From Prorocentrum cordatum (taxonomy: Eukaryota; Sar; Dinophyceae; Prorocentrales; Prorocentraceae): a stretch of DNA of 64,000 nt. The position numbers and the translations under genes were made by a program. Shown here one piece after another: positions 1 to 64,000 of this stretch. Location: assembly GCA_963575745.1 (NCBI GenBank), contig CAUYUJ010000909.1, forward strand, positions 5,001 to 69,000, read 5' to 3'. The first letter of the stretch is position 1; each line of letters begins with the position of its first letter. Under the pieces are notes generated by a model. It had not been told where the DNA came from. It did not search any database and saw only the letters and a list, made by a program, of their open reading frames with translations.

Positions 1-70
1 CCCCCCCCCTGAAATAATAAAGTTCTCGGTCCCCGCGGTGATGATACTAAAGGATTTTCCCGGGACAGGT

Positions 71-215
71 CCATTATGATAATGATGATGATGAGGAGGA
101 TGAGGAGGAAGAGGATGATGATGGTGATGGTGATGGAGAAGGAGGAGGTTTAACCAGGCGCAGGAGGAGGAGAAGGAGGAAGAGGAGGAGGAGCAGGAGG
201 AGGAGGATTGGCCAT
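71..215. repeat. GAT/GGA purine-rich simple repeat
   Basis: This imperfect microsatellite starts as GAT/ATG triplets and grades into GGA triplets. It carries no gene-like content. Confidence 0.9.
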
Positions 216-867
216 GTTGGTCGGGATCAGCCTCAGCACTCGGCGAGTGCTGATCCCTACCCAAACGTCGTTCTGACGTTTACTCCATGTTCGTAACTAG
301 TGCATCTTATGGCTCGCCCTGCCGCACGGTCGTATGGTGAGCAAACTGAACAACTGGACTGGTGAGAATCCCACAGCCCTGCCACACGCTCGCGTTTGCG
401 GAAACTGGTGCGTTTTTGATCCCCGCAATGTTCCAGGCTCCAGGTGATTATGAAGTTCGACCCGCGGCCCGCACCTTCCCCACAGATGAATCCCTGTGGG
501 CGTGGGCGTGGGCGGGGATAAAACATAGAGGGGGGAAAGGGAGGGGTACCTTTATCATCTCCCCTTCGGGGTTATCGCCGAATGTCTGGTTTGAATTTCG
601 AAATCAATCGTTTTACTTCGATACTGCCAAATCTCTAGTTTGAATTTCTAAAATTGCCTTTTCCACACGGTCTAACCGAATCTCTGGTTTGAATTTCTAA
701 CAGTCCTGCTGTTCTACGTTTCGGTATGTTCCGCCCATAAGCAAGAAGTAACGGGATTTAGTACCCAGGGCGTGTCGGAACCCAGAATCCGAACACGAAA
801 ATTGAAAAACAAAAAAAAAAAAGGCATAGTTTCCTGCTTCAAAAGCACGAATGTAGATCGAACTGTG
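216..867. other. No gene; three short direct repeats and a small hairpin
   Basis: I see no supportable gene here. Three copies of a ~24-base motif (core TCTGGTTTGAATTTC) lie near 582, 629 and 676. A short inverted repeat, CAGCACT with AGTGCTG, lies at about 233-251. A run of 12 A occurs near 811. The short open frames through here have no recognisable composition. Confidence 0.6.
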
Positions 868-870
868 AAG

Positions 871-1567
871 CGTCCCAATGGATACGTGCCGGAGCACGAC
901 CCAGAGGAAGCGCACGGGAGTGCGTCCCAGTGGATACGTGCCAGAGCACGACCCAGAGGACGCGCACGGGAGTGCGTCCCAGTGGATACGTGCCAAAACA
1001 CGACCCAGAGAAAGCGCACAGAGTGCGTCCCAGTGGATACGTGCCGGAACACGACCCAGAGGAAGCGCACAGGAGTGCGTCCCAGTGGATACGTGCGGGG
1101 GCACGACCCAGAGGAAGCGCACAGGGGTGCGTCCCAGTGGATACGTGCCGAACACGACCCAGAGGAAACGCACAGGGTGCGTCCCAGTGGATACGTGCGG
1201 GGGCACGACCCAGAGGAAGCGCACAGGGGTGCGTCCCAGTGGATACGTGCCGGGCCACGACCCAGAGGAAGCGCACAAGAGTGCGTCCCAGTGGATACGT
1301 GCGGGGGCACGACCCAGAGGAAGCGCACGGGAGTGCGTCCCAGTGGATACGTGCCAAAACACGACCCAGAGGAAGCGCACGGGAGTGCGTTCCAGTGGAT
1401 ACGTGCCAAAACACGACCCAGAGGAAGCGCACAGGGGTGCGTCCCAGTGGATACGTGCCAGGGGCACGACCCAGAGGAAGCGCACAAGGGTGCGTCCCAG
1501 TGGATACGTGCGGGGGCACGACCCAGAGGAAGCGCACAGGGGTGCGTCCCAGTGGATGCGTGCCGGG
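871..1567. repeat. 52-bp minisatellite, ~13 copies
   Basis: The core GTGCGTCCCAGTGGATACGT recurs every ~52 bases, with the variable part around CGACCCAGAGGAAGCGCAC. Because 52 is not a multiple of three, the array is open in several frames on both strands and gives long repetitive ORFs that I treat as artefacts. Confidence 0.95.
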
Positions 1568-1626
1568 AATAGCGTTCTGGGAACACGACGAACACGAAGT
1601 GGCCTACAGTTGGCTCCTCGCAATTC

Positions 1627-2494
1627 ACTCAGAGACGAGGCTCCCGCCTGAGACTTCCTCCAAATTCAGGCCTGAGGAGCCCAAAAACTTCCTTGTTGCA
1701 TCCAAAATGTGGCCTGGGAACTGCGTTCTGGCAGCGCAAGAACCCAAAATTGACGACAGTTACGAGTTTTGGATGACCCGCTCGGATTACCAACATGATC
1801 TGCGGGCCCCATGGGGAGGGGGCTCCCGCCTGAGCCTTCCTCGCAGTTCACTCACAGACGAGGCTCCCGCCTGAGACTTCTTCCATATTCAGGCTTGAGG
1901 AGCCCAAAATTCACGACAGTTACAGGATTCCGATGACCCGCTCGGATTACCAACATGATCTGCGGGCCCCATAGGGAGGGGGCTCCCGCCTGAGACTTCC
2001 TCACAATTCACTCAGAGACGAGGCTCCCGCCTGAGACTTCCTCCAAATTCAAGCTTGACGAGCCCAAAAGTGACGACAGTTACAAGTTTCCGATGACCCG
2101 CTCGGATTACCAACATGATCCGCGGGCCCCATAGGGGAGGGGGCTCCCGCCTGAGCCTTCCTCAGAATTCACTCACAGACGAGGCTCCCGCCTGAGACTT
2201 CCTCCAAATTCAGGCTTGAGGAGCCCAAGAGTGACGACAGTTACAAGTTTCCGATGACCCGCTCGGATTACCAACATGATCTGCGGGCCCCATAGGGAGG
2301 GAGCTCCCGCCTGAGACCTCCTCCCAATTCACTCACAGACGAGGCTCCCGCCTGAGACTTCCTCCATTTTCAGGCCTGGGGAGCCCAAAAGTGACGACAG
2401 TTACAGGTTTCCGATGACCCGCTCGGATTACCATCATGATCTGCGGGCCCCATAGGGAGGGGGCTCCCGCCTGAGACTTCCTTACAATTTACTC
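1627..2494. repeat. ~160-bp tandem repeat, five copies
   Basis: GAGGCTCCCGCCTGAGACTT recurs near 1636, 1860, 2021, 2180 and 2340. Each unit also contains GATGACCCGCTCGGATTACC and GATCTGCGGGCCCCATA. The first unit is longer by about 65 bases, an insertion near 1690-1745. There are short internal repeats of CTCCCGCCTGAG within each unit. Confidence 0.9.
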
Positions 2495-2499
2495 AACGA

Positions 2500-2770
2500 T
2501 GATGAGGATGAGGTTGATGAGTGGTGGTGAAGATGAGTGGTGAAGAGGATGATGATTGATTGTGAGTGGTGGTGGCGATGATGATGTTGAATGAGGATGA
2601 TGCCGATGCCGATGATGATGATGATGATGTTCGTGAGCGTGTGGGAGAGTGCGAGTGATGATGATGATGAGTATGTGAGTGACTAAGCATGTGAGAGAGC
2701 ATCATCGATGATGCTGATGAGGTTGATGATGAGAGAGTGCGAGTGAGTGTGAGTGGGTGTGTGTGTGTTC
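2500..2770. repeat. GAT/GTGA-rich low-complexity tract
   Basis: Degenerate GATGAT and GTGAGT repeats. No gene is supported. Confidence 0.85.
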
Positions 2771-2795
2771 CTGTTCCTGCGCGGGGTGTCCAGAT

Positions 2796-2829
2796 AAAAC
2801 AAGAACCCCACTTTGGATGTGGGGAATAA
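2796..2829 (+). repeat. Diverged copy of the AAAACGA..ACCCAAC hairpin module
   Basis: AAAACAAGAACCCCACTTTG followed by GATGTGGGGAATAA. The layout matches the tail modules at 5371, 8292, 9633, 23831, 33287 and 53164: AAAAC, a purine-rich step, CCC-rich left arm and GGG-rich right arm. It sits just before the AGT block. Confidence 0.6.
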
Positions 2830-2945
2830 CAGCAGTAGTACTAATAGTCGTAGTGGTACTAGTAGTAGTAGCAGTACTAGTATAGTCGTAGTAGTCATGG
2901 TAGCAGTACTAATGATAATAAGAATGACAGTAGAAGTAGTAGCAC

Positions 2946-2984
<39 letters not shown>

Positions 2985-3408
2985 CAGTAGTAGTAGTAGT
3001 AGTATCAGCAATAGTACTCGTAGTGGCGGCAGCAGCAGCAGTAGTAGTAGTAGTAGGTGGTGGTGGTAGTAGAAGCAGTAAAAATAGCAGTAGTAGTAGT
3101 CGTACAGTGGCCGTAGTACTAGTCGTAGTAGTAGTCGCAGCAGTAGTCGTAGCAGTAATCGCAGCAGTAGTGGTAGCAGTAGTCGCAGCAGCAGCCGTAG
3201 TAGCAGCTGCAAACAGCAGCAGTAATAACAGTAGTGGTAATCGTACGGATAGTGGTAGAGGTAGTGGCAGTGGTAGTGATAGTTGTAATTGTGGTCGCCG
3301 TCGCCGTCGTGATAGTTACAAAAATAATAATGTTAGTAGTCGTCGTCGACATAGTCGTCGCCGTTGCCGTACTAGTGATAGTAGTAGTAGTAGTAGTAGT
3401 AGTAGTAC

Positions 3409-3477
<69 letters not shown>

Positions 3478-3480
3478 TAT

Positions 3481-3572
<92 letters not shown>

Positions 3573-3610
3573 ATAGTAGTAGTAGTAGTACGTAGTAAGT
3601 AGTAGTAGTC

Positions 3611-3662
<52 letters not shown>

Positions 3663-3663
3663 C

Positions 3664-3745
<82 letters not shown>

Positions 3746-3783
3746 GTAGTAGTAGTAGTAGCAGTAGTAGTAGTAGTAGTAGT

Positions 3784-3824
<41 letters not shown>

Positions 3825-3838
3825 TAGTAGTAGTAACA
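2830..3838. repeat. (AGT)n trinucleotide block, left part
   Basis: About 1 kb of AGT/TAG triplets, nearly pure between ~3380 and 3835 and interrupted by GGT, CGT and GCA variants before that. It resumes at 5411 in the same strand sense after the inserted composite unit at 3842-5412. Confidence 0.95.
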
Positions 3839-3841
3839 GTA

Positions 3842-4060
3842 TTACCCTGGCGACGTACCCAACCCCTGCGCAAACGCGGGGCGCAAATAGTTTTGGACAC
3901 TTTATAAGGGGGGCGATGACGGAGCGAGGGTTACATATGTCTGCCGACGGAATTCGGGAGACTCGCAGGACACTGGCTACAGGACAAGGACTAGATGAAA
4001 GCTGATTAGTTACAATCCCTGAGCAAACCTAGCCACTTCGAAAGTGGGGATCTCAGATCG
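3842..4060 (+). repeat. Leader of composite repeat unit, copy 1
   Basis: A non-tandem ~220-base sequence that begins TTACCCTGGCGACGTACCCA and ends at the first 101-bp repeat. An almost identical sequence is at 31719-31940, again immediately before a 101-bp array. It therefore behaves as the fixed 5' end of a composite unit. No ORF of note. Confidence 0.85.
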
Positions 4061-5305
4061 CAGCCCCCCCAGGGATGGCGAGGTCTAATTTGGGTCCGCG
4101 CGCGGCGTCACTGTGCTGGCCCCCCCAGCAGGCCTCGAAAGTGGCGACAGTTTCACAGATCGCAGCCCCCCAGGGATGGCGAGGTCTAATTTGGGTCTGC
4201 CCGTGGCGTCACTGTGATGGGCCCCCCAGCAGGCCTCGAAAGTGGCGACAGTTTCACAGATCGCAGCCCCCCCAGGGATGGCGAGGTCTAATTTGGGTCC
4301 GCGCGTGGCGTCACTGTGCTGGGCCCCCCAGCAGGCCTCGAAAGTGGCGACAGATTCACAGATCGCAGCCCCCCAGGGATGGCGAGGTCTAATTTGAGTC
4401 TGCCCGTGACGTCACTGTGCTGGGCCCCCCAGCAGGCCTCGAAAGTGGCGACAGTTTCATAGATCGCAGCCCCCTCCCAGGGATGGCGAGGTCTAATTTG
4501 GGTCTGCCCGTGGCGTCACTGTGCCGGGCCCCCCAGCAGGCCTCGAAAGTGGCGACAGTTTCACAGATCGCAGCGGCCCAGGGATGGCGAGTTCTAATTT
4601 GGGTCTGCCCGTGGCGTCACTGTGCCGGGCCCCCCAACAGGCCTCGAAAGTGGCGACAGCTTCACAGATCGCAGCCCCCCCAGGGATGGCGATGTCTAAT
4701 TTGGGTCTGCCCGTGGCGTCACTGTGCTGGGCCCCCCAGCAAGCCTCGAAAGTGGCGACAGGTTCACAGATCGCAGCCCCCCAGGGATGGCGAGGTCTAA
4801 TTTGGGTCTGCCCGTGGCGTCACGGTGCTGGGCCCCCCAGCAGGCCTCGAAAGTGCCAACAGTTTCACAGATCGCAGCCCCCCCAGGGATGGCGAGGTCT
4901 AATTTGGGTCCGCGCGTGGCGTCGCTGTTGGCCTGGGCCCCCCCAGCAGGCCCGAAAAGTGGCGACAGATTCACGATCGGAAGAGCCCCAGGGATGCGAG
5001 GTATAATTTGAAGTCTTAGGCTCCGTGGCGTCACTGTGTGGCCCCCCGCTGGCTCGAACGCGGCGACGTTTTCACAGATAGCAGCCCCCGCCAGGGATGC
5101 CGAGGTGTAATTTGGGTCTCTTTTCCCCTCTGCCTGTGGCGGTCACTTGTGCTGGGCCCCAGCAGGCCTCGAAAGTGGCGACAGTTTCACAGATCGCAGC
5201 CCCCCCAGGGATGGCGAGGTCTAATTTGGGTCTGCCCGTGGCGTCACTGTGCTGGACCTCCAGCAGGCCTCGAAAGTGGCGACAGTTTCACAGATCGCAG
5301 CCCCC
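4061..5305. repeat. 101-bp tandem array (family A, copy 1), ~12 units
   Basis: Each unit has CAGATCGCAGCCCCCCAGGG, GATGGCGAGGTCTAATTTGG, GGCGTCACTGTGCTGGGCCC and CAGGCCTCGAAAGTGGCGAC in that order. Units near 4960-5160 are degenerate with small indels. Related arrays are at 22728-23765 and 31935-33225. Confidence 0.95.
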
Positions 5306-5370
5306 CGCAGACAAGACAGGAGAAGGCAAGAGGGAGACGGGACGGGAAGGATGAAGTGGAGACCACACTG

Positions 5371-5412
5371 CTCTGTTCAAAACGAATACCCAGCCTAGGA
5401 GGTTTGGGAAAT
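5371..5412 (+). repeat. Tail module of composite unit (short hairpin)
   Basis: CTCTGTTCAAAACGAATACC, then CAGCCTAGGAGGTTTGGGAA. The same layout closes the arrays at 9633, 23831, 33287 and 53164. A purine-rich lead-in (GGCAAGAGGGAGACGGGACG) precedes it here and at 33241. Confidence 0.8.
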
Positions 5413-5442
5413 AGTAGTAGTAATCGCAGTAGTAGTAGTAAC

Positions 5443-5489
<47 letters not shown>

Positions 5490-5571
5490 CAGCAGTAGTA
5501 GTAGTAGTCGTGGTAGTAGCAGTAGTAGTAGTAGTAGCAGCAGCAGCAGTAGTAGTAGTAGTAGTAGTAGT

Positions 5572-5615
<44 letters not shown>

Positions 5616-5621
5616 TAGTAG

Positions 5622-5668
<47 letters not shown>

Positions 5669-5697
5669 CTAGTAGTAGTAGTAGTAGTAGTAAGTAT

Positions 5698-5747
<50 letters not shown>

Positions 5748-5806
5748 TAGTCACTATAGCGTACTAGCTAGTAGTCGTGGTAGTAGCAGTAGTCGTCGTA
5801 GTAGAG

Positions 5807-5837
<31 letters not shown>

Positions 5838-5891
5838 CAGTAGTAGTAGTAGTAGTAGTAGTAGAAGTAGTAGTAGTAATGTAGTAGTAAT

Positions 5892-5922
<31 letters not shown>

Positions 5923-6045
5923 GTCGTGTAAGTAGTGGCTAGTAGTAGTAGTAGTACAGTAGTATGGTAGTGGTGGTAGCGGTTAGTGGTAGTTTAGTTG
6001 GTAGTGGTAGTAGTGGTAGTGGTAGTGGTAGTGGTAGTGGTAGTG

Positions 6046-6087
<42 letters not shown>

Positions 6088-6581
6088 ATAGTAGTAGTAG
6101 TAGTAGTGGTAGCAGCAGTAGTAGTAGTAGCAGCAGTAGTTGTAGTAGTCGTAGTAGTAGTAGTAGTAGTAGCAGTAGTAGTAGTGGTAGTCGTAGCAGT
6201 AGCAGTAGTAGCAGTAGTAAGACTTGTACGAGAAATAATAATCGAAATCGTATCCTCAGTAGCAGTAGTAATAATAATAGTAAGAGTGGCCGTGGCGGTA
6301 ATAGGAATAATAATAGCATTAGCAGTAGTAGCGGTAAAAAATAAGAGAAGTGGTAGTAGCAGCAGCAGAATTAGTAGCAGCAGCAGTGGTTGAAGTGCTG
6401 GATGCTGTGGGGGGGGGTCCGAAACCGAACCGAAACCGAGTAATGATAGTGGTAGTAGTACAAGTCGCAGTAACAATAGCAACAGTAGTCGCAGTAGTAG
6501 TCGCAGTAGACGTAGAAGTAGAAGTATTAGTAGTAGTGGTAGCAGTAGTAGTAGTAGTATTAGTAGTAGTAGCAGTAGTAC

Positions 6582-6646
<65 letters not shown>

Positions 6647-6881
6647 ATAGTAGTAGTAGTACTAGTAGTAGTAGTGGTGGTGGTAGCGGTGGTGGTCGTA
6701 GAAGTTAGTAGTAGTGGTAGTAGTAAGAATAGTAGTATCATCGTAGCATTAGTATTCGTAGCAGTAAAAGCAGTAATGATAATAGTACTAGTACTAGTAA
6801 TAGTAGTAGTAGTAGTACGACTACTACGAGTAGTAGTAGCAGCCGTAGTGGTAGTAGTAGTAGTAGTAGTAGTAGGAGTAG

Positions 6882-6919
<38 letters not shown>

Positions 6920-7469
6920 ATAGTAGTAGTAGTGGCAGCAGTAGTGCTAGTAGTAGCAGCAGCAGCACTAGTCGCAGAAGTGGTGGTAGTAGTAGTAGTC
7001 GACGTAGTGGTAGTAGCCGTAGTAGTAATAGTAGTAGTAGCAGTCGTAAAAGAAGCCTTAGCAATTGTCGCAGCAGTAGTCGCAGTAGTAGTCGTAGTAG
7101 CCGGCGTGAGAGTAGTCGTAGCAGCAGCAGCAAGAACAGCAGTGGTAACAGTAGTGGTAGCCGTAATGGTAATGGTATGAGGTAGTGGTGAGGTAGTGGT
7201 AGTGGTAGTTGTCGGTGTGGTCGTCACCGTGATAGTAGTAGTCATAATGATAACACAACTAGTAGTAATAATAATAGTCGCCGTCGTCGTGGTAACAATA
7301 ACCGTAGGAGTAGTAGTAACAGTAGTAGCCGTCGTAGTAATAGTACGAGTAGTAGTAATAGTCGTCGCAGTAGTAGTGGTAGTAGTGATACTAGTGGTAG
7401 TCGTCGTAGTAGTAATAGCAATAGTAGTAGCAGCAAGAATAACAGTAGTCGCAGCTGTAGCTTTAAAAA

Positions 7470-7502
<33 letters not shown>

Positions 7503-8215
7503 CAATAGTAATAGTACTAGCAGTAGCAGTCAGAGTACCAGTGGTAGTAGAAGTAGTAGTAGTTGCTGTTGTAGAACTAGCACGGGAAATACGAATAGTA
7601 ATAATAGTGGTAGTAGCCGTAGTATTAATAATAGTAGTAGTGGTTGAATAATTTCAGTAGTAGTAGTAGTAGCAGTAGTAGTAGTACTTGTAATGAGGGT
7701 ACTAATAACAACAATATCAATAGTGGCAGCAGCAGCAGCAGTAGTAGCAGTAGAAGTGATTGTGGTGATGGTGGTGGCGGTGGTGGTGGTAGTGGTAGTG
7801 GTAGTGGTGGTGGTGGTAGTGGTAATAATAATGTAGGGGTAGTGGTAGTGGTAGTAGTAGTAGTGGTAGTGGTAGTGGTAATGGTAGTAGTAGTGGTAGT
7901 GGTAGTGATAGCGGTAGTGGTAGTGGTAGTGGTAGTGGTAGTGGTAGTGTCAGTGGTAGTGGTAGTGGTAGTGGTAGTGATAGTGGTAGTGCTAGTGGTA
8001 GTGGTAGTGGTAGTGGCAGTAGTAGTGATAGTGGTAGGGTAGTGACAGTGCAAGAGATAGTGATAGTGGTAGTGAGTGGTAGTGGTAGTGGTAGCATTGA
8101 TAGCAGTAGTGGTAGTGGTAGTACTATTGGTATTGGTAGTGGTAGTGGCACTGGAATTGGTAGTGGTAGTGGTAGTGGTAGTGTCAGTGGTAGTGGTAGT
8201 GGTAGTTGTAAAATT
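5411..8215. repeat. (AGT)n trinucleotide block, right part
   Basis: About 2.8 kb of AGT triplets grading through AGC, CGT and AAT variants into GGTAGT hexamers at 7780-8210. All long predicted peptides through it are Ser, Val, Thr or Leu homopolymers. I take it as the continuation of 2830-3838. Confidence 0.95.
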
Positions 8216-8291
8216 GCGAGTGGTTCTGGAAGTGGTAGGGGAAAGCAGAGGTGGGAGGACGAGGAAGAGGAGGAGGAGAAGGTGTGTTGGG

Positions 8292-8413
8292 AAAACAAGA
8301 ACCTCACTCAGGATGTGGGGATAAAACAGATCAGGGGCGACACAAAATTAGCCTGGCGAAGGACCCAACCATATGCAGTTGTGAGTGCCGCACTTGTGAG
8401 CACCTTCTTCGGA
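8292..8413 (+). repeat. Leader of 89-bp composite, with embedded hairpin module
   Basis: Positions 8292-8327 carry a diverged copy of the AAAAC..ACC..GG hairpin module. ATTAGCCTGGCGAAGGACCC at about 8348 resembles the start of the 101-bp-array leader (ATTACCCTGGCGACGTACCC at 3841), so the two kinds of array share part of their leader. Confidence 0.6.
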
Positions 8414-9530
8414 GGAGCTCCCTATGGGGCCACGAACCGTTTGAGGAGTGCGCCGACATGAGGGTGGAACTGCATGCGAACGCTGCCACTGGGGCCTTCG
8501 GTGGAGCTCCCTATGGGGCCACGAACCCTGTGAGGGGTGCGCCGAAATGAAGGTGGAACTGCATGCGAACGCTGCCACTAGGGCCTTTGGTGGAGCTCCC
8601 TATGGGGCCACAAACCCTGTGAGGGGTGCGCCGAAATGAGGGTGGAACTGCATGCGAACGCTGCCACTAGGGCCTTCGGTAGAGCTCCCTATGGGGCCAC
8701 GAACCCTATGAGGGGTGCGCCGAAATGGAGGTGGAACTGCATGCGAACGCTGCCACTAGGGCCTTCGCTGGAGCTCCCTATGGGGCCACGAACCCTGTGA
8801 GGGGTGCGTCGAAATGGAGGTGGAACTGCATGCGAACGCTGCCACTAGGGCCTTCGGTGGAGCTCCCTATGGGGCCACGAACCCTGTGAGGGGTGCGCCG
8901 AAATGAGGGTGGAACTGCATGCGAATGCTGCCCTTTGGGGCCTTCGGTGGAGCTCCCTATGGAGCCACGAACCCTGTGAGGGGTGCGCCGAAATGAAGAC
9001 GGAACTGCATGCGAACGCTGCCACTGGGGCCTTCGCTGGAGCTCCCTATGGGGCCACGAACCCTGTGAGGGGTGCGCCGAAATGAGGGTGGATCTGCATG
9101 CGAACGCTGCCACTGGGGCCTTCGGTGGAGCTCCCTATGGGGCCACGAACCCTGTGAGGGGTGCGCCGAAATGAGGGTGGAACTGCATGCGAACGCTGCC
9201 ACTAGGGCCTTCGGTGGAGCTCCCTATGGGGCCACGAACCCTGTGAGGGGTGCGCCGAAATGAGGGTGGAACTGCATGCGAATGCTGCCCTTTGGGGCCT
9301 TCGGTGGAGCTCCCTATGGAGCCACGAACCCTGTGAGGGGTGCGCCGAAATGAAGACGGAACTGCATGCGAACGCTGCCACTGGGGCCTTCGCTGGAGCT
9401 CCCTATGGGGCCACGAACCCTGTGAGGGGTGCGCCGAAATGAGGGTGGATCTGCATGCGAACGCTGCCACTGGGGCCTTCGGTGGAGCTCCCTATGGGGC
9501 CACGAACCCTGTGAGGGGTGCGCCGAAATG
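8414..9530. repeat. 89-bp tandem array (family B, copy 1), ~12.5 units
   Basis: Each unit carries GGTGGAACTGCATGCGAACG, GGGGCCTTCGGTGGAGCTCC and CACGAACCCTGTGAGGGGTG. Since 89 is not divisible by three, several frames remain open on both strands. From about 8903 a four-unit block repeats at 9260, giving a higher-order repeat. A related array lies at 52005-53095. Confidence 0.95.
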
Positions 9531-9632
9531 GGATGGGCATGTGGAGAGCAAAGGCAAGGATGGGAAGCAGGAGGGAGGAGGAGGAGGAGAAGGAGGAGGA
9601 GAAGGAGGAGGCGGGAGGGACGCGGGGCGCTG

Positions 9633-9676
9633 TCTCTTCAAAACGAGGACCCAACACCACAAGATGGTTGGAAAAA
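9633..9676 (+). repeat. Tail module after 89-bp array, copy 1
   Basis: TCTCTTCAAAACGAGGACCC, then AACACCACAAGATGGTTGGA. It follows a GGA-rich stretch (9566-9620) and is almost identical to the module at 53164 after the other 89-bp array. Confidence 0.85.
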
Positions 9677-10235
9677 GACAGCTCGGGGCGACCCTCCGAA
9701 ACGTTGCCGTTGACCCATATAATCCGCACGCTGTCGGGCGGAGTGAGCTCTCGGGCATCGTGTTTCAGATCCCTACCTCCGTGTGCGTGGCCTGGGCTGG
9801 GCCCCACTGGCCGATCTGCCCCCATAGATGGAATACAGGCTGCTTCTTTCGGATTTCAAAGGGTATATCCCCAACTGGGGTGATTAGATGGCGGGGTGTG
9901 AATGGGGATGGGGATAGGGGTCAGTAAAACGATACTGAATCTCGAGTGCCACCGCAGCCGCCCGCGCACTGACCTGACCAATCAGCTGTGGAGCTGTCGA
10001 CTCAGGGCCACAGCGAGCCAGGTCAGTGGTCCAACCTCCCAGGCAGCACCCGAAAGGACTCGATCGACCCGAATGCTAACCATACCCTTTTCTATCCCGA
10101 ACCCGCCGCCTGCCCACGTCTGCATCTCCTCGAAGCCGCTGAAACCCTGGCGCACAGGCTCGTCCTCCTGGAGGCACGAAGACAGCACAAACATCATCGA
10201 TTGAAGGCCTGCCCGGATTTCTTGGATCTGCACTG
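9677..10235. other. No gene; unrecognised sequence
   Basis: Non-repetitive within this window as far as I can see. Several short open frames exist on both strands, but none shows a recognisable family, clean splice context or protein-like composition. Confidence 0.5.
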
Positions 10236-10365
10236 GATCCCCCCCCCCCCGGCGGCGCCCCTGGCGCCGCGCCAAAGGCGCCGAGCCTGGCGCCGCCCCT
10301 GGCGCCGCCCCTGGCGCCGCCCCTGGTGGGCGCGCTCCGCGCGCCAGGGGGGGGGGGGGCCGCCG
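10236..10365. repeat. GC-rich palindromic tract with 12-bp repeats
   Basis: Contains a C run, repeated GGCGCC palindromes, three copies of CCTGGCGCCGCC, and a run of G. GGCGCCCCTGGCGCC can pair with GGCGCCAGGC-type complements, so strong secondary structure is likely. Confidence 0.75.
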
Positions 10366-10433
10366 ATCGAAGAAACCAGCGCGGGCCTCTGACGAGCTGT
10401 GTCTGCCCGCGGGTCGGGAGAGGCTGGGAAAAC

Positions 10434-10500
10434 ACCTCCTCCTCCTCCTCCTCCTCCTCCTCCTCCTCCTCCTCCTCCTCCTCCTCCTCCTCCTCCTCCC
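10434..10500. repeat. (CCT)n microsatellite
   Basis: About 21 uninterrupted CTC triplets. Confidence 0.95.
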
Positions 10501-11320
10501 CAGCAGGGAGGCGTTGGAGACAGACTGGGTTCCCGTCTGCCCCCCATGCAGAGGAGGGGAGAGGGAAGACCACCCGACCCTTGAAGCGGGAAGTCGCCCG
10601 AGGTGGACTGAGATCTGGGAAGCAAGAACTGCTGGGGGGGAACGAAAGGATAGGATAGCAAAGGGTAGGGTAGAGAATCAGCTCACGTAGCTGGCTTTCC
10701 TGGCGCCTCCCGGTGCCCGGAGGCGCCCATGAGGCGTCCATGGGTGGAAAACAGCTGCGTGCAGCAAACTTCGTAACCCTGCCTCTCCCTATCCTACCCT
10801 TCCATACAATATCGCCCAAGCCTCGACCGATTCTCCGGGACCGGTTTTCATCCTGAGTCATTTTCTGACGGTCCCGAGGCCTGGCAAGAGCCCCCAAGGG
10901 CCGAAAACGACCAAAAACCTCCCGTCCTGATTTGTTCGGGACGCGAGCATGTCTGGGCTGAGATCTGGAAATCCAGAAATACGTGCTTTCAAGTACCGAT
11001 GGATGTGCCCATGCATCGAGGCGTGGGCCCAGCCAGCGGCGGGGCGGAAACCAGTGGTCAGGCCCTATCTAACCCCCCCTTTCCCTATCCTGCCCTCTCT
11101 TCCAGCCCGAAGCTGCCTGCTGAGGGCTCGAGGGGTGTGCCGTTTCAATGGACGCCAGAAATGGCTACGGAGAAAATGGGTAGAATGCCCCAAAAGAAGT
11201 TATCCAAAACCGATAGCGGCCGCTGTTGGACAGGTGGCTTGTTGCCTTCCATGAACAACATCCGCGGCGGCGCGGACAGCGAGCCCTGTTCAAAATGAAC
11301 AGGAACTGCTGTTGGACATC
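10501..11320. other. No gene; includes a dispersed repeat copy
   Basis: No supportable gene. Positions ~10830-10935 (GACCGGTTTTCATCCTGAGT, GGCCGAAAACGACCAAAAAC) match 17205-17295 in the same orientation, and 19410-19500 in inverted orientation. They form one dispersed repeat family. Confidence 0.6.
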
Positions 11321-11324
11321 GTAC

Positions 11325-11545
11325 CCATTACTCGGCGGCCAGCGAGGGGGGGAAGTGAGAAGGAGAAGGCTTCTCAGAAGGCAGTGGGACTTCTCAGAAG
11401 CCCCGCTGCCTTCTGAGAAGTTTTTGTTGGTCGTCGGGGGAGGCTTAGAAAACTTCTCAGGAGGCCGAGAGACTTCCAAACCTTCTGAGGAGGCCTCCTC
11501 CTTCTCACTTCCCCCTCGCTCGCCGCCGAATTATTTCCGTACCCA
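11325..11545. repeat. Foldback element (~220 bp inverted repeat)
   Basis: The left arm reads TCGGCGGCCAGCGAGG, then GAAGTGAGAAGGAGAAGGC. The right arm is the inverse, CTCCTTCTCACTTCCCCCTC then GCTCGCCGCCGAA. The interior holds repeated CTTCTCAGAAG and CTTCTGAGAAG palindromes. Ends resembling GTACCCATT and ATTTCCGTACC lie outside the arms. It may be a MITE; I cannot define a target duplication. Confidence 0.7.
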
Positions 11546-11819
11546 TTTTGATCGTCCCGATTTCTGCTCCTCCCTCGGCCTCTCGGGGGCGGCCAAGACG
11601 GGGGCCTCCAAGAGGGGGGGGTGCAAGTCATGGCAGGCGGCACGTGCGCGGCCCAGGGGGGAGACAGGGACGCACTGAGACGAGAAGAGGCGCCATGAGA
11701 TCTGAGGAAACACCATGGCCCACGACATGATATCCACCCCCCCGTACGCATCACCCCCCTCTTTGCCGCCCCCGGCGACTTCTGCGCCTCCCTAAAACAG
11801 GGCTAGGATCGGGATAAAT

Positions 11820-11872
11820 CGCTCCAGAGCGTTCCGGAGCGCTCTCAGAGCGTTCCAGAACGCTCTGGAGCG
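11820..11872. repeat. 53-bp near-perfect hairpin
   Basis: The arms CGCTCCAGAGCGTTCCGGAG and CCAGAACGCTCTGGAGCG are inverse complements with two or so mismatches and a one-base loop. There is no T tract that would suggest a terminator. Confidence 0.75.
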
Positions 11873-12109
11873 GCCGCGGCGCCCAATACATCCTCCAAAC
11901 CCGCCGATTTTCAGAGATTTCGAGTTATCCCGATCAGATTTTGTCCCGATCTTCGTGTCGTTTTACTCCCCCGGCCTCTGCCCTGGCCGGGCCCGGCACG
12001 GCGGCCGGGGCGGCGGGGGAGCGCCGCTGCGGGGCGCCAGCCCTCTCGGGGGCGCCGAGCGCGGCGGCCACCTCCAGAGGGCTCTTGGAGGCGCGCACGA
12101 GGGGGAGGG

Positions 12110-12186
12110 AAGGAGGAGGAGGATCGGAGGAGGAGGAGGAGGAGGAGGAGGGGAAGGAGAAGGATCGAAGGAGGAGGAGAAGGAGG
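12110..12186. repeat. GGA-rich microsatellite
   Basis: Imperfect GGA/GAA triplets that precede the duplicated segment at 12187. A GGA tract also precedes the second copy (17545-17665). Confidence 0.85.
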
Positions 12187-13045
12187 CCCGCCCCTTCTAA
12201 GAAGCAGAGGTGCTTCTGAGAAGCCTTCCCTCCTCCCCCTACACCCCTCCGCGCATGGCCGAGGTTGGCGCCGCGCACGAGGGGGTGGGGGGGGTACCGG
12301 TTCCCCGAGCCAAGCGTGTGCCCTTGCTCGAATTGGTCTCACGCAGCGCGGCAAGCCAATGGAGACGAGGGCGCTTGCGCGCGACCTTACGCTGGCAGCT
12401 TACGCGCCAATGTCGGTGCAGGCGACTCGTGTTTTCGCGACGCCCTGGTGGTGACATCCGAACCCGAATTACCCCCACCACCCATCTATTCTACCGCATC
12501 GATGGTGGGAGGCGGGGGCAGGGCTAGGAGTTCGCCAGGTGTCCGACGAATTCCGAGCCCTGCCCCCGCCGCCCATCAGGCTGCCTGGATCGTGGATCGG
12601 CGAGGGCAGGGTTCGAATGTTTCGCCGCCGCCTCGAGCCTCGAGGGGGAGGGCTTCTCAAAGGGAGGCTGCTTCTTCGAAGGCGCCTGCCTTACATCTGC
12701 AGGTAAGGCCCGCGCCTACGGTAGGCGGCCTACCAAGAGGCAGGAGGGCTTCTGAGAAGCGCTCCCCCCTCCTCCTACCCCCCTCTGCGCGTGGCTGAGG
12801 AGGGGAAGGAAACGATGACCACGACCAGGACTCAACGTGGAGAAACGTCGGTGCCGATCTTGGTCACCGCCGATCCCAGACACCCTCGAGTCGTGAAAAA
12901 ATCGAGACGGAAGGTTTCTCTCAATGTTCTGACTCTAACGACTCGGGATGAAGAACATGATCGACCCACGAAACCAGAAAAGGATTTAGAACTGCGAGGA
13001 ACGGAAGCGTTTCCAAGCACCTCAATTGGGAGATGGGCAGTAGCA
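12187..13045 (+). repeat. Segmental duplication, copy 1 (~0.85 kb)
   Basis: Collinear with 17665-18490. Shared landmarks in order: CCTTCTAAGAAGCAG, GGCCGAGGTTGGC, GCGCCAATGTCGGTGCAGGC, GGGCAGGGCTAGGAGTTCGC, CTCTGCGCGTGGCTGAGGAG, CACCCTCGAGTCGTGAAA. It ends in the dispersed module with GACCCACGAA. No coding frame is conserved between the copies, so I read it as a non-coding repeat. Confidence 0.8.
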
Positions 13046-13119
13046 ATGCTGACGAGATCAATAGTGATGACGCTGTGCCAAGGCTTGTGTTGGACTGCTC
13101 TGCGCTGTGCCGCGCCGCA

Positions 13120-13595
13120 CAGTGGCGTACCAGGGGGACGCGCCACTGAACGTGAGGGTGGACATGCCGGCGGACGTGCCAACGCGCCGCTCGGTGTGCG
13201 AGGGGAACGCGCCACGGGACGTGCCAGGGGGACGCGTCACTGAACGTGCCAGCGGACGTGCCAGGGGGACGCGCCAGGGGACGTGCCAGAGGACGTGCCA
13301 GGGGACGCGCCGCGCGACGTGCCCAGGGGAGGCGCCCAGGGACGTGCCAGGTATCAGTGGTGATGCTACTGTGCCAGGGGCTGTGTCGTGCTTCTCAGCA
13401 CTGTGCCGCGCCGCACGCACAGTGACATGCCAGGGGACGCGCCACGGAACGTGCCAGTGGACGTGCAGGGAACGTCCCGGGTGACTCGCCGCGCGATGTG
13501 CCAGGGGGACGCGCCACGGGACGCGCTACGGAACGTGCCAGGGGGACGCGTCACGGAACGTACCAGGGGACGTACCAGGGAACGCTGCGTCCGCG
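13120..13595. repeat. GTGCCAGGGGACGCGCC-type short tandem repeat
   Basis: Imperfect ~20-24-base units built from GGACGTGCCAGGGGGACGCG and CGCCACGGAACGTGCCAG. The same motif occurs at 16198-16250, 61350-61565 and 61775-61975, always downstream of a GACCCACGAAC-type module or its diverged copy. Confidence 0.85.
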
Positions 13596-13599
13596 GTCC

Positions 13600-14295
13600 C
13601 AAGATAACGATCCATCGTAAACCACACCACGCGGAGTCCGCGATCCCTTGTAAATTACGCGGGAGTCACGCTCTCAAGGCCACGGTCCCTCGAAAACTAC
13701 ACTGGATTCGCGCTCCCAGGGCAACGATCCCTCGGAAATGGCGCAGTGTTCGCGCTCTCAGGGCCACGGCCCCTCGGAAATCACACAGGGTTCGCGCTGC
13801 GAGGGCCACGCTCCCTTGCAAATTGCGCTGTGTCGCGCCCCCCAGGGGCAGGATCCCTAACAACTTACTCTGTGTCCGCCCCCTCAGGACCATGATCCAT
13901 CGTAAATTACGCTGCGTCCGCGCTCCACAATCCATAGTAACTCACGCTGCGCCCGCGCTTCCCAGGGCCAAGATCCCTCGTAATTTAAGCTGCGTCCGCG
14001 CTCTCAGGGCCGCGCTCCGCAGCGTCCGCGCTCCCAGGGCCGCGCTCCCTAGTGAATTACGCAGCGTCCGCGCTCCCAGGGCTGCGCTCCCTAGTGAATT
14101 ACGCAATGCCCACTCTCCCAGGGCCACGATCCCTTGTAAATTACTCTAGGTTTGCGCCTCCAGGGCCAGGGTCCCTCGTCAATTACGATGCGTCCGCGCT
14201 CCCAGGACCAGGATCCTTTGTGAACTACGCTGCGTGGGAGCTCCCAGGGCCACGATCCCTTGTAAATAACGATCCGACCGCACTCCCAGAACTAC
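13600..14295. repeat. ~42-bp tandem repeat, ~16 degenerate units
   Basis: Consensus TCCCAGGGCCACGATCCCTC then GTAAATTACGCTGCGTCCGC. Two isolated units recur at 16246-16325. Since 42 is divisible by three, one frame stays open and produces a long repetitive ORF that I reject. Confidence 0.85.
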
Positions 14296-14329
14296 ATTGG
14301 CATCCTGGGGCGCCCAGGCCTTTCAAGCG

Positions 14330-14512
14330 CTGCAAGAGAAGCTTTTCGCTTGAGACATCCTCAGAAATTCGGCACGCAGGGTGCGCTATCCTCGAGCGGG
14401 CACGCAAAAAGCAAACCTTCCTTCTGCAAAACAAGCGCGGGGCTCGAGACATCCTTGAAATTCCTGCGCGCGGGACGCGCCATCCTCGAGCGGGCACACA
14501 AAAAGTCAACTT
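14330..14512. repeat. Dispersed CTCGAGACATCCTC repeat, two tandem-like copies
   Basis: Copies of the GCAAAACAAGCG / CTCGAGACATCCT / CATCCTCGAGCGGGCACGC module. Relatives are at 16010-16040, 16355-16450, 18885-18995, 20640-20670 and 62050-62460. Confidence 0.7.
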
Positions 14513-14751
14513 GTCCATATTCCTTGTATCTGATAATAATCCGCCGGCCCCCTTGTGGGGCCACCAGGCTGCGAGGCACGGGTTCGCAGTTTCCAGTACC
14601 AGTTGTAGCTTGTAGTTTCCAGTGTTACAGTTCTGCTTCTTGCTGGTTACTGTAACTAGTTGATTGACCGCGCGAGGGGGGGGAGGCCCAAACAAGACTT
14701 TCCAGCGTCCCCTGGGCGCGTTGTCTGAATTGCTGGGGGGGCTCGAAATCC

Positions 14752-15347
14752 ACACCCCTCACGCAGATCCGCGGGGTCAGGGTCCAAAAACACACGGGAT
14801 TTGCCACATTTCTGAAATTCGGTGCCACCCCTCACGCAGATCCGCGGGGTCAGGGTCCAAAAACACAGGGATTTGCCACATTTCTGAAATTCGGTGCCAC
14901 CCCTCACGCAGATCCGCGGGGTCAGGGTCCAAAAACACAGGGGATTTGCCACATTTCTGAAATTCGGTGCCACCCCTCACGCAGATCCGCGGGGTCAGGG
15001 TCCAAAAACACATGGGATTTGCCACATTTCTGAAATTCGGTGCCACCCCTCACGCACATCCGCGGGGTCAGGGTCCAAAAACACAGGGGATTTGCCACAT
15101 TTCTGAAATTCGGTGCCACCCCTCACGCAGATCCGCGGGGTCAGGGTCCAAAAACACAGGGGATTTGCCACATTTCTGAAATTCGGTGCCACCCCTCACG
15201 CAGATCCGCGGGGTCAGGGTCCAAAAACACAGGGGATTTGCCACATTTCTGAAATTCGGTGCCACCCCTCACGCAGATCCGCGGGGTCAGGGTCCAAAAA
15301 CACAGGGGATTTGCCACATTTCTGAAATTCGGTGCCACCCCTCACGC
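14752..15347. repeat. 73-bp tandem array, ~8 units
   Basis: Very homogeneous units carrying CCACCCCTCACGCAGATCCG, GGTCAGGGTCCAAAAACACA and TTTGCCACATTTCTGAAATT. One unit reads CACGCACATCC, and it recurs at the array edge (15341), suggesting recent unit exchange. Confidence 0.95.
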
Positions 15348-15618
15348 ACATCCATCGCAAGGCGTGGTAACCCAAACTGCGAGTACTCCCTCGGCCCTTT
15401 AATCCCAAGGTGTGGTAACCAAGCTCGTAAACCATACACGTCTTACCAATCGCCCTGTGTGGTAACCCCTCTTGTGATCAGTTGGTTTTGCCGATTGCGA
15501 ATCGGCCTCGCATGAAGTTCCGCTACTGCTGCACGACAGCGCCAAAGCCTCATGACTTAGCTCTTCCATGGCCCATTCTCCGAGAGAGGGGGCCGGCGGC
15601 AGGGGGCGAAGCCCTTAC
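15348..15618. other. No gene; three GGTGTGGTAACC-like motifs
   Basis: GCGTGGTAACCCA, GGTGTGGTAACCAA and TGTGTGGTAACCCC occur near 15361, 15410 and 15458. No gene is supported. Confidence 0.5.
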
Positions 15619-15860
15619 GAATAATGATAATAATAATAATAATAACAATAATAATAAATCATTGATAATAAATAATACGTATTATTACTAGTAATAATAA
15701 TAAGAATAAGAATAACAATAACAATAATAATAATACTAGCGCGAATGAGAACGACAATAATAATAATAATCATCATCATCATCATAATCGGAATCACAAT
15801 CATAATCATAATCATGATCATCACCATAATAATATTCCGAATAATATCAATAATACTATT
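15619..15860. repeat. AAT/ATC-rich microsatellite
   Basis: Imperfect AAT triplets grading into ATC triplets. Low GC compared with the surroundings. Confidence 0.9.
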
Positions 15861-16718
15861 CTAAAATATAAAACAACAAATCCACACCCCGTGTTGTATC
15901 ATGGATTCTGCGCAAAACGCTCCGCACCCAGCTTTTATACGGAAAACGTGTGTTTGCGGACCCTGCAATTCATCGAGGATCCGAGATAAGGGTGCACATT
16001 TTCCTTGAGCGGGCACGCGAGAAGCGCATTTCTTCAAACAGAAATAAGACTGTACCCTGTTACTTATCATAAATAACTCCGCTTGCCCGCTTCAATTCGA
16101 AACTGGGGGTAAGCAAACCCTGATCGACCCACGAACCCGATTGAGAACAGCGAGGAATGGAACCATTCCTAAGGACCTCAATTGCATATGCAATTGGGCG
16201 ATGCCAGGGGGGCATGCCAGGGGGACGCGCCGCGGAACGTCCCACGGCCTCGTAAATTACGCGGCGTCCGCGCTTCCAAAGCCGCGATCCCTCGTAAATT
16301 ACATTGGATTTGCGCTCCCAGAACCCCCCGGGCATCCTGGAGCGCCCAGGCCCGTCAAATTTTGCAAGACGAGCGTTTCGCTCGAGACATCCCCAGAATT
16401 TCTGCGCGTACGACGCGCCATCCTCGAGCGGGCAGGCAAGAAGTCAACACGCTCACATTTTGTATGTCCCGGTCGGGGCACCAGACCTCATTTTTTCTCC
16501 GAAATTCTACTCAAAATGCCCCGCACCCTCTTGTTTACAATGGACAACGGGTGTCTGCAGATCCCGTTATTTATTGAGGATCCGAGATGGGGGGAGCACT
16601 TTCCTCGAGCGGGCACGCGCGAAACGCAATTGTTCCACGCCGAATGGGACTTCACCTTGTGATTTATCGCAAATAACTTCGCCGGCCTCCTTTAAGCATG
16701 GCACCGGAGGAAAACAAA
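15861..16718. other. No gene; mosaic of dispersed repeats
   Basis: Contains two related blocks (15890-16080 and 16480-16690), each with a GAGGATCCGAGAT motif, a GAGCGGGCACGCG motif and TTATC..AAATAACT. Between them lie a GACCCACGAACCC module (16114), an inverted CAATTGCATATGCAATTG palindrome (~16179) and two 42-bp units. I see no gene. Confidence 0.65.
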
Positions 16719-16758
16719 ACTAAAAGAGAACCCTGGGCGGGCACCCTTTCCGGGAAAA
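16719..16758 (+). repeat. ACTAAAAGAGAACCCTGGG module, copy 1
   Basis: ACTAAAAGAGAACCCTGGGC, then CCTTTCCGGGAAAAAA. Four copies occur in the window: here, 19092, 20769 and 62551. Confidence 0.85.
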
Positions 16759-17544
16759 AACGGCCAGAAGCCTCCCATCGAAATTTCTCTTACGACGCGA
16801 GCACGTCTGAGGCATGGGCGCAGCCCGAAGCCTCACCAATCGAAACGAAGTGACAAGCTGGGGGGCACCTTGAGTCATGGGCACCTTTGGCAGCTCCCGA
16901 TCGAGGGAGGGCACACGCGTGGTTCGGGGAACGACCAGTGCCATAAACAAAATTTCTCGAGGTCCGCGCGGATTTCTGGGATCGGCGCTGGACCCTGTAG
17001 GCGGCGCCTCGGGCGCCGCCCCTGGCGCGCAGGAACTGCCGTCAGACTTCGCGCCTCTTGTTTCCGTACCCAGTTCGTGCGTGCCCCTGGGAAATCCTGG
17101 GGAGCATCTCGGGCCAGGGGCGCTTCTGGCTGCACCCTGCTCGAACCCAGAGATCCAATGTCGTGATTTTGTTCGACACGGGGTCCCCGGAAGTCTCGAC
17201 CCATTCCCCGGGACCGAATTTTCATCCTGAGTCGTTTTTCGACAGTCCTGGGGCCCGGCGAGGGCCCCCAGAGGCCGAAAACTGCGAAAAACACCCGTCT
17301 TGATCCAAGTCGTTCGATCTCCGGGAACCTCCGCGGGGCGCCGCTCCCGCAGTCGCCGCAGCAGCTCCACCAGCGATGCCGCTGGCAGCGCCGCGGCCGC
17401 CGCGAGGATGGCCTCGTCGAACTGGCCGTGGGTGGCCGCCGGGGGCGCCGCCTGCGGCCGGGGAGGAGCGGCGGCCCCGCTGGCCGGCGGCGCGCACGCA
17501 TTCCGAACCAGACCTCCGCCGCCCATCGAGCTGCCTGGATCGTT
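16759..17544. other. No gene; GC-rich sequence with dispersed repeat
   Basis: Includes the 17205-17295 copy of the CATCCTGAGTCGTTTTTC repeat. A region of CGCCGC-rich sequence at 17330-17500 gives alanine/arginine-rich frames on both strands without recognisable domains. No gene is supported. Confidence 0.5.
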
Positions 17545-17664
17545 CATCGGCGAGGGGGAGGAGGAGGAGGAGGAGGAGGAGGAGGAGGAGGAGGAGGAGG
17601 AGGAGGAGGAGGAGGAGGAGGAGGAGGAGGAGGAGGAGGAGGAGGAGGAGGAGGAGGGGGAGGC
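17545..17664. repeat. (GGA)n microsatellite
   Basis: About 38 nearly uninterrupted GGA triplets, producing Glu, Arg or Gly homopolymers in translation. Confidence 0.95.
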
Positions 17665-18490
17665 CCGCGCCTTCTAAGAAGCAGGGGTGTTTCTCTAAGA
17701 AGCCTTCCCCCCTCCCCCTACACCCCTCTGCGCGTGGCCGAGGTTGGCAGCGCACACGAGGCGGTAGAGGGAGGGGTGCCGTTTCCCCGAGCCACGCGTG
17801 TGCCCTTCCTCGATGGGTGAGCGACGGCAAGAAATTGGTCTCACGCGAGATGGCACAGCGGCCTTACGAGGTGACTTACGCGGGCCACCAGCGCGGCAAG
17901 CCACAGTGGAGACGAGGGCGCTTACGCGGGCAAGTTACGCGCCAATGTCGGTGCAGGCGATCCTTTTTTGTGACGCTCTGGTGGCGACATCCGAACCCCA
18001 CCCCCGCCACCCACCGACTCTGCTGCATCGATGATGGGAGGCGGGGGCAGGGCTAGGAGTTCGCCACGTGTCCGACGAATTCCGAGCCCTGCCCCTGCCG
18101 CCCATCGAGCGGCCTGGATCGCTGATCGGCGAGGGTAGAGTTCGGACATCTCGCCGCCGGCTCGAGCCTCGAGGTGGGAGGGCTCCTCCGAGGGAGGCTG
18201 CTTCGCAGAAGGCGCCGGCCTCACATCTGCAGGCAAGGCCCGCGCCTGCCAAGAGGCAGGGGGGCTTGAGAAGCGCTCCCCCCTCCTTCTACCCCCCTCT
18301 GCGCGTGGCTGAGGAGGGGAAGACAACGATGACCACGACCGGGACTGAACGCGGAGAAGCGTCGGTGCCGGTCGTGGACACCGCCGATCCCAAGCACCCT
18401 CGAGTCGTGAAACATGATGGACCCACGAACCCAGAAAGGGATATAGAACCGCATGCATGGAAACGTTTTCACGACACCGTATTGGGCGAC
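17665..18490 (+). repeat. Segmental duplication, copy 2
   Basis: Collinear with 12187-13045 (see that entry). It lacks about 35 bases present there (the AAGGCGCCTGCC to GTAGGCGG part is shorter). It ends in the GACCCACGAACCC module at 18418, followed here by the 24-bp repeat rather than the GTGCCAGGGG repeat. Confidence 0.8.
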
Positions 18491-18499
18491 GGGCACTTC

Positions 18500-18625
18500 C
18501 ACGAGACACCCCGCGAAACATTCCACGAGACACGGGCGACCGTTTTCAACGTTTTCCTGGAAACATTCCACGAGACACCCCGCGAAACAGTCCACGAGAC
18601 ACCCCACGAAACATTCCACGACGAC
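18500..18625. repeat. 24-bp repeat CACGAGACACCCCGCGAAAC
   Basis: Units of CACGAGACACCCCGCGAAACATTC, shown here to 20 bases in the call. The same repeat occupies 19945-20085 and 63650-63790, each time between the GACCCACGAACCC module and the 16-bp array. Confidence 0.85.
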
Positions 18626-18647
18626 AGGCAACCACTCAACCAAGGCG

Positions 18648-18830
18648 GTGTGGTCGTGCTGGGGAGTGGTCGTGCTGGGGTGTGGTCGTGCTGGGGGGTG
18701 GTCGTGCTGGGGGGTGGTCGTGCTGGGGCGTGGTCGTGCTGGGGTGGGGTCGTGCTGGGGTGTGGTCGTGCTGTGGTGAGGTCGTGCTGGGGTGTGATCG
18801 TGCTGGGTGATGGTCTTGCTGGCCCCATGT
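18648..18830. repeat. 16-bp minisatellite GTGGTCGTGCTGGGGT, array 1
   Basis: About 11 units, with GGGG/TGGG length variants. The same repeat forms arrays 2 (20098-20610) and 3 (63820-64000). Confidence 0.95.
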
Positions 18831-18884
18831 GCGTTTCCTCATAATTCGGCGTTGGGCCCGACGCCATGTGAGATACCCCAACTC

Positions 18885-19133
18885 TGCAAAACCCGCGTTT
18901 TGCTCGAGACATCCTCAACAAATTCTGAAAAACTAGCGTTTCGCTCGAGACATCCCTCAACTCTGCAAAACCAGCGTTTCGCTAGGGACATCCTCAATTT
19001 TTAATCCGCCGGCCCACCTCGACCTCGACATTTCTCAAGGAAAGAATCCGCGGGCCCACCTCAGTTGAGGCACCGGGGACAGGCTTACCACACTAAAAGA
19101 GAACCCTGGGCCTGCGCCCTCTCCGGGAAAAAT
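18885..19133 (+). repeat. Dispersed repeat ending in ACTAAAAGAGAACCCTGGG
   Basis: Order: tandem TTCGCTCGAGACATCC pieces, CCGCCGGCCCACCTCGACCT, GGGCCCACCTCAGTTGAGGC, ACTAAAAGAGAACCCTGGGC, CTCTCCGGGAAAAA. The same order is at 20640-20809 and 62390-62592. Confidence 0.8.
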
Positions 19134-19861
19134 CGAGACGGAGGGTTTCTCTCTATGTTCTGCCTCTGGGGGCCCTTCCCTGAGGCAGGGCGGCTTCTGA
19201 GACGCGCCCCCCCACCCCCCTGCGCGTGGCTGACTGAGGAGGGGCGGCGGCAGCGCCCCGCCTCTGAGGCGGAGCCAGGGCAGGGGCACGATCGACCCTC
19301 GACCCTCGATCCTCGATCGATCGACCCTCCACGAAGAAGCCAGGGCAGGGACAAAATCGGACTGGGGTAAATCCCCAGACACGCTCGCGTCCGGAAAACA
19401 TCAGCGCGGGAGATGTTTGGTCGTTCTCGGCCTCTGGGGGCTCTTGCTGGACCCCAGGACCATCGAAAAACGTCTCGGAATGAAAAACTGGACCCGGGGA
19501 AAAGGTCGGAAGCTCCGGTGACCCCGAAGTGCAAAAAGACAGGACACCGCATATCTGGGTCGGGGATCTCTGAGATCTGGAGGTTCTGGTGGAAATATCG
19601 GGCGCCGCGACCTCCTCGAAGCGTTCTGAACTCTGAGAGTGTTCTGGAACGTCCTGGAAAGATGTATCCCTATCCTGGCCCCGCCTGAGCCTCCTCCCCA
19701 GCCCGCCAACACATTGAAACAATGTTCGCCAGCGGGAGCAACAAACCGTAGGTCATTGCACTGCGGATGCGCAAGCTATGTGGTGCAAGCTATGTGGTGG
19801 AAGCCATGTCGTGCAGTATTAAGTGATGCACGCTAGAGGCGGCGACGAAGCGGCAACTGAA
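19134..19861. other. No gene; mosaic repeats
   Basis: Includes an AACATTGAAA-rich stretch and an inverted copy (19410-19500) of the repeat at 10830 and 17205. ATCGATCGACCCTC-type short repeats occur at 19289-19330. No gene is supported. Confidence 0.5.
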
Positions 19862-19944
19862 GAACATGATAGACCCACGAACCCGGAAAGGGATATAGAC
19901 ATGTGCAGCATGGTCACGTTTTCACGATACCCAACTGGGCGACA
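19862..19944 (+). repeat. GACCCACGAACCCGGAAAGG module
   Basis: Six related copies occur, near 12957, 16108, 18412, 19862, 61050 and 63573. Each reads roughly catgat/cgacccacgaac, then ggatatagacatg and cacgttttcacgatacc. Each leads into a short tandem array. Confidence 0.8.
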
Positions 19945-20097
19945 CCTCACGAAACATCCCACGAGACACCCCGCGAAAAATCCCACGAGACACCTCACGA
20001 AACATTCCACGAGACACCCCGTGAAACTTCCACGAGACACCCCACGAACAGGCAACCACTCAACCAGACACCCCACGAAACATTCCATGGGGGTGCG

Positions 20098-20610
20098 ACT
20101 GGGTGTGGTCGTGCTGGGGTGTGGTCGTGCTGGGGTGTGGTGGTGCTGGGGAGCGGTCGTGCTGGAGTGTGGTCGTGCTGGGGTGTGGTCGTGCTGGGGT
20201 GTGGTCGTGCTGGGGTGTGGTCGTGCTGGGGTGGGGTCGTGCTGGGGTGGGGTCGTGCTGGGGTGGGGTCGTGCTGGGGTGTGGTCGTGCTGGGGTGTGG
20301 TCGTGCTGGGGTGTGGTCGTACTAGGGTGAGGTCGTGCTGGGGTGGGGTCGTGCTGGGATGTGGTCGTGCTGGGGTGTGGTCGTGCTGGGGGTGGTCGTG
20401 CTGGGGCGTGGTCGTGCTGGGGTGGGGTCGTGCTGGGGTGGGGTCGTGCTGGGGTGTGGTCGTGATGGGGTGTGGTCGTGCTGGGGTGGTCCGCACCCTG
20501 TGATTTATCGATCAGGTCGTGCTGGGGTGTGGTCGTGCTGGGGCGTGGTCGTGCTGGGGCGTGGTCGTGCTGGGGTGAGGTCGTGCTGGGGTGTGGTCGT
20601 GCTGAGGTGG
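20098..20610. repeat. 16-bp minisatellite GTGGTCGTGCTGGGGT, array 2
   Basis: About 31 units in two blocks. The motif CGCACCCTGTGATTTATCGA follows both blocks (20489 and 20609), which suggests the second block arose by duplication of the end of the first. Confidence 0.95.
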
Positions 20611-20639
20611 CCCGCACCCTGTGATTTATCGATCGGGAT

Positions 20640-20809
20640 TTCAAAAACAAGCGTTTCGCCTGAGACGTCCTGAAATTTTTATCCGCAGGCCCACCTCGAC
20701 CTCGATATTTATCAGGGAAAGAATCCGCGGGCCCACCTCAGTTGAGGCACCGGGGACAGGCTTACCACACTAAAAGAAAACCCTGGGCCTGCGCCCTCTC
20801 CGGGAAAAA
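20640..20809 (+). repeat. Dispersed repeat ending in ACTAAAAGAAAACCCTGGG
   Basis: Second copy of the family at 18885-19133. It is very similar from GGGCCCACCTCAGTTGAGGC onward. Confidence 0.8.
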
Positions 20810-21660
20810 ACGTGGCCCACCAAGCGCACCAGGCGGCAGCGAGACAACAACGGAGCGGCAACGGGCGGCAACGTAGCGACCCTCCCAGATCTCGAACGCA
20901 TTGAAACAACGAAGAATACTTAACACAACAAAAGAAAAACAAAAACACAAATCATTACCAAAAAATATCATATACCACTCAAAAGCAAATAATGCGATCA
21001 CTAACCATAGAGGCAATGCCACGGCAATCAGAATGATAGTAACGAGTGTACTGGTTACAAAATAATAACAATGGCGATACTATAAAAAACGAATGAAAAT
21101 ACGAACAACGATGACAATAATACTGATAATAACGAGAATACGGGTGATGATGATAAAGATACTGATAATTATAATAATGGGAACACGTATGAGGAGACTA
21201 AAATCAATAACAGCAGCAATGACAACAACAACAGCATCAACAACAACAGCAACAATAATAACAACAACAGCAACAACAACAATCTACAACAACAACTACA
21301 ACAATTACTAGCACGTGGGGACACACCGTTCTCACCAGTGCCAGGGTTTTCATAGGAGGCGGGCAATACCCCCACTTTGTGGGGGGGCCGGTTCAAGCTC
21401 TACCAAATTTCCAAACGACTCTTCGCCACCACCCACACCCAGCTTCCCGCCCTATGACGTTCGGACACTTCACTTCGTGGCATGCGGACGACCGTGGCTA
21501 CTATTCAGGGCCCCGCGGCCGACGACGACGGCGTGCGCGCGCGAAGAAAAAACGAATGTGTCCCGCATGGTATTATTTGACAGGGATGATGGCCCTGGCA
21601 GGTGCGCAACCGTTGTTGCAGAAGTTCGAAAAAGTTGCTCGCAAAAGCCCGTTTGACAGA
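20810..21660. other. No gene; A-rich tract and AAC/CAA repeats
   Basis: An AT-rich stretch (20920-21210) unusual for this region is followed by (AAC)n at 21215-21305. Positions 21310-21660 are unique-looking but without a supportable ORF. Confidence 0.55.
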
Positions 21661-21817
21661 AATGTTTAAAAAGTGTTGGGTTTCCTACGAATCCGCAAGA
21701 GCGCGCGGGATGAAATTTTGACATTTTTTGTTTGAAAAACCATTGGTTTTTTGATGTTTTTATGTTAAAATCGCTACGAAAACTAAGGTTTTGGAAGGAT
21801 TTCGTCTTGCGCGCGCG

Positions 21818-21912
21818 AATGTCCACTTTACCTTATTTTTTGCAAGGGATTCTTGAAGTTTGGTTATGTTAGAACAAGAAATGTCCACTTTAGCTTATTT
21901 TTTGCAAGGGAA
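21818..21912. repeat. Direct repeat ATGTCCACTTTA..TTATTTTTTGCAAGGG
   Basis: Two ~34-base copies begin at 21818 and 21879 and differ at one or two positions. The flanking sequence is AT-rich with TTTTTGAAAAACC-type inverted stretches. Confidence 0.75.
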
Positions 21913-22059
21913 AACCGATCGTAACAACACAACCGGATCCGGACCAACCCGTTTTGCCTGAGACTTCCTCACGAAAATGATGAAAATGAGGCTGCGGCCT
22001 AGGCGCGGCGGGGGGGTCGTGCACCAGGGGTCCCAACAATAATTATTCTTTAGAAGTAA

Positions 22060-22250
22060 TAATGTTCAACAACCACAACCACAACCACAACCACAACCAC
22101 AACAACAACAACTACAACAACAGCAACAACAACACTAACAACGACAGCAACAACAACAGCAACAACAACATCAACAACAACAGCAGCAGCAACATAAGCA
22201 GCAACAGCAACAGCAGCAACAACAACAGCAACAACTGCATCAACAATAAT
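22060..22250. repeat. (AAC/CAG)n microsatellite
   Basis: AACCAC, AACAAC and AACAGC triplets. Translations are Asn, Gln or Val homopolymers. Confidence 0.95.
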
Positions 22251-22727
22251 AAGCGCCACTGCTTCTTGGTTTTCGGCCTCTGGGTGCGGGACCGCAGGGC
22301 AACGGGACCGTCGAAAAGCTATCCTGGGCGGAAAACTGGAGCCAGGGAAGGGGTCCAGAGCCCTGGGGGCCCGGCCTCGGTCAAGACAGGGCAACCGAGC
22401 TGGACGATCAAAGCACGTCGATGCAGTCTTCGTTGTTGGTATCGGGCTGGCGTTTCGTCCTCTGCGGGGCTCTCCAGGCCCAGACTGTCTGCTGACGAGG
22501 CGCATGCAAGAAAAGGTATGGCGGGTTCGTTTCGTGACGACCTCAGCGTTGGTCCCTGACACTGCATCGTTCAACGTTGAACTCTCGGCGACTTGTCGAT
22601 CGCCAGATCGTTCCACATTGGAGGATCATGGGCCACTGGCGGCGGTCAACCTTGAGCGCCCGCGGCGGGGTCGCCGCCGCGTCGACACGACGCGAACCTA
22701 CCGTATGGGAGCATTGCCCCCCCACTG
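22251..22727. other. No gene; leader region of third 101-bp array
   Basis: Contains a diverged copy of the GGTTTTCGGCCTCTGGG repeat family (22265-22340). The leader seen at 3842 and 31719 is absent here, so this array has a different 5' flank. Confidence 0.5.
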
Positions 22728-23765
22728 TGCTGGGCCCCCCAGCAGGCCTCGAAAGTGGCGACAGTTTCACAGATCGCAGCCCCCCAGGGATGGCGAGGTC
22801 CCATTTGAGTCTGCGGTGGGTACCCACTGTGCTGGGCCCCCCAGCAGGCCTCGAAAGTGGCGACAGTTTCACAGATCGCAGCCCCCCAGGGATGGCGAGG
22901 TCCCATGTGAGTCTGCGGTGTCCGCCGGTGGGTACCACTGTGCTGGGCCCCCCAGCAGCCCTCGAAAGTGGCGACAGTTTCACAGATCGCAGCCCCCCAG
23001 GGACGGCGAGGTCCCATTTGAGTCTGCGGTGGTACCCACTGTGCTGGGCCCCCCAGCAGGCCTCGAAAGCGGCGACAGTTTCACAGATCGCAGCCCCCCA
23101 GGGATGGCGAGGTCCCATGTTTGATCTGCGGTGAGTACCCACTGTGCTGGGCCCCCCAGCAGGCCTCGAAAGTGGCGACAGTTTCACAGATCGCAGCCCC
23201 CCAGGGATGGCGAGGTCCCATTTGAGTCCGCGGTGGGTACCCACTGTGCTGGGCCCCCAGCAGGCCTTGAAAGTGGCGACAGTTTCACAGATCGCAGCCC
23301 CCCAAGGGATGGCGAGGTCCCATTTGAAGCGACAGTTTCACAATCGCAGCCCCCCAGGATGGCGAGGTCCATTTGAGTCGCGGTGGGTACCCACTGTGCT
23401 GGGCCCCACAGCAGGCCTCGAAAGTGGCGACAGTTTCACAGATCGCAGCCCCCCAGGGATGGCGAGGTCTAATTTGAGTCTGCCTGTGGCCCTCACTGTG
23501 CTGGGCCCCCCAGCAGGCCTCGAAAGTGGCGACAGTTTCACAGATCGCAGCCCCCCAGGGATGGCGAGGTCCCATGTGAGTTTGCGGTGGGTACCCACTG
23601 TGCTGGGCCCCCCAGCAGTCCTCGAAAGTGGCGACAGTGTCACAGATCGCAGCCACCCAGGGATGGCGAGGTCCCATGTGAGTCTGCGGTGGGTACCCAC
23701 TGTGCTGGGCCCCCCAGCAGGCCTCGAAAGTGGGGACAGTTTCACATATCGCAGCCCCCCAGGGA
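22728..23765. repeat. ~101-bp tandem array (family A, copy 2), ~10 units
   Basis: Same core as 4061-5305 but a diverged subfamily: GAGGTCCCATTTGAGTCTGC replaces GAGGTCTAATTTGG, and GGTGGGTACCCACTGTGCTG replaces GGCGTCACTGTGCTG. One unit (23461) carries the AATTTGAG version, a mixed variant. Confidence 0.95.
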
Positions 23766-23830
23766 GGCGACGGGCGAAGGGCAAGGGGGAGAGAGGGACG
23801 GGAAGGAAGGAAGGAGACGCGCGAGCAGTG

Positions 23831-23874
23831 CTCTATTCAAAACGAGAACCCAACGCAGGAAGGTTGGGGAAATT
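23831..23874 (+). repeat. Tail module after 101-bp array, copy 2
   Basis: CTCTATTCAAAACGAGAACC, then CAACGCAGGAAGGTTGGGGA. The purine-rich lead-in GGGAGAGAGGGACGGGAAGG precedes it, as at 5330 and 33245. Confidence 0.85.
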
Positions 23875-23934
23875 GCTTATTTCCTTCGTACAACGTATAG
23901 TTTTCACAAATTTGCCTCGTGGGCTTTCCGACGC

Positions 23935-24238
23935 TCCAAGGCGGCCCAGGAGGCCCCGAAGACCGGCCCAAGACGGCCCAAGAGGCCCCCAATACGGCCC
24001 AAGATGGCCCCAAGACGGCCCAAGAGGTCCCCAAGACGGCCCAAGAAGGCTCCAAGACGGCACCAAGAGGGGCCCAAGAGGGCACCCAAAAATTCAAACA
24101 TCTAGTTTTCCGCCCCCACGAGCCCCAGGGGGCCCCAAGAGTGCCCCAAGAGGCCGCCAGAGGCCCCCAAGAGTCCGCCAAGACGCTCCAAGGAGCCCCC
24201 AGGAGGCCCCCAGGAGGCCTCCAAAAGACCCCCTGACG
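23935..24238. repeat. CCCAAGACGGCCCAAGAGG-type repeat
   Basis: Imperfect 15-18-base units of CCCAAGANGGC. The same family appears at 27243-27350 (inverse), 29365-29490, 35930-36075 (inverse), 49910-50115 (inverse), 59930-61045 and 62600-62770. It generates Pro/Lys/Gln-rich false ORFs. Confidence 0.85.
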
Positions 24239-25016
24239 TTTCCGTATTGCGAGCCGTCAAACCAACTGCAATGCACTCCGCGCATGCAGCCTTACTCTTC
24301 CTCGCGACGTGCTCACAATCTTGCTCGGCGCTAATGTGCTGCCGCCACGCGAACTGTTTCGTGCGCGCTGCGAACATCAATAGCCTCTTCACCCGTTTCG
24401 ACTCATCTGCCACATCTTTCGCGGTGATGCTTCGCTGATCACAACTTCCGCACGCTACTTTTGCTCGTTTCGTTTTCCGGTGGTCCTCCACTTGGTTGCG
24501 GGTCGAAAGGCCGACCTCCCAGAAGGACACCCCGCATCCGGGTGCACAGCACGCAAGGCGATCGCAAAACACGCCCCAGACCACCGGCATCACGCAAACA
24601 TTTGGACCCCCTACGTATCTGCCACCACCCGCGCGCGACACCGCACCCTCACACAAGACGCCGCTGGCCAGAAACTCCTGGCCTCGCAACGGTCACAGAA
24701 GGGGTCGGCGGATGTGGCGTAAGTCTGTAGAATCATTCAAATTGGCACGGCAGGCCTTCAGGAGCACCCAGCATCGCCCCAAGAGGCCGCCAAAATCCCG
24801 TCGGGAGAGATGGGCAGAGCGAGCCTGCACGTGTTTTATTGCAGCGAAGGCGCGGTGGCGGGGTTAGCCGCAGACATCTGGATACTCAGAACGTGCCGGG
24901 AATATTGTCCTGGCCAGTCGTGAAGGCGCCAAGGTGGACGGGAGGATACGAGAGAGAGAGAGAGACGAGAGAGCTACCAAACATATAATTGGATGCTTGA
25001 CAGAGGGCGCCGGTCA
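24239..25016. other. Gene-free stretch downstream of the membrane protein gene
   Basis: No gene is supported. Positions 24952-24975 carry a short GA microsatellite. The stretch just before 25017 would be the 3' untranslated and downstream region of the minus-strand gene. No polyadenylation signal can be assigned. Confidence 0.45.
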
Positions 25017-25994
25017 TCATGTGGGTTTGAGCACGGGCGCGTACGCCACCGTCCACAGTGCCATCCAAAGAGCAACATTCCACATAATGCAATTTAACGG
25101 CGCGAGGATCACACCCAAACTGCAACGGCAACAACTGGTCGTCAACAGGTAAGCACATGTCCAGACAAAAGTGTAACACAACACAGCAATTGTCGATGAG
25201 ACGGCGAGCATGATAATGACGTTGGTGCAATTGTTGGCGTCTCCGGGCACTTCCTTGAATATGCCAGCATTGAAGATTCTTGGGACATCTAACAGAGGCA
25301 CGGCGTCCATGAACGTTTCGGTGAACACCACCACGAGGAACGAGAACGCTCCGAGGCACATGGCGTAGAAGCGGTGGTCCCAAAACGCCAGCGCCCGCGC
25401 GTGCAGCGGGCCCTTGACTCGCTCGATGGCGCCCCGTGCCGCCTCGTCCGCGAACGCCTCGCGGGTGAGCTTTACGGCCCCCTTGCTAAGGAACACCGTG
25501 GTGCAGAACCTCTCGGCGTGGTAGATCACGCCGACAAAGACCCCGCAGAAAAGAAAATACACGGGCTGCGCAAACCCTGGGGTCGCGGGGCCGGCCAGTA
25601 CGAGGGCAAAGTAGGCGTGCACGACAATGCCCGGGAGGACGAATCTCCTTGTGTTGAAGTTCATCGAGGCCACGGCGGTGACCAACATCCTGATGACCGG
25701 GTCGCAGCCCTGAAGGCGGTACTCAAACACGTTTAGCGTATGCCCGGCCTTGTCCAGGTCGTGCACGATGGAGAAGAGCAGGAGCAGGAGCACGAAGACG
25801 AAGACCATGACCGTGCCCAGGGTCAGCGAGTCTTTGAAGTCCCGGATGAAGTCGCACCTGTCCACCGCGTGCGCGGCGCAGTGTTCCACGGCAGCGGAAA
25901 GACCGGCGTAGGAGAGCTCCTCGTAGGCGCCCGGGCCGAGCCGCACGGGGAGGGCCGCGTAGTGTATCGGGACCTGCGCCGCGTCCAGGGCCAC
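25017..25994 (-). CDS. Multi-pass membrane protein, C-terminal part
   Basis: A 325-residue frame with a GTG at its first listed codon; the true start is almost certainly upstream, since the same frame continues to 26981 past a single TGA at 26007-26009. Hydrophobic stretches are at about residues 62-79 (VMVFVFVLLLLLFSIV), 119-140, 142-160, 215-232, 265-290 and 298-318, so I expect five or six membrane spans. Just before the first span is HAVDRCDFIRDF with conserved-looking Cys and acidic residues; a short Cys-rich cluster (SCCRC) follows near residue 290. Substrate and function are unknown. From memory this belongs to a large unnamed family of dinoflagellate membrane proteins. Base composition is high GC with strong third-position GC, unlike the flanking repeats, which supports coding. 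Confidence 0.75.
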   Translation of the reverse strand: MALDAAQVPIHYAALPVRLGPGAYEELSYAGLSAAVEHCAAHAVDRCDFIRDFKDSLTLGTVMVFVFVLLLLLFSIVHDLDKAGHTLNVFEYRLQGCDPVIRMLVTAVASMNFNTRRFVLPGIVVHAYFALVLAGPATPGFAQPVYFLFCGVFVGVIYHAERFCTTVFLSKGAVKLTREAFADEAARGAIERVKGPLHARALAFWDHRFYAMCLGAFSFLVVVFTETFMDAVPLLDVPRIFNAGIFKEVPGDANNCTNVIIMLAVSSTIAVLCYTFVWTCAYLLTTSCCRCSLGVILAPLNCIMWNVALWMALWTVAYAPVLKPT

Positions 25995-26006
25995 GTCGAG
26001 CCCTCT

Positions 26007-26981
26007 TCAGCCTTGTGCCACCATCGGCAGTACTGACGATGCTGGTGGCGTCGGCGCCGATGTCGGCGCTTGCGTCGGGCCTTGTACCGTCGAGTTTTGT
26101 ACCACCCAAGGAAGGAATAATGGTGTCGGTGCTGGCAATGGTGTCGGTGCTGGCGTGGTGCTGCTCTCCGTGGTGCTGCTCAAAGATGATGCGGTGCTGG
26201 TAGCAGTCGTGCTGCTCTCTGAAATGGTGCTCGACGCACTGCTGGTCTGACTTGAAGAAGTCGGAGTTTCACTGGTCGATGTTGGGGTTGTGCTGCTGCT
26301 CTCCGTCGCACTGCTGGTCTCGTGGAGCTGCGTGGCCCACAAGCAGTCGTCGCACGTGCCCGGCAGGGCCTCGTAGCCGCCGAGGCTCCAGCTGGGCGAG
26401 CACCAGGTGCCCGAAGGGCAGTCCTCGTTGCGGACGCAGGTGGGGTTCAGGGCCTCGAGGCTGACGGAGTGGAGCACGATGGCCTGGAGCAGCAGGAGCA
26501 GGGCAGACGGCACCAGGGCGCAGCACCTGCCGCAGCACGTGGCGCCCTGCCGCGTGGCGGCGGACATGCCCCAGGCGTGCACACCGACGCAGTTGATGTT
26601 CCTCTGGGTCAGGTCAAGGAAATCAGCGTACGCGGCCTGCTGCCTATCGGGATCCGTCTCCGCCTCGGCGCCGTAGTCGTCGCCCTCCTCGGGCACGGCG
26701 GGCAAGGACCCCATGTCCTCGTCCGTCGACGGCGCCCGCGTGGCGCCGGCGTCCGCCGCGGGGTGCCACGCCTGGGAATTGTGCACGCTCCTCTCCATCT
26801 TGGCCACCCGGTCGGACAGCGCCCCGATGTGCGCCTCGATGGCCGCGTTGCTTGCCTGGAGGTTCCTGTCCGCTCGCCTCTCCACGTTGTCGAGCGCATT
26901 GTAGGCGGCCGACTCCTCGGCCGCGGTGAGGCCGCCGCCCTCGCCGAGGCCGCCCACGGCGTCCGAAACGAACTGCAGCAT
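26007..26981 (-). CDS. Membrane protein, N-terminal part with Ser/Thr-rich stalk
   Basis: Chosen start is the ATG at 26981 (protein begins MLQFVSDAVGGLGEGG); the frame is open to 27542 but that extension runs into CCAAGA repeats and a Ser/Arg-rich low-complexity tract. Order: a charged N-terminal region with a probable coiled coil (about residues 25-65, ALDNVERRADRNLQ to AKMERSV), an acidic linker, a membrane span (about 145-165, LVPSALLLLLQAIVLHSVSL), then a Cys-rich segment with PTCVRNEDCPSGTWC and GTCDDC, then ~100 residues rich in Ser, Thr and Pro. The frame ends in TGA at 26007-26009, but reading continues in phase as GLDVALDAAQVPIHY in the next entry. I take both as one gene interrupted by a nonsense codon or by an unspliced intron covering the Ser/Thr stretch. 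Confidence 0.65.
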   Translation of the reverse strand: MLQFVSDAVGGLGEGGGLTAAEESAAYNALDNVERRADRNLQASNAAIEAHIGALSDRVAKMERSVHNSQAWHPAADAGATRAPSTDEDMGSLPAVPEEGDDYGAEAETDPDRQQAAYADFLDLTQRNINCVGVHAWGMSAATRQGATCCGRCCALVPSALLLLLQAIVLHSVSLEALNPTCVRNEDCPSGTWCSPSWSLGGYEALPGTCDDCLWATQLHETSSATESSSTTPTSTSETPTSSSQTSSASSTISESSTTATSTASSLSSTTESSTTPAPTPLPAPTPLFLPWVVQNSTVQGPTQAPTSAPTPPASSVLPMVAQG

Positions 26982-27241
26982 GCTGCCTTGCGTGGTCGCC
27001 GGCCTCAGGCGTGGGGCCGGAGATGAGCTCCTGGAGGATCGCGAGGAGGACCTCGAGCTGCCTGCGGCGTCTGGGCGCGGAGAGCGCGGAGAGCGCCTCG
27101 CGCTGCCTGCGGCGTCTGGGCGCGGAGAGCGCCTGTCTCGGCCCATCCCGCCGCGCCGGTCCTGCACACGCACCGGCCAAGCACAAGAGCCCACGGGTGT
27201 GCGGAGGCGCGGGCCGCGCCAGCTACTTTGGGCCGGCGGTT

Positions 27242-27257
27242 CTTGAGCCAAAAATGG
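27242..27257 (-). promoter_or_regulatory. Possible relict dinoflagellate spliced-leader remnant
   Basis: On the minus strand this reads CCATTTTTGGCTCAAG. The dinoflagellate spliced leader ends CCATTTTGGCTCAAG, so the match is complete apart from one extra T. It lies ~260 bases upstream of the ATG at 26981 on the same strand. Such remnants mark genes re-inserted from trans-spliced mRNA. CCAAGA repeats abut it, so chance cannot be excluded. Confidence 0.5.
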
Positions 27258-27355
27258 TTCTTGGGCCCTCTTGGGGTTCTCTTGGGACCTTATTGGGACT
27301 CTCTTGGGGCCCTGTTGGGGCCTTCTTCGGAGCATATGGGGCCATCTTGGAGGCC

Positions 27356-27408
27356 ATCGATCATCAGAGGAGGGGGTCGCGGATTCCCCTCCCCCTCTGA
27401 TGATCGAT
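27356..27408. repeat. Hairpin with ATCGATCATCAGAGG arms
   Basis: Left arm ATCGATCATCAGAGGAGGGG and right arm CCTCCCCCTCTGATGATCGAT flank ~10 bases. A third partial arm, CCCTCCCCCTCTGAT, follows at 27416. Confidence 0.75.
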
Positions 27409-27439
27409 GAATTTCCCTCCCCCTCTGATTTCCCCCGTC

Positions 27440-27720
27440 TGGGTCGCGGTTGTGAATTAGCCACGATTAGCCACGGCTGGCCACGGCAATACATCGATTT
27501 TAGCCACGAGTAGCCATGTTTAGACACGATGTTTTTAGACACGACATTTTTTAAGACATGTACAGATTTTTAAACATGTTTAGCCATTCGTAAGCCACGC
27601 CCAAGCGAGAAACATGCGCGGCTAAACCCGGCTAAAACTTATGATTTTAAACATTTTTGCACCGCGCTCAAACGAGAGCAACGTCCCGGCTAAACGCGGC
27701 TAAAAATATTAGCCGTGTCT
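27440..27720. repeat. TTAGCCACG / CGGCTAAA scattered repeats
   Basis: TAGCCACG-type motifs run in one direction (27457-27520) and CGGCTAAA, their partial inverse, in the other (27620-27712). AT-rich for this window. No gene. Confidence 0.55.
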
Positions 27721-28490
27721 TCCAAGGAATTCCCGGCTCCCGGCTCCCGGCTCCCAACTTCCGGTTCCCAGCTCCCGGTTCCCGGTTCCCAGGTCCTCCT
27801 CCTCCTCCTCCTCCTCCTCCTCGTCCTTCTCCACGTTCTCTTCCTCCTTCTTCCTCCTCCTCACCCTCCTCCTCAGCCTCCTCCTCCTCCTCCTCCTCCT
27901 CCACTCCTCCTCCTTCTTCCTCCCCGTCTTGGGGTACGACGGTTTCTCCGGCCCTTTGCTCCTCTGCAAGATCTCTCACTTCCCTGATCACGTCAACTCG
28001 CCCGGGCGTCGTTTCTTGATGGGCTGGTGGGGATACTTTTTTGTTCGGCGGCCCGCAAGGAAAAGTCCAGAGGGCGTGTCAGATATCTGGTGGGGATACG
28101 TAAAGCCTCAAGAATTGCGAATCAAACTCGACGAGTTCGAAGCTTACCTCTATGTATCATGTGGTACGCACCCGTCAGATCCAATGCAGATTGAATGCGC
28201 GACCCCGCACTCCCTAGAAAGGGGTGGCGGCGTGCCAACCTTTCAGCCTTCCCTCACGCTCCCGGTCGTCTTCCCTCTTCAGCCTCCCCTTTTTCTTGCT
28301 TCCCTCGTCCGCCCTCCATCCCCCCCTCGGTCGTGCTCGTCGTCATGGTCCTGCTTCTGCTCCTCGTCCTCCTCCGCCTCCCCCTTCTCGACATCCTCCT
28401 CCTCCAGCTTCGCCTCCTCCTCGTCCTCATACACATCGCGCCCCTCATCGCATCGTGACTATGTGCGCGCGTCCTCGCACACCTCCTGAT
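27721..28490. repeat. CCCGGCTCC and CTC microsatellites with intervening unique sequence
   Basis: GGCTCCC repeats at 27732-27790, (CTC)n at 27793-27925 and 28330-28430. The 200 bases between (28000-28230) contain no supported gene. Confidence 0.7.
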
Positions 28491-28494
28491 CAAA

Positions 28495-28547
28495 TCCTCG
28501 TCCTCGTCGTCGTCGTCATCACCACCACCATCACCATCATCATCATT

Positions 28548-28630
<83 letters not shown>

Positions 28631-28838
28631 GATCAGCATCACCACCATCATCATCATCATCATCATCAGCATCGTCATCGTCATCGTCATCGTCATCCTC
28701 ATAATCATTATCATCATCATAATCCCCATCATCATCGCCGTTATCATCATCGGCATCATCACCAGTATCGCCGTCATCATCATCGTCATCATCGTTGGCA
28801 CCACCATCTAATATTCACCATCATCATCATCGTCATCG

Positions 28839-28920
<82 letters not shown>

Positions 28921-28925
28921 TTTCT
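28495..28925. repeat. (ATC)n microsatellite, two blocks
   Basis: Nearly pure ATC triplets at 28530-28630 and 28815-28920, with CGT-substituted triplets between. Translations are Ile, His, Ser or Met homopolymers. Confidence 0.95.
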
Positions 28926-29364
28926 CCGTCGTCGTCGTCGTCACCACCATCGTCATCGTCGTCGTCTTCAACAACAACAGCAGCAACATAGAATCCGCCG
29001 ACCCCGTCGGCGCGTGTGAAGGGGAGTTCTGGGTCCGTCGTCCACGGGTGGCTCTAAAATATGCTCCTTCATTCGATTTGCTCTTCCATTCCAGGAGCCT
29101 CTCTCGAAACCCTCTGTGCTGCAAAAGCTAGTCAACTCGAAGTGAATCGAGCGAAGTCGTAATCGAAGTCGTCATTGAATCGAATGGAAGCCCCTTCCCT
29201 TGATCCCTTCCCCACCCGGGGGGGGTTCCTGGGGAGGTCCCGGAAGGGGTCCCTGGGGGGGTCCCGGGTCAGAATACCGTTCCCCCTTTTCCCTTTTCGG
29301 GTCATCTTCGAGCAAATTTGGCCCTCCTTCGGCAGGTCAGGTTCACGATAGTCCAAAAGTGGCC
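28926..29364. other. No gene; unrecognised sequence
   Basis: Includes GAATCGAGCGAAGTCGTAAT with a local repeat (TCGAA..GTCGT) at 29128-29180 and GGGTCCC-type short repeats at 29220-29270. No gene is supported. Confidence 0.5.
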
Positions 29365-29490
29365 TTAGAGGGCGCAGGGTCGCCAAAAGATCGCTCGAAG
29401 ACGCCAAAGATGGCCTCCGGACGGCCCAAGACGCATCCCAGACGGCCCAAGAGTGTTCCAAGAGCAGGTACTCCCAAGAGGGCCCCAAAC
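29365..29490. repeat. CCCAAGANGGC-type repeat
   Basis: Copy of the dispersed CCAAGA family, directly abutting the ~355-bp satellite. Confidence 0.75.
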
Positions 29491-29494
29491 TGTG

Positions 29495-30747
29495 TATGCA
29501 GGGGGCAAGCATACCAGGGTTCCTCCTGAAAGCACGCCAGCCCTTCGCAACAGTCCATGCGGGGGGCGAACATGGCCAGGGCCAGCCCCATGTGGGAGAA
29601 AGCGCAAGCCTCTAAGAGAAGCCGCGCTGTCACGAACCAGGGGGCATCCAGCAAAACATGAGGGAACGACGGCTCCTCCTAGAAACAAGCCAACCCTGTG
29701 CGAAAAAAATTAAGAAACGTTTTCAAAAACGGACAAAACAAAAGGCAGGGTAGCTGGAATGGGCGAACATGGAAGGAGGAGGAGGAGGAGGAGAGGGGAA
29801 AGGCAGGGGACGCCCAGGTTGAGCTTGGGAACGAATCAGCTCAGGGCAAATTCTGAATGCAGGGGGGCCACCATACCAGGGTTCCTCCTAGAAACGCCAG
29901 CCCTTCGCAATACTCCTTGCAGGGGGGAGCATGGACAGGGCCAGCCCCACGCGGCAGAAAACGCAACCCCCTGGGAGAAGCCGCGCTGTCGCGAACCAGG
30001 GGACATCCAACAAAACATGAGGGAACGACGGTTCCTCCTAGAAACAAACCCGCCCTGTGCGAATGAGCATGAAAAAACGTAAACATAAACGGACAAGCGA
30101 AAGGCTGGGTAGCCGGGATGGGCGAACATGGAAGGAGGAGGAGAGGGGAGGGGGAGGGGAAGCCCAGGTTGTGCCTAGAATCGAGCCACCTCTGGGCAAA
30201 TCGTGAATGTATGGGGGCAAGCATACCAGGGTTCCTCCTAGAAACACGCCAGCCATTCGCAATACTCCATGCAGGGGCCGAGCATGGACAGAGCCAGCCC
30301 CATGTGGCAGAAAGCGCAAGCCTCTGGGAGAAACCGCACTGTCACGAACCAGGGTGCATCCAGCAAAACATGAGGGAACGACGGCTCCTCCTAGAAACAA
30401 GCCGGCCCTGTGCGAAAGACCATGAAGAAACGTAAGCAAAAACGGACAAGGCAAAAGGCTGGGTAGCCGGGATGGGCGAACGTGGAAGGAGGAGGAGGAG
30501 GAGGAGTGGGGAGGGGAGGGGAAACCCAGGTTGTGCTTAGAAACGAGCCTAGAAACGAGGCAGCCCTGGGCAAATTGTGTACACAGGGGGCGAGCAAACC
30601 AGGGTCCCTCCTAGAAACACGCCAGCGCTTCGCAAAAACCCGTGCAGGAGCAGAGCATGGCCAGGGCCAGCCCCATGTGGGAGAGAACGCAACCCCCTGG
30701 GAGAAGCCGCGCTGTCGCGAACCAGGGGGCATCCAACAAAACATGAG
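29495..30747 (+). repeat. ~355-bp satellite, left segment (~3.5 units)
   Basis: AACATGAGGGAACGACGG recurs near 29655, 30014 and 30367, and a truncated copy ends at 30747. Units also share GGCCAGGGCCAGCCCCATGT, GAAGCCGCGCTGTC and GGCTGGGTAGC..GGGATGGG. Each carries a GGAGGA microsatellite of variable length. The array stops abruptly after AAACATGAG at 30747 and resumes at 34587. Confidence 0.9.
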
Positions 30748-30779
30748 AGAGAGCGCGCCCACAGGGCCCGAGCAAAGGG

Positions 30780-31330
30780 GAGGGGGGGCTAGGCTTAAGC
30801 TACCCCCCCTCCCTTGAGCCGCCCTTGTTGGAAGCACCCCCCCCCCTCCCCCCTTTTTTTGCAAGGGGGGGGGCTTACAGCTACCCCTCCCTTCCCCCCT
30901 TGAGCCCTCCCCGGAAGCTACCCCCCCCTCCCCCCCTTTCCAAAGGGGGGGGGTGCTTAAGCTACCCCCCCCCCTCCCTTGGCGCCGCCCTGCTGGAAGC
31001 TACCCCCCCCCCCTTTCCAAAAGGGGGGGGGTGGAGGGGGGGATGCTTGGAAGCTACCCCCCTTTTCGCTCGCCCCACGGAAGATACCCCCCCCCTACCC
31101 CCCCTTTCCAAAAGGGGGGGGGTGCTTAAGCTACCCCCCCTCCCTTGGCGCCGCCCTGCTGGAAGCTACCCCCCCCCCCTCTTTTTTTTTTTTTTTTTTT
31201 TTTGTTTTTTTTTTTCCCCCCTCACCCCTTCTGTTCCAAAGGGGGGGGGGGGGGCTTGGAAGCCCCCCCCTTCCCCCCTTTGGCCGCCCAGCCCCCGGAG
31301 CCTCCACCCTCCCTTTCGCCGACGATCCAA
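30780..31330. repeat. C-run/G-run palindromic repeats (left arm of insertion)
   Basis: Units of AAGCTACCCCCCC, CTCCC, TTTCC then AAAGGGGGGGG, GTGCTT repeat four or five times, mixed with a CCGCCCTGCTGGAAGC motif. A T-rich run sits at 31181-31215. Strong hairpin and G-quadruplex potential. Confidence 0.85.
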
Positions 31331-31718
31331 AATGAACGACCCACGATCGAGGATGGACGATCGACGATCAACGATCACGATCGAAAATCCCAATCAAATC
31401 GCTTGCAATCGATTACACTCCATTCCACTGCAATCCCCCTCCCCACCTCCCTCCGCGCCCTCTGCCTCCCTCCCCTCCCTCACCACCCCTTCGTTCCATC
31501 TCCTCCCTCCCCTCTCTCTCCTCCCCTCCCTCCCCTCCGTCCTGTCCCTCCCCTGCAGTCCAATCGATTGAACCGATTGCAATTCAACCGACTGCAATCC
31601 AATCGATTGCAATCCAATGGATTGCAATCGAATCGTTTACAATCCAATGGATTGCAATCGATTGCAACGCAAGTGTCTCATTCAACTCGTCCCGTGCCAA
31701 CGCCCGGGAACGAAACAT
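31331..31718. repeat. CCTCCC tract and ATCGATTGCAATC palindromic repeats
   Basis: CCCTCCCC-rich sequence at 31435-31555, then about six units around CAATCGATTGCAATCCAAT at 31385-31410 and 31558-31670. TTGCAATCGATTGCAA is a perfect palindrome. Confidence 0.8.
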
Positions 31719-31934
31719 TACCCTGGCGACGTACCCAACCCCTGCGCAAACGCGGGGCGCAAATAGTTTAGGACACTTTATAAGGGGGGCGATGACGGAG
31801 CGAGGGTTACATATGTCTGCAGACGGAATTCGGGAGACTCGCAGGACACTGGCTTCAGGACAAGGACTAGATAATGGTGATTAGTTGCAATCCCTGAGCA
31901 ACCCTAGCCACTTCGAAAGCGGGGATCTCAGATC
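31719..31934 (+). repeat. Leader of composite repeat unit, copy 2
   Basis: Nearly identical to 3842-4060, beginning TTACCCTGGCGACGTACCCA. Differences are scattered substitutions and one small indel near 31870. Confidence 0.9.
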
Positions 31935-33225
31935 GCAGCCCCCCAGGGATGGCGAGGTCTAATTTGGGTCCGCCCGTGGCGTCACTGTGCTGGGCCCCCC
32001 AGCAGGCCTCGAAAGTGGCGACAGTTTCACAGATCGCAGCCCCCCAGGGATGGCGAGGTCTAATTTGGGTCCGCCCGTGGCGTCACTGTGCTGGGCCCCC
32101 CAGCAGGCCTCGAAAGTGGCGACAGTTTCACAGATCGCAGCCCCCCAGGGATGGCGAGGTCTAATTTGGGTCCGCGCGTGGCGTCACTGTGCTGGGACCC
32201 CAGCAGGCCTCGAAAGTGGCGACAGTTTCACAAATCGCAGCTCCCCAGGGATGGCGAGGTCTAATTTGGGTCCGCCCGTGGCGTCACTGTGCTGGGCCCC
32301 CCAGCAGGCCTCGAAAGTGGCGACAGTTTCACAGATCGCAGCCCCCCCAGGGATGGCGAGGTCTAATTTGGGTCAGCCCGTGGCGTCACTGTGCTGGGCC
32401 CCCCAGCAGGCCTCGAAAGTGGCGACAGTTTCACAGATCGCAGCCCCCCAGGGATGGCGAGGTCTAATTTGGGTCCGCCCGTGGCGTCACTGTGCTGGGC
32501 CCCCCAGCAGGCCTCGAAAGTGGCGACAGTTTCACAGATCGCAGCCCCCCAGGGATGGCGAGGTCTAATTTGGGTACGCGCGTGGCGTCACTGTGATGGG
32601 TCCCCCAGCAGGCCTCGAAAGTGGCGACAGTTTCACAGATCGCAGCCCCCCCAGGGATGGCGAGGTCTAATTTGAATCTGCGTGTGGCGTCACTGTGCTG
32701 GGCCCCCAGCAGGCCTCGAAAGTGGCGACAGTTTCACAGATCGCAGCCCCCCCAGGGATGGCGAGGTCTAATTGGGTCAGCCCGTGGCCCCGTTAGGCCT
32801 CGAAAGTGGCGACAGATTCACAGATCGCAGCACCCCAGGGATGGCGAGGTTCTAATTTGGGTCCGCCCTGTGGCCCCGTTAGGCCGAAAGTGGCGACCAG
32901 TTTTACAGATCGCAGCCCCCAGGGAGCGGAGGTCTAATGGTGTCCGCCCGAGGCGTCCACTGTGCTGGCCCCCCCAGTAGGCCTCGAAAGTGGCGACAGT
33001 TTCACAGATCGCAACCCCCCAGGGATGGCGAGGTCTAATGTGGGTCCGCCCGTGGCGTCACTGTGCTGGGCCCCCCAGCAGGCCTCGAAAGTGGCGACAG
33101 TTTCACAGATCGCAGCCCCCCAGGGATGGCGAGGTCAAATTGGGGTCCGCCCGTGGCGTCACTGCGCTGGGCCCCCCAGCAAGCCTCGAAAGTGGCGACA
33201 GTTTCACAGATCGCAGCCCCCCGCA
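31935..33225. repeat. 101-bp tandem array (family A, copy 3), ~12.5 units
   Basis: Same unit as 4061-5305. Units at 32770-32960 are truncated (GTGGCCCCGTTAGGC in place of the GTGCTGGGCCCCCCAGC portion). Confidence 0.95.
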
Positions 33226-33286
33226 AGCAAGAAAGGAGGAGGCAAGAGGGAGACGGGACGGGAAGGAGGAAGTGGAGACCACACTG

Positions 33287-33330
33287 CTCTATTCAAAACG
33301 AATACCCAACCAAGGAGGGTTGGGAAAAAT
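33287..33330 (+). repeat. Tail module of composite unit, copy 3
   Basis: CTCTATTCAAAACGAATACC, then CAACCAAGGAGGGTTGGGAA. CCCAAC and GTTGGG can pair around a short loop. Confidence 0.9.
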
Positions 33331-33590
33331 ACTTAATAAAAGTGAAACAACAAAAAAAATATCAAAACATCAAAAAAATAAAAAAAAATAAAAAAAAAAT
33401 GTAAAAAAAAAGCAAAAAACAAATAACAAAACAAAAATAAATAAAAAAAAATTTACCATAATAAAACACCAAAAACAAGAAAAAAAAAAAACAATTAATC
33501 CCCCCGAAAGTTGCACGAAGTGTAATTCGGAAAACGCCAGCCCGTCGGGGTTGGCAGTGTTCGTGTAAGACGGCGGCCAGCTGGGGGAGG
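33331..33590. other. A-rich stretch and unrecognised sequence
   Basis: A strongly A-rich segment (33340-33495) follows the tail module, then ~90 unique bases. No gene. Confidence 0.7.
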
Positions 33591-34083
33591 AGGAGGCGGA
33601 GGATGGGGGAGGCGGAAGGGGAGGAGGAGGAGGAGGAGGAGGAGGAGGAGGAGGAGGAGGAGGAGGAGGAGGAGGGAAGAGGAGGAGGAGGAGGAGGAGG
33701 AGGAGAAGGAGGCGGAAGAATGAGGAGGGAGAGGGGGGGGAGGAGGAGGAGGAAAAAGAGGAGGAGGAAGAGGACGAGGAGAAGGAGAAGGAGGAGGAGG
33801 GGGAGGAGGAGGAAGAGGAGGAGGAGGAGGAGAAGGAGGCGGAAGAATGAGGAGGGAGAGGGGGGGGAGGAGGAGGAGGAAAAGGAGGAGGAGAAGGAGG
33901 ACGAGGATGGGGAAACGGAGGAGGATAACGAGGAGGCGGAGGAGGAGGAGGAGGACAAGGAAGAGGATGATGATGATGATGACGATGAGGAGGAGGAGGA
34001 GGAGGAGGGAAAAATGGAGGAGGAGGAGAAGAAAACCGAGGAGGAGTAGGAGGAACGGAACGGAAGGACCCGCGGGGGAGTAC

Positions 34084-34117
<34 letters not shown>

Positions 34118-34150
34118 TTGATGATGATGTTGATGATGCTGATGATGACT
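33591..34150. repeat. GGA and GAT microsatellites
   Basis: Imperfect GGA triplets with a repeated ~120-base block (GGCGGAAGAATGAGGAGGGA at 33709 and 33837), then GAT triplets at 34083-34145. Confidence 0.9.
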
Positions 34151-34230
34151 ATGAGGAGGATGAGGAGGACGAGGAAGAGGGGGAGGCAAAAAGAAGAAGA
34201 GGAGGAGGGAGAGGGGCGGGAATAAATGGA

Positions 34231-34586
34231 GACGAAAGGGAAAGCGATGGCTCCGGGAGCTGGGCGGCCAAAGGGAGGAAGGGGGGGGTGCTTCGAGCCC
34301 CCCTCCCCCTCTTTGCACCAAGGGAGGGAGGGGAGGGGGGGGGGGCTCCAAAGCCCCCCCCCCTTTTCAAAGGGGGGGGGGGCTCACACCCCAGCCTTCC
34401 ATTAAAAGTAGTGAGGGGGGGGGGGTAGCTTGGAAACCCCCCCCTTCCGGCCACGAAAAGGTGGGAGGGGGGGGGGGGGGCTTCCGAAGCCCCCCCCCCC
34501 CCATTTAGCAAGGAAGGGGGGAGGGGGGTAGTTTCAAGCTGGGCCCCCCCTTTTTAATCAATCGGGCCCCACGAGCGCGCGCTATC
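34231..34586. repeat. G-run/C-run repeats (right arm of insertion)
   Basis: Inverse counterpart of the left arm. It includes runs of up to 12 G and 13 C separated by CTTCGGAAGC- or TTTCAAAGG-like palindromes. Confidence 0.75.
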
Positions 34587-35330
34587 AAACATGAGGGAAC
34601 GACGATTCCTCCTAGAAGCAAGCCAGCCCTGTGCGAAAGAGCACGCAGAAACGCAAACAAAAAACGGACAAGGCAAAAGGCTGGGTAGCTGGGATGGGCG
34701 AACATGGAAGGAGGAGGAGAGGGGAGGGGAGGGGAAACCCAGGTTGTGCCTAGAATCGAGCCAACTCTGGGCAAATCGTGAATGTATGGGGGCAAGCAAA
34801 CCAGGGTTCCTCTTAGAAACACGCCAGCCATTCGCAATACTCCATGCAGGGGCCGAGCATGGACAGGGCCAGCCCCATGTGGCAGAAAGCGCAAGCCTCT
34901 GGGAGAAACCGCACTGTCACGAACCAGGGTGCATCCAGCAAAACATGAGGGAACGACGGCTCCTCCTAGAAACAAGCCAGCCCTGTGCGAAAGACCATGA
35001 AGAAACGTAAGCAAAAACGGACAGGGCAAAAGGCTGGGTAGCCGGGATGGGCGAACATGGAAGGAGGAGGAGGAGGATGAGGAGGAGGAGGAGGAAGAGG
35101 AGGAGGAGGAGGAGGAGGAGTGGGGAGGGGGAGGGGAAGCCGAGGTTGTGCATAGAAACGAGGCAGCCTCGGCAAATTGTGTATGCAGGGGGCGAGCATA
35201 CCAGGGCTCCTCATAGAAACACGCCAGCCCTTCGCAAAAATCCTTGCAGGGAGCGAGCATGGCCAGGGCCAGCCCCATGTGGGAGCAACGTGAACCCAAA
35301 GTTCCTCCTATAGAAACCAGCCAGCCCTCC
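34587..35330 (+). repeat. ~355-bp satellite, right segment (~2 units)
   Basis: Continues the satellite in phase from AAACATGAGGGAACGACG. The next AACATGAGG is near 34942. The final unit decays near 35300. Confidence 0.9.
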
Positions 35331-35484
35331 GCAAAGCCGCACGGACTACGAGGAAGCAGTGTGCGCGAAACCACCGTCCCCGAGGGAACAACATCGGGGG
35401 GGCCGTATACGTCCTCCCCGGGACCTCCCGGGTCTGGGGTTCCCGGGCCCGGCGGCGCGCGGTTTCCGTTTCCCCAATAAGTTC

Positions 35485-35755
35485 CTGTCCCAGTTCCTGA
35501 GTCCCGGGTCCCGGTTCCCGGGCTCCCGGTTCCCAGGTTCCCGGTTCCCGGGTTCCCGGTTCCCCGGTTCCCGGTTCCCGGGTTCCCGGTTCCCGGGTTT
35601 CCCAGGTTTCCAATTCCCGGGTTCCCGGTTCCCGGGTTCCCGGTTCCCGGGTTCCCGGGTTCCCGGGTTCCGGGTTCCCCGGTTCCCGCTCCCCCGGTTC
35701 CCGGTTCCCGGTTCCCGGTTCCCGGTTCCCGGTTCCTGGTTCCCGGTTCCCTTCA
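35485..35755. repeat. GGTTCCCGGGTTCCC minisatellite
   Basis: Units of GGTTCCCG with 7-, 8- and 15-base spacing. A related GGCTCCC tract lies at 27732. Confidence 0.9.
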
Positions 35756-35913
35756 CTATTCCTCTAGTGCTCCAACGCGCCGAAGATGGCTTCAAAACGT
35801 CTTCAGGACGGCCCCAACGGCCCCCAGGAGTCAGCACGACAGACCCAGAATATCCTCACGAGAGGCCACAGCGCTTTAATCCTCCATTACTGCAACGTCT
35901 TCTATACGTCTCA

Positions 35914-36254
35914 AGCTTGATTTTTCTGTTCGCGTTCCCTCTCTTGGGCCCCTCTTGGGGCCTTCTTGGACGCCTCTTGCGCCGTCTTGAGCGGCTCTGG
36001 GGTCATCTCGGGGCTCTCTTGGGCCGTCTTGGGGCCCTCTTGGGGGCCTCTTGGGCCGTCTGGGAGCGGTTTTGGGAGCCTCTTGGGCGGTGCTAGCGCC
36101 AGAAACACGAAACAGCGAGAATGCAAAACACATCGAACAAATACATGCAAATCAGCGATTTTGCCCTCTCCGGGCGCTCTTGGGCGGCATCCTAGAAGGC
36201 CTGGGCAGTTCAAAACGCATCGTGCGACCTCTTGGGGGCCTCGTGGGGCCTCTT
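35914..36254 (+). repeat. ~340-bp direct repeat R, left copy
   Basis: Begins AGCTTGATTTTTC and contains GAAACACGAAACAGCGAGAA, CATCGAACAAATACATGCAA and GCAGTTCAAAACGCATCGTG. The same sequence in the same orientation is at 49962-50300. The left copy abuts the inverted terminus at 36255. Confidence 0.9.
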
Positions 36255-36277
36255 CTGTGGTGAACCTGGGGGTTGGG

Positions 36278-36410
36278 TTGGGTTGTAAGGTACTTGCAGT
36301 GTAGTTGTAAGGTAGTTGTAAGGTAGCTGCAACATAGTTGCAAGTCGGTTAAGCGTTTGTAAGATCAGGTATCTTACGTAGCTACCTTAGCAAGTCGCAT
36401 AACATTTGCA
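36278..36410. promoter_or_regulatory. Left subterminal repeat cluster
   Basis: GTTGTAAGGTA occurs three times (36282, 36304, 36315), with GTTGCAAGTCGG, TTTGTAAGATC and TAGCAAGTCGC close by. The right end has the related set ATGCAAGTACTTGCAACTAC, CAACTTGTAAGTT and CTTACAACC in inverse orientation. Such clusters are accessory-protein binding sites in CACTA elements. Confidence 0.5.
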
Positions 36411-36879
36411 TCAGTTGGCCAGCACTCGTCTTACCGTATCTTGACTTAGGCCGAGCTGCAACTTGACGCAGCGACATTCTGTTGATGGTTGAAATGGGAT
36501 TTGCCCAATGTTAAAGTCAGAATGCCACTTCACATTTTGTATGCGGGTGGGGCCCGCATTGCTCCTTTTTGATTTTCAAACGTTGCCCGCGGGGCAATTA
36601 TGAATTGAATATTTCAAATGCGTGAAGACGCATCCGTCGCTGGATTATGTGCCAAGTGGCAATGTCACGCTCGACGAGCGACTCCGCGATTAAGTTTGGT
36701 CCGCGTTTGCAGCAACTGCATTCTCCACGATGCGTCGAGTTTGTTTCATGCATCATGCATGCATTCGGTACAACGCGTGGCATTATTTCAAGTGAGATCA
36801 CATTATATATAAAAAAAAATTGCTGTCGCAGCATTGGGACTTGCAGTGACGATGTGTAGGCGTGTCAGGCTCGAGCTCG

Positions 36880-36918
36880 CTTCTCTCTTCTGCAGCTGCT
36901 GCATTTCCAGTGCGCACG
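36880..36918 (+). promoter_or_regulatory. Probable 3' splice or trans-splice acceptor region
   Basis: The pyrimidine-rich GCTCGCTTCTCTCTTCTGCAG is followed by CTGCATTTCCAG just before the ATG at 36919. In dinoflagellates such a site before the start codon would accept the spliced leader. Inferred from position and composition only. Confidence 0.35.
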
Positions 36919-37748
36919 ATGCAGAATTTCTATCCGCGGGAGCTGGTGGATTTCATTAGCGGGCGCATCGAGATGCATCGCGATGGCAAGCTTGCCCGAT
37001 CACAGCTTGGAAGGATTGCGTCGACCGCCTTTTGAAGGATAAGGTCGCCAAGCAGATCGTCGCCGAGGCTGACGAATTCATGATCCATCCCTCGAACCGT
37101 TCTGGTCTTGGCGTGAACGCCTACAACGTCCACAGGGTTGGCGCCATGCTCAGCAAGATCGGCGTTGACCCTGCAGAGCTCGAGAAGGCTGTTGCGTTCG
37201 AGCGCATGCCCACGGATCCGATGAGGTCGCCCCAAGTTGCATTCAATCAAAAGTTGATCTCGTCCAGCAAGGGCATGCTGGCGCCGATGACGGGCGCGGA
37301 GAGGTTCTGCGCGGTGGGGACGGGCCACACCACGCAGTTTTTCAAGGCAATGAAGGCGGGTTGTTCCACCCCTGAACCGACCCTCGCCGACCCGACTAGT
37401 CGGAAGATGAACGCCGAAGGGTTGTCCAAGGACGTGCGTTTCCACGACGCCCTCAAGAAGGGCTGGCGTTGGACCGTCCTGCCGTGGCAGGCAGAAGTCA
37501 CGTGGCCGCACCTTCCAGATTTGGCACAGCGCGCCCTCAACGCGAGCAACAACGTTGCCAGTTTGATGTCGGAGCTCGAAGTGTGCGTGAGCATTGCAGA
37601 ATTTGCAGAACTGGTGCCACCTGGGTCTTCTTTCGGCGACTGCGTTGATGCAGTGAAGATGAACCAGCCTCCGTGCCAGGCAGGCTACTTGGGAATGCAT
37701 CTCTTGCAAATGCGCACGGCGCACGCGGGCGCGGCCACGGCGCGTTGA
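36919..37748 (+). CDS. Element gene 1, N-terminal part (uncharacterised dinoflagellate family)
   Basis: The ATG at 36919 opens MQNFYPRELVDFISGRIEMH, which runs to a stop at about 37035. The frame that continues the protein is another one, open from 36960, giving AWKDCVDRLLKDKVAKQIVA and then ~230 residues to the stop at 37748. The change of frame near 37000-37010 is an indel, not a plausible intron. The region is evenly coding, with motifs FMIHPSNRSGLGVN, VHRVGAMLSKIGVDP, FNQKLISSSKGMLAP and LPDLAQRALNASNN. The last ~20 residues before the stop probably lie in an intron, as the sequence seems to continue at 37853. I recognise the family from memory as abundant in predicted dinoflagellate proteins. 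No catalytic motif is visible; mostly helical, basic. Function unknown; its place inside a TIR element suggests an accessory role in transposition. Confidence 0.7.
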
Positions 37749-37852
37749 AACGCCAGCAACACGTTGCCGATTGCGTTTATCCGACATGCGTCTTGCATGC
37801 AGTCTGCGCTGTGGCCGCGCGCGCCTGTGCCGCGCAGCATCTGCATGGGGGG

Positions 37853-39308
37853 ATGAGTGTCCGCCGAGAGGACTACATTGATAAGATTGGCAAGCTCGCA
37901 ACGCACTGTGGCGGGGGATCTGGCGTCCCGCTGGTTAAGTTCATTGATCGGTTTGGCAAGATGTACGGTGCTAACAAGAAGCGCGGGCAGGATTTCGTTG
38001 CGTCAGCTGTCGACGTCCATTTCGGTGATCTCGAGCCGTGCGTTTTCCTGCGCATCGCAGGCATCCTTGCGAACCTCGCTTCCGATAAGCAGTCGGGCGG
38101 CGTGGCGAAGCTATTGGCCCCCAGCGACGTTGAGAGGTTGAAAGGCAAATCCGTCAAGGACAAAGCGATTGCGCTCGACAGGGACCTTTCCAAATGTTAT
38201 CGCATCGCAGGCTCCCTGCGCGACAGCGGCCACATCGACCTAGAGCAGCATGACATGCTGGTTGGGAAGTTCTTCACTCGTTCAAGTTTGCGCTTAGCCG
38301 GGAAGGGCAAGCAAGGGCCAGAGGGCGTCGTGCATGAGAGCCAGGTTCCGATTATCTCACACTTCGTATCGGAGGCAGCCAGCATGTCTGGCTGCGGCGT
38401 TGTCATAGACACAGACGGCGAGTGGAAACCTCATGCGCCCCTTGAAGCCAGCGAGCCGCATTCTACAGATGACAGGGCGGTCGTGATGACCGAAGAGGAC
38501 CTGCGCAACCCAGAGCGCATCTTGGCAACCAAAGGTTTCACTGTTGGGAGCGTCGTGTTTGGGCGCGCCGTGAGCGCGAATGCGGGGCTGTACAAGATAG
38601 TGTCCATTAGTTCAGCCGAAGTAACCATGGGGCAACTGACTGCATTTACTGAGCCAACGTTTGACGTGAAGGTCGCCCTCGCGCTCTTCTTGAAGGAGTG
38701 GGCGCCACACAAGGGCAGCGTGCCCTTTGCAAGTGTCGATGTCTGCAGGGACGTGCGCTTCGGCGCATCATCTGATGAAGTTGGATGAGGCGCGTTGCAC
38801 TGTGTTCAAAGCCCTCAAAGATTTCGAGTTGATTGCCAATGATGGCACGATGTTGCAACACGGCCTTACCCCCAGCGTCGTCGTTGCTGCCCAGAAGATC
38901 GAGAAGGGCAAGCTCGTCCTTGCCCCGTTCTCTGAGCTGAACAAGATCAAGGCAGAGCCGTCGCAAGGCGCGGCCCAGGTCAAGTGCGGGTCCGCAGCGC
39001 TGCACGCATCGCCCCCGACGAGGGCGACCGATCAGCAGAAGGCCGAATCAGAAGATGTCTTCTTCATTTCCTATTGGTGGGTTCGGGGGACGGACAAAGA
39101 GGACCTTGCCAACGCGGCCCTCGTTCAACAGAGCACCGTCCATATCAGTTTCAAAGCTTACAGGAATACCAAGACCTTGCAGCAGTTCGACAAATTGCTC
39201 GCTTATAAAGCCAAGGAGCACCATGCGCCTTTGCAGTCTGCAAAGAGGGTCAAGCTCTCGGAGGGGGATGCCAAGCCTAAGGGCAAGGCTAGGGCCAAGA
39301 AGAGCTAG
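37853..39308 (+). CDS. Element gene 1, C-terminal part, with a frameshift
   Basis: The ATG at 37853 (MSVRREDYIDKIGKLATHCG) starts a frame to the stop at 38788; I think this is the next exon of the 36919 gene, because the text GVPLVKFIDRFGKMYG continues its family pattern. Near 38725-38770 the protein changes frame: ASVDVCRDVRF ends in one, while LMKLDEARCTVFKALKDFEL continues in another to the stop at 39308. Motifs: DVERLKGKSVKDKA, GFTVGSVVFGRAV and ISYWWVRGTDKEDLAN; the tail is Lys-rich (GDAKPKGKARAKKS), fitting a nuclear, nucleic-acid-associated protein. Two frameshifts in one gene mean either decay or long-read indel errors. Confidence 0.7.
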
Positions 39309-39836
39309 GCCTTCCCCAAATGGCAACGGGCAGTTGCCAATTCCATCGGTTTAGTGCGACCACCATTCGCTCTCTGTTTGATTGCGCTGCAGCGCAACGC
39401 GTCCCGCACGGTGTGCGAATGGCGCAGGTTAAAAGCGCCGTGCGACGCACGCTGCATACACATGCAACGCTTTCACATTTGAGATATCGCCCAGTTGTGT
39501 TTCAAAGGCATACCACCGACCCCTCTCCGCAGCACTCATGCATGCTGTCGTTTGCGGGAGAGGCGCGGGTGGAGCCATAACGAGGGATATGCGAAAACAC
39601 ACATGCTCAACGTTACACCTGCAACTCTAATGTCTCTCCGTCTTTCCATCTCTCCATCTCGATCAATGCGTTGTTCCGTCACTCTCTCCCCTCTCAACAT
39701 CTGTCTTGATCATGCCATCCTCTCTTTCGCGCGTCCGACTCCTCATGCGCGTGCCATGCGCACCGTCCATTGATGGCCCGCTTGTCAGGCGTTTTGCCTC
39801 GAGCGCTGCGCGCGTTGTGTTCGTGGGCCGTGGCGC
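39309..39836. other. Intergenic stretch between element genes 1 and 2
   Basis: No coding frame with supporting composition. CATGCG/GCGCATG-type octamers are frequent, as in the other intergenic parts of the element. It could include introns or an upstream exon of gene 2. Confidence 0.45.
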
Positions 39837-40520
39837 ATGGCCACGCTGGAATGTTCGGTTGCTTGGAGGCTCGAGGTCAATGTTGGCGATCGCATGTGGG
39901 CCCCCAGGGCTGTTCAGAAATGCAGCGGCGACGTGTGCGCCATGGTGCGCCCATACGGTTGCAGTTTGATCAAATCTTTGTTGCTCTGCTCTGGGGAGGA
40001 ATGCCCCAAGTCGACGGCCAGGCCACCTCTCGCCGACGCTCCTGGGTACAAAGCACTTCTTGCTGCGAGGAACGACCTCCTTCGTGAAGATGCTGCACCC
40101 ATGCGCAACCCCCCGCGGCGCCTCTTTGCTCAGAGGAGCAGTCCGAAGCGGAGGCCCAAGCCAAAGCGTAAATCACGCCAAGAGATCAGGGCCCAGAGAG
40201 AGGGGCCGCCCATTGTGATGGACGTCGAATTGCCCTCAGTCGGCGACGCGTCCTTCCCATCGGTCAAGAAGCTGCTCCCAGTCAGGAGCACCGACCACAT
40301 GTGGGTCAACGCTTCCGACGACTCCATCTGCACGCTCGTGCAATGCATCTTCGCGCACGGCGTCACGACCGCCACCGTCACATCAAAGAGGTCGCATTAC
40401 AAGAGGGGCGGTGCCGACGATGAGGATGAGGATGCCAGCGCGCTGCAGGACAAGAGTGATCACGAGGTCAACGATAGCGATGCACGTGACCGTGCAGATG
40501 CCCCAAGTCGCGATTGTTAG
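39837..40520 (+). CDS. Element gene 2, small basic/acidic protein
   Basis: A 227-residue frame from an ATG at 39837. The N-terminal third has several Cys (LECSVAW, KCSGDVC, LLLCSGEEC). The middle is strongly basic (RSSPKRRPKPKRKSRQEIRA, a likely nuclear localisation signal). A conserved-looking globular piece follows (MDVELPSVGDASFPSVKKLL, HMWVNASDDSICTLVQCIF), and the end is acidic (DDEDEDASALQDKSDHEVND). The start is uncertain because an upstream exon is possible. I recognise the middle part, from memory, as another recurrent unnamed dinoflagellate family. It lies between gene 1 and the unrecognised gene 3 on the same strand. Function unknown. Confidence 0.55.
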   Translation: MATLECSVAWRLEVNVGDRMWAPRAVQKCSGDVCAMVRPYGCSLIKSLLLCSGEECPKSTARPPLADAPGYKALLAARNDLLREDAAPMRNPPRRLFAQRSSPKRRPKPKRKSRQEIRAQREGPPIVMDVELPSVGDASFPSVKKLLPVRSTDHMWVNASDDSICTLVQCIFAHGVTTATVTSKRSHYKRGGADDEDEDASALQDKSDHEVNDSDARDRADAPSRDC

Positions 40521-40941
40521 GATCACACGGCCAATGTTTCACATCGGCACCTGCCAGTGCGTACCAGCAATTGTTCGCATATAATAAAATGCACAGAGGT
40601 ATGCAGCGTTGCTCCGTTGTTTTGCGCATGCCTGTCTTCAGCGATACGTTGCTCGACATTTGCAGTGTCAGATACGCTCACCGCATGTTTGCCAAGCTTG
40701 GCCATTCATTTGCGTGCAGCACCTCCACCTCCTCCTTGAGTGCACCCTCGCCGCGTTGCCGGTTGTGCTCCAGCCGTTCGTGGCTATAGCTGCACCAGCC
40801 TGCGGCGCCGCGGGTCTGCCGAGGCCCCCGCGAGCCCCTCGAGGCGCCCGCGGCCCCCCCGAGGGCTTCAGGGGCCTGCCGAGGCCCCCGCGAGCCCCTC
40901 GAGGGCTTCAGGCGCGGCCCCGCGCTCGGGCGCTCGACGCC
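40521..40941. other. Gap between element genes 2 and 3
   Basis: Includes GAGGCCCCCGCGAGCCCCTC repeated twice (40816 and 40877), a ~60-base direct repeat rich in Pro/Arg codons. No gene is supported apart from the possible first exon of gene 3 beginning at 40942. Confidence 0.45.
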
Positions 40942-41700
40942 ATGTCGGCTGCGCGCGAGCTCCTGGCTGGGCCAGCGCCAGCGCCGCCAGCAGCTGATGC
41001 TGGCCAGCAGGGCGACGCCCAGGAGATTACACACGGTAAAATTTATCAGCCCGCCCGTCTTCGCCAAGCTTACGCTGATTCGTCGTGCGCCGATCGCGGC
41101 CCACGACGAGGCAGCGTGAGCGTGGACTGCACAGACGGTGGCGCGCTGGGCGCGCCATCGTTGCAGCTCCCACTGCAAAATCAGGCCCCGATGGGCCTCG
41201 TGGAGGGGGCTTGCACGCCCCAACCAACCGGATTGTTTCTTTTTTTGGTCGGCCTCCGCCGAGGACGACGCCAAGGCGGCCAAGCGTGCCAAGCCGTCGC
41301 GGCCGCGCAGCATGGACTTCCAGATGCTGCTCACCGCGACGGAGGCGCGCAAGGGCGAGCGCGTGGCCAAGTTCGCGGACAGCCTCGCGTTCAGGAGGCT
41401 GCAGGGCAGCAACGAGGACGCCAGCGACGGCCTGGCGCAGTGCCTGCAGGGCGTGTACTACAAGGTGGGTTACGTGAACGGCTCGCCGATCTATCGGCAG
41501 GGGCCTGGCGCGCCCGAGGGGGCCAACAGCAGCGAGCTCTTCTTGGTGTACATTGTGCATGCGGACGAGGAGCACACCTTCTCGCGCTGGGTGGTCTCCA
41601 GCACGTTGGACGTGGGTTCGATCTTGTACTACCCCGACGGCTGCGTGTACGCCAGCGGGATCGGCGACCAGACGACGTGGCCGACCGAGCTCGTCAAGGC
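40942..41700 (+). CDS. Element gene 3, exons 1 and 2 (unrecognised)
   Basis: A short first exon is possible from the ATG at 40942 (MSAARELLAGPAPAPPAADA). A much clearer coding block runs from about 41264 to 41700: SAEDDAKAAKRAKPSRPRS, then MDFQMLLTATEARKGERVAK, LQGVYYKVGYVNGSPIYRQG, SSELFLVYIVHADEEHTFSR and TLDVGSILYYPDGCVYASG. It is preceded by a pyrimidine tract (ATTGTTTCTTTTTTTGG) fitting an acceptor near 41263. The block looks like a compact beta-rich domain of ~140 residues that I do not recognise. It probably splices at ~41693 to the exon at 42317; that joint keeps phase. Strong GC bias at third positions supports coding. Confidence 0.5.
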
Positions 41701-41982
41701 CAGGGGGCGGGCGGGGGAAGGGGTGGGGGAGATTGAATTTTGCAGTGCGCCTGCAACAGCGGTTGGCCTACGACGGCCCATGGGGGCGACTGGGCCCATA
41801 TAGGGCTCGATGGGTTATCGCCCCCCCCTCCTACTCCTCCGCCTCCTCCTCCTCCTCCTCCTCCTCCTCTTTCTCATGCCTCCCCTCTTCATCTTTTTTC
41901 CTTCAGCCTCGTCCAGCTTCCTCCTCCCTCCTGATGCCCTTGTCTTTCCTCCCTCCTCTCCCCTTCCTGCTTCAGGGCAGAT

Positions 41983-42187
41983 GCGTTTGTGACCCCGCTG
42001 CCCCCTTTCCCACGGGCGGGGGGCCGTCGCGCGTGGAAAAACATACCATTACCGACCAAAACGGGCCATGCAAACAACACGTTGTTTTTCGTATTTTGTG
42101 AGATCGCGTTCTGGCGCGTTCGGTGTGTTTTTCCACGCGCGACGGCCTTCCGCCCGCGGGAAAAGGGGGCAGTGGGATCACAAACGC
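41983..42187. mobile_element. 205-bp foldback/MITE-like element
   Basis: Arms of ~61 bases: GCGTTTGTGACCCCGCTGCC, CCCTTTCCCACGGGCGG, CCGTCGCGCGTGGAAAAACA on the left and their inverse on the right (GTTTTTCCACGCGCGACGGC to GGGATCACAAACGC). Arms are about 90% alike around an ~80-base centre. No coding potential. It lies in the presumed intron of gene 3, inside the larger element. Target duplication not resolved. Confidence 0.8.
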
Positions 42188-42316
42188 ACGCTGGCTCGGC
42201 GGAGGGCTGGCGACAAAGAGGGGCGGGGGGGGGGGGGCAACCGTCAAACCGAAGAGGGGGGGGGGGAGCCGCCAAACCGAATCTCGGGCGGCCAAAGAAG
42301 GGATGGGGAGCTGTAA

Positions 42317-42976
42317 GGGAAGGAGGACGAGGAGGAGGATGAGGAGGAGGGCGACGAAGGGGATGATGATGATGAGGAGGAGGAGGAGTCGCCCGAGGGC
42401 CTCACGGATGAGCCGCTGCACTTCCTCGAGGTCGTGCACTACGCCGAGTTTCTCGAGAAGATGCTCGACGAGCAGGCCGCAGCTGCGGCAGCGCTTGCGC
42501 CTGCGGCTGTGCCTGATGCAGCGGCGGCTGCAGGGGGCGGCATCATCAGGGCGTGGCCCGCTGCGAAGAAGCAGCCGACGCCGCCATCGACGCCACCGCC
42601 CTCGGTGCTCGCGCCGCCGCTCCCGCCGCCGCCCGCGGCGCCCGCGCCGATGGACCACCGCTACAACAAGGGCTCCGTCAGCGGCGAGCAGGCGCGCGGC
42701 GGCTGGCCGGCGAGGCCCATGCGCTTGGCGGGCAAGTACGCCGCCGAGGACTGGGCAGGGCGGGGCGCAGTGATCGCGGCCATGGCCAGTGGCGAGATCC
42801 AGAAGGGCAGCGGCTGGTTCGCCGACCAGGGCGAGAAGGCCATCGAGGCCTACAAGAGTGCCGACTACGACACGGTCGAGCGCACACTGGCCGAGGCCCG
42901 CGAGCGTTCCGACTCGAAGGGCCAGGGCAAGGGCAAGGGCAAGGACAAGCCCAAGTCGGGCCGATTTCCACTTTGA
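42317..42976 (+). CDS. Element gene 3, last exon (acidic/Pro-rich protein)
   Basis: The frame is open just after TGTAAG at 42311-42316, a possible acceptor. It begins with an acidic run (GKEDEEEDEEEGDEGDDDDE), then EGLTDEPLHFLEVVHYAEFL, an Ala-rich and Pro-rich linker, MDHRYNKGSVSGEQARGGWP, RPMRLAGKYAAEDWAGRGAV, and ends Gly/Lys-rich (GQGKGKGKDKPKSGRFPL). If joined at 41692, the preceding exon is in the same phase. I do not recognise the family. It could also be an independent gene. Codon composition matches gene 3 exon 2 rather than the flanking repeats. Confidence 0.5.
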   Translation, partial: GKEDEEEDEEEGDEGDDDDEEEEESPEGLTDEPLHFLEVVHYAEFLEKMLDEQAAAAAALAPAAVPDAAAAAGGGIIRAWPAAKKQPTPPSTPPPSVLAPPLPPPPAAPAPMDHRYNKGSVSGEQARGGWPARPMRLAGKYAAEDWAGRGAVIAAMASGEIQKGSGWFADQGEKAIEAYKSADYDTVERTLAEARERSDSKGQGKGKGKDKPKSGRFPL

Positions 42977-43100
42977 GAAGCTGGTGGGCGTCTCCGAGGC
43001 GCTCTCGTTCCTCTCCGAGGTGATGGGGGCGCTGCTATGAGGCACGTCGGCTTCGCAGCTGACAATGGCCGTGGGTGAACCACGGCGACGGCGCCCACGT

Positions 43101-43295
43101 CACTTCAAAGTGTGATCACATTGTGAAGTGTGTAGTCGGCCTCACTTGGAAGTGTGATCACACTTTGAAGCGCGATGAATCCTCGCTTCAAATTGTATTC
43201 ACACTTTGAAGTAACAGGTTATGCGCTTCGAAGTGTGATCACACTTTGAAGTGACGTCGCCTCCGCACTTCAAAGTGCATTCACACTTTCAAGTG
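43101..43295. repeat. Five 30-bp palindromes at ~41-bp period
   Basis: The palindrome half CACTTCAAAGTGTGA is followed by its inverse TCACACTTTGAAGTG. Copies start at 43101, 43143, 43184, 43224 and 43266. Each 30-mer has 0-4 mismatches, and the symmetry is kept better than the spacers. A period of ~41 bp is close to four helical turns, so all sites would face the same side of the DNA. Likely binding sites for a dimeric protein, or a cruciform-forming array. Function inferred. Confidence 0.85.
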
Positions 43296-43662
43296 TTGTT
43301 CTGCGTCCAGGCTCGTGCAGAGCATCAGAGGTAGACTTGGCTGAGCGCAGGCTCAGGAGCAGCGCTATGACGCGCTGCCGCCTGCGCGGTTGCCACACAT
43401 TCGCGTGGCCTATAGGAGGCCGCGCGCGATCCCAGCGGGATGATCGACCGCTCGTGGATCTGTGAACCACATCTCCCTCCGCCTCGTGCGCCCTGTCTCC
43501 GGCCGCCCTCGCCCCCTCCGCCACAGACTGCATCGCCCTCCGATGCAGTCCTCATTCTCGTTACAACGCTCGTTGCATCGCCTCCCGCTGCTCTCCGATT
43601 CGCCAGATGTTCCTGGGATTGCGCATCATGTTGCTGCCCATTGCTTCCCTCTGGCCGCCCGA

Positions 43663-43797
43663 GGGCTGCAGTCCACTGCATTCGCGCCCGACGGCAATGT
43701 CTGCAGTCCACTGCATTAGCGCCCGACGGCAAGGGCTGCAGTCTACTGCGTTAGCGCCCGACGGCAAGGGCTGCAGTCCACTGCGTTCGCGCCCGCG
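43663..43797. repeat. 35-bp tandem repeat, four units
   Basis: CTGCAGTCCACTGCATTCGC then GCCCGACGGCAA, with one- to two-base variants per unit. Confidence 0.9.
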
Positions 43798-43939
43798 GGG
43801 TGGGGATGGGGAGGGGCATGTGGGGATGTAGCGTAGCTGGTTTGCTCAAAGTGTTAGCGCGCACTCGTCGCGCCTCCTCGCGCTCGCTTGAGCTCCTCGC
43901 GCCCCCTTCGCGAAGGCGCCGCAGGCGCGGGCCGGCGCG

Positions 43940-44215
43940 GCGGCGCCGCCGCATGTGCCGCGGGCGCTGCGGCCAAGCGAGAAGGAGCAGATGAAGGCCA
44001 AGAACCGACCTCGCGAAGAGTCGCAACGAATGGAAGGAGATGGCTCTCGGCCCCAAGCGCTTCGTCGAGGGTGCGGCCAACAAGTCGGAGCAGAACAAGT
44101 ACGCGAAGCAGGTCTTCGTCGACGCGAAACGCCTGTGGACTGGCTCGCGCTCCTGCGCCACGCAGTCGAAGCCGACGTCGCCCGGTCGGATGCAGCGCCT
44201 TCATGATACGCAGCA
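43940..44215 (+). CDS. Element gene 4, Lys-rich coding fragment
   Basis: Two adjacent frames together give a protein-like text: LRPSEKEQMKAKN in one, then TDLAKSRNEWKEMALGPKRF, VEGAANKSEQNKYAKQVFVD, AKRLW in the next. The switch is near 44005, so there is a frameshift or a small intron. The frame then enters a GGA microsatellite (44225-44305). The upstream sequence is Arg/Ala-rich and of doubtful coding value. Probably one exon or a decayed remnant; I do not recognise it. Confidence 0.35.
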
Positions 44216-44224
44216 CGGCCAGGA

Positions 44225-44310
44225 CGGGGGGGGGGGGGAGGAGGAGGGGGAGGAGGAGGAGGAGGAGGAGGAGGAGGAGGGGGAGGTGGAGGAGGAGGCG
44301 GAGGAGGATC
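44225..44310. repeat. (GGA)n microsatellite within the element
   Basis: A G run of 12 followed by about 24 GGA-like triplets. Confidence 0.9.
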
Positions 44311-44785
44311 GACGAGACGGATCTTGCCGAGCGATATTGCCAAGCGAGCGCGGAGTTCCAGCCGCGCGCTTCTGCGCTAGACAAATGTTGCCTTCCACCG
44401 CCACAGCGTTTCGTTGCCTCGCGTTGTGATCCAGTTGCGGCGCTTCCGATGCCATGCCCCTGGCCCGCGCTCGCTGTTCGAACCAGGTTCAGCTGCGAGT
44501 CTGACCCGCAAGCCCCCCGAACGGAAACGCATCCATGCAGCCAGTCGGCTTGACACGCACATGAGATTGATGCCTTAAACCGACATCATGATGTTTCCCA
44601 TCTGCGCATTACCATTTGCACTCTGTCATGCATGCGATGCGCCCTGCGCAAGTTGTGACGACCCATGTACTCGTTCATGTTTTCTCTTTGTCAATTGCGA
44701 TCGGCATTCCATTGCCGCGTTCGGATCAAGCCTCGAGGGGCTGCAGGTGCTGCAGGGGTTCAGGGTGCACCGCGCGCCGTCCGAC

Positions 44786-46342
<1,557 letters not shown>

Positions 46343-47306
46343 TATATGTCAGATATGTCGAGCATCAGCGCTGATTAGATGCGCGAGCTGACGGGTCTCT
46401 ATAAATGCACTACATGAGTATAGAGTATGGGTTGTGCGTCATTGCTCGCATCTGGTTCCTTCGGCGCTTTGCGAATCGATCACCGCTAGCGTACATATGA
46501 GAAACCAATGTATCGCATGCCATCTGCCTTGCCTGCGCACTAGGGCGCGTCTCTCCGCGTGTTTACGCGTCGGCATGTGCGCATGCAGCGCGCGTTCCGC
46601 GCATCGCTGCAGCACCCCCTGCAATCGCGCCCGCGGCGCGGCCTTCGGGCTTGCAGCTGCGGCTGCAATGTTGTTTGTGTGATTGCACATCGCGGCACAC
46701 CGTGATCGCGCGCTCCAGGGATGATCGGCGGAGGGGTCCGTTCTCAGACGGGGGGCGACGCATGGGGGGGGGGGGGAGGGAAAGGGGGAAGGGGGGGGGT
46801 GCATGGGGCAGTGGGGCACACGTGGGGAAGCATGGGCGAGGTGAGTTTTTTTTTTTGGGGGGGGCGGGAGCATGAACAGCCGATGCAGTTATGACTGCAT
46901 GTGCAATTGAGGCAGCACGCATGCGCCCTCTGCAATATCGATTGCAGTTGTGATTGCATGAGCGCATTCAGTTGCAACTGCAGGATCTCTGCATTCACAG
47001 ATGCGTTCAAGCACGCGCGCCCGATCGCAGGACATGCGTTCAGATGCGCAGGTGATTGCGCATGCCATGCGCACGCTGTTGCCATGCAATCCTTGATGTG
47101 CTCGATGAAGTGGCGCGCGCAGGTGGCTGCAACGGTGACTGCGCCCGTGGTGCAAGCAATCTTTTTCAAATGATGAGTCGCATATGTTTCAGGTCCCCCA
47201 TATTTCCTATGCAAACCCATGCGCTGCTATGCGCCATCGTCGCGCCAACCCCCATGCGCGCAATTGCCGTATATGGCTCGAGGGCGGGCTCGCGGTTGCG
47301 CTGCCC
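46343..47306. other. Intergenic stretch between element genes 5 and 6
   Basis: No supportable gene. A GGGA-rich tract lies at 46760-46865. CATGCG/TGCGCATGC octamers are frequent. A possible 5' exon of gene 6 may be hidden here, since the frame is open from 47184 but its first 40 residues are not protein-like. Confidence 0.45.
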
Positions 47307-49524
47307 ATGGTGTCCAAACCTGACAAGTACCAGAAGATCAAATCATGGAGGAGGAAATGTCCGCATGCATCTGCTGCTGCACTGGCTGCAATCTTGGACG
47401 AGGTCACGCGGGAACCCTTCTCAGCGTCGCGGAAGGATATCCGTGATGCTAGAGATTCGGTCATAAACCAGTCGACTCCTCATGGTACCTTGTTCCGTGA
47501 GATCACTTGCTCTGCCGAGGATTCCGAGATTAAGTTTCCTGTTGCCAATCTCCCTGCAACATTGTACGTGGCGCACAACCAATGCAGCAACTGGCGGGCC
47601 CTCATTCAAAAGACTTTGGCGGCGAGGCCGTGCTCTTTCGAGCGACCGTGGTCGCTGATATTTTATTATGGCGAGCTAACACCAGGCAGCCAACTATCCC
47701 CAGACAATTCAAGGAAGATGTGGATGTTCTACGTATCGTTTCTAGAACTGGGGCCAGAAGTGTTGTCGCAAGAGGATGCGTGGTTCTGCGTAGGTGCCCT
47801 GAGGTCAAAACGCGTATCCGATATAGATGCAGGCGTCGCACAAGCATTCACAATGCTTATAAAAGACATGGTTTGTAGGTCGGAATGCTCACTGCACACA
47901 ACGGGCGTTTCATTGGAGCCTGGAGTCAGGTTACATTGCAAATTTGGGATGGTTCTCCAGGGCGGCGGTGCCCAGAAGTTGGCTTGGCGGATTAAAGGGG
48001 ATGCAGGTACCAAATGCTGCATGCTTTGCCGCAATGTAATTGCGATGGGCAGCTCCCTGGTCGACGAAGATGGGGTGACCCTGCTGGGAGCAGACGCCAT
48101 GCGTGAGGGTGACATCGATGTTGCGACGAATGATGACATCAGGGGGAGCGCGCGGCGGCTGGCTGCATTCCACGCGACGGACACCAACGCCAATTTCAAG
48201 ACCTGCGCGGGGCCTGCAAACTCAAAGGAGGGAGGATGACCTATAGGATGACGAAGGGTGGGAAGATGATGAAGGGGAGTGGGATTGGAAGGGGAAGGCG
48301 AGGATGACGAGTGTGGCCCCAGGATCCGCGAGCAAGCGTTCGGTTTCAACCATAATGAGCAGAACATGCTGCTCGATCCACAGCTGGATCGCATTATCTT
48401 ACCTGTTGACCAGTATTGCCACGACTGGATGCGCGCATTTTTTATTCGGTGTGTTTTTAACATTTCGACGCATCTCTTTCTTGCAGGTTGTAAGAGTAAT
48501 GGGTTGCCCAACGTATACTCATGTTTCGAGGGATACATCAAGATGTGGTCACTGCCCATCGCGCGCGGCAGCGCTGATAACTTTGCTAAGTTTTTGTTTT
48601 CAGAAGGGCCGCGATACTTCCAACGGCAAGGCGAAGGCGTTTAAGTGCCGGGCGAGTGAGGCATTGACTTTGCTGCCAATGATGTAAACGTATGTGATGA
48701 CGGTTATATTGCCTGCAGGGGTAGCACGCGCGGAGTGCACCGTTTTTGTTCGGTTGTGTGATTTGGTGCGGTGCATCGAAGCTGCAGCATCACCCCGTGC
48801 GTCTGCTGACGCTCTCAGGAACAGGACGAACGCGTTTCTGGATGCTTGTGAAGCAGCAGGGTGGCAGGAATACATGACGCCGAAGTTTCACTGGCTGGTC
48901 CATTTCCCAAGGCACCCGATCAAGTTCGGATGCCTCCTGTCGTGTTTTGTGCACGAGAGAAAGCACAGAGTGCCCAAGCGGTTCTGCAATGATATGCGCC
49001 AGCTGGCAGCTTCTGAGAGGAGCGCGCTGTCCGAGGTCACATGCCTGCATTTGGCAAATTTGCGCAGCACCAACGTGTTCGACTTCTCGCCGCACTTGGT
49101 GCGCCCCAGGGCGGCACCTAAGAAGATGCACGCCTTCCTTGAGGAGAAGCTCGGCCAGCGCCTCCCCAGGGACAGCACGACCACGGCTCTTTCGGCTCGG
49201 GTGTCGACGTTGTCGACATGCCAATCCCGCGACATCGTGCTGCTCTCCGTTGCCAATGGTGGCAAGGCGTGTGGGGAGGTTTGGTTTCACGCTGCTGTAA
49301 ACGGGACGATGGTATCGCTGGTTTCAATCTGGGACACCCCTCGCTACGATGATCGGCTCGGCGTGCTGACCGTGCACCCAACCGACGACGACTTGCAGCT
49401 GGCGCACACGACCGACATCATCACTGCCATGGCGGGGCGTTTGCCAAGTTTCCGAACCATCACCACCACTATACGGGCGTGCCGTCTGCAAGCAACTGTC
49501 CGCTTTGCACACGTGCAATTGTGA
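47307..49524 (+). pseudogene. Element gene 6, transposase-like protein, broken
   Basis: The first part (ATG 47307 to TGA 48239) has PHGTLFREITCSAEDSEIKF, WSLIFYYGELTPGSQLSPDN, SFLELGPEVLSQEDAWF and a Cys pair GTKCCMLCRNVI. An intron (~48217-48321, same phase) probably leads to IREQAFGFNHNEQNMLLDPQ and VDQYCHDWMRAFFIRCVFN. One extra base near 48601 shifts the frame (KGRDTSNGKAKAFKCRASEA). A TAA at 48685-48687 then interrupts, after which the same frame continues MTVILPAGVARAECTVFVRL to 49524, including MTPKFHWLVHFPRHPIKFG and CFVHERKHRVPKRF. The KFHWLVHF..FG..ERKH pattern resembles the C-terminal half of CACTA/Plavaka-type transposases. The first acidic position, which I expect as Asp before E in FYYGELTPG, is Gly here. 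Most likely a dead DDE transposase copy; the assignment is by motif memory. Confidence 0.65.
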
Positions 49525-49779
49525 AAAATGCATGGTGGACATTTGCGATGTGGGACGTCCGTTGTGGTTGGTTGGAAAGTTTTGAAGACTTGCAAGGCAT
49601 GCAGGCGCCATGGAGGCGGATCAATCGCGATAGTGCCTCCCATGTTCAAGTGGTGAGACATCGCGTGAGCTGCTACCTGCTTTCTTATGCGCAGCAGCGG
49701 GAAAAAAAAACATGGTTTTCCAATGCAGGTGTCGCTCGCCTTGCGCATCGCGCATAGAAAAACAACAATTCGGGAGTTA

Positions 49780-49907
49780 AAAACGCAGTGGCTGCACGTC
49801 AACATGCAAGTACTTGCAACTACTTGCGTTCAGTTAGCGCAACTTGTAAGTTCCGAAATCAACTTGCTAAGTCTGCTAAATCTTACAACCACCCAAGTTC
49901 ACCACAG
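49780..49907. promoter_or_regulatory. Right subterminal repeats and inverted terminus
   Basis: TGCAAGTACTTGCAACTACT, CAACTTGTAAGTT and TCTTACAACCACCC lead to the terminus GTTCACCACAG (49897-49907), inverse of the left end at 36255. Confidence 0.55.
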
Positions 49908-49961
49908 TTGGGGGCTTCCTGGGGGCCTCTTGGGGCCTCTTGGGGGCATCTTGGGGCGGAG

Positions 49962-50300
49962 AGCTTGATTTTTCACTTCGCCTTCCCTCTCTTGGGCCCC
50001 TCTTGGATCCTTCTTGGGAGCCTCTTGCGCCGTCTTGGGCGGCTCTGGTCTTGGGCCGTCTTGGGGCCCTCTTGTGGGCCTCTTGGGCCGTCTTGGAGCG
50101 GTTTGGGGAACCTCTGGGGCGTTGCTTTAACGCCGGAAACACGAAACAGCGAGAATGCAAAAAAACATCGAACAAATACATGCAAATCAACGATTTTGCC
50201 CTCTCCGGGCGCTCTTGGGCGGCATCCTAAAGGCCTCGTGGGATCCTCCGGGGCAGTTCAAAACGCATCGTGCGACCTCTTGGGATTCTCGTGGGGCCTC
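49962..50300 (+). repeat. ~340-bp direct repeat R, right copy
   Basis: Matches 35914-36254 throughout, with small indels. Here 54 bases of CTTGGGGCC-type repeat separate it from the element's end, and a CTC microsatellite (50298-50345) follows. Confidence 0.9.
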
Positions 50301-50755
50301 CTCCTCCTCCTCCTCCTCCTCCTCCTCCTCCTCCTGCTCCCCATCCTCCCCCTCCTCCTCGCCTCGTCCTCCTCATCCTCCTCATATTCCACGGCCTCCG
50401 TCTCCGCCCACTTCGTCGCCGACGTCGTCGTCGTCCTCTTCAGGGTCGGCGGCACGGGCCGTGAGGCCTTCACAATCAGGGATTCAGGACACACTGGCCG
50501 AGGAAGTTTTGCGGCAAGACCTTGTTCAATCCCCGTCGGCTTGCTCACCCCACGTGGCAAACCGGCGAAGTGCTGAAACGCCAGACAACTCCGACTCGAC
50601 GGGCTGTGCTCTGTACCGCTCCGCCAGGTCGCCCGGGCAAGGCCTGGCACTAATCAATTCGTCAATCCAGCAATCTGCAAGAACGGATCCATGACGCCAC
50701 CACCCCACTTACGCTACGATGCTCCTCTCCCTGGCACCTCCTTCTCCTCCTCAAC
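50301..50755. other. CTC microsatellite and unrecognised sequence
   Basis: CTC triplets to ~50400. The minus-strand frame 50258-50650 has a plausible text (KPTGIEQGLAAKLPRPVCPE followed by an acidic run) but passes through the microsatellite and lacks start or homology support, so it is not called as a gene. Confidence 0.4.
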
Positions 50756-50908
50756 CTTGACAAAGTCGGTAGCGAGATCGAGCTGGACAAAACGGACGGG
50801 AGCACGGCGCCGGACAGGGCCCCTTGCGTGGCGAGCGGCACCAAAAATGCGCTCAACGCGAACTCAATGCTGCTGCTTTCAAGGCCTCGCAGCCAGACTG
50901 TGCACTGA
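50756..50908 (+). CDS. Coding-like fragment, uncertain
   Basis: A 50-residue run with balanced composition: LDKVGSEIELDKTDGSTAPD, then RAPCVASGTKNALNANSMLL and a stop at 50906. It may be one exon or a relic. No start codon or domain is visible. Confidence 0.25.
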   Translation, partial: LDKVGSEIELDKTDGSTAPDRAPCVASGTKNALNANSMLLLSRPRSQTVH

Positions 50909-51281
50909 CGCTCAGAGGGGGAGGGGAGCACCCGTGCGAGCGGGAAGCCCGACTCGGGGAAGCTGGCCCGAAGGCGCCTCACGGTGCGCCGGCGGTTCAC
51001 GCCGAAGCCGAAGTGAAGCGCACAGAGGCATGGAGAGGGCCCACCGTCTGCAGGCTTGCCGTGGCTGGCGCTCAGAAGAAAGGGCAGTGACTCCTCGTGG
51101 CTGGGGCCCACCTCCGTCGCCGAAGCGTTCCAGGGCCACGCGCAGCCCTGTTTAATTCAAAAAAACCTACCCAGGGAATCGACGACTATTTGTGTCTGTG
51201 TGTTTGTTCAAGTCCTGGGGAGATGGGGGGGCCGAGAGGCCTGGGGGCCGGTATAGATCACCGGGGGCCTTGGCTACCCTA
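50909..51281. other. No gene
   Basis: Short frames only. GTGTGTTTGTTC near 51197 and a GGGGGCC-rich tract at 51222-51270 are the only features noted. Confidence 0.5.
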
Positions 51282-51720
51282 GCCCTACCCAAGGCCCTAG
51301 GCTTCCCAAGGGTAGGCCCTACCCAAGGCCCTAGGCTTCCCAAGGGTAGGCCCTACCCAAGGCCCTAGGCTTCCCAAGGGTAGGCCCTACCCAAGGCCCT
51401 AGGCTTCCCAAGGGTAGGCCCTACCCAAGGCCCTAGGCTTCCCAAGGGTAGGCCCTACCCAAGGCCCTAGGCTTCCCAAGGGTAGGCCCTACCCAAGGCC
51501 CTAGGCTTCCCAAGGGTAGGCCCTACCCAAGGCCCTAGGCTTCCCAAGGGTAGGCCCTACCCTAGGCCCTAGGCTTCCCAAGGGTAGGCCCTACCCAAGG
51601 CCCTAGGCTTCCCAAGGGTAGGCCCTACCCAAGGCCCTAGGCTTCCCAAGGGGTAGCCCTACCCAAGGCCCTAGGCTTCCCAAGGGTAGGCCCTACCCAA
51701 GGCCTTAGGCTTCCCAAGGG
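51282..51720. repeat. 34-bp minisatellite, ~13 units
   Basis: GGCCCTACCCAAGGCCCTAG then GCTTCCCAAGGGTA. Highly homogeneous, with CCCAAGGG and CCCTAGG palindromes in each unit. A decayed GGGTAGCCCTAG tail extends to ~51800. Confidence 0.95.
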
Positions 51721-51904
51721 GTAGCCCTAGGGTAGCCCTAGGGGTGGGCCCCAGGGGTAGCCCCAGGGTAGCCCTAGGGGTAGGCCCTAGGGGTAACCCT
51801 TTATTGCGGATTACAATATGATTCCTCTGGTCGAGCGGGCGGGCGGGACATTAATAGCATTGGTTGCCTTGGTGGCGGATTACATATATTTATTCCCTGT
51901 GTGG

Positions 51905-52004
51905 NNNNNNNNNNNNNNNNNNNNNNNNNNNNNNNNNNNNNNNNNNNNNNNNNNNNNNNNNNNNNNNNNNNNNNNNNNNNNNNNNNNNNNNNNNNNNNNN
52001 NNNN
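51905..52004. other. Assembly gap, 100 N
   Basis: Exactly 100 undetermined bases, a conventional gap of unknown size, between the 34-bp minisatellite and the second 89-bp-type array. Confidence 1.
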
Positions 52005-53095
52005 AAAGGGGTGGAACCGCATGCGAGCGCAGCCACTGGGGCCTTCGGTGGAGCTCTCTATGGGGCCACGAACCGTGTGAGGGGTGTGCCGAAATGGGGG
52101 GGGGAACCACATGCGAGCGCAGCCACTGGGGCGTTCGGTGGAGCTCCCCATGAAGCCACCCACGAAGCGTGTGAAGGGTGTGCCAGAATGGGGGGTGGAA
52201 CCGCATGCGGGGCAGCCACTGGGGCCTTCGGTGGAGCTCCCCATGGGGCCACGAAACGTGTGAGGGTGTGCCAGAATAGGGGATGGAACCGCAGGCGGGG
52301 CGGGCGCAGCCACAGGCCTTCGGTGGAAGCTCCCTATGGAGCCACGAAACGTGTGGGGGGTATGCCAGAATGCGGGGTGGAACCGCATGCGGGCGCGGCC
52401 ACTGGGGCCTTCGGTGGAGCTCCCTATGGGGCCACGAAGCGTGTGAGGGATGTGCCAGAATTGGGGGTGGAACCGCATGCGGGCGCAGCCGCTGGGGCCT
52501 TCGGTGGAGCTCCCTATGGTGCCGCGAAAAGTCTGAGGGGTGTGCCAGAATGGGGGTGGAACCGCATGCGACGCAGCCACTGGACCATCGGTGCATCGGA
52601 TGGAGCTCCCTATGGGCCACGAAACGTGTTGAGGGGTTCCAGAATGGGGGGGTGGAACCGCAATGCGGCGCAGCCACTGGGGCCTTCGGTGGAGCTCCCT
52701 ATGGGGCCACGAAACGTGTGAAGGGTGTGCAAAAATGGGGGGTGGAACCGCAAGCGGGCAGTGCCACTGGGACCTTTGGTGGAGCCCCTTATGGGGCCAC
52801 GAAACGTGCGAGGGGTGTGCCAAAATGGGGTGGAACCGCATGCGGGCGCAGCCACTGGGGCCTTCGGTGGAGCTCCCTATGGGGCCACGAAACGTGTGAG
52901 GGGTTTGCCAGAATGGGGGGTGGAACCGCATGCGGGCGCAGCCACTGGGGCCTTCGGTGGAGCTCCCTATGGGGCCACGAAACGTGTGAGGGGTGTGCCA
53001 GAATGGGGGGTGGAACCGCATGCGGGCGCAACCACTGGGGCCTTCGGTGGAGCTCCCGATGGGGCCACGAAACGTGTGAGGGGTGTGCCAGAATG
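52005..53095. repeat. ~88-bp tandem array (family B, copy 2), ~12 units
   Basis: Diverged version of the 8414-9530 array: GGTGGAACCGCATGCGGGCG, GGGGCCTTCGGTGGAGCTCC and CACGAAACGTGTGAGGGGTG per unit. The left end is lost in the gap. It ends in the same GGA tract plus tail module as copy 1. Confidence 0.95.
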
Positions 53096-53163
53096 GGTGT
53101 GGGAGGGGGAGGAGGGGGAGGAAGGGGAGGAGGAGGAAGGAGGAGGAGGAACGCGGGGCGACG

Positions 53164-53208
53164 TCTCTTCAAAACGAGGACCCAACACCACAGGATGGTT
53201 GGGAAAAG
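53164..53208 (+). repeat. Tail module after 89-bp array, copy 2
   Basis: TCTCTTCAAAACGAGGACCC, then AACACCACAGGATGGTTGGG. Differs from the 9633 copy at about two positions, although the adjacent arrays differ much more. Confidence 0.9.
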
Positions 53209-53504
53209 CAGTCTCCAAAAACATCGGAACCCAAGAAACCCGGGGCACCCTGGAGACAAGCGGGGTGCTTCTGGTCATGGGCCTCCGCTGCAACACAGGC
53301 TCGCATTCCGTGCTGCCAGCAGGATGCAGGTCCGTTGCTTCTTCGGCTTGGGATCGTGCCTGCATGGGCGGGCCCGTGGGGCGCTCGTCCTTCGAGATGG
53401 CGCTGGCCGTACCGAGAGGGACTACCTGCAGGGACTGATGAAGAGGGGATCGGGGAAAGAAGAGCGTACTGCAGCATCGTCGATGCATCTTTGGTTTCAC
53501 ATGT
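53209..53504. other. No gene; unrecognised sequence
   Basis: About 300 unique bases after the tail module. Short frames on both strands lack support. Confidence 0.5.
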
Positions 53505-53635
53505 CCTCCTCCTCCTCCTCCTCCTACTCCTCCCCACCATTCCGGCTCCCCCCCTCCCAGTACCACTCATTCTGCTGCTCGTCCTCCTCCTCCTCCACCT
53601 TCTCCTCCAAGTCCTCCCCCTCATCATAATCGTCG
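53505..53635. repeat. CTC-rich microsatellite
   Basis: Imperfect CTC triplets with CCTCCTCCTCC cores. Confidence 0.85.
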
Positions 53636-53639
53636 TGTT

Positions 53640-53935
53640 CATGATCATGAGCATGATCGGGATCTCCTTCACCAACGTCCTCATCCTCATCCCTCTCATC
53701 CTCATCATCATTATCATCATCAGCAGCAGAAGCAGCATCGTCATCGTCATCATCATCAGCACCATCATAGTATGCTCATCATAATAACAATAGAATGAAT
53801 AATAACAACAATAAGAGTAACGATAATAGTAAACATCATCATCAGCAGCATCACGATCGTCATCATCATCAGAATCAGCATTATCATCATCATCAGCAGC
53901 ATCTTGATTATCGTTATCAACATCATCATCATCAG

Positions 53936-53977
<42 letters not shown>

Positions 53978-56009
53978 GACAACCATCATCGGCGTCGGCA
54001 TCACCACCGTCGTCATCGTCATCGTCATCGTGATCAGCATCAGCATAATCATCAGCATCATCACAATAATAATCATCACCACCAGCATCATCATCATCAT
54101 CAGCATCATCATCGTCAGCATCATCGTCGGATACATGTTCGCAACAAGATGCATTATCGTCAGAATTAGCAGCAGCAGCATCCTTAGCATCAGCCGCATT
54201 AGCATCATCAACATCATTGTCACCAGCATCATAACCAGCACCATCATCAGTATCCGCAGTATCAACATTATCTGCCCAGCAGCATCTTCAGCAGCATCTT
54301 CACCAGCATCAACATCATCGCCATCGTAATCGCCATCATCAACATCGTCATCGTGAGCATCTTCCTCTCTTTCACCCTTACCCACCTCAACATCCTCATT
54401 ATCCGTATGCTCGGCATCATCATCAGCGTCATCGTCATCAGCAGCATCATCAACATCGTCATCATCATCAACGTAGTCATCATCCGCATCATCAGCATCA
54501 TCATTATCATCATCACTGGCGTCATCATTACCATCATCATCACAATCGGCACCATCATCAACATCAGTATCACCAACATCCTCACCATCAGCATCACCAT
54601 CATCATCACCATCAGCATGCATCATCGTCATCATCTTAATCAGCAGCATCATCTTCACCACCATCATCATCATCATCATCATACTCATCAACATCATCAT
54701 CAGTATCATCAACATCATCATCATCAGCATCATCATCATAATCAATATCATCATCATCATCATCATCATCATCAGCATCATCATCATCACCTCCCTCATC
54801 ATCGCCACCATCGCCAGCATCATCATCATCATCAGCTGAAGCATCACGCTCATCATCATCCACATCATCAGCATCATCATCGTAGTCGCAATCCGCATCC
54901 TCAGCAGCCTCAGTATCATCACCACCACCATCAGCATCATCAGCTCCGCCCCAATCGTTACCACCATCAGAGTTTCCATCAGAATCATCAGAATCACCCT
55001 CAGCATCCTCATCTGTCCCATCATCATCAGCATCATCATCATCCGCATTCTCATCGTAAGACGAATGATCATCCTCCTCATCATCAGCGGCATCATCGTC
55101 GGCATCAGCAGCAACCTTATTTACATGCTCGACATCCGCATCATCGTCAAGATGATCATCATGCTCAGCACCATCGCCAGCATCATGACAATAAGGATAA
55201 TAATAACTTCGAAAACTAATAATCAGCATCATCATCACCATTCTCGTCATCAGCATCATCATAATCATCATCATCATCATCATCATCAGCAGCGTCGTCG
55301 TCATCATCGTTGCCGTCGTCATCATCACCATCATTATCGACATCGTCATCATCGTCATTGTCATCGCATTTATCATCATCAACAGCCTCATCATCAGCAT
55401 CATCATCACCACCATCATCATCGGCATCATGATCATCAGCATAACATGCATGTCCAATATCATAATCATCATCAGCAGCATCATCATCATCATCGTCGTC
55501 ATCTTCATCCCCATCCGCATCCTCATCACTAGCATCCACATCATCATCAACAGAATACTCGTCGTCATCCGCATACTCAGCATCATCAGCATCATAATCA
55601 TCATCGTCATCATGATCACCATCATCATCATCATCATCATCAGCATCATCACCATCATCATCATCGTCATCATCAGAATCATCATCAGAGTCCCCATCCT
55701 CAGCATCCTCAGCACCATAACCGTCGTCAGCATCATCAGCGTCGCCATCATCGTCATCACCATCCTCCTCACCATAATCATCAACATGATCAGAATCTGC
55801 ATCATCAGCACCATCGTCATCAGCCTCATCGCCAGCCTCATCCTCATCCGCACCCGCATCCTCATCAGCATCACCAGCATCCGCATACCCATCATCATCA
55901 CCACCATCATCATCACCACCACCATTGTCATCATCAGAATCATCATTATCAGTATCATCATCATGAACATCATAAGTATCATCATCGACATCATCATCAC
56001 CATTATCGC

Positions 56010-56046
<37 letters not shown>

Positions 56047-56049
56047 GTT

Positions 56050-56085
<36 letters not shown>
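53640..56085. repeat. 2.4-kb imperfect (ATC/CAT)n tract
   Basis: ATC triplets with CAG, CGT and ACC variants throughout, ending in (GTC)n at 56045-56080. Open frames of up to 657 residues run through it (Met, Ile, His, Asp polymers); they reflect the absence of stop triplets, not coding. Confidence 0.95.
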
Positions 56086-56088
<3 letters not shown>

Positions 56089-56229
56089 TGCGCCGCTGCC
56101 GGCGACGCGGCGGGCGACGGCGCCGCCCCTGGCCGAGGCCCGAAGGGCGGGGCGCCCCCGTCGAGGCCGCCGAACGGCCTGGCGGCCTCCGGCTGCGGGC
56201 TCGCCAGGGGGGTGAACGAAGTCCTGTCC

Positions 56230-56500
56230 TCGTGATCCTGGAGGAGGGCGAAAGAGGAGAGGGGAAGCGGAAGGAGAGAGGTGGGAGAGGAGGAGGAGGA
56301 GGAGGAGGAGGAGGAGGAGGTGAAAGAGGAGGAGGAGGAGGAGGAGGAGGTGGAGGTGGAGGAGGTGGAGGAGGAGTAGGAAGAGGAGGGGATGGAGGAG
56401 GAGGAGGAGGAGGAGAGGAGGAGGAGGAGGGATAATGAAGAGGAGGAGGAGGAGGAGGAAGGCGGGGGAGGAGAGAGAGGAGGGGGAGGGAATGCTACAG
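56230..56500. repeat. (GGA)n microsatellite
   Basis: Imperfect GGA triplets. A CGCCGC-rich unique stretch (56085-56229) precedes it. Confidence 0.9.
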
Positions 56501-58730
56501 GCCAGAACCCGAAGTCGGGCTCATTGTAAAAGGAGGGGGAGGAGCGGATCGGATCGGCGATCCGCGGAGGGGCCCGTCCAGGGGCCGTCAGGCAGGGGGG
56601 TTGCAGCACTCATCAGCACTGCAGCCCAGGAGTGGGAGGACGGGGAAGGAGGCAGTAGGGTGAGCGGGGGAAAGGTGGGGAGAAGAGAGGGAGAAATGGG
56701 AGGGTGAGGGGAGGAGTGGGAGGAGCTGCTGCTTTTTTTCCAGATCACTGATGGGCATAATCGGTGGGGAGGGTGGCTCCGATCGCGCCACGGCGGGGGT
56801 GCGCCGCGAGCGCCAGGCCTGCGAACGCCACAACAGAATGCGACTCGGTCAACGCGACGTGCCTGACAGCGCCGCAGCGTGTGCCTCAATAGCTTTCGAG
56901 CGGCACAGAACGCTTGCGAGCACCATCAAAACTCATATGAGCACCAGTGTGGCCTCTGACCGCAAAGTGCCTACGAGCACCAGCGTGTCTGCGAAAGCGC
57001 CACAGCCTGTGCACGACACGACGCCCTTGAAGGCAAAGGAAGGCACCTTTGACCACCACGCGGCGAGTGAAGTTGGACCTTGCCAGTACAGCTCAGACGT
57101 GCGAGCGCCACACGTTTGCACAGCAATGCGCATCCTCCTTCTTTTCCTCCTCCTCCTCATCGTCCTCCTCCTCGCTCGGAGAGGCCCGCTCGGCGGGGCC
57201 ACGCGGAGGGCCCCTGGGAAGGCTCCCGCAGAGCACCGCGAGATGCAGCGAGGCATCGCCGCGCGGACGGAGACACCTGAAAGGCACCTGCGCGGCTTCG
57301 GACAGCACCCGCATTCACCAGAACATGGAGGCTGGCGATCGGCGCTCACAGGTGGCAGATTTGATACGTTCAGCACCTGAGATTCTGGTTGTCTGGCTCG
57401 TCCCCCGGCGTTTCCAGAGCCCAAACCCTGGCTTCCGCGCGGCACTGGGCACCAGCAAGGCACCCGAAGGCAGCATCCGAAACTGGAGCGCTTGCGGAAC
57501 CCGAAATCCGACGCCCATGCGGTGCTGGGCCGTCCCACAAGGCACCGCAAGGCACACAAAGGCATCCAATGATTGATGGAGATAGGTTATCGACGCTCGA
57601 ACGTATCAGACTCAGTACGTTAGTTGATTACTTGCGATTATGAATGTCCTCTGGCTCGCGTGCTCCCAAGCGCTTCCGGAGCCCCAAACCCAGCATCTAC
57701 GCGGCACTAAACAGCACCCGCAAACACCGCGAGGCATCCAAAAGCAACCGCCAGCTGCAGGGAAGCGCACACAAGAAACTGGGAGGCACTCGAAGCCCCT
57801 CCGGCCATGTCCCACCCAGGCTGGCCGCCCCCCGCCGCTGCCCGCCCGGATGCGTCCGCCAGCAAACTCGGCAGTGGCATAGCCAGTGGGAGTCGAGGAC
57901 CACGGGAGGCGCACTTCCTCCGCTCGCGCCGCTGGTGGGGCGCATGCGCTGGCTGCGAAGAGATGGCGTCTCTGGAAGGGGCGTGCGAGCCCAAGATGGG
58001 CCAAGCGGCAAGTCGGCTACCAGCCTCCAGGAGGCTCGGCTTCCCCGTGCGGTGGCAAAGCGCCGAGTCCGTCGAGGCCGTGTACAGCTGCACAGGTTGG
58101 TGGAGACCGCAATCAGTCTTGGCTGGGCAGGTGGCGGTGTGCTGGCTGGCAGGCACGGTGCACAACGTGACGGTGCGCAAAACCTGCAGCTGAGGGCTGA
58201 GCCTGGCCAAGGCCCAAAGGGCAAGCAAGGCAGGCGCGGGGCAGCTGCCCTCAAGTTCCATAACGATGTTGAGTATCCTATGTTGTCGCAATTATCATGC
58301 GTTTCTGCTGTGGCGTCGAGATCATAATACGATTGCTTGTACGTGCGATGGCAGGTGGAGTGATGCTCATTTACCGTCAGCGTTCCCGCTTGGTATAACT
58401 ACCCGAGCCAGTTGCGTTAGATGTTGTCTTCATGTCTCGCTCTCGTGGCAGTCACATGCATTGCTGTCGGCGGGACATCAATTTGTAGACGCTTGTACTG
58501 CACAACGCTGTAACGCATCCATCTCGCAGGCAGTGCACTTCCTTTTCTTCGCTCAGTTGTTGTGGACATCCTTTTTCAATCGTCTTAGACGTTCACGGGT
58601 TGACAGAGGCATTTGCAAGGAGGGGCGGAGCAACCAGGGGTTCCTATGTGGATAAGCTCTGCACGGAGTGAGCAAGCTCTCATTGCTCACTCCGGCGGTG
58701 AGAGTTCTCGGCCGAAGCATATCCCGAACC
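56501..58730. other. No gene; diffuse GCGAGCACCA-type repeats
   Basis: Positions 56880-57030 have repeated GCGAGCACCA / TGCGAAAGCGCCAC motifs; similar ones occur at 59670-59760 and 63000-63180. 57430-57560 and 57660-57790 share a GGCACTGGGCACCAGCAAGG / GGCACTAAACAGCACCCGCA pattern. Frames up to 227 residues exist on both strands here without recognisable domains, so I do not call a gene. Confidence 0.5.
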
Positions 58731-58731
58731 A

Positions 58732-59545
58732 TCTCCTCCTCCTCCTCCTCCTCCTCCTCCTCCTGCTCCTCCTCCTACTCCTCCTTCTCCTCAGCATCAT
58801 CCTCCTCATCCTCCTCATACGCCTCCGCCTCCAGCTCCGCCTCTCTCCTCCGCCTCCTCCCTCCTCCTCCTCCGCAACCCCCTCCTCCTCCTCCCCCTCC
58901 TCCTCCTCCTCCTCCTCCTCCTCCTCCTCCTCCTCCTCCTCCTCCTCCTCCTCCTCCCTCCTCCTCCTCCTCCTCCTCCTCCTCCTCCTCCTCCTCTCCT
59001 CCTCCTCCCTCCTCCCCTCCTCCTCTCCTCCTCCTCCTCCTCCTCCTCCTCCTCCTCCTCCTCCTCCTCCTCCTCCCCTCCTCCTCCTCCTCCTCCTCCT
59101 CCTCCTCTCCTCCTCCTCCTCCTCCTCTCCTCCTCCTCCTCCTCCGCCTCCTCCTCCTCCTCCTCCTCCTCCTCCTCTCCTCCTCCTCCTCCTCCTCCTC
59201 CGCCTCCTCCTCCTCCTCCTCTCCTCCTCCTCCTCCTCCTCCTCCTCCTCCTCCCCTCCTCCTCCTCCTCCTCCTCCTCTCCTCCTCCCTCCTCCTCCTC
59301 CTCCTCCTCCTCCTCCTCCTCCTCCTCCGCCTCCTCCTCCTCCTCATCCTCCTCCTCCTCCTCCTCCATCCTCCTCCTCCTCCCTCCTCCTCCTCCTCCT
59401 CCTCCTCCTCCTCCTCATCCTCCTCCTCCTCCGCCTGCTCCTGCTCCTCCTCTCCTCTCCTCCTCCTCCTCCTCCTCCTCCTCCTCCTCCTCCTCCTCTC
59501 CTCCGCCTCCGCCTCCGCCTCCTCCTCCCCCTCCTCATCAGCATC
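58732..59545. repeat. 0.8-kb (CTC)n tract
   Basis: CTC triplets with single-base slips (CCTCTCCTCC, CCTCCCTCC) that shift the frame repeatedly. Confidence 0.95.
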
Positions 59546-59929
59546 AGCATCATTCCCCCCGTGGGCAGCAGTACCGTACGAGCGCAATAACTTGCCCGCT
59601 AGCTTCATATTCCGCCGACGACAAATGAAGACATGGTGCCAGTGGGCCACCGCCGCTTCCCAACAACACCGCGTCACGCGAGCACGCAACACTGCGGCCG
59701 CGAGCCCCAGCGTCAGCACCACAGCTTGCGAGCACTACAGCCTGCTTCTGCACACCATTGTCCATGCGGAGACCACACGGTGAAGAAAGTCATACCCTAC
59801 AAACACCGCAGTGGCGTGCGATCACCACGCGAATGCACAACAGCATGCCCCCCCCTGCCACTGGCACGAAAGCGGTGAGCTCTTGAGAGCTGCCCGAAAC
59901 CTTGGAGACTGTCTCCAGAGCCAACTCAG
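59546..59929. other. No gene
   Basis: Unique-looking, with the GCGAGCAC-type motifs mentioned above. No gene is supported. Confidence 0.5.
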
Positions 59930-61045
59930 ATGGCCAAAGAGGGCCCCGCAGAGGTCCACGACAGCTTCAAGACGGTCCCATGTGATCCCAAGACGGCCCA
60001 AGGGGCCCACTAGATGCCCCAAGAGAGCCCCAAGAGCACTCCCAAGAGGGTCCCAAGAGGCAAAAATCATGTCATCCCTTCAAGAAAACACATGTGCTCA
60101 GCACATACGCCTCTTAGGCATCCCCAGCGTCCACGACGGTCGAGGAGGCTCCCAAGATCGCCCCAAGACAGCCCAAGAGGCCTCCAAGAGGGACCCAAGA
60201 CGCCTCCACAGGGCCCCATAGGCTGCCCAAGAGGCGTCCAGAACGGCCCAAGAGAGCCCCAAGGTGGCCCAAGAGGGGGAAATCGAGCGGGGATTTCGAG
60301 CCCTCCGCCCCAAGGAGGCCTCCTAGATTGCCCCCAAGAGGCCCCCAAGAAGCCGCAGAAGGCACCTGAAAGGCCCGACTAGGCCCCGAAGAGGACTCTG
60401 CGAGGCCCCCGAAAGTCCCCGCGACGCCCCGAAAACTGTCTCCAGGAGGATTCCGAGAGGTATCTCAAGAGGTCCCAACAGCATCCAAGAAGCCTCTGAC
60501 CTACAACCCAGGCACGGTGGCGAGATGGGCCGATGGCCACCAGATCCGCCGCCCCCTTTGGTTTGCCACCGAGGTGCACGGCGTGCTAGATGTCTGCGAG
60601 GTTGACGGTTTGTTTCATAAGAACCCCCTGGGGCTTCAGCCCAGCCCGCTGGCCACGCGGAATTCCCCAAAAAGCCCAACTCCATTGGACCGATCGCCTC
60701 CAAGACAAGATGGCCTCCAAGACGGTCCCTAGATGCCTCCAAGACCACCAAGTGGTCCAAGAGAGCCCAAGACGGTCCAAGAGGCTTCCAAGAGAAGAGG
60801 CCACCCATAGGTCCCAAGAGGCCTCCAGAAAGGCCCGAAATGGCCAAAATCACTGATTCTCTTAAGTGTTTGAAGGGGTTTGGTATTTGCTTCAAGACGG
60901 CCTTCTGGCGGCCCAAGAGGCCTCCAAGATGGCCCAAGGACCGCCCAAGAGGCTCCCAAGACGGCCCTCAAAGGGCCCCAAGACGGCTCACGAGGTCTCC
61001 CAAACACCCAAGATGGCCTTCAAGACGACCGTGAAGCGCCCCAGG
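59930..61045. repeat. CCCAAGANGGC-type repeat, long tract
   Basis: Imperfect units of GCCCAAGAGGCNTCCAAGA over ~1.1 kb, broken by ~100-base unique parts at 60490-60660 and 60840-60890. Confidence 0.85.
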
Positions 61046-61049
61046 AGGG

Positions 61050-61136
61050 CCCAACATGATCGACCCACGAACCCGGAAAGGAATATAGAAATGTAAGGCA
61101 TGGCAACGTTTCAAGGACACCTGATTGGGCGACGGG
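61050..61136 (+). repeat. GACCCACGAACCCGGAAAGG module
   Basis: Same module as 19862. Followed here by the ~420-bp tandem duplication that contains the GTGCCAGGGG repeat. Confidence 0.8.
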
Positions 61137-61139
61137 CAA

Positions 61140-62030
61140 ATGCAATGCTGAATGTATCGATTTTGATGTACCGTGCCGAAGGCTGTGCTGTGCTGCGCCG
61201 TGCTGATGCTGAACTGCGATGTGCCATGCCGCGAATGTGCTCTGTAGCGTTGTGGATCGAGTCCTCCTTTGCACCCGAGTCCTGACCGAACTGATCTGGA
61301 TCTTAAGCTCGAGCTGCCTCAGCACATAGTAGCTGCCCCAGAGCTAATTGGCAGGGGAACATGCCAGGAGGACGCGCCGCGGAACGTCCCAAGCGACACG
61401 CTAGGCGACGTGCCAGGGGACGTGCCACGGGGACGCACTGCGGGACGTGCCAAGGGGACGCGCTACGGAACGTGCCAATGGACGTGCCAATGGACGTGCC
61501 AGGAGACGCGCCGCGCGAAGTGCCAGGGGGACTCGCCACAGGACGCGCCACGGAACGTGCCAGGTTGCAATGCTGAATGTATCGATCTTAATGTACAGTG
61601 CAGAGGCTGTGCTGTTGTGCGCCGTGCTGAATTGCGATGTGCCATGCCGCGATTGTGCTCTACAGCGTTGTGGATCGAGTCCTCTTTTGCATCCGAGTCC
61701 TGGCCGAACTGATATGGATCGTAAGCACGAACTGCCTGAGCACATAGTAGCTGCCCCCGAGCTGATTGACAGGGGGGCATGCCAGGAGGACGCGCCGCGG
61801 AACGGAACGTGCCAAGGGCCGCGCCAGGCGATGTGCCAGGAGACGTGCCATGGCCACGCACCGCGGGACGTGCCAAGGACGCGCTACGGAACGTGCCAAT
61901 GGACGTGCACCGCGCGACGTGCCAGGGGGACTCGCCACGGGACGCTCCGCGGAACGTGCCAGGCAACATGCCAAGCTGCAATGCTCAAGGTATCGATATT
62001 GATGTACCGTGCCGAGGGCTGTGCTGTGCC
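61140..62030. repeat. ~420-bp tandem duplication, 2.1 copies
   Basis: GCAATGCTGAATGTATCGAT (61140), GCAATGCTGAATGTATCGAT (61568) and GCAATGCTCAAGGTATCGAT (61978) open successive copies. Each holds GTTGTGGATCGAGTCCTC, CAGCACATAGTAGCTGCCCC and a GTGCCAGGNGGACGCGCC tract. Confidence 0.85.
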
Positions 62031-62032
62031 TG

Positions 62033-62365
62033 GGCAACCTGGACACGTGAAAACACGCGTTTCGCTCAAGACGTTCTCAGCACATCCTCACGCTAGACAT
62101 CCGCATGGGCAACCTGGACACGTGCAAACAAGCGTCTCGATCGAGACTTCCTCGACACATCCTCATGCTAGGCATCCGCCTGGGCGACCTGGACACGTGA
62201 AAACAAGCCTCTGGTTCGAGAAATCCTCAACAAATCCTCATGCTAGACATCTGCCTGGGCAACCTGGAGGCGTGAAACCAAGCGTCTCGCTCGAGACATC
62301 CTCAAGACCTGGGCACGTGAAAACAAGCATTTCACATGAGAGATCCTCTGAATTCAGGTCCCCAT
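62033..62365. repeat. ~75-bp tandem repeat, about five units
   Basis: Units around GGGCAACCTGGACACGTGAA, AACAAGCGTCTCGCTCGAGA and CATCCTCACGCTAGACATCC. They contain the same CTCGAGACATCCTC core as the dispersed repeat downstream. Confidence 0.85.
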
Positions 62366-62389
62366 GAGAGGACAACATTTAACACAAAA

Positions 62390-62592
62390 CAAGCGTTTCG
62401 CTCGAGACATCCTCAACAAATTCTGAAAAACAAGCGTTTCGCTAGGGACATCCTGAAATTTTAATTCGCCGGCCTCCTTCGACCTCGATATTTATCAGGG
62501 AAAAATTTCGCCGGCCTCCTTCAAGTTGGGCACCGGGCACATGTTTACATACTAAAAGAGAACCCTGGGCTCACGCCCTTTCCGGGAAAAAT
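62390..62592 (+). repeat. Dispersed repeat ending in ACTAAAAGAGAACCCTGGG
   Basis: Third full copy of the family at 18885 and 20640. Confidence 0.85.
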
Positions 62593-62599
62593 GGCCAGA

Positions 62600-62775
62600 G
62601 AGGCTCCCAAGACGGCTTCCGACGGCGTCAGACGGGCCAGGAACGCCGTAAGACGGCCAAAGAGGCCCCCGAGAAGCCCTCAAAGGCCCCCAAGAGGCCC
62701 AAGGAAGCCCAAGAGGCCTCCAAGAGGCCCACAGGAAGCACCCAGGAGGCCCCAAGAATGACCGAAGAAGCTCCC
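62600..62775. repeat. CCCAAGANGGC-type repeat
   Basis: Short copy of the dispersed family. Confidence 0.8.
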
Positions 62776-63572
62776 AAGAGGTCTCCTCATCCTTCTCCTC
62801 ATCCTCAATTTCCACCTCTCTCCTCATCATCCTCGTCCTCCCACACGTGTTCGCCGAAGGGCTTCCATAACGGCAGGAGGAACGCATGGTCCAATAGAGT
62901 GGCCAAACTTTCCCTAAGCGTTTGGCCACACAGGCGTGTCCCAAAAGGCAGCGGGCGCCGGTGACTCGCCGTGGGCGCCGTCGGCCAGAAGCATCACCAG
63001 TATGACTGTGCACTCCGCAGTGGCCTGTGAGCGCCGTGTTAGCTTTGGAGAACCACGGCATGCCTGTGAACACCACGGCTTTCCTGCGAGCGCGGCGTCA
63101 ACCCGCGGGCTCCACGAAAGGACCGCGAGCACCACCCGGTGCCCGCGAATGTCGCGGCCGCCTGCGAGCGCCGCGTGGCCGCCGCCGTGAAGTAGTCTCC
63201 GGGGCGGGGGGGGGCTGAAGCGGGGCCGCTCGCGGGGCCATTGCCCAGCTGAGACACGGCAAACAGAAGCTCGAGGAGGGGGAGGAGGGGGAGAAAGGGG
63301 ATGGACGAGGTGGAGGAGGCGCGGAGCCAAAAGGAGCAGCAGCAACAGGAGCAGCGGGAGGGGAGAAAAGTGGCGAGTGCACTCTTGCCATCGTGCTCCT
63401 TCTTCTTCCTGCGGTTCTGGGACCGGTCCCTCTTGCCTGGGCTGGGCGGAGCAAGAGGAGGAGCAGGAGGAGGAGAAGGACGACGACAACGACGATGAAC
63501 AACGGGGGAGGGGAGAAGGAGACGGAGAGAGCGGGGGGAGGAAGGGGAAGGCCAGAAATGACGAGAGGGACA
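62776..63572. other. No gene; GCGAGCACCACGG-type repeats
   Basis: Degenerate 20-30-base units (CTGTGAACACCACGGC, CTGCGAGCGCGGCG, CCGCGAGCACCACC) at 63000-63180, then GGA-rich sequence to 63550. No gene is supported. Confidence 0.55.
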
Positions 63573-63800
63573 ACATGATGGACCCACGAACCCGGAAAGG
63601 GATATAGACATGTGGAGCATGGGCACGTTTTCACGATACCCAACGGGGCAACACCTCACGAAACATCCCACGAGACACCTCAAAACGAAACATCCACGAG
63701 ACACCTCACGAAATCCGCGGACACCTCACAATGCTTCCAAGAGACACCCCCGAAAACATTCCACGAGACACCCCGACAAACATCACGACGACAGGCAAAC
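63573..63800 (+). repeat. GACCCACGAACCC module plus 24-bp repeat
   Basis: Same order as 18412-18625 and 19862-20085: module, then CACGAGACACC..GAAACAT units with several small indels, leading into the 16-bp array. Confidence 0.8.
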
Positions 63801-63819
63801 CACTCAACCAGGCGGTGTG

Positions 63820-64000
63820 GTCTGCTGATGGTCGTGGCTGGGGTGTGTCGGCGGGGGTGGTCGTGCTGGGTGGGGTCGTGCTGGGGTGGGGTCGTGCTGG
63901 GGTGTGGTCGTGCTGGGGTGTGGTCGTGCTGGGGTGTGGTCGTGCTGGGGCGTGGTCGTGCTGGGGTGGGGTCGTGCTGGGGTGGGGTCGTGCTGGGGTG
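63820..64000. repeat. 16-bp minisatellite GTGGTCGTGCTGGGGT, array 3
   Basis: About 11 units; runs off the end of the window. Confidence 0.95.

Follow-up and report, generated by a model that had tools for sequence, protein, structure and literature searches.

Dinoflagellates have huge genomes, whose repeats and orphan proteins are poorly classified. The locus studied here raises the question of whether several such genes belong to a single mobile element. The window analyzed was a stretch of 64,000 nt of Prorocentrum cordatum contig CAUYUJ010000909.1 (assembly GCA_963575745.1), and all coordinates refer to it. A reading of the sequence alone had proposed that genes 1, 2, 5 and 6, whose proteins are presumably abundant in other dinoflagellates, form the gene set of one mobile element with inverted ends at 36255 and 49907. 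Our results indicate that this span (36255-49907, 13,653 bp) is very probably a multi-gene cut-and-paste DNA transposon, present here as a degraded copy, with gene 6 as its putative RAG1/Transib-type DDE transposase. Dozens of copies of this multi-gene transposon are present in one dinoflagellate genome.

Ends, target sites and copies of the element

The proposed terminal inverted repeats (TIRs) were exact in the window sequence, and the features of the window copy are listed in Table 1. The copy lies within a CTCTTGGGG minisatellite and is flanked by TT on both sides. With up to 3 mismatches allowed, the window contained six further matches to the terminal repeat, and all six carried 3 mismatches. 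Related subterminal motifs had also been claimed for both ends. The motif GTTGYAAG was indeed enriched there, with four occurrences in the left 246 bp and two in the right 208 bp, compared with two across the intervening 13.2 kb and none outside the element in the window. The number of 8-mers common to both ends (TIR excluded) was matched by 0.28% of random internal pairs.

Table 1. Features of the element copy in the window.
Feature	Position	Strand	Evidence or remark
Target-site duplication TT, left copy	36253..36254	.	Flank comparison; 2-bp duplications in 19/22 copies
Left terminal inverted repeat CTGTGGTGAACCTGGG	36255..36270	+	Exact end match; end-pattern genome search
Left subterminal repeats (GTTGYAAG and close variants)	36282..36363	+	Motif count; also seen in the 71% family
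Gene 1, first part of long accessory protein	36919..37748	+	One frame break near 36995 in window copy
Gene 2, second part of gene 1 protein	37853..39308	+	Frame break near 38735 in window copy
Gene 2b, additional accessory frame lying between genes 2 and 3	39774..40520	+	dN/dS 0.21
Gene 3 exon	41120..41803	+	dN/dS 0.65
Gene 4 exon, possibly of gene 3's gene	42317..42976	+	dN/dS 0.60
Gene 5, C-terminus basic, alanine/lysine-rich	44786..46342	+	dN/dS 0.19
95-A run within gene 5	45322..45416	+	About 80 of its bases missing from 10 other fetched copies
Gene 6, exon 1, coding for the N-terminal half of the putative RAG1-like DDE transposase	47289..48239	+	
Gene 6, exon 2, with the H(3)H motif, the region of the catalytic Glu (codon at 48955) and a BAH/Tudor-like C-terminus	48300..49524	+	
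Right subterminal repeats	49813..49889	-	Motif count
Right terminal inverted repeat CTGTGGTGAACTTGGG	49892..49907	-	Exact end match; end-pattern genome search
Target-site duplication TT, right copy	49908..49909	.	Flank comparison; duplications across copies

A search of the window's own 4.13-Gb assembly with the TIR end pattern gave 71 matches, versus 2 for the reversed control. Other insertions with matching ends and gene order, which the sequence-only reading had suggested looking for, were found in this assembly. Seven of the ten fetched copies aligned across essentially the entire element, with 95.9-97.0% identity to the window copy, and the size of the element ranged from 13 to 17 kb. Besides family A, to which the window copy belongs, two diverged families were observed, with gene 6 identities of ~71% (family B) and ~37% (family C). 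Both retain the gene order, the CTG..CAG termini and the 2-bp duplication. GTTGYAAG-type subterminal repeats were found in families A and B; the motif was absent from the ends of family C, where other repeated words occurred instead.

An exact 2-bp target duplication was present in 19 of the 22 family A copies with both ends examined, and in every family B (4/4) and family C (9/9) copy examined, giving 32/35 overall; the right ends of seven family C copies were taken at a fixed offset, and 7/7 fell inside a 121-bp stretch. In these flanks, a 2-bp match is expected by chance with a probability of 0.107. No duplication longer than 2 bp was seen at the lengths tested (1-12 bp in family A, 3 bp in families B and C). 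The duplicated targets were TA, CA, TG, TT and CT. Clean empty sites, a further check that had been proposed, were found for two copies: the joined flanks of C15522 and C14778 matched a neighboring uninterrupted repeat unit over 198/198 bases at 99.5% and 97.5% identity, respectively. With TIRs at its boundaries, a duplication of fixed length and empty sites, the element is a class II cut-and-paste transposon.

The left flank of the window copy is also that of C10313 and C8819, and therefore at least these three probably derive from one site by segmental duplication. A shared flank would also be expected if the region were a host multigene cluster spread by segmental or tandem duplication, with ends merely resembling inverted repeats. 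However, 17 other family A copies and 13/13 copies of families B and C have differing flanks with exact 2-bp duplications, and homology between copies stops at the TIRs. Since target duplications and empty sites refute a host cluster, we regard that origin as extremely improbable.

Gene content, linkage and constraint

The sequence-only reading had placed every gene-like region on the plus strand. The frames with relatives, in a search that covered plus-strand frames, are indeed on the plus strand; long frames, such as 36930-37934, exist on the minus strand as well. Several genes broken in the window copy are open in copy C17936, namely gene 1 (276 aa), gene 2 (519 codons) and the second exon of gene 6 (415 codons), whose window-copy frames are broken between 48300 and 48687. 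Gene 2 has 130 matches in the genome and is fused with gene 1 in P0021. Genes 1 and 2, which are fused in relatives, appear to be two exons of a single gene, and genes 3 and 4 are perhaps exons of one gene as well. The product of gene 5 is a candidate DNA-binding accessory protein. In gene 6 of the window copy, Gly stands at both catalytic Asp positions (codons at 47670 and 47961). This copy is dead; with both catalytic Asp and several frames lost, it could move only in trans.

Among 35 gene 6 loci of at least 80% identity in the assembly, gene 5 lay just upstream in 34 and gene 2 upstream in 30. Unlinked copies of these genes, the outcome that would speak against a common element, were not seen at these loci. 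The order gene 1/2, 2b, 3/4, 5, 6 was conserved across the three families, except that genes 3/4 were not found in family C, the most distant; it was kept in C8271 (42-78% identity) and in C18711 (22-37%). Gene 1 showed 78% and 36% identity in the two other families. The linkage and the conserved order uphold the proposal that genes 1, 2, 5 and 6 are the gene set of one mobile element.

A selection test among family A copies gave no signal, and therefore constraint was tested between families. The between-family dN/dS values of 0.07-0.21 showed that genes 1, 2, 2b, 5 and 6 are under constraint, and genes 3 and 4 are weakly constrained. These data bear on whether the element is instead a one- or two-gene CACTA-like transposon, with gene 6 and perhaps gene 5 functional and the remainder captured host passengers. 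CACTA elements are known for gene capture, the accessory products submitted to Pfam all lacked a domain above the cut-off, and the dN/dS of genes 3 and 4 (0.65 and 0.60) would suit passengers. However, genes 1, 2, 2b and 5 are clearly constrained (0.18-0.21), gene 2 accompanies most close gene 6 loci, and the gene order is unchanged in families whose transposases share just 37% identity. Hence, we consider capture of passengers unlikely. The element is best read as representing a new lineage of cut-and-paste transposons of the RAG1/CACTA type that carry multiple genes.

Predicted identity of the transposase

No Pfam family scored above the cut-off for nine window frames or for 4 + 6 further proteins; matches below the cut-off were weak, for example DUF6033 on the gene 5 lysine run. 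Transposase_21 (TNP2) gave no match at E up to 10, a search that may miss distant members, and a sequence-profile search of the PDB gave no usable match. Among the 12 and 7 public proteins retrieved in protein searches, the sole organism name was Pyramimonas.

Structures were predicted for gene 6 relatives (pLDDT 55 and 64), the confidence of the family C model being modest. In a Foldseek search with the family C model, RAG1 was the top match among the fold families listed (E 5.6e-7), and the 12 matches at E <0.001 were all RAG1 chains. Transib was also among the structural matches of the transposase models. The transposase of C18711 contains D126, D226, C245xxC248, H492xxxH496 and E514, and this D, D, C(2)C, H(3)H, E pattern of gene 6 relatives is that of the CACTA-Mirage-Chapaev-Transib (CMCT) clade. 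The predicted fold and the motifs suggest that gene 6 encodes a RAG1/Transib-type DDE transposase of this clade, and on these models its product seems distantly related to the enzyme that rearranges antibody genes.

The 13-17 kb size and several genes in the same direction could also fit a remnant of a large integrated virus- or virophage-like element of the Maverick type instead of a cut-and-paste transposon with a DDE enzyme. We give such an origin almost no weight, since the transposase is RAG1-like, the duplication is 2 bp, no viral Pfam family scored above its cut-off in the proteins searched, and neither the gene 6 alignment nor gene 2 had relatives in IMG/VR with the patterns used. The TIR sequence had 13 exact matches in IMG/VR.

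Relation to known transposons

The best structural matches of the transposase models belong to the RAG1/RAG2 and Transib/ProtoRAG systems. RAG2 has a chromatin-reader-like domain, and a similar domain possibly forms the C-terminus of the transposase here. The target duplication of Transib is 5 bp, in contrast to 2 bp in this element, and the accessory genes here, unlike those systems, have no Pfam domain. CACTA/EnSpm elements carry a transposase plus an accessory gene, and the present element resembles them in this respect as well as in its short inverted ends and, in families A and B, its subterminal repeats. However, EnSpm is defined by CAC.. termini and a 3-bp duplication (PMC12730594), whereas this element has a 2-bp duplication, more genes, no CAC.. 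terminus and no Transposase_21 match at E up to 10. With CTG..CAG termini, a 2-bp duplication and no match to a Pfam family above the cut-off, it is not a standard CACTA element, and membership of CACTA proper is not supported.

According to the same source, CMCT transposases carry a C(2)C and an H(3-4)H motif between the second D and the last E, and their elements have target duplications of 2-5 bp and, in most cases, 5'-CA..TG-3' termini (PMC12730594). The gene 6 relatives share with them the predicted RAG1-type RNase H-like fold with D, D and E and the C(2)C and H(3)H motifs before the last E, and the 2-bp duplication is within their range. In contrast, the termini are CTG..CAG in all three families, and the element has about five conserved genes without a Pfam transposase match. 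The fungal PlavakaA and ESTA also produce 2-bp duplications, but PlavakaA has TGT..ACA ends and ESTA duplicates TA alone, unlike the ends and varied targets found here; their descriptions, as far as covered in PMC12730594, mention no such gene set. Dinoflagellate introners are likewise TIR elements, with 4-bp instead of 2-bp duplications in Symbiodinium (PMC9860276). A role as autonomous partner of introners was not supported, on account of these duplications and because the genome end-pattern search gave no pair of family A ends <7.9 kb apart. No dinoflagellate element of this kind is described in the literature covered in part here, which included PMC12730594, PMC10666404, PMC11453091 and PMC9860276 and excluded subscription papers and Repbase Reports.

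In the proposed mechanism, the transposase would cut at the CTG..CAG ends, and the element would be joined to target ends with a 2-bp stagger, mostly at pyrimidine-purine steps. The subterminal GTTGYAAG repeats may be bound by an accessory protein, either gene 5 or gene 1/2, and the transposase could read chromatin through its BAH/Tudor-like C-terminal domain. We lean slightly toward a superfamily-level RAG1-type lineage, possibly dinoflagellate-wide, with an element-encoded multi-protein machine of a transposase with a built-in domain resembling a chromatin reader and some four accessory proteins inherited along with it, which had no described counterpart that we could find. If so, a large share of the unclassified repeats and orphan genes in dinoflagellate genomes would be the gene set of this single type of element.

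Several dinoflagellate orphan proteins without known role move jointly as one mobile element, which gives annotators grounds to mask its genes. The RAG1/CACTA group would gain a protist relative with an unusually rich gene set, and therefore the need of such transposons for accessory proteins becomes directly testable. The CTG..CAG ends, the 2-bp duplication and the fixed gene order are hallmarks for which genomes can be scanned.

Element ends, copies and target sites

Copies of the element had precise ends, 2-bp duplications at mostly pyrimidine-purine targets and a shared gene set. The sequence-only reading had placed inverted ends at 36255 and 49907, and both terminal inverted repeats (TIRs) were found there exactly; the six other matches in the 64-kb window, with up to 3 mismatches allowed, each carried 3 mismatches. 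The element is adjoined by TT on both sides, within a CTCTTGGGG minisatellite. Related subterminal motifs had also been noted, and with the TIR left out the two ends have 22 7-mers and 13 8-mers in common, counts that random internal pairs attain in 0.21% and 0.28% of cases, respectively. The motif GTTGYAAG occurs four times at the left end, twice at the right end, twice in the intervening 13.2 kb and nowhere outside, in agreement with that observation. Two palindromic stretches inside the element, also present in 7 and 9 of 10 fetched copies, may represent hairpins or older miniature elements nested in it.

Coordinates of features in the window and in two other family A copies
Feature	Position	Description
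Left TIR	36255	CTGTGGTGAACCTGGG
Right TIR	ending 49907	CTGTGGTGAACTTGGG, complement
Flank	35914-36252	~85% similar to 49962-50300
Palindromic stretch	41982-42188	~200 bp, imperfect
Palindromic stretch	43089-43295	~200 bp, imperfect
A run in gene 5	45322-45416	95 A, reads as poly-Lys
Insertion in gene 2b	C10313 element, ~3893	~390 bp, long A-rich runs reading as lysine
Head-to-head family A pair (L032)	C14035:247182-247197	second copy without ~first 12 bases at junction

In the assembly (4,128,499,153 bases, 21,875 contigs), the TIR pattern had 71 exact matches versus 2 for a reversed control, and the variable base was C or T in 67 of the 71. Read from the match table, 23 opposed-end pairs bound elements, with sizes of 13.5-14.5 kb for 21 of them, 7.9 kb for the internally deleted C13656 and 23.3 kb for C21407. 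For the ten copies that ranked highest by gene 6 match, not counting the window copy, 20-kb stretches were fetched. Seven of the ten (C10313, C14778, C14035, C15513, C15522, C16318 and C17936) aligned to the window element almost end to end, including genes 3 and 4, at 92-98% identity in most pieces and 88-90% in one short piece; the remaining three were deleted, interrupted or rearranged. The predicted further insertions with the same ends do exist. Pairwise identity over eight copies, the window's included, was 95.9-99.1%, and six were mutually 98.6-99.1% identical, which marks their amplification as recent. Three of 12 further end loci inspected (L072, L073 and L075) were without subterminal sequence and appear to match by chance.

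The flank comparison covered 22 family A copies: 20 of the 23 opposed pairs, together with C10313 and C14778, in which the right end is slightly different. Contig edges or an abutting copy excluded the other three pairs (C1412, C11112 and the first C14035 copy). An exact 2-bp duplication was observed in 19 of 22 copies (TA 6, CA 6, TG 5, TT 2) and a longer one in none; the exceptions were C8819 (TT/CA), C12546 (CG/CT) and C17936 (CA/TA). Random dinucleotides from the same flanks match at 0.107, which gives 19/22 a chance of 4e-16 if all copies are independent; the window, C10313 and C8819 copies are not, since they have a left flank in common. The duplication was exact in 4/4 copies examined of family B (TA 3, TG 1) and 9/9 of family C (TA 4, CA 3, TG 1, CT 1), and by raw count 29 of 32 duplications over the three families were pyrimidine-purine. 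Clean empty sites, named beforehand as confirmation, were also seen: within the fetched DNA, flanks joined with one duplication copy matched uninterrupted neighbouring repeat units, ungapped over 198/198 bases, at 99.5% identity for C15522 and 97.5% for C14778. Several family A insertions lie in one kind of tandem repeat (L036/L037 in C15522, where units are ~131 bp, L051 in C14035, L048/L049 in C12546 and L052/L053 in C14044), suggesting a favoured target array.

Gene linkage and the three families

Whole-genome searches gave 129, 143 and 130 matches for gene 6 (the RAG1-like transposase candidate), gene 5 (a basic accessory candidate) and gene 2 (an accessory protein part), merging into 108, 124 and 110 loci, respectively. 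At gene 6 identities of 80% or more, gene 5 lay upstream on the same strand in 34/35 loci (median 2.8 kb) and gene 2 was found in 30/35 (median 9.9 kb); the sole locus lacking both begins at a contig edge. Hence the genes travel together, as expected of one mobile element, and the unlinked outcome was not seen among these loci. At 50-79%, gene 5 was present in 30/35 and gene 2 in 23/35 loci. At 30-49%, the counts of at least 6/38 for gene 5, at least 18/38 for gene 2 and at least 21/38 for either are lower bounds, because the search scored only the best candidates. In 4/108 gene 6 loci, a gene 5 or 2 in opposite orientation lay no more than 25 kb away.

The gene order was kept in C8271 (family B; 16.9 kb, ends CTGGTGTGAAC/CTGCAGTGAAC), with genes 1, 2, 2b, 3, 4 and 5 at 78%, 62%, 54%, 53%, 42% and 49%, and gene 6 at 71% and 69%. 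It was also kept in C18711 (family C; 15.7 kb, ends CTGAGATGAA/CTGAGATGCA), with genes 1, 2, 2b and 5 at 36%, 26%, 22% and 28%, and gene 6, a single open frame of 706 codons, at 37% and 34%. Genes 3 and 4 were not detected there by tblastn, and a 513-codon frame stands at the corresponding place. Seven family C right ends predicted by a fixed offset were all found (7/7) when fetched, and the family C left-end 19-mer had 18 genome matches versus 0 in the control. Subterminal repeats are common to families A and B; GTTGYAAG is not shared by family C.

Placement and proposed mechanism

The element is a DNA transposon of the DDE kind, whose motifs appear to group it with the CACTA-Mirage-Chapaev-Transib (CMCT) clade. 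It differs from CACTA and from the fungal PlavakaA and ESTA in terminal or duplication features, and a literature search found no such gene set described. Therefore, we regard it as a new form within DDE/CMCT-type transposons, plausibly of superfamily rank. Gene 6 would carry out DDE cut-and-paste and an accessory protein would bind the subterminal repeats, gene 5 with its lysine/alanine-rich C-terminus being the first candidate, and a BAH-like domain may guide the choice of target. Genes 1/2, 2b and 3/4 gave no Pfam name above cut-off.

Coding state and constraint

Judged gene by gene, C17936 is open in gene 1, gene 2 (519 codons) and the gene 6 exons (320 and 415 codons). Its gene 5 frame of 478 codons is without about the first 25 residues, which sit in another frame; several other copies have a 555-codon frame. 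In the window copy, genes 1, 2 and 6 are broken, and gene 6 reads Gly at its two catalytic Asp positions. Between C17936 and C8271, dN/dS was 0.18, 0.21, 0.21 and 0.19 for genes 1, 2, 2b and 5, 0.07 and 0.15 for gene 6, 0.65 for gene 3 and 0.60 for gene 4, rough values given the high dS of some genes (0.5-2.4). Among family A copies, the genes showed pN/pS of 0.63-1.56, not below the 0.49-1.09 of intergenic controls; this would be expected if selection had ceased on most copies.

By eye, the public protein P0021 (756 aa) fuses the parts encoded by genes 1 and 2, and single frames of 725-730 codons occupy this place in several family C copies; relatives therefore carry genes 1 and 2 as one gene. 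Protein P0009 from EukProt, which bears the label Pyramimonas sp., appeared by eye almost identical to family B gene 6 (C8271, L084/L085), differing from the C8271 frame by one short absent stretch; the likeness may mean that the sample was contaminated or the culture mixed, that the gene was transferred horizontally, or that the protein comes from a spliced transcript of this element. The gene 5 A run of the window is ~80 bases longer than in 10 other fetched copies, reflecting either local expansion or an assembly artefact.
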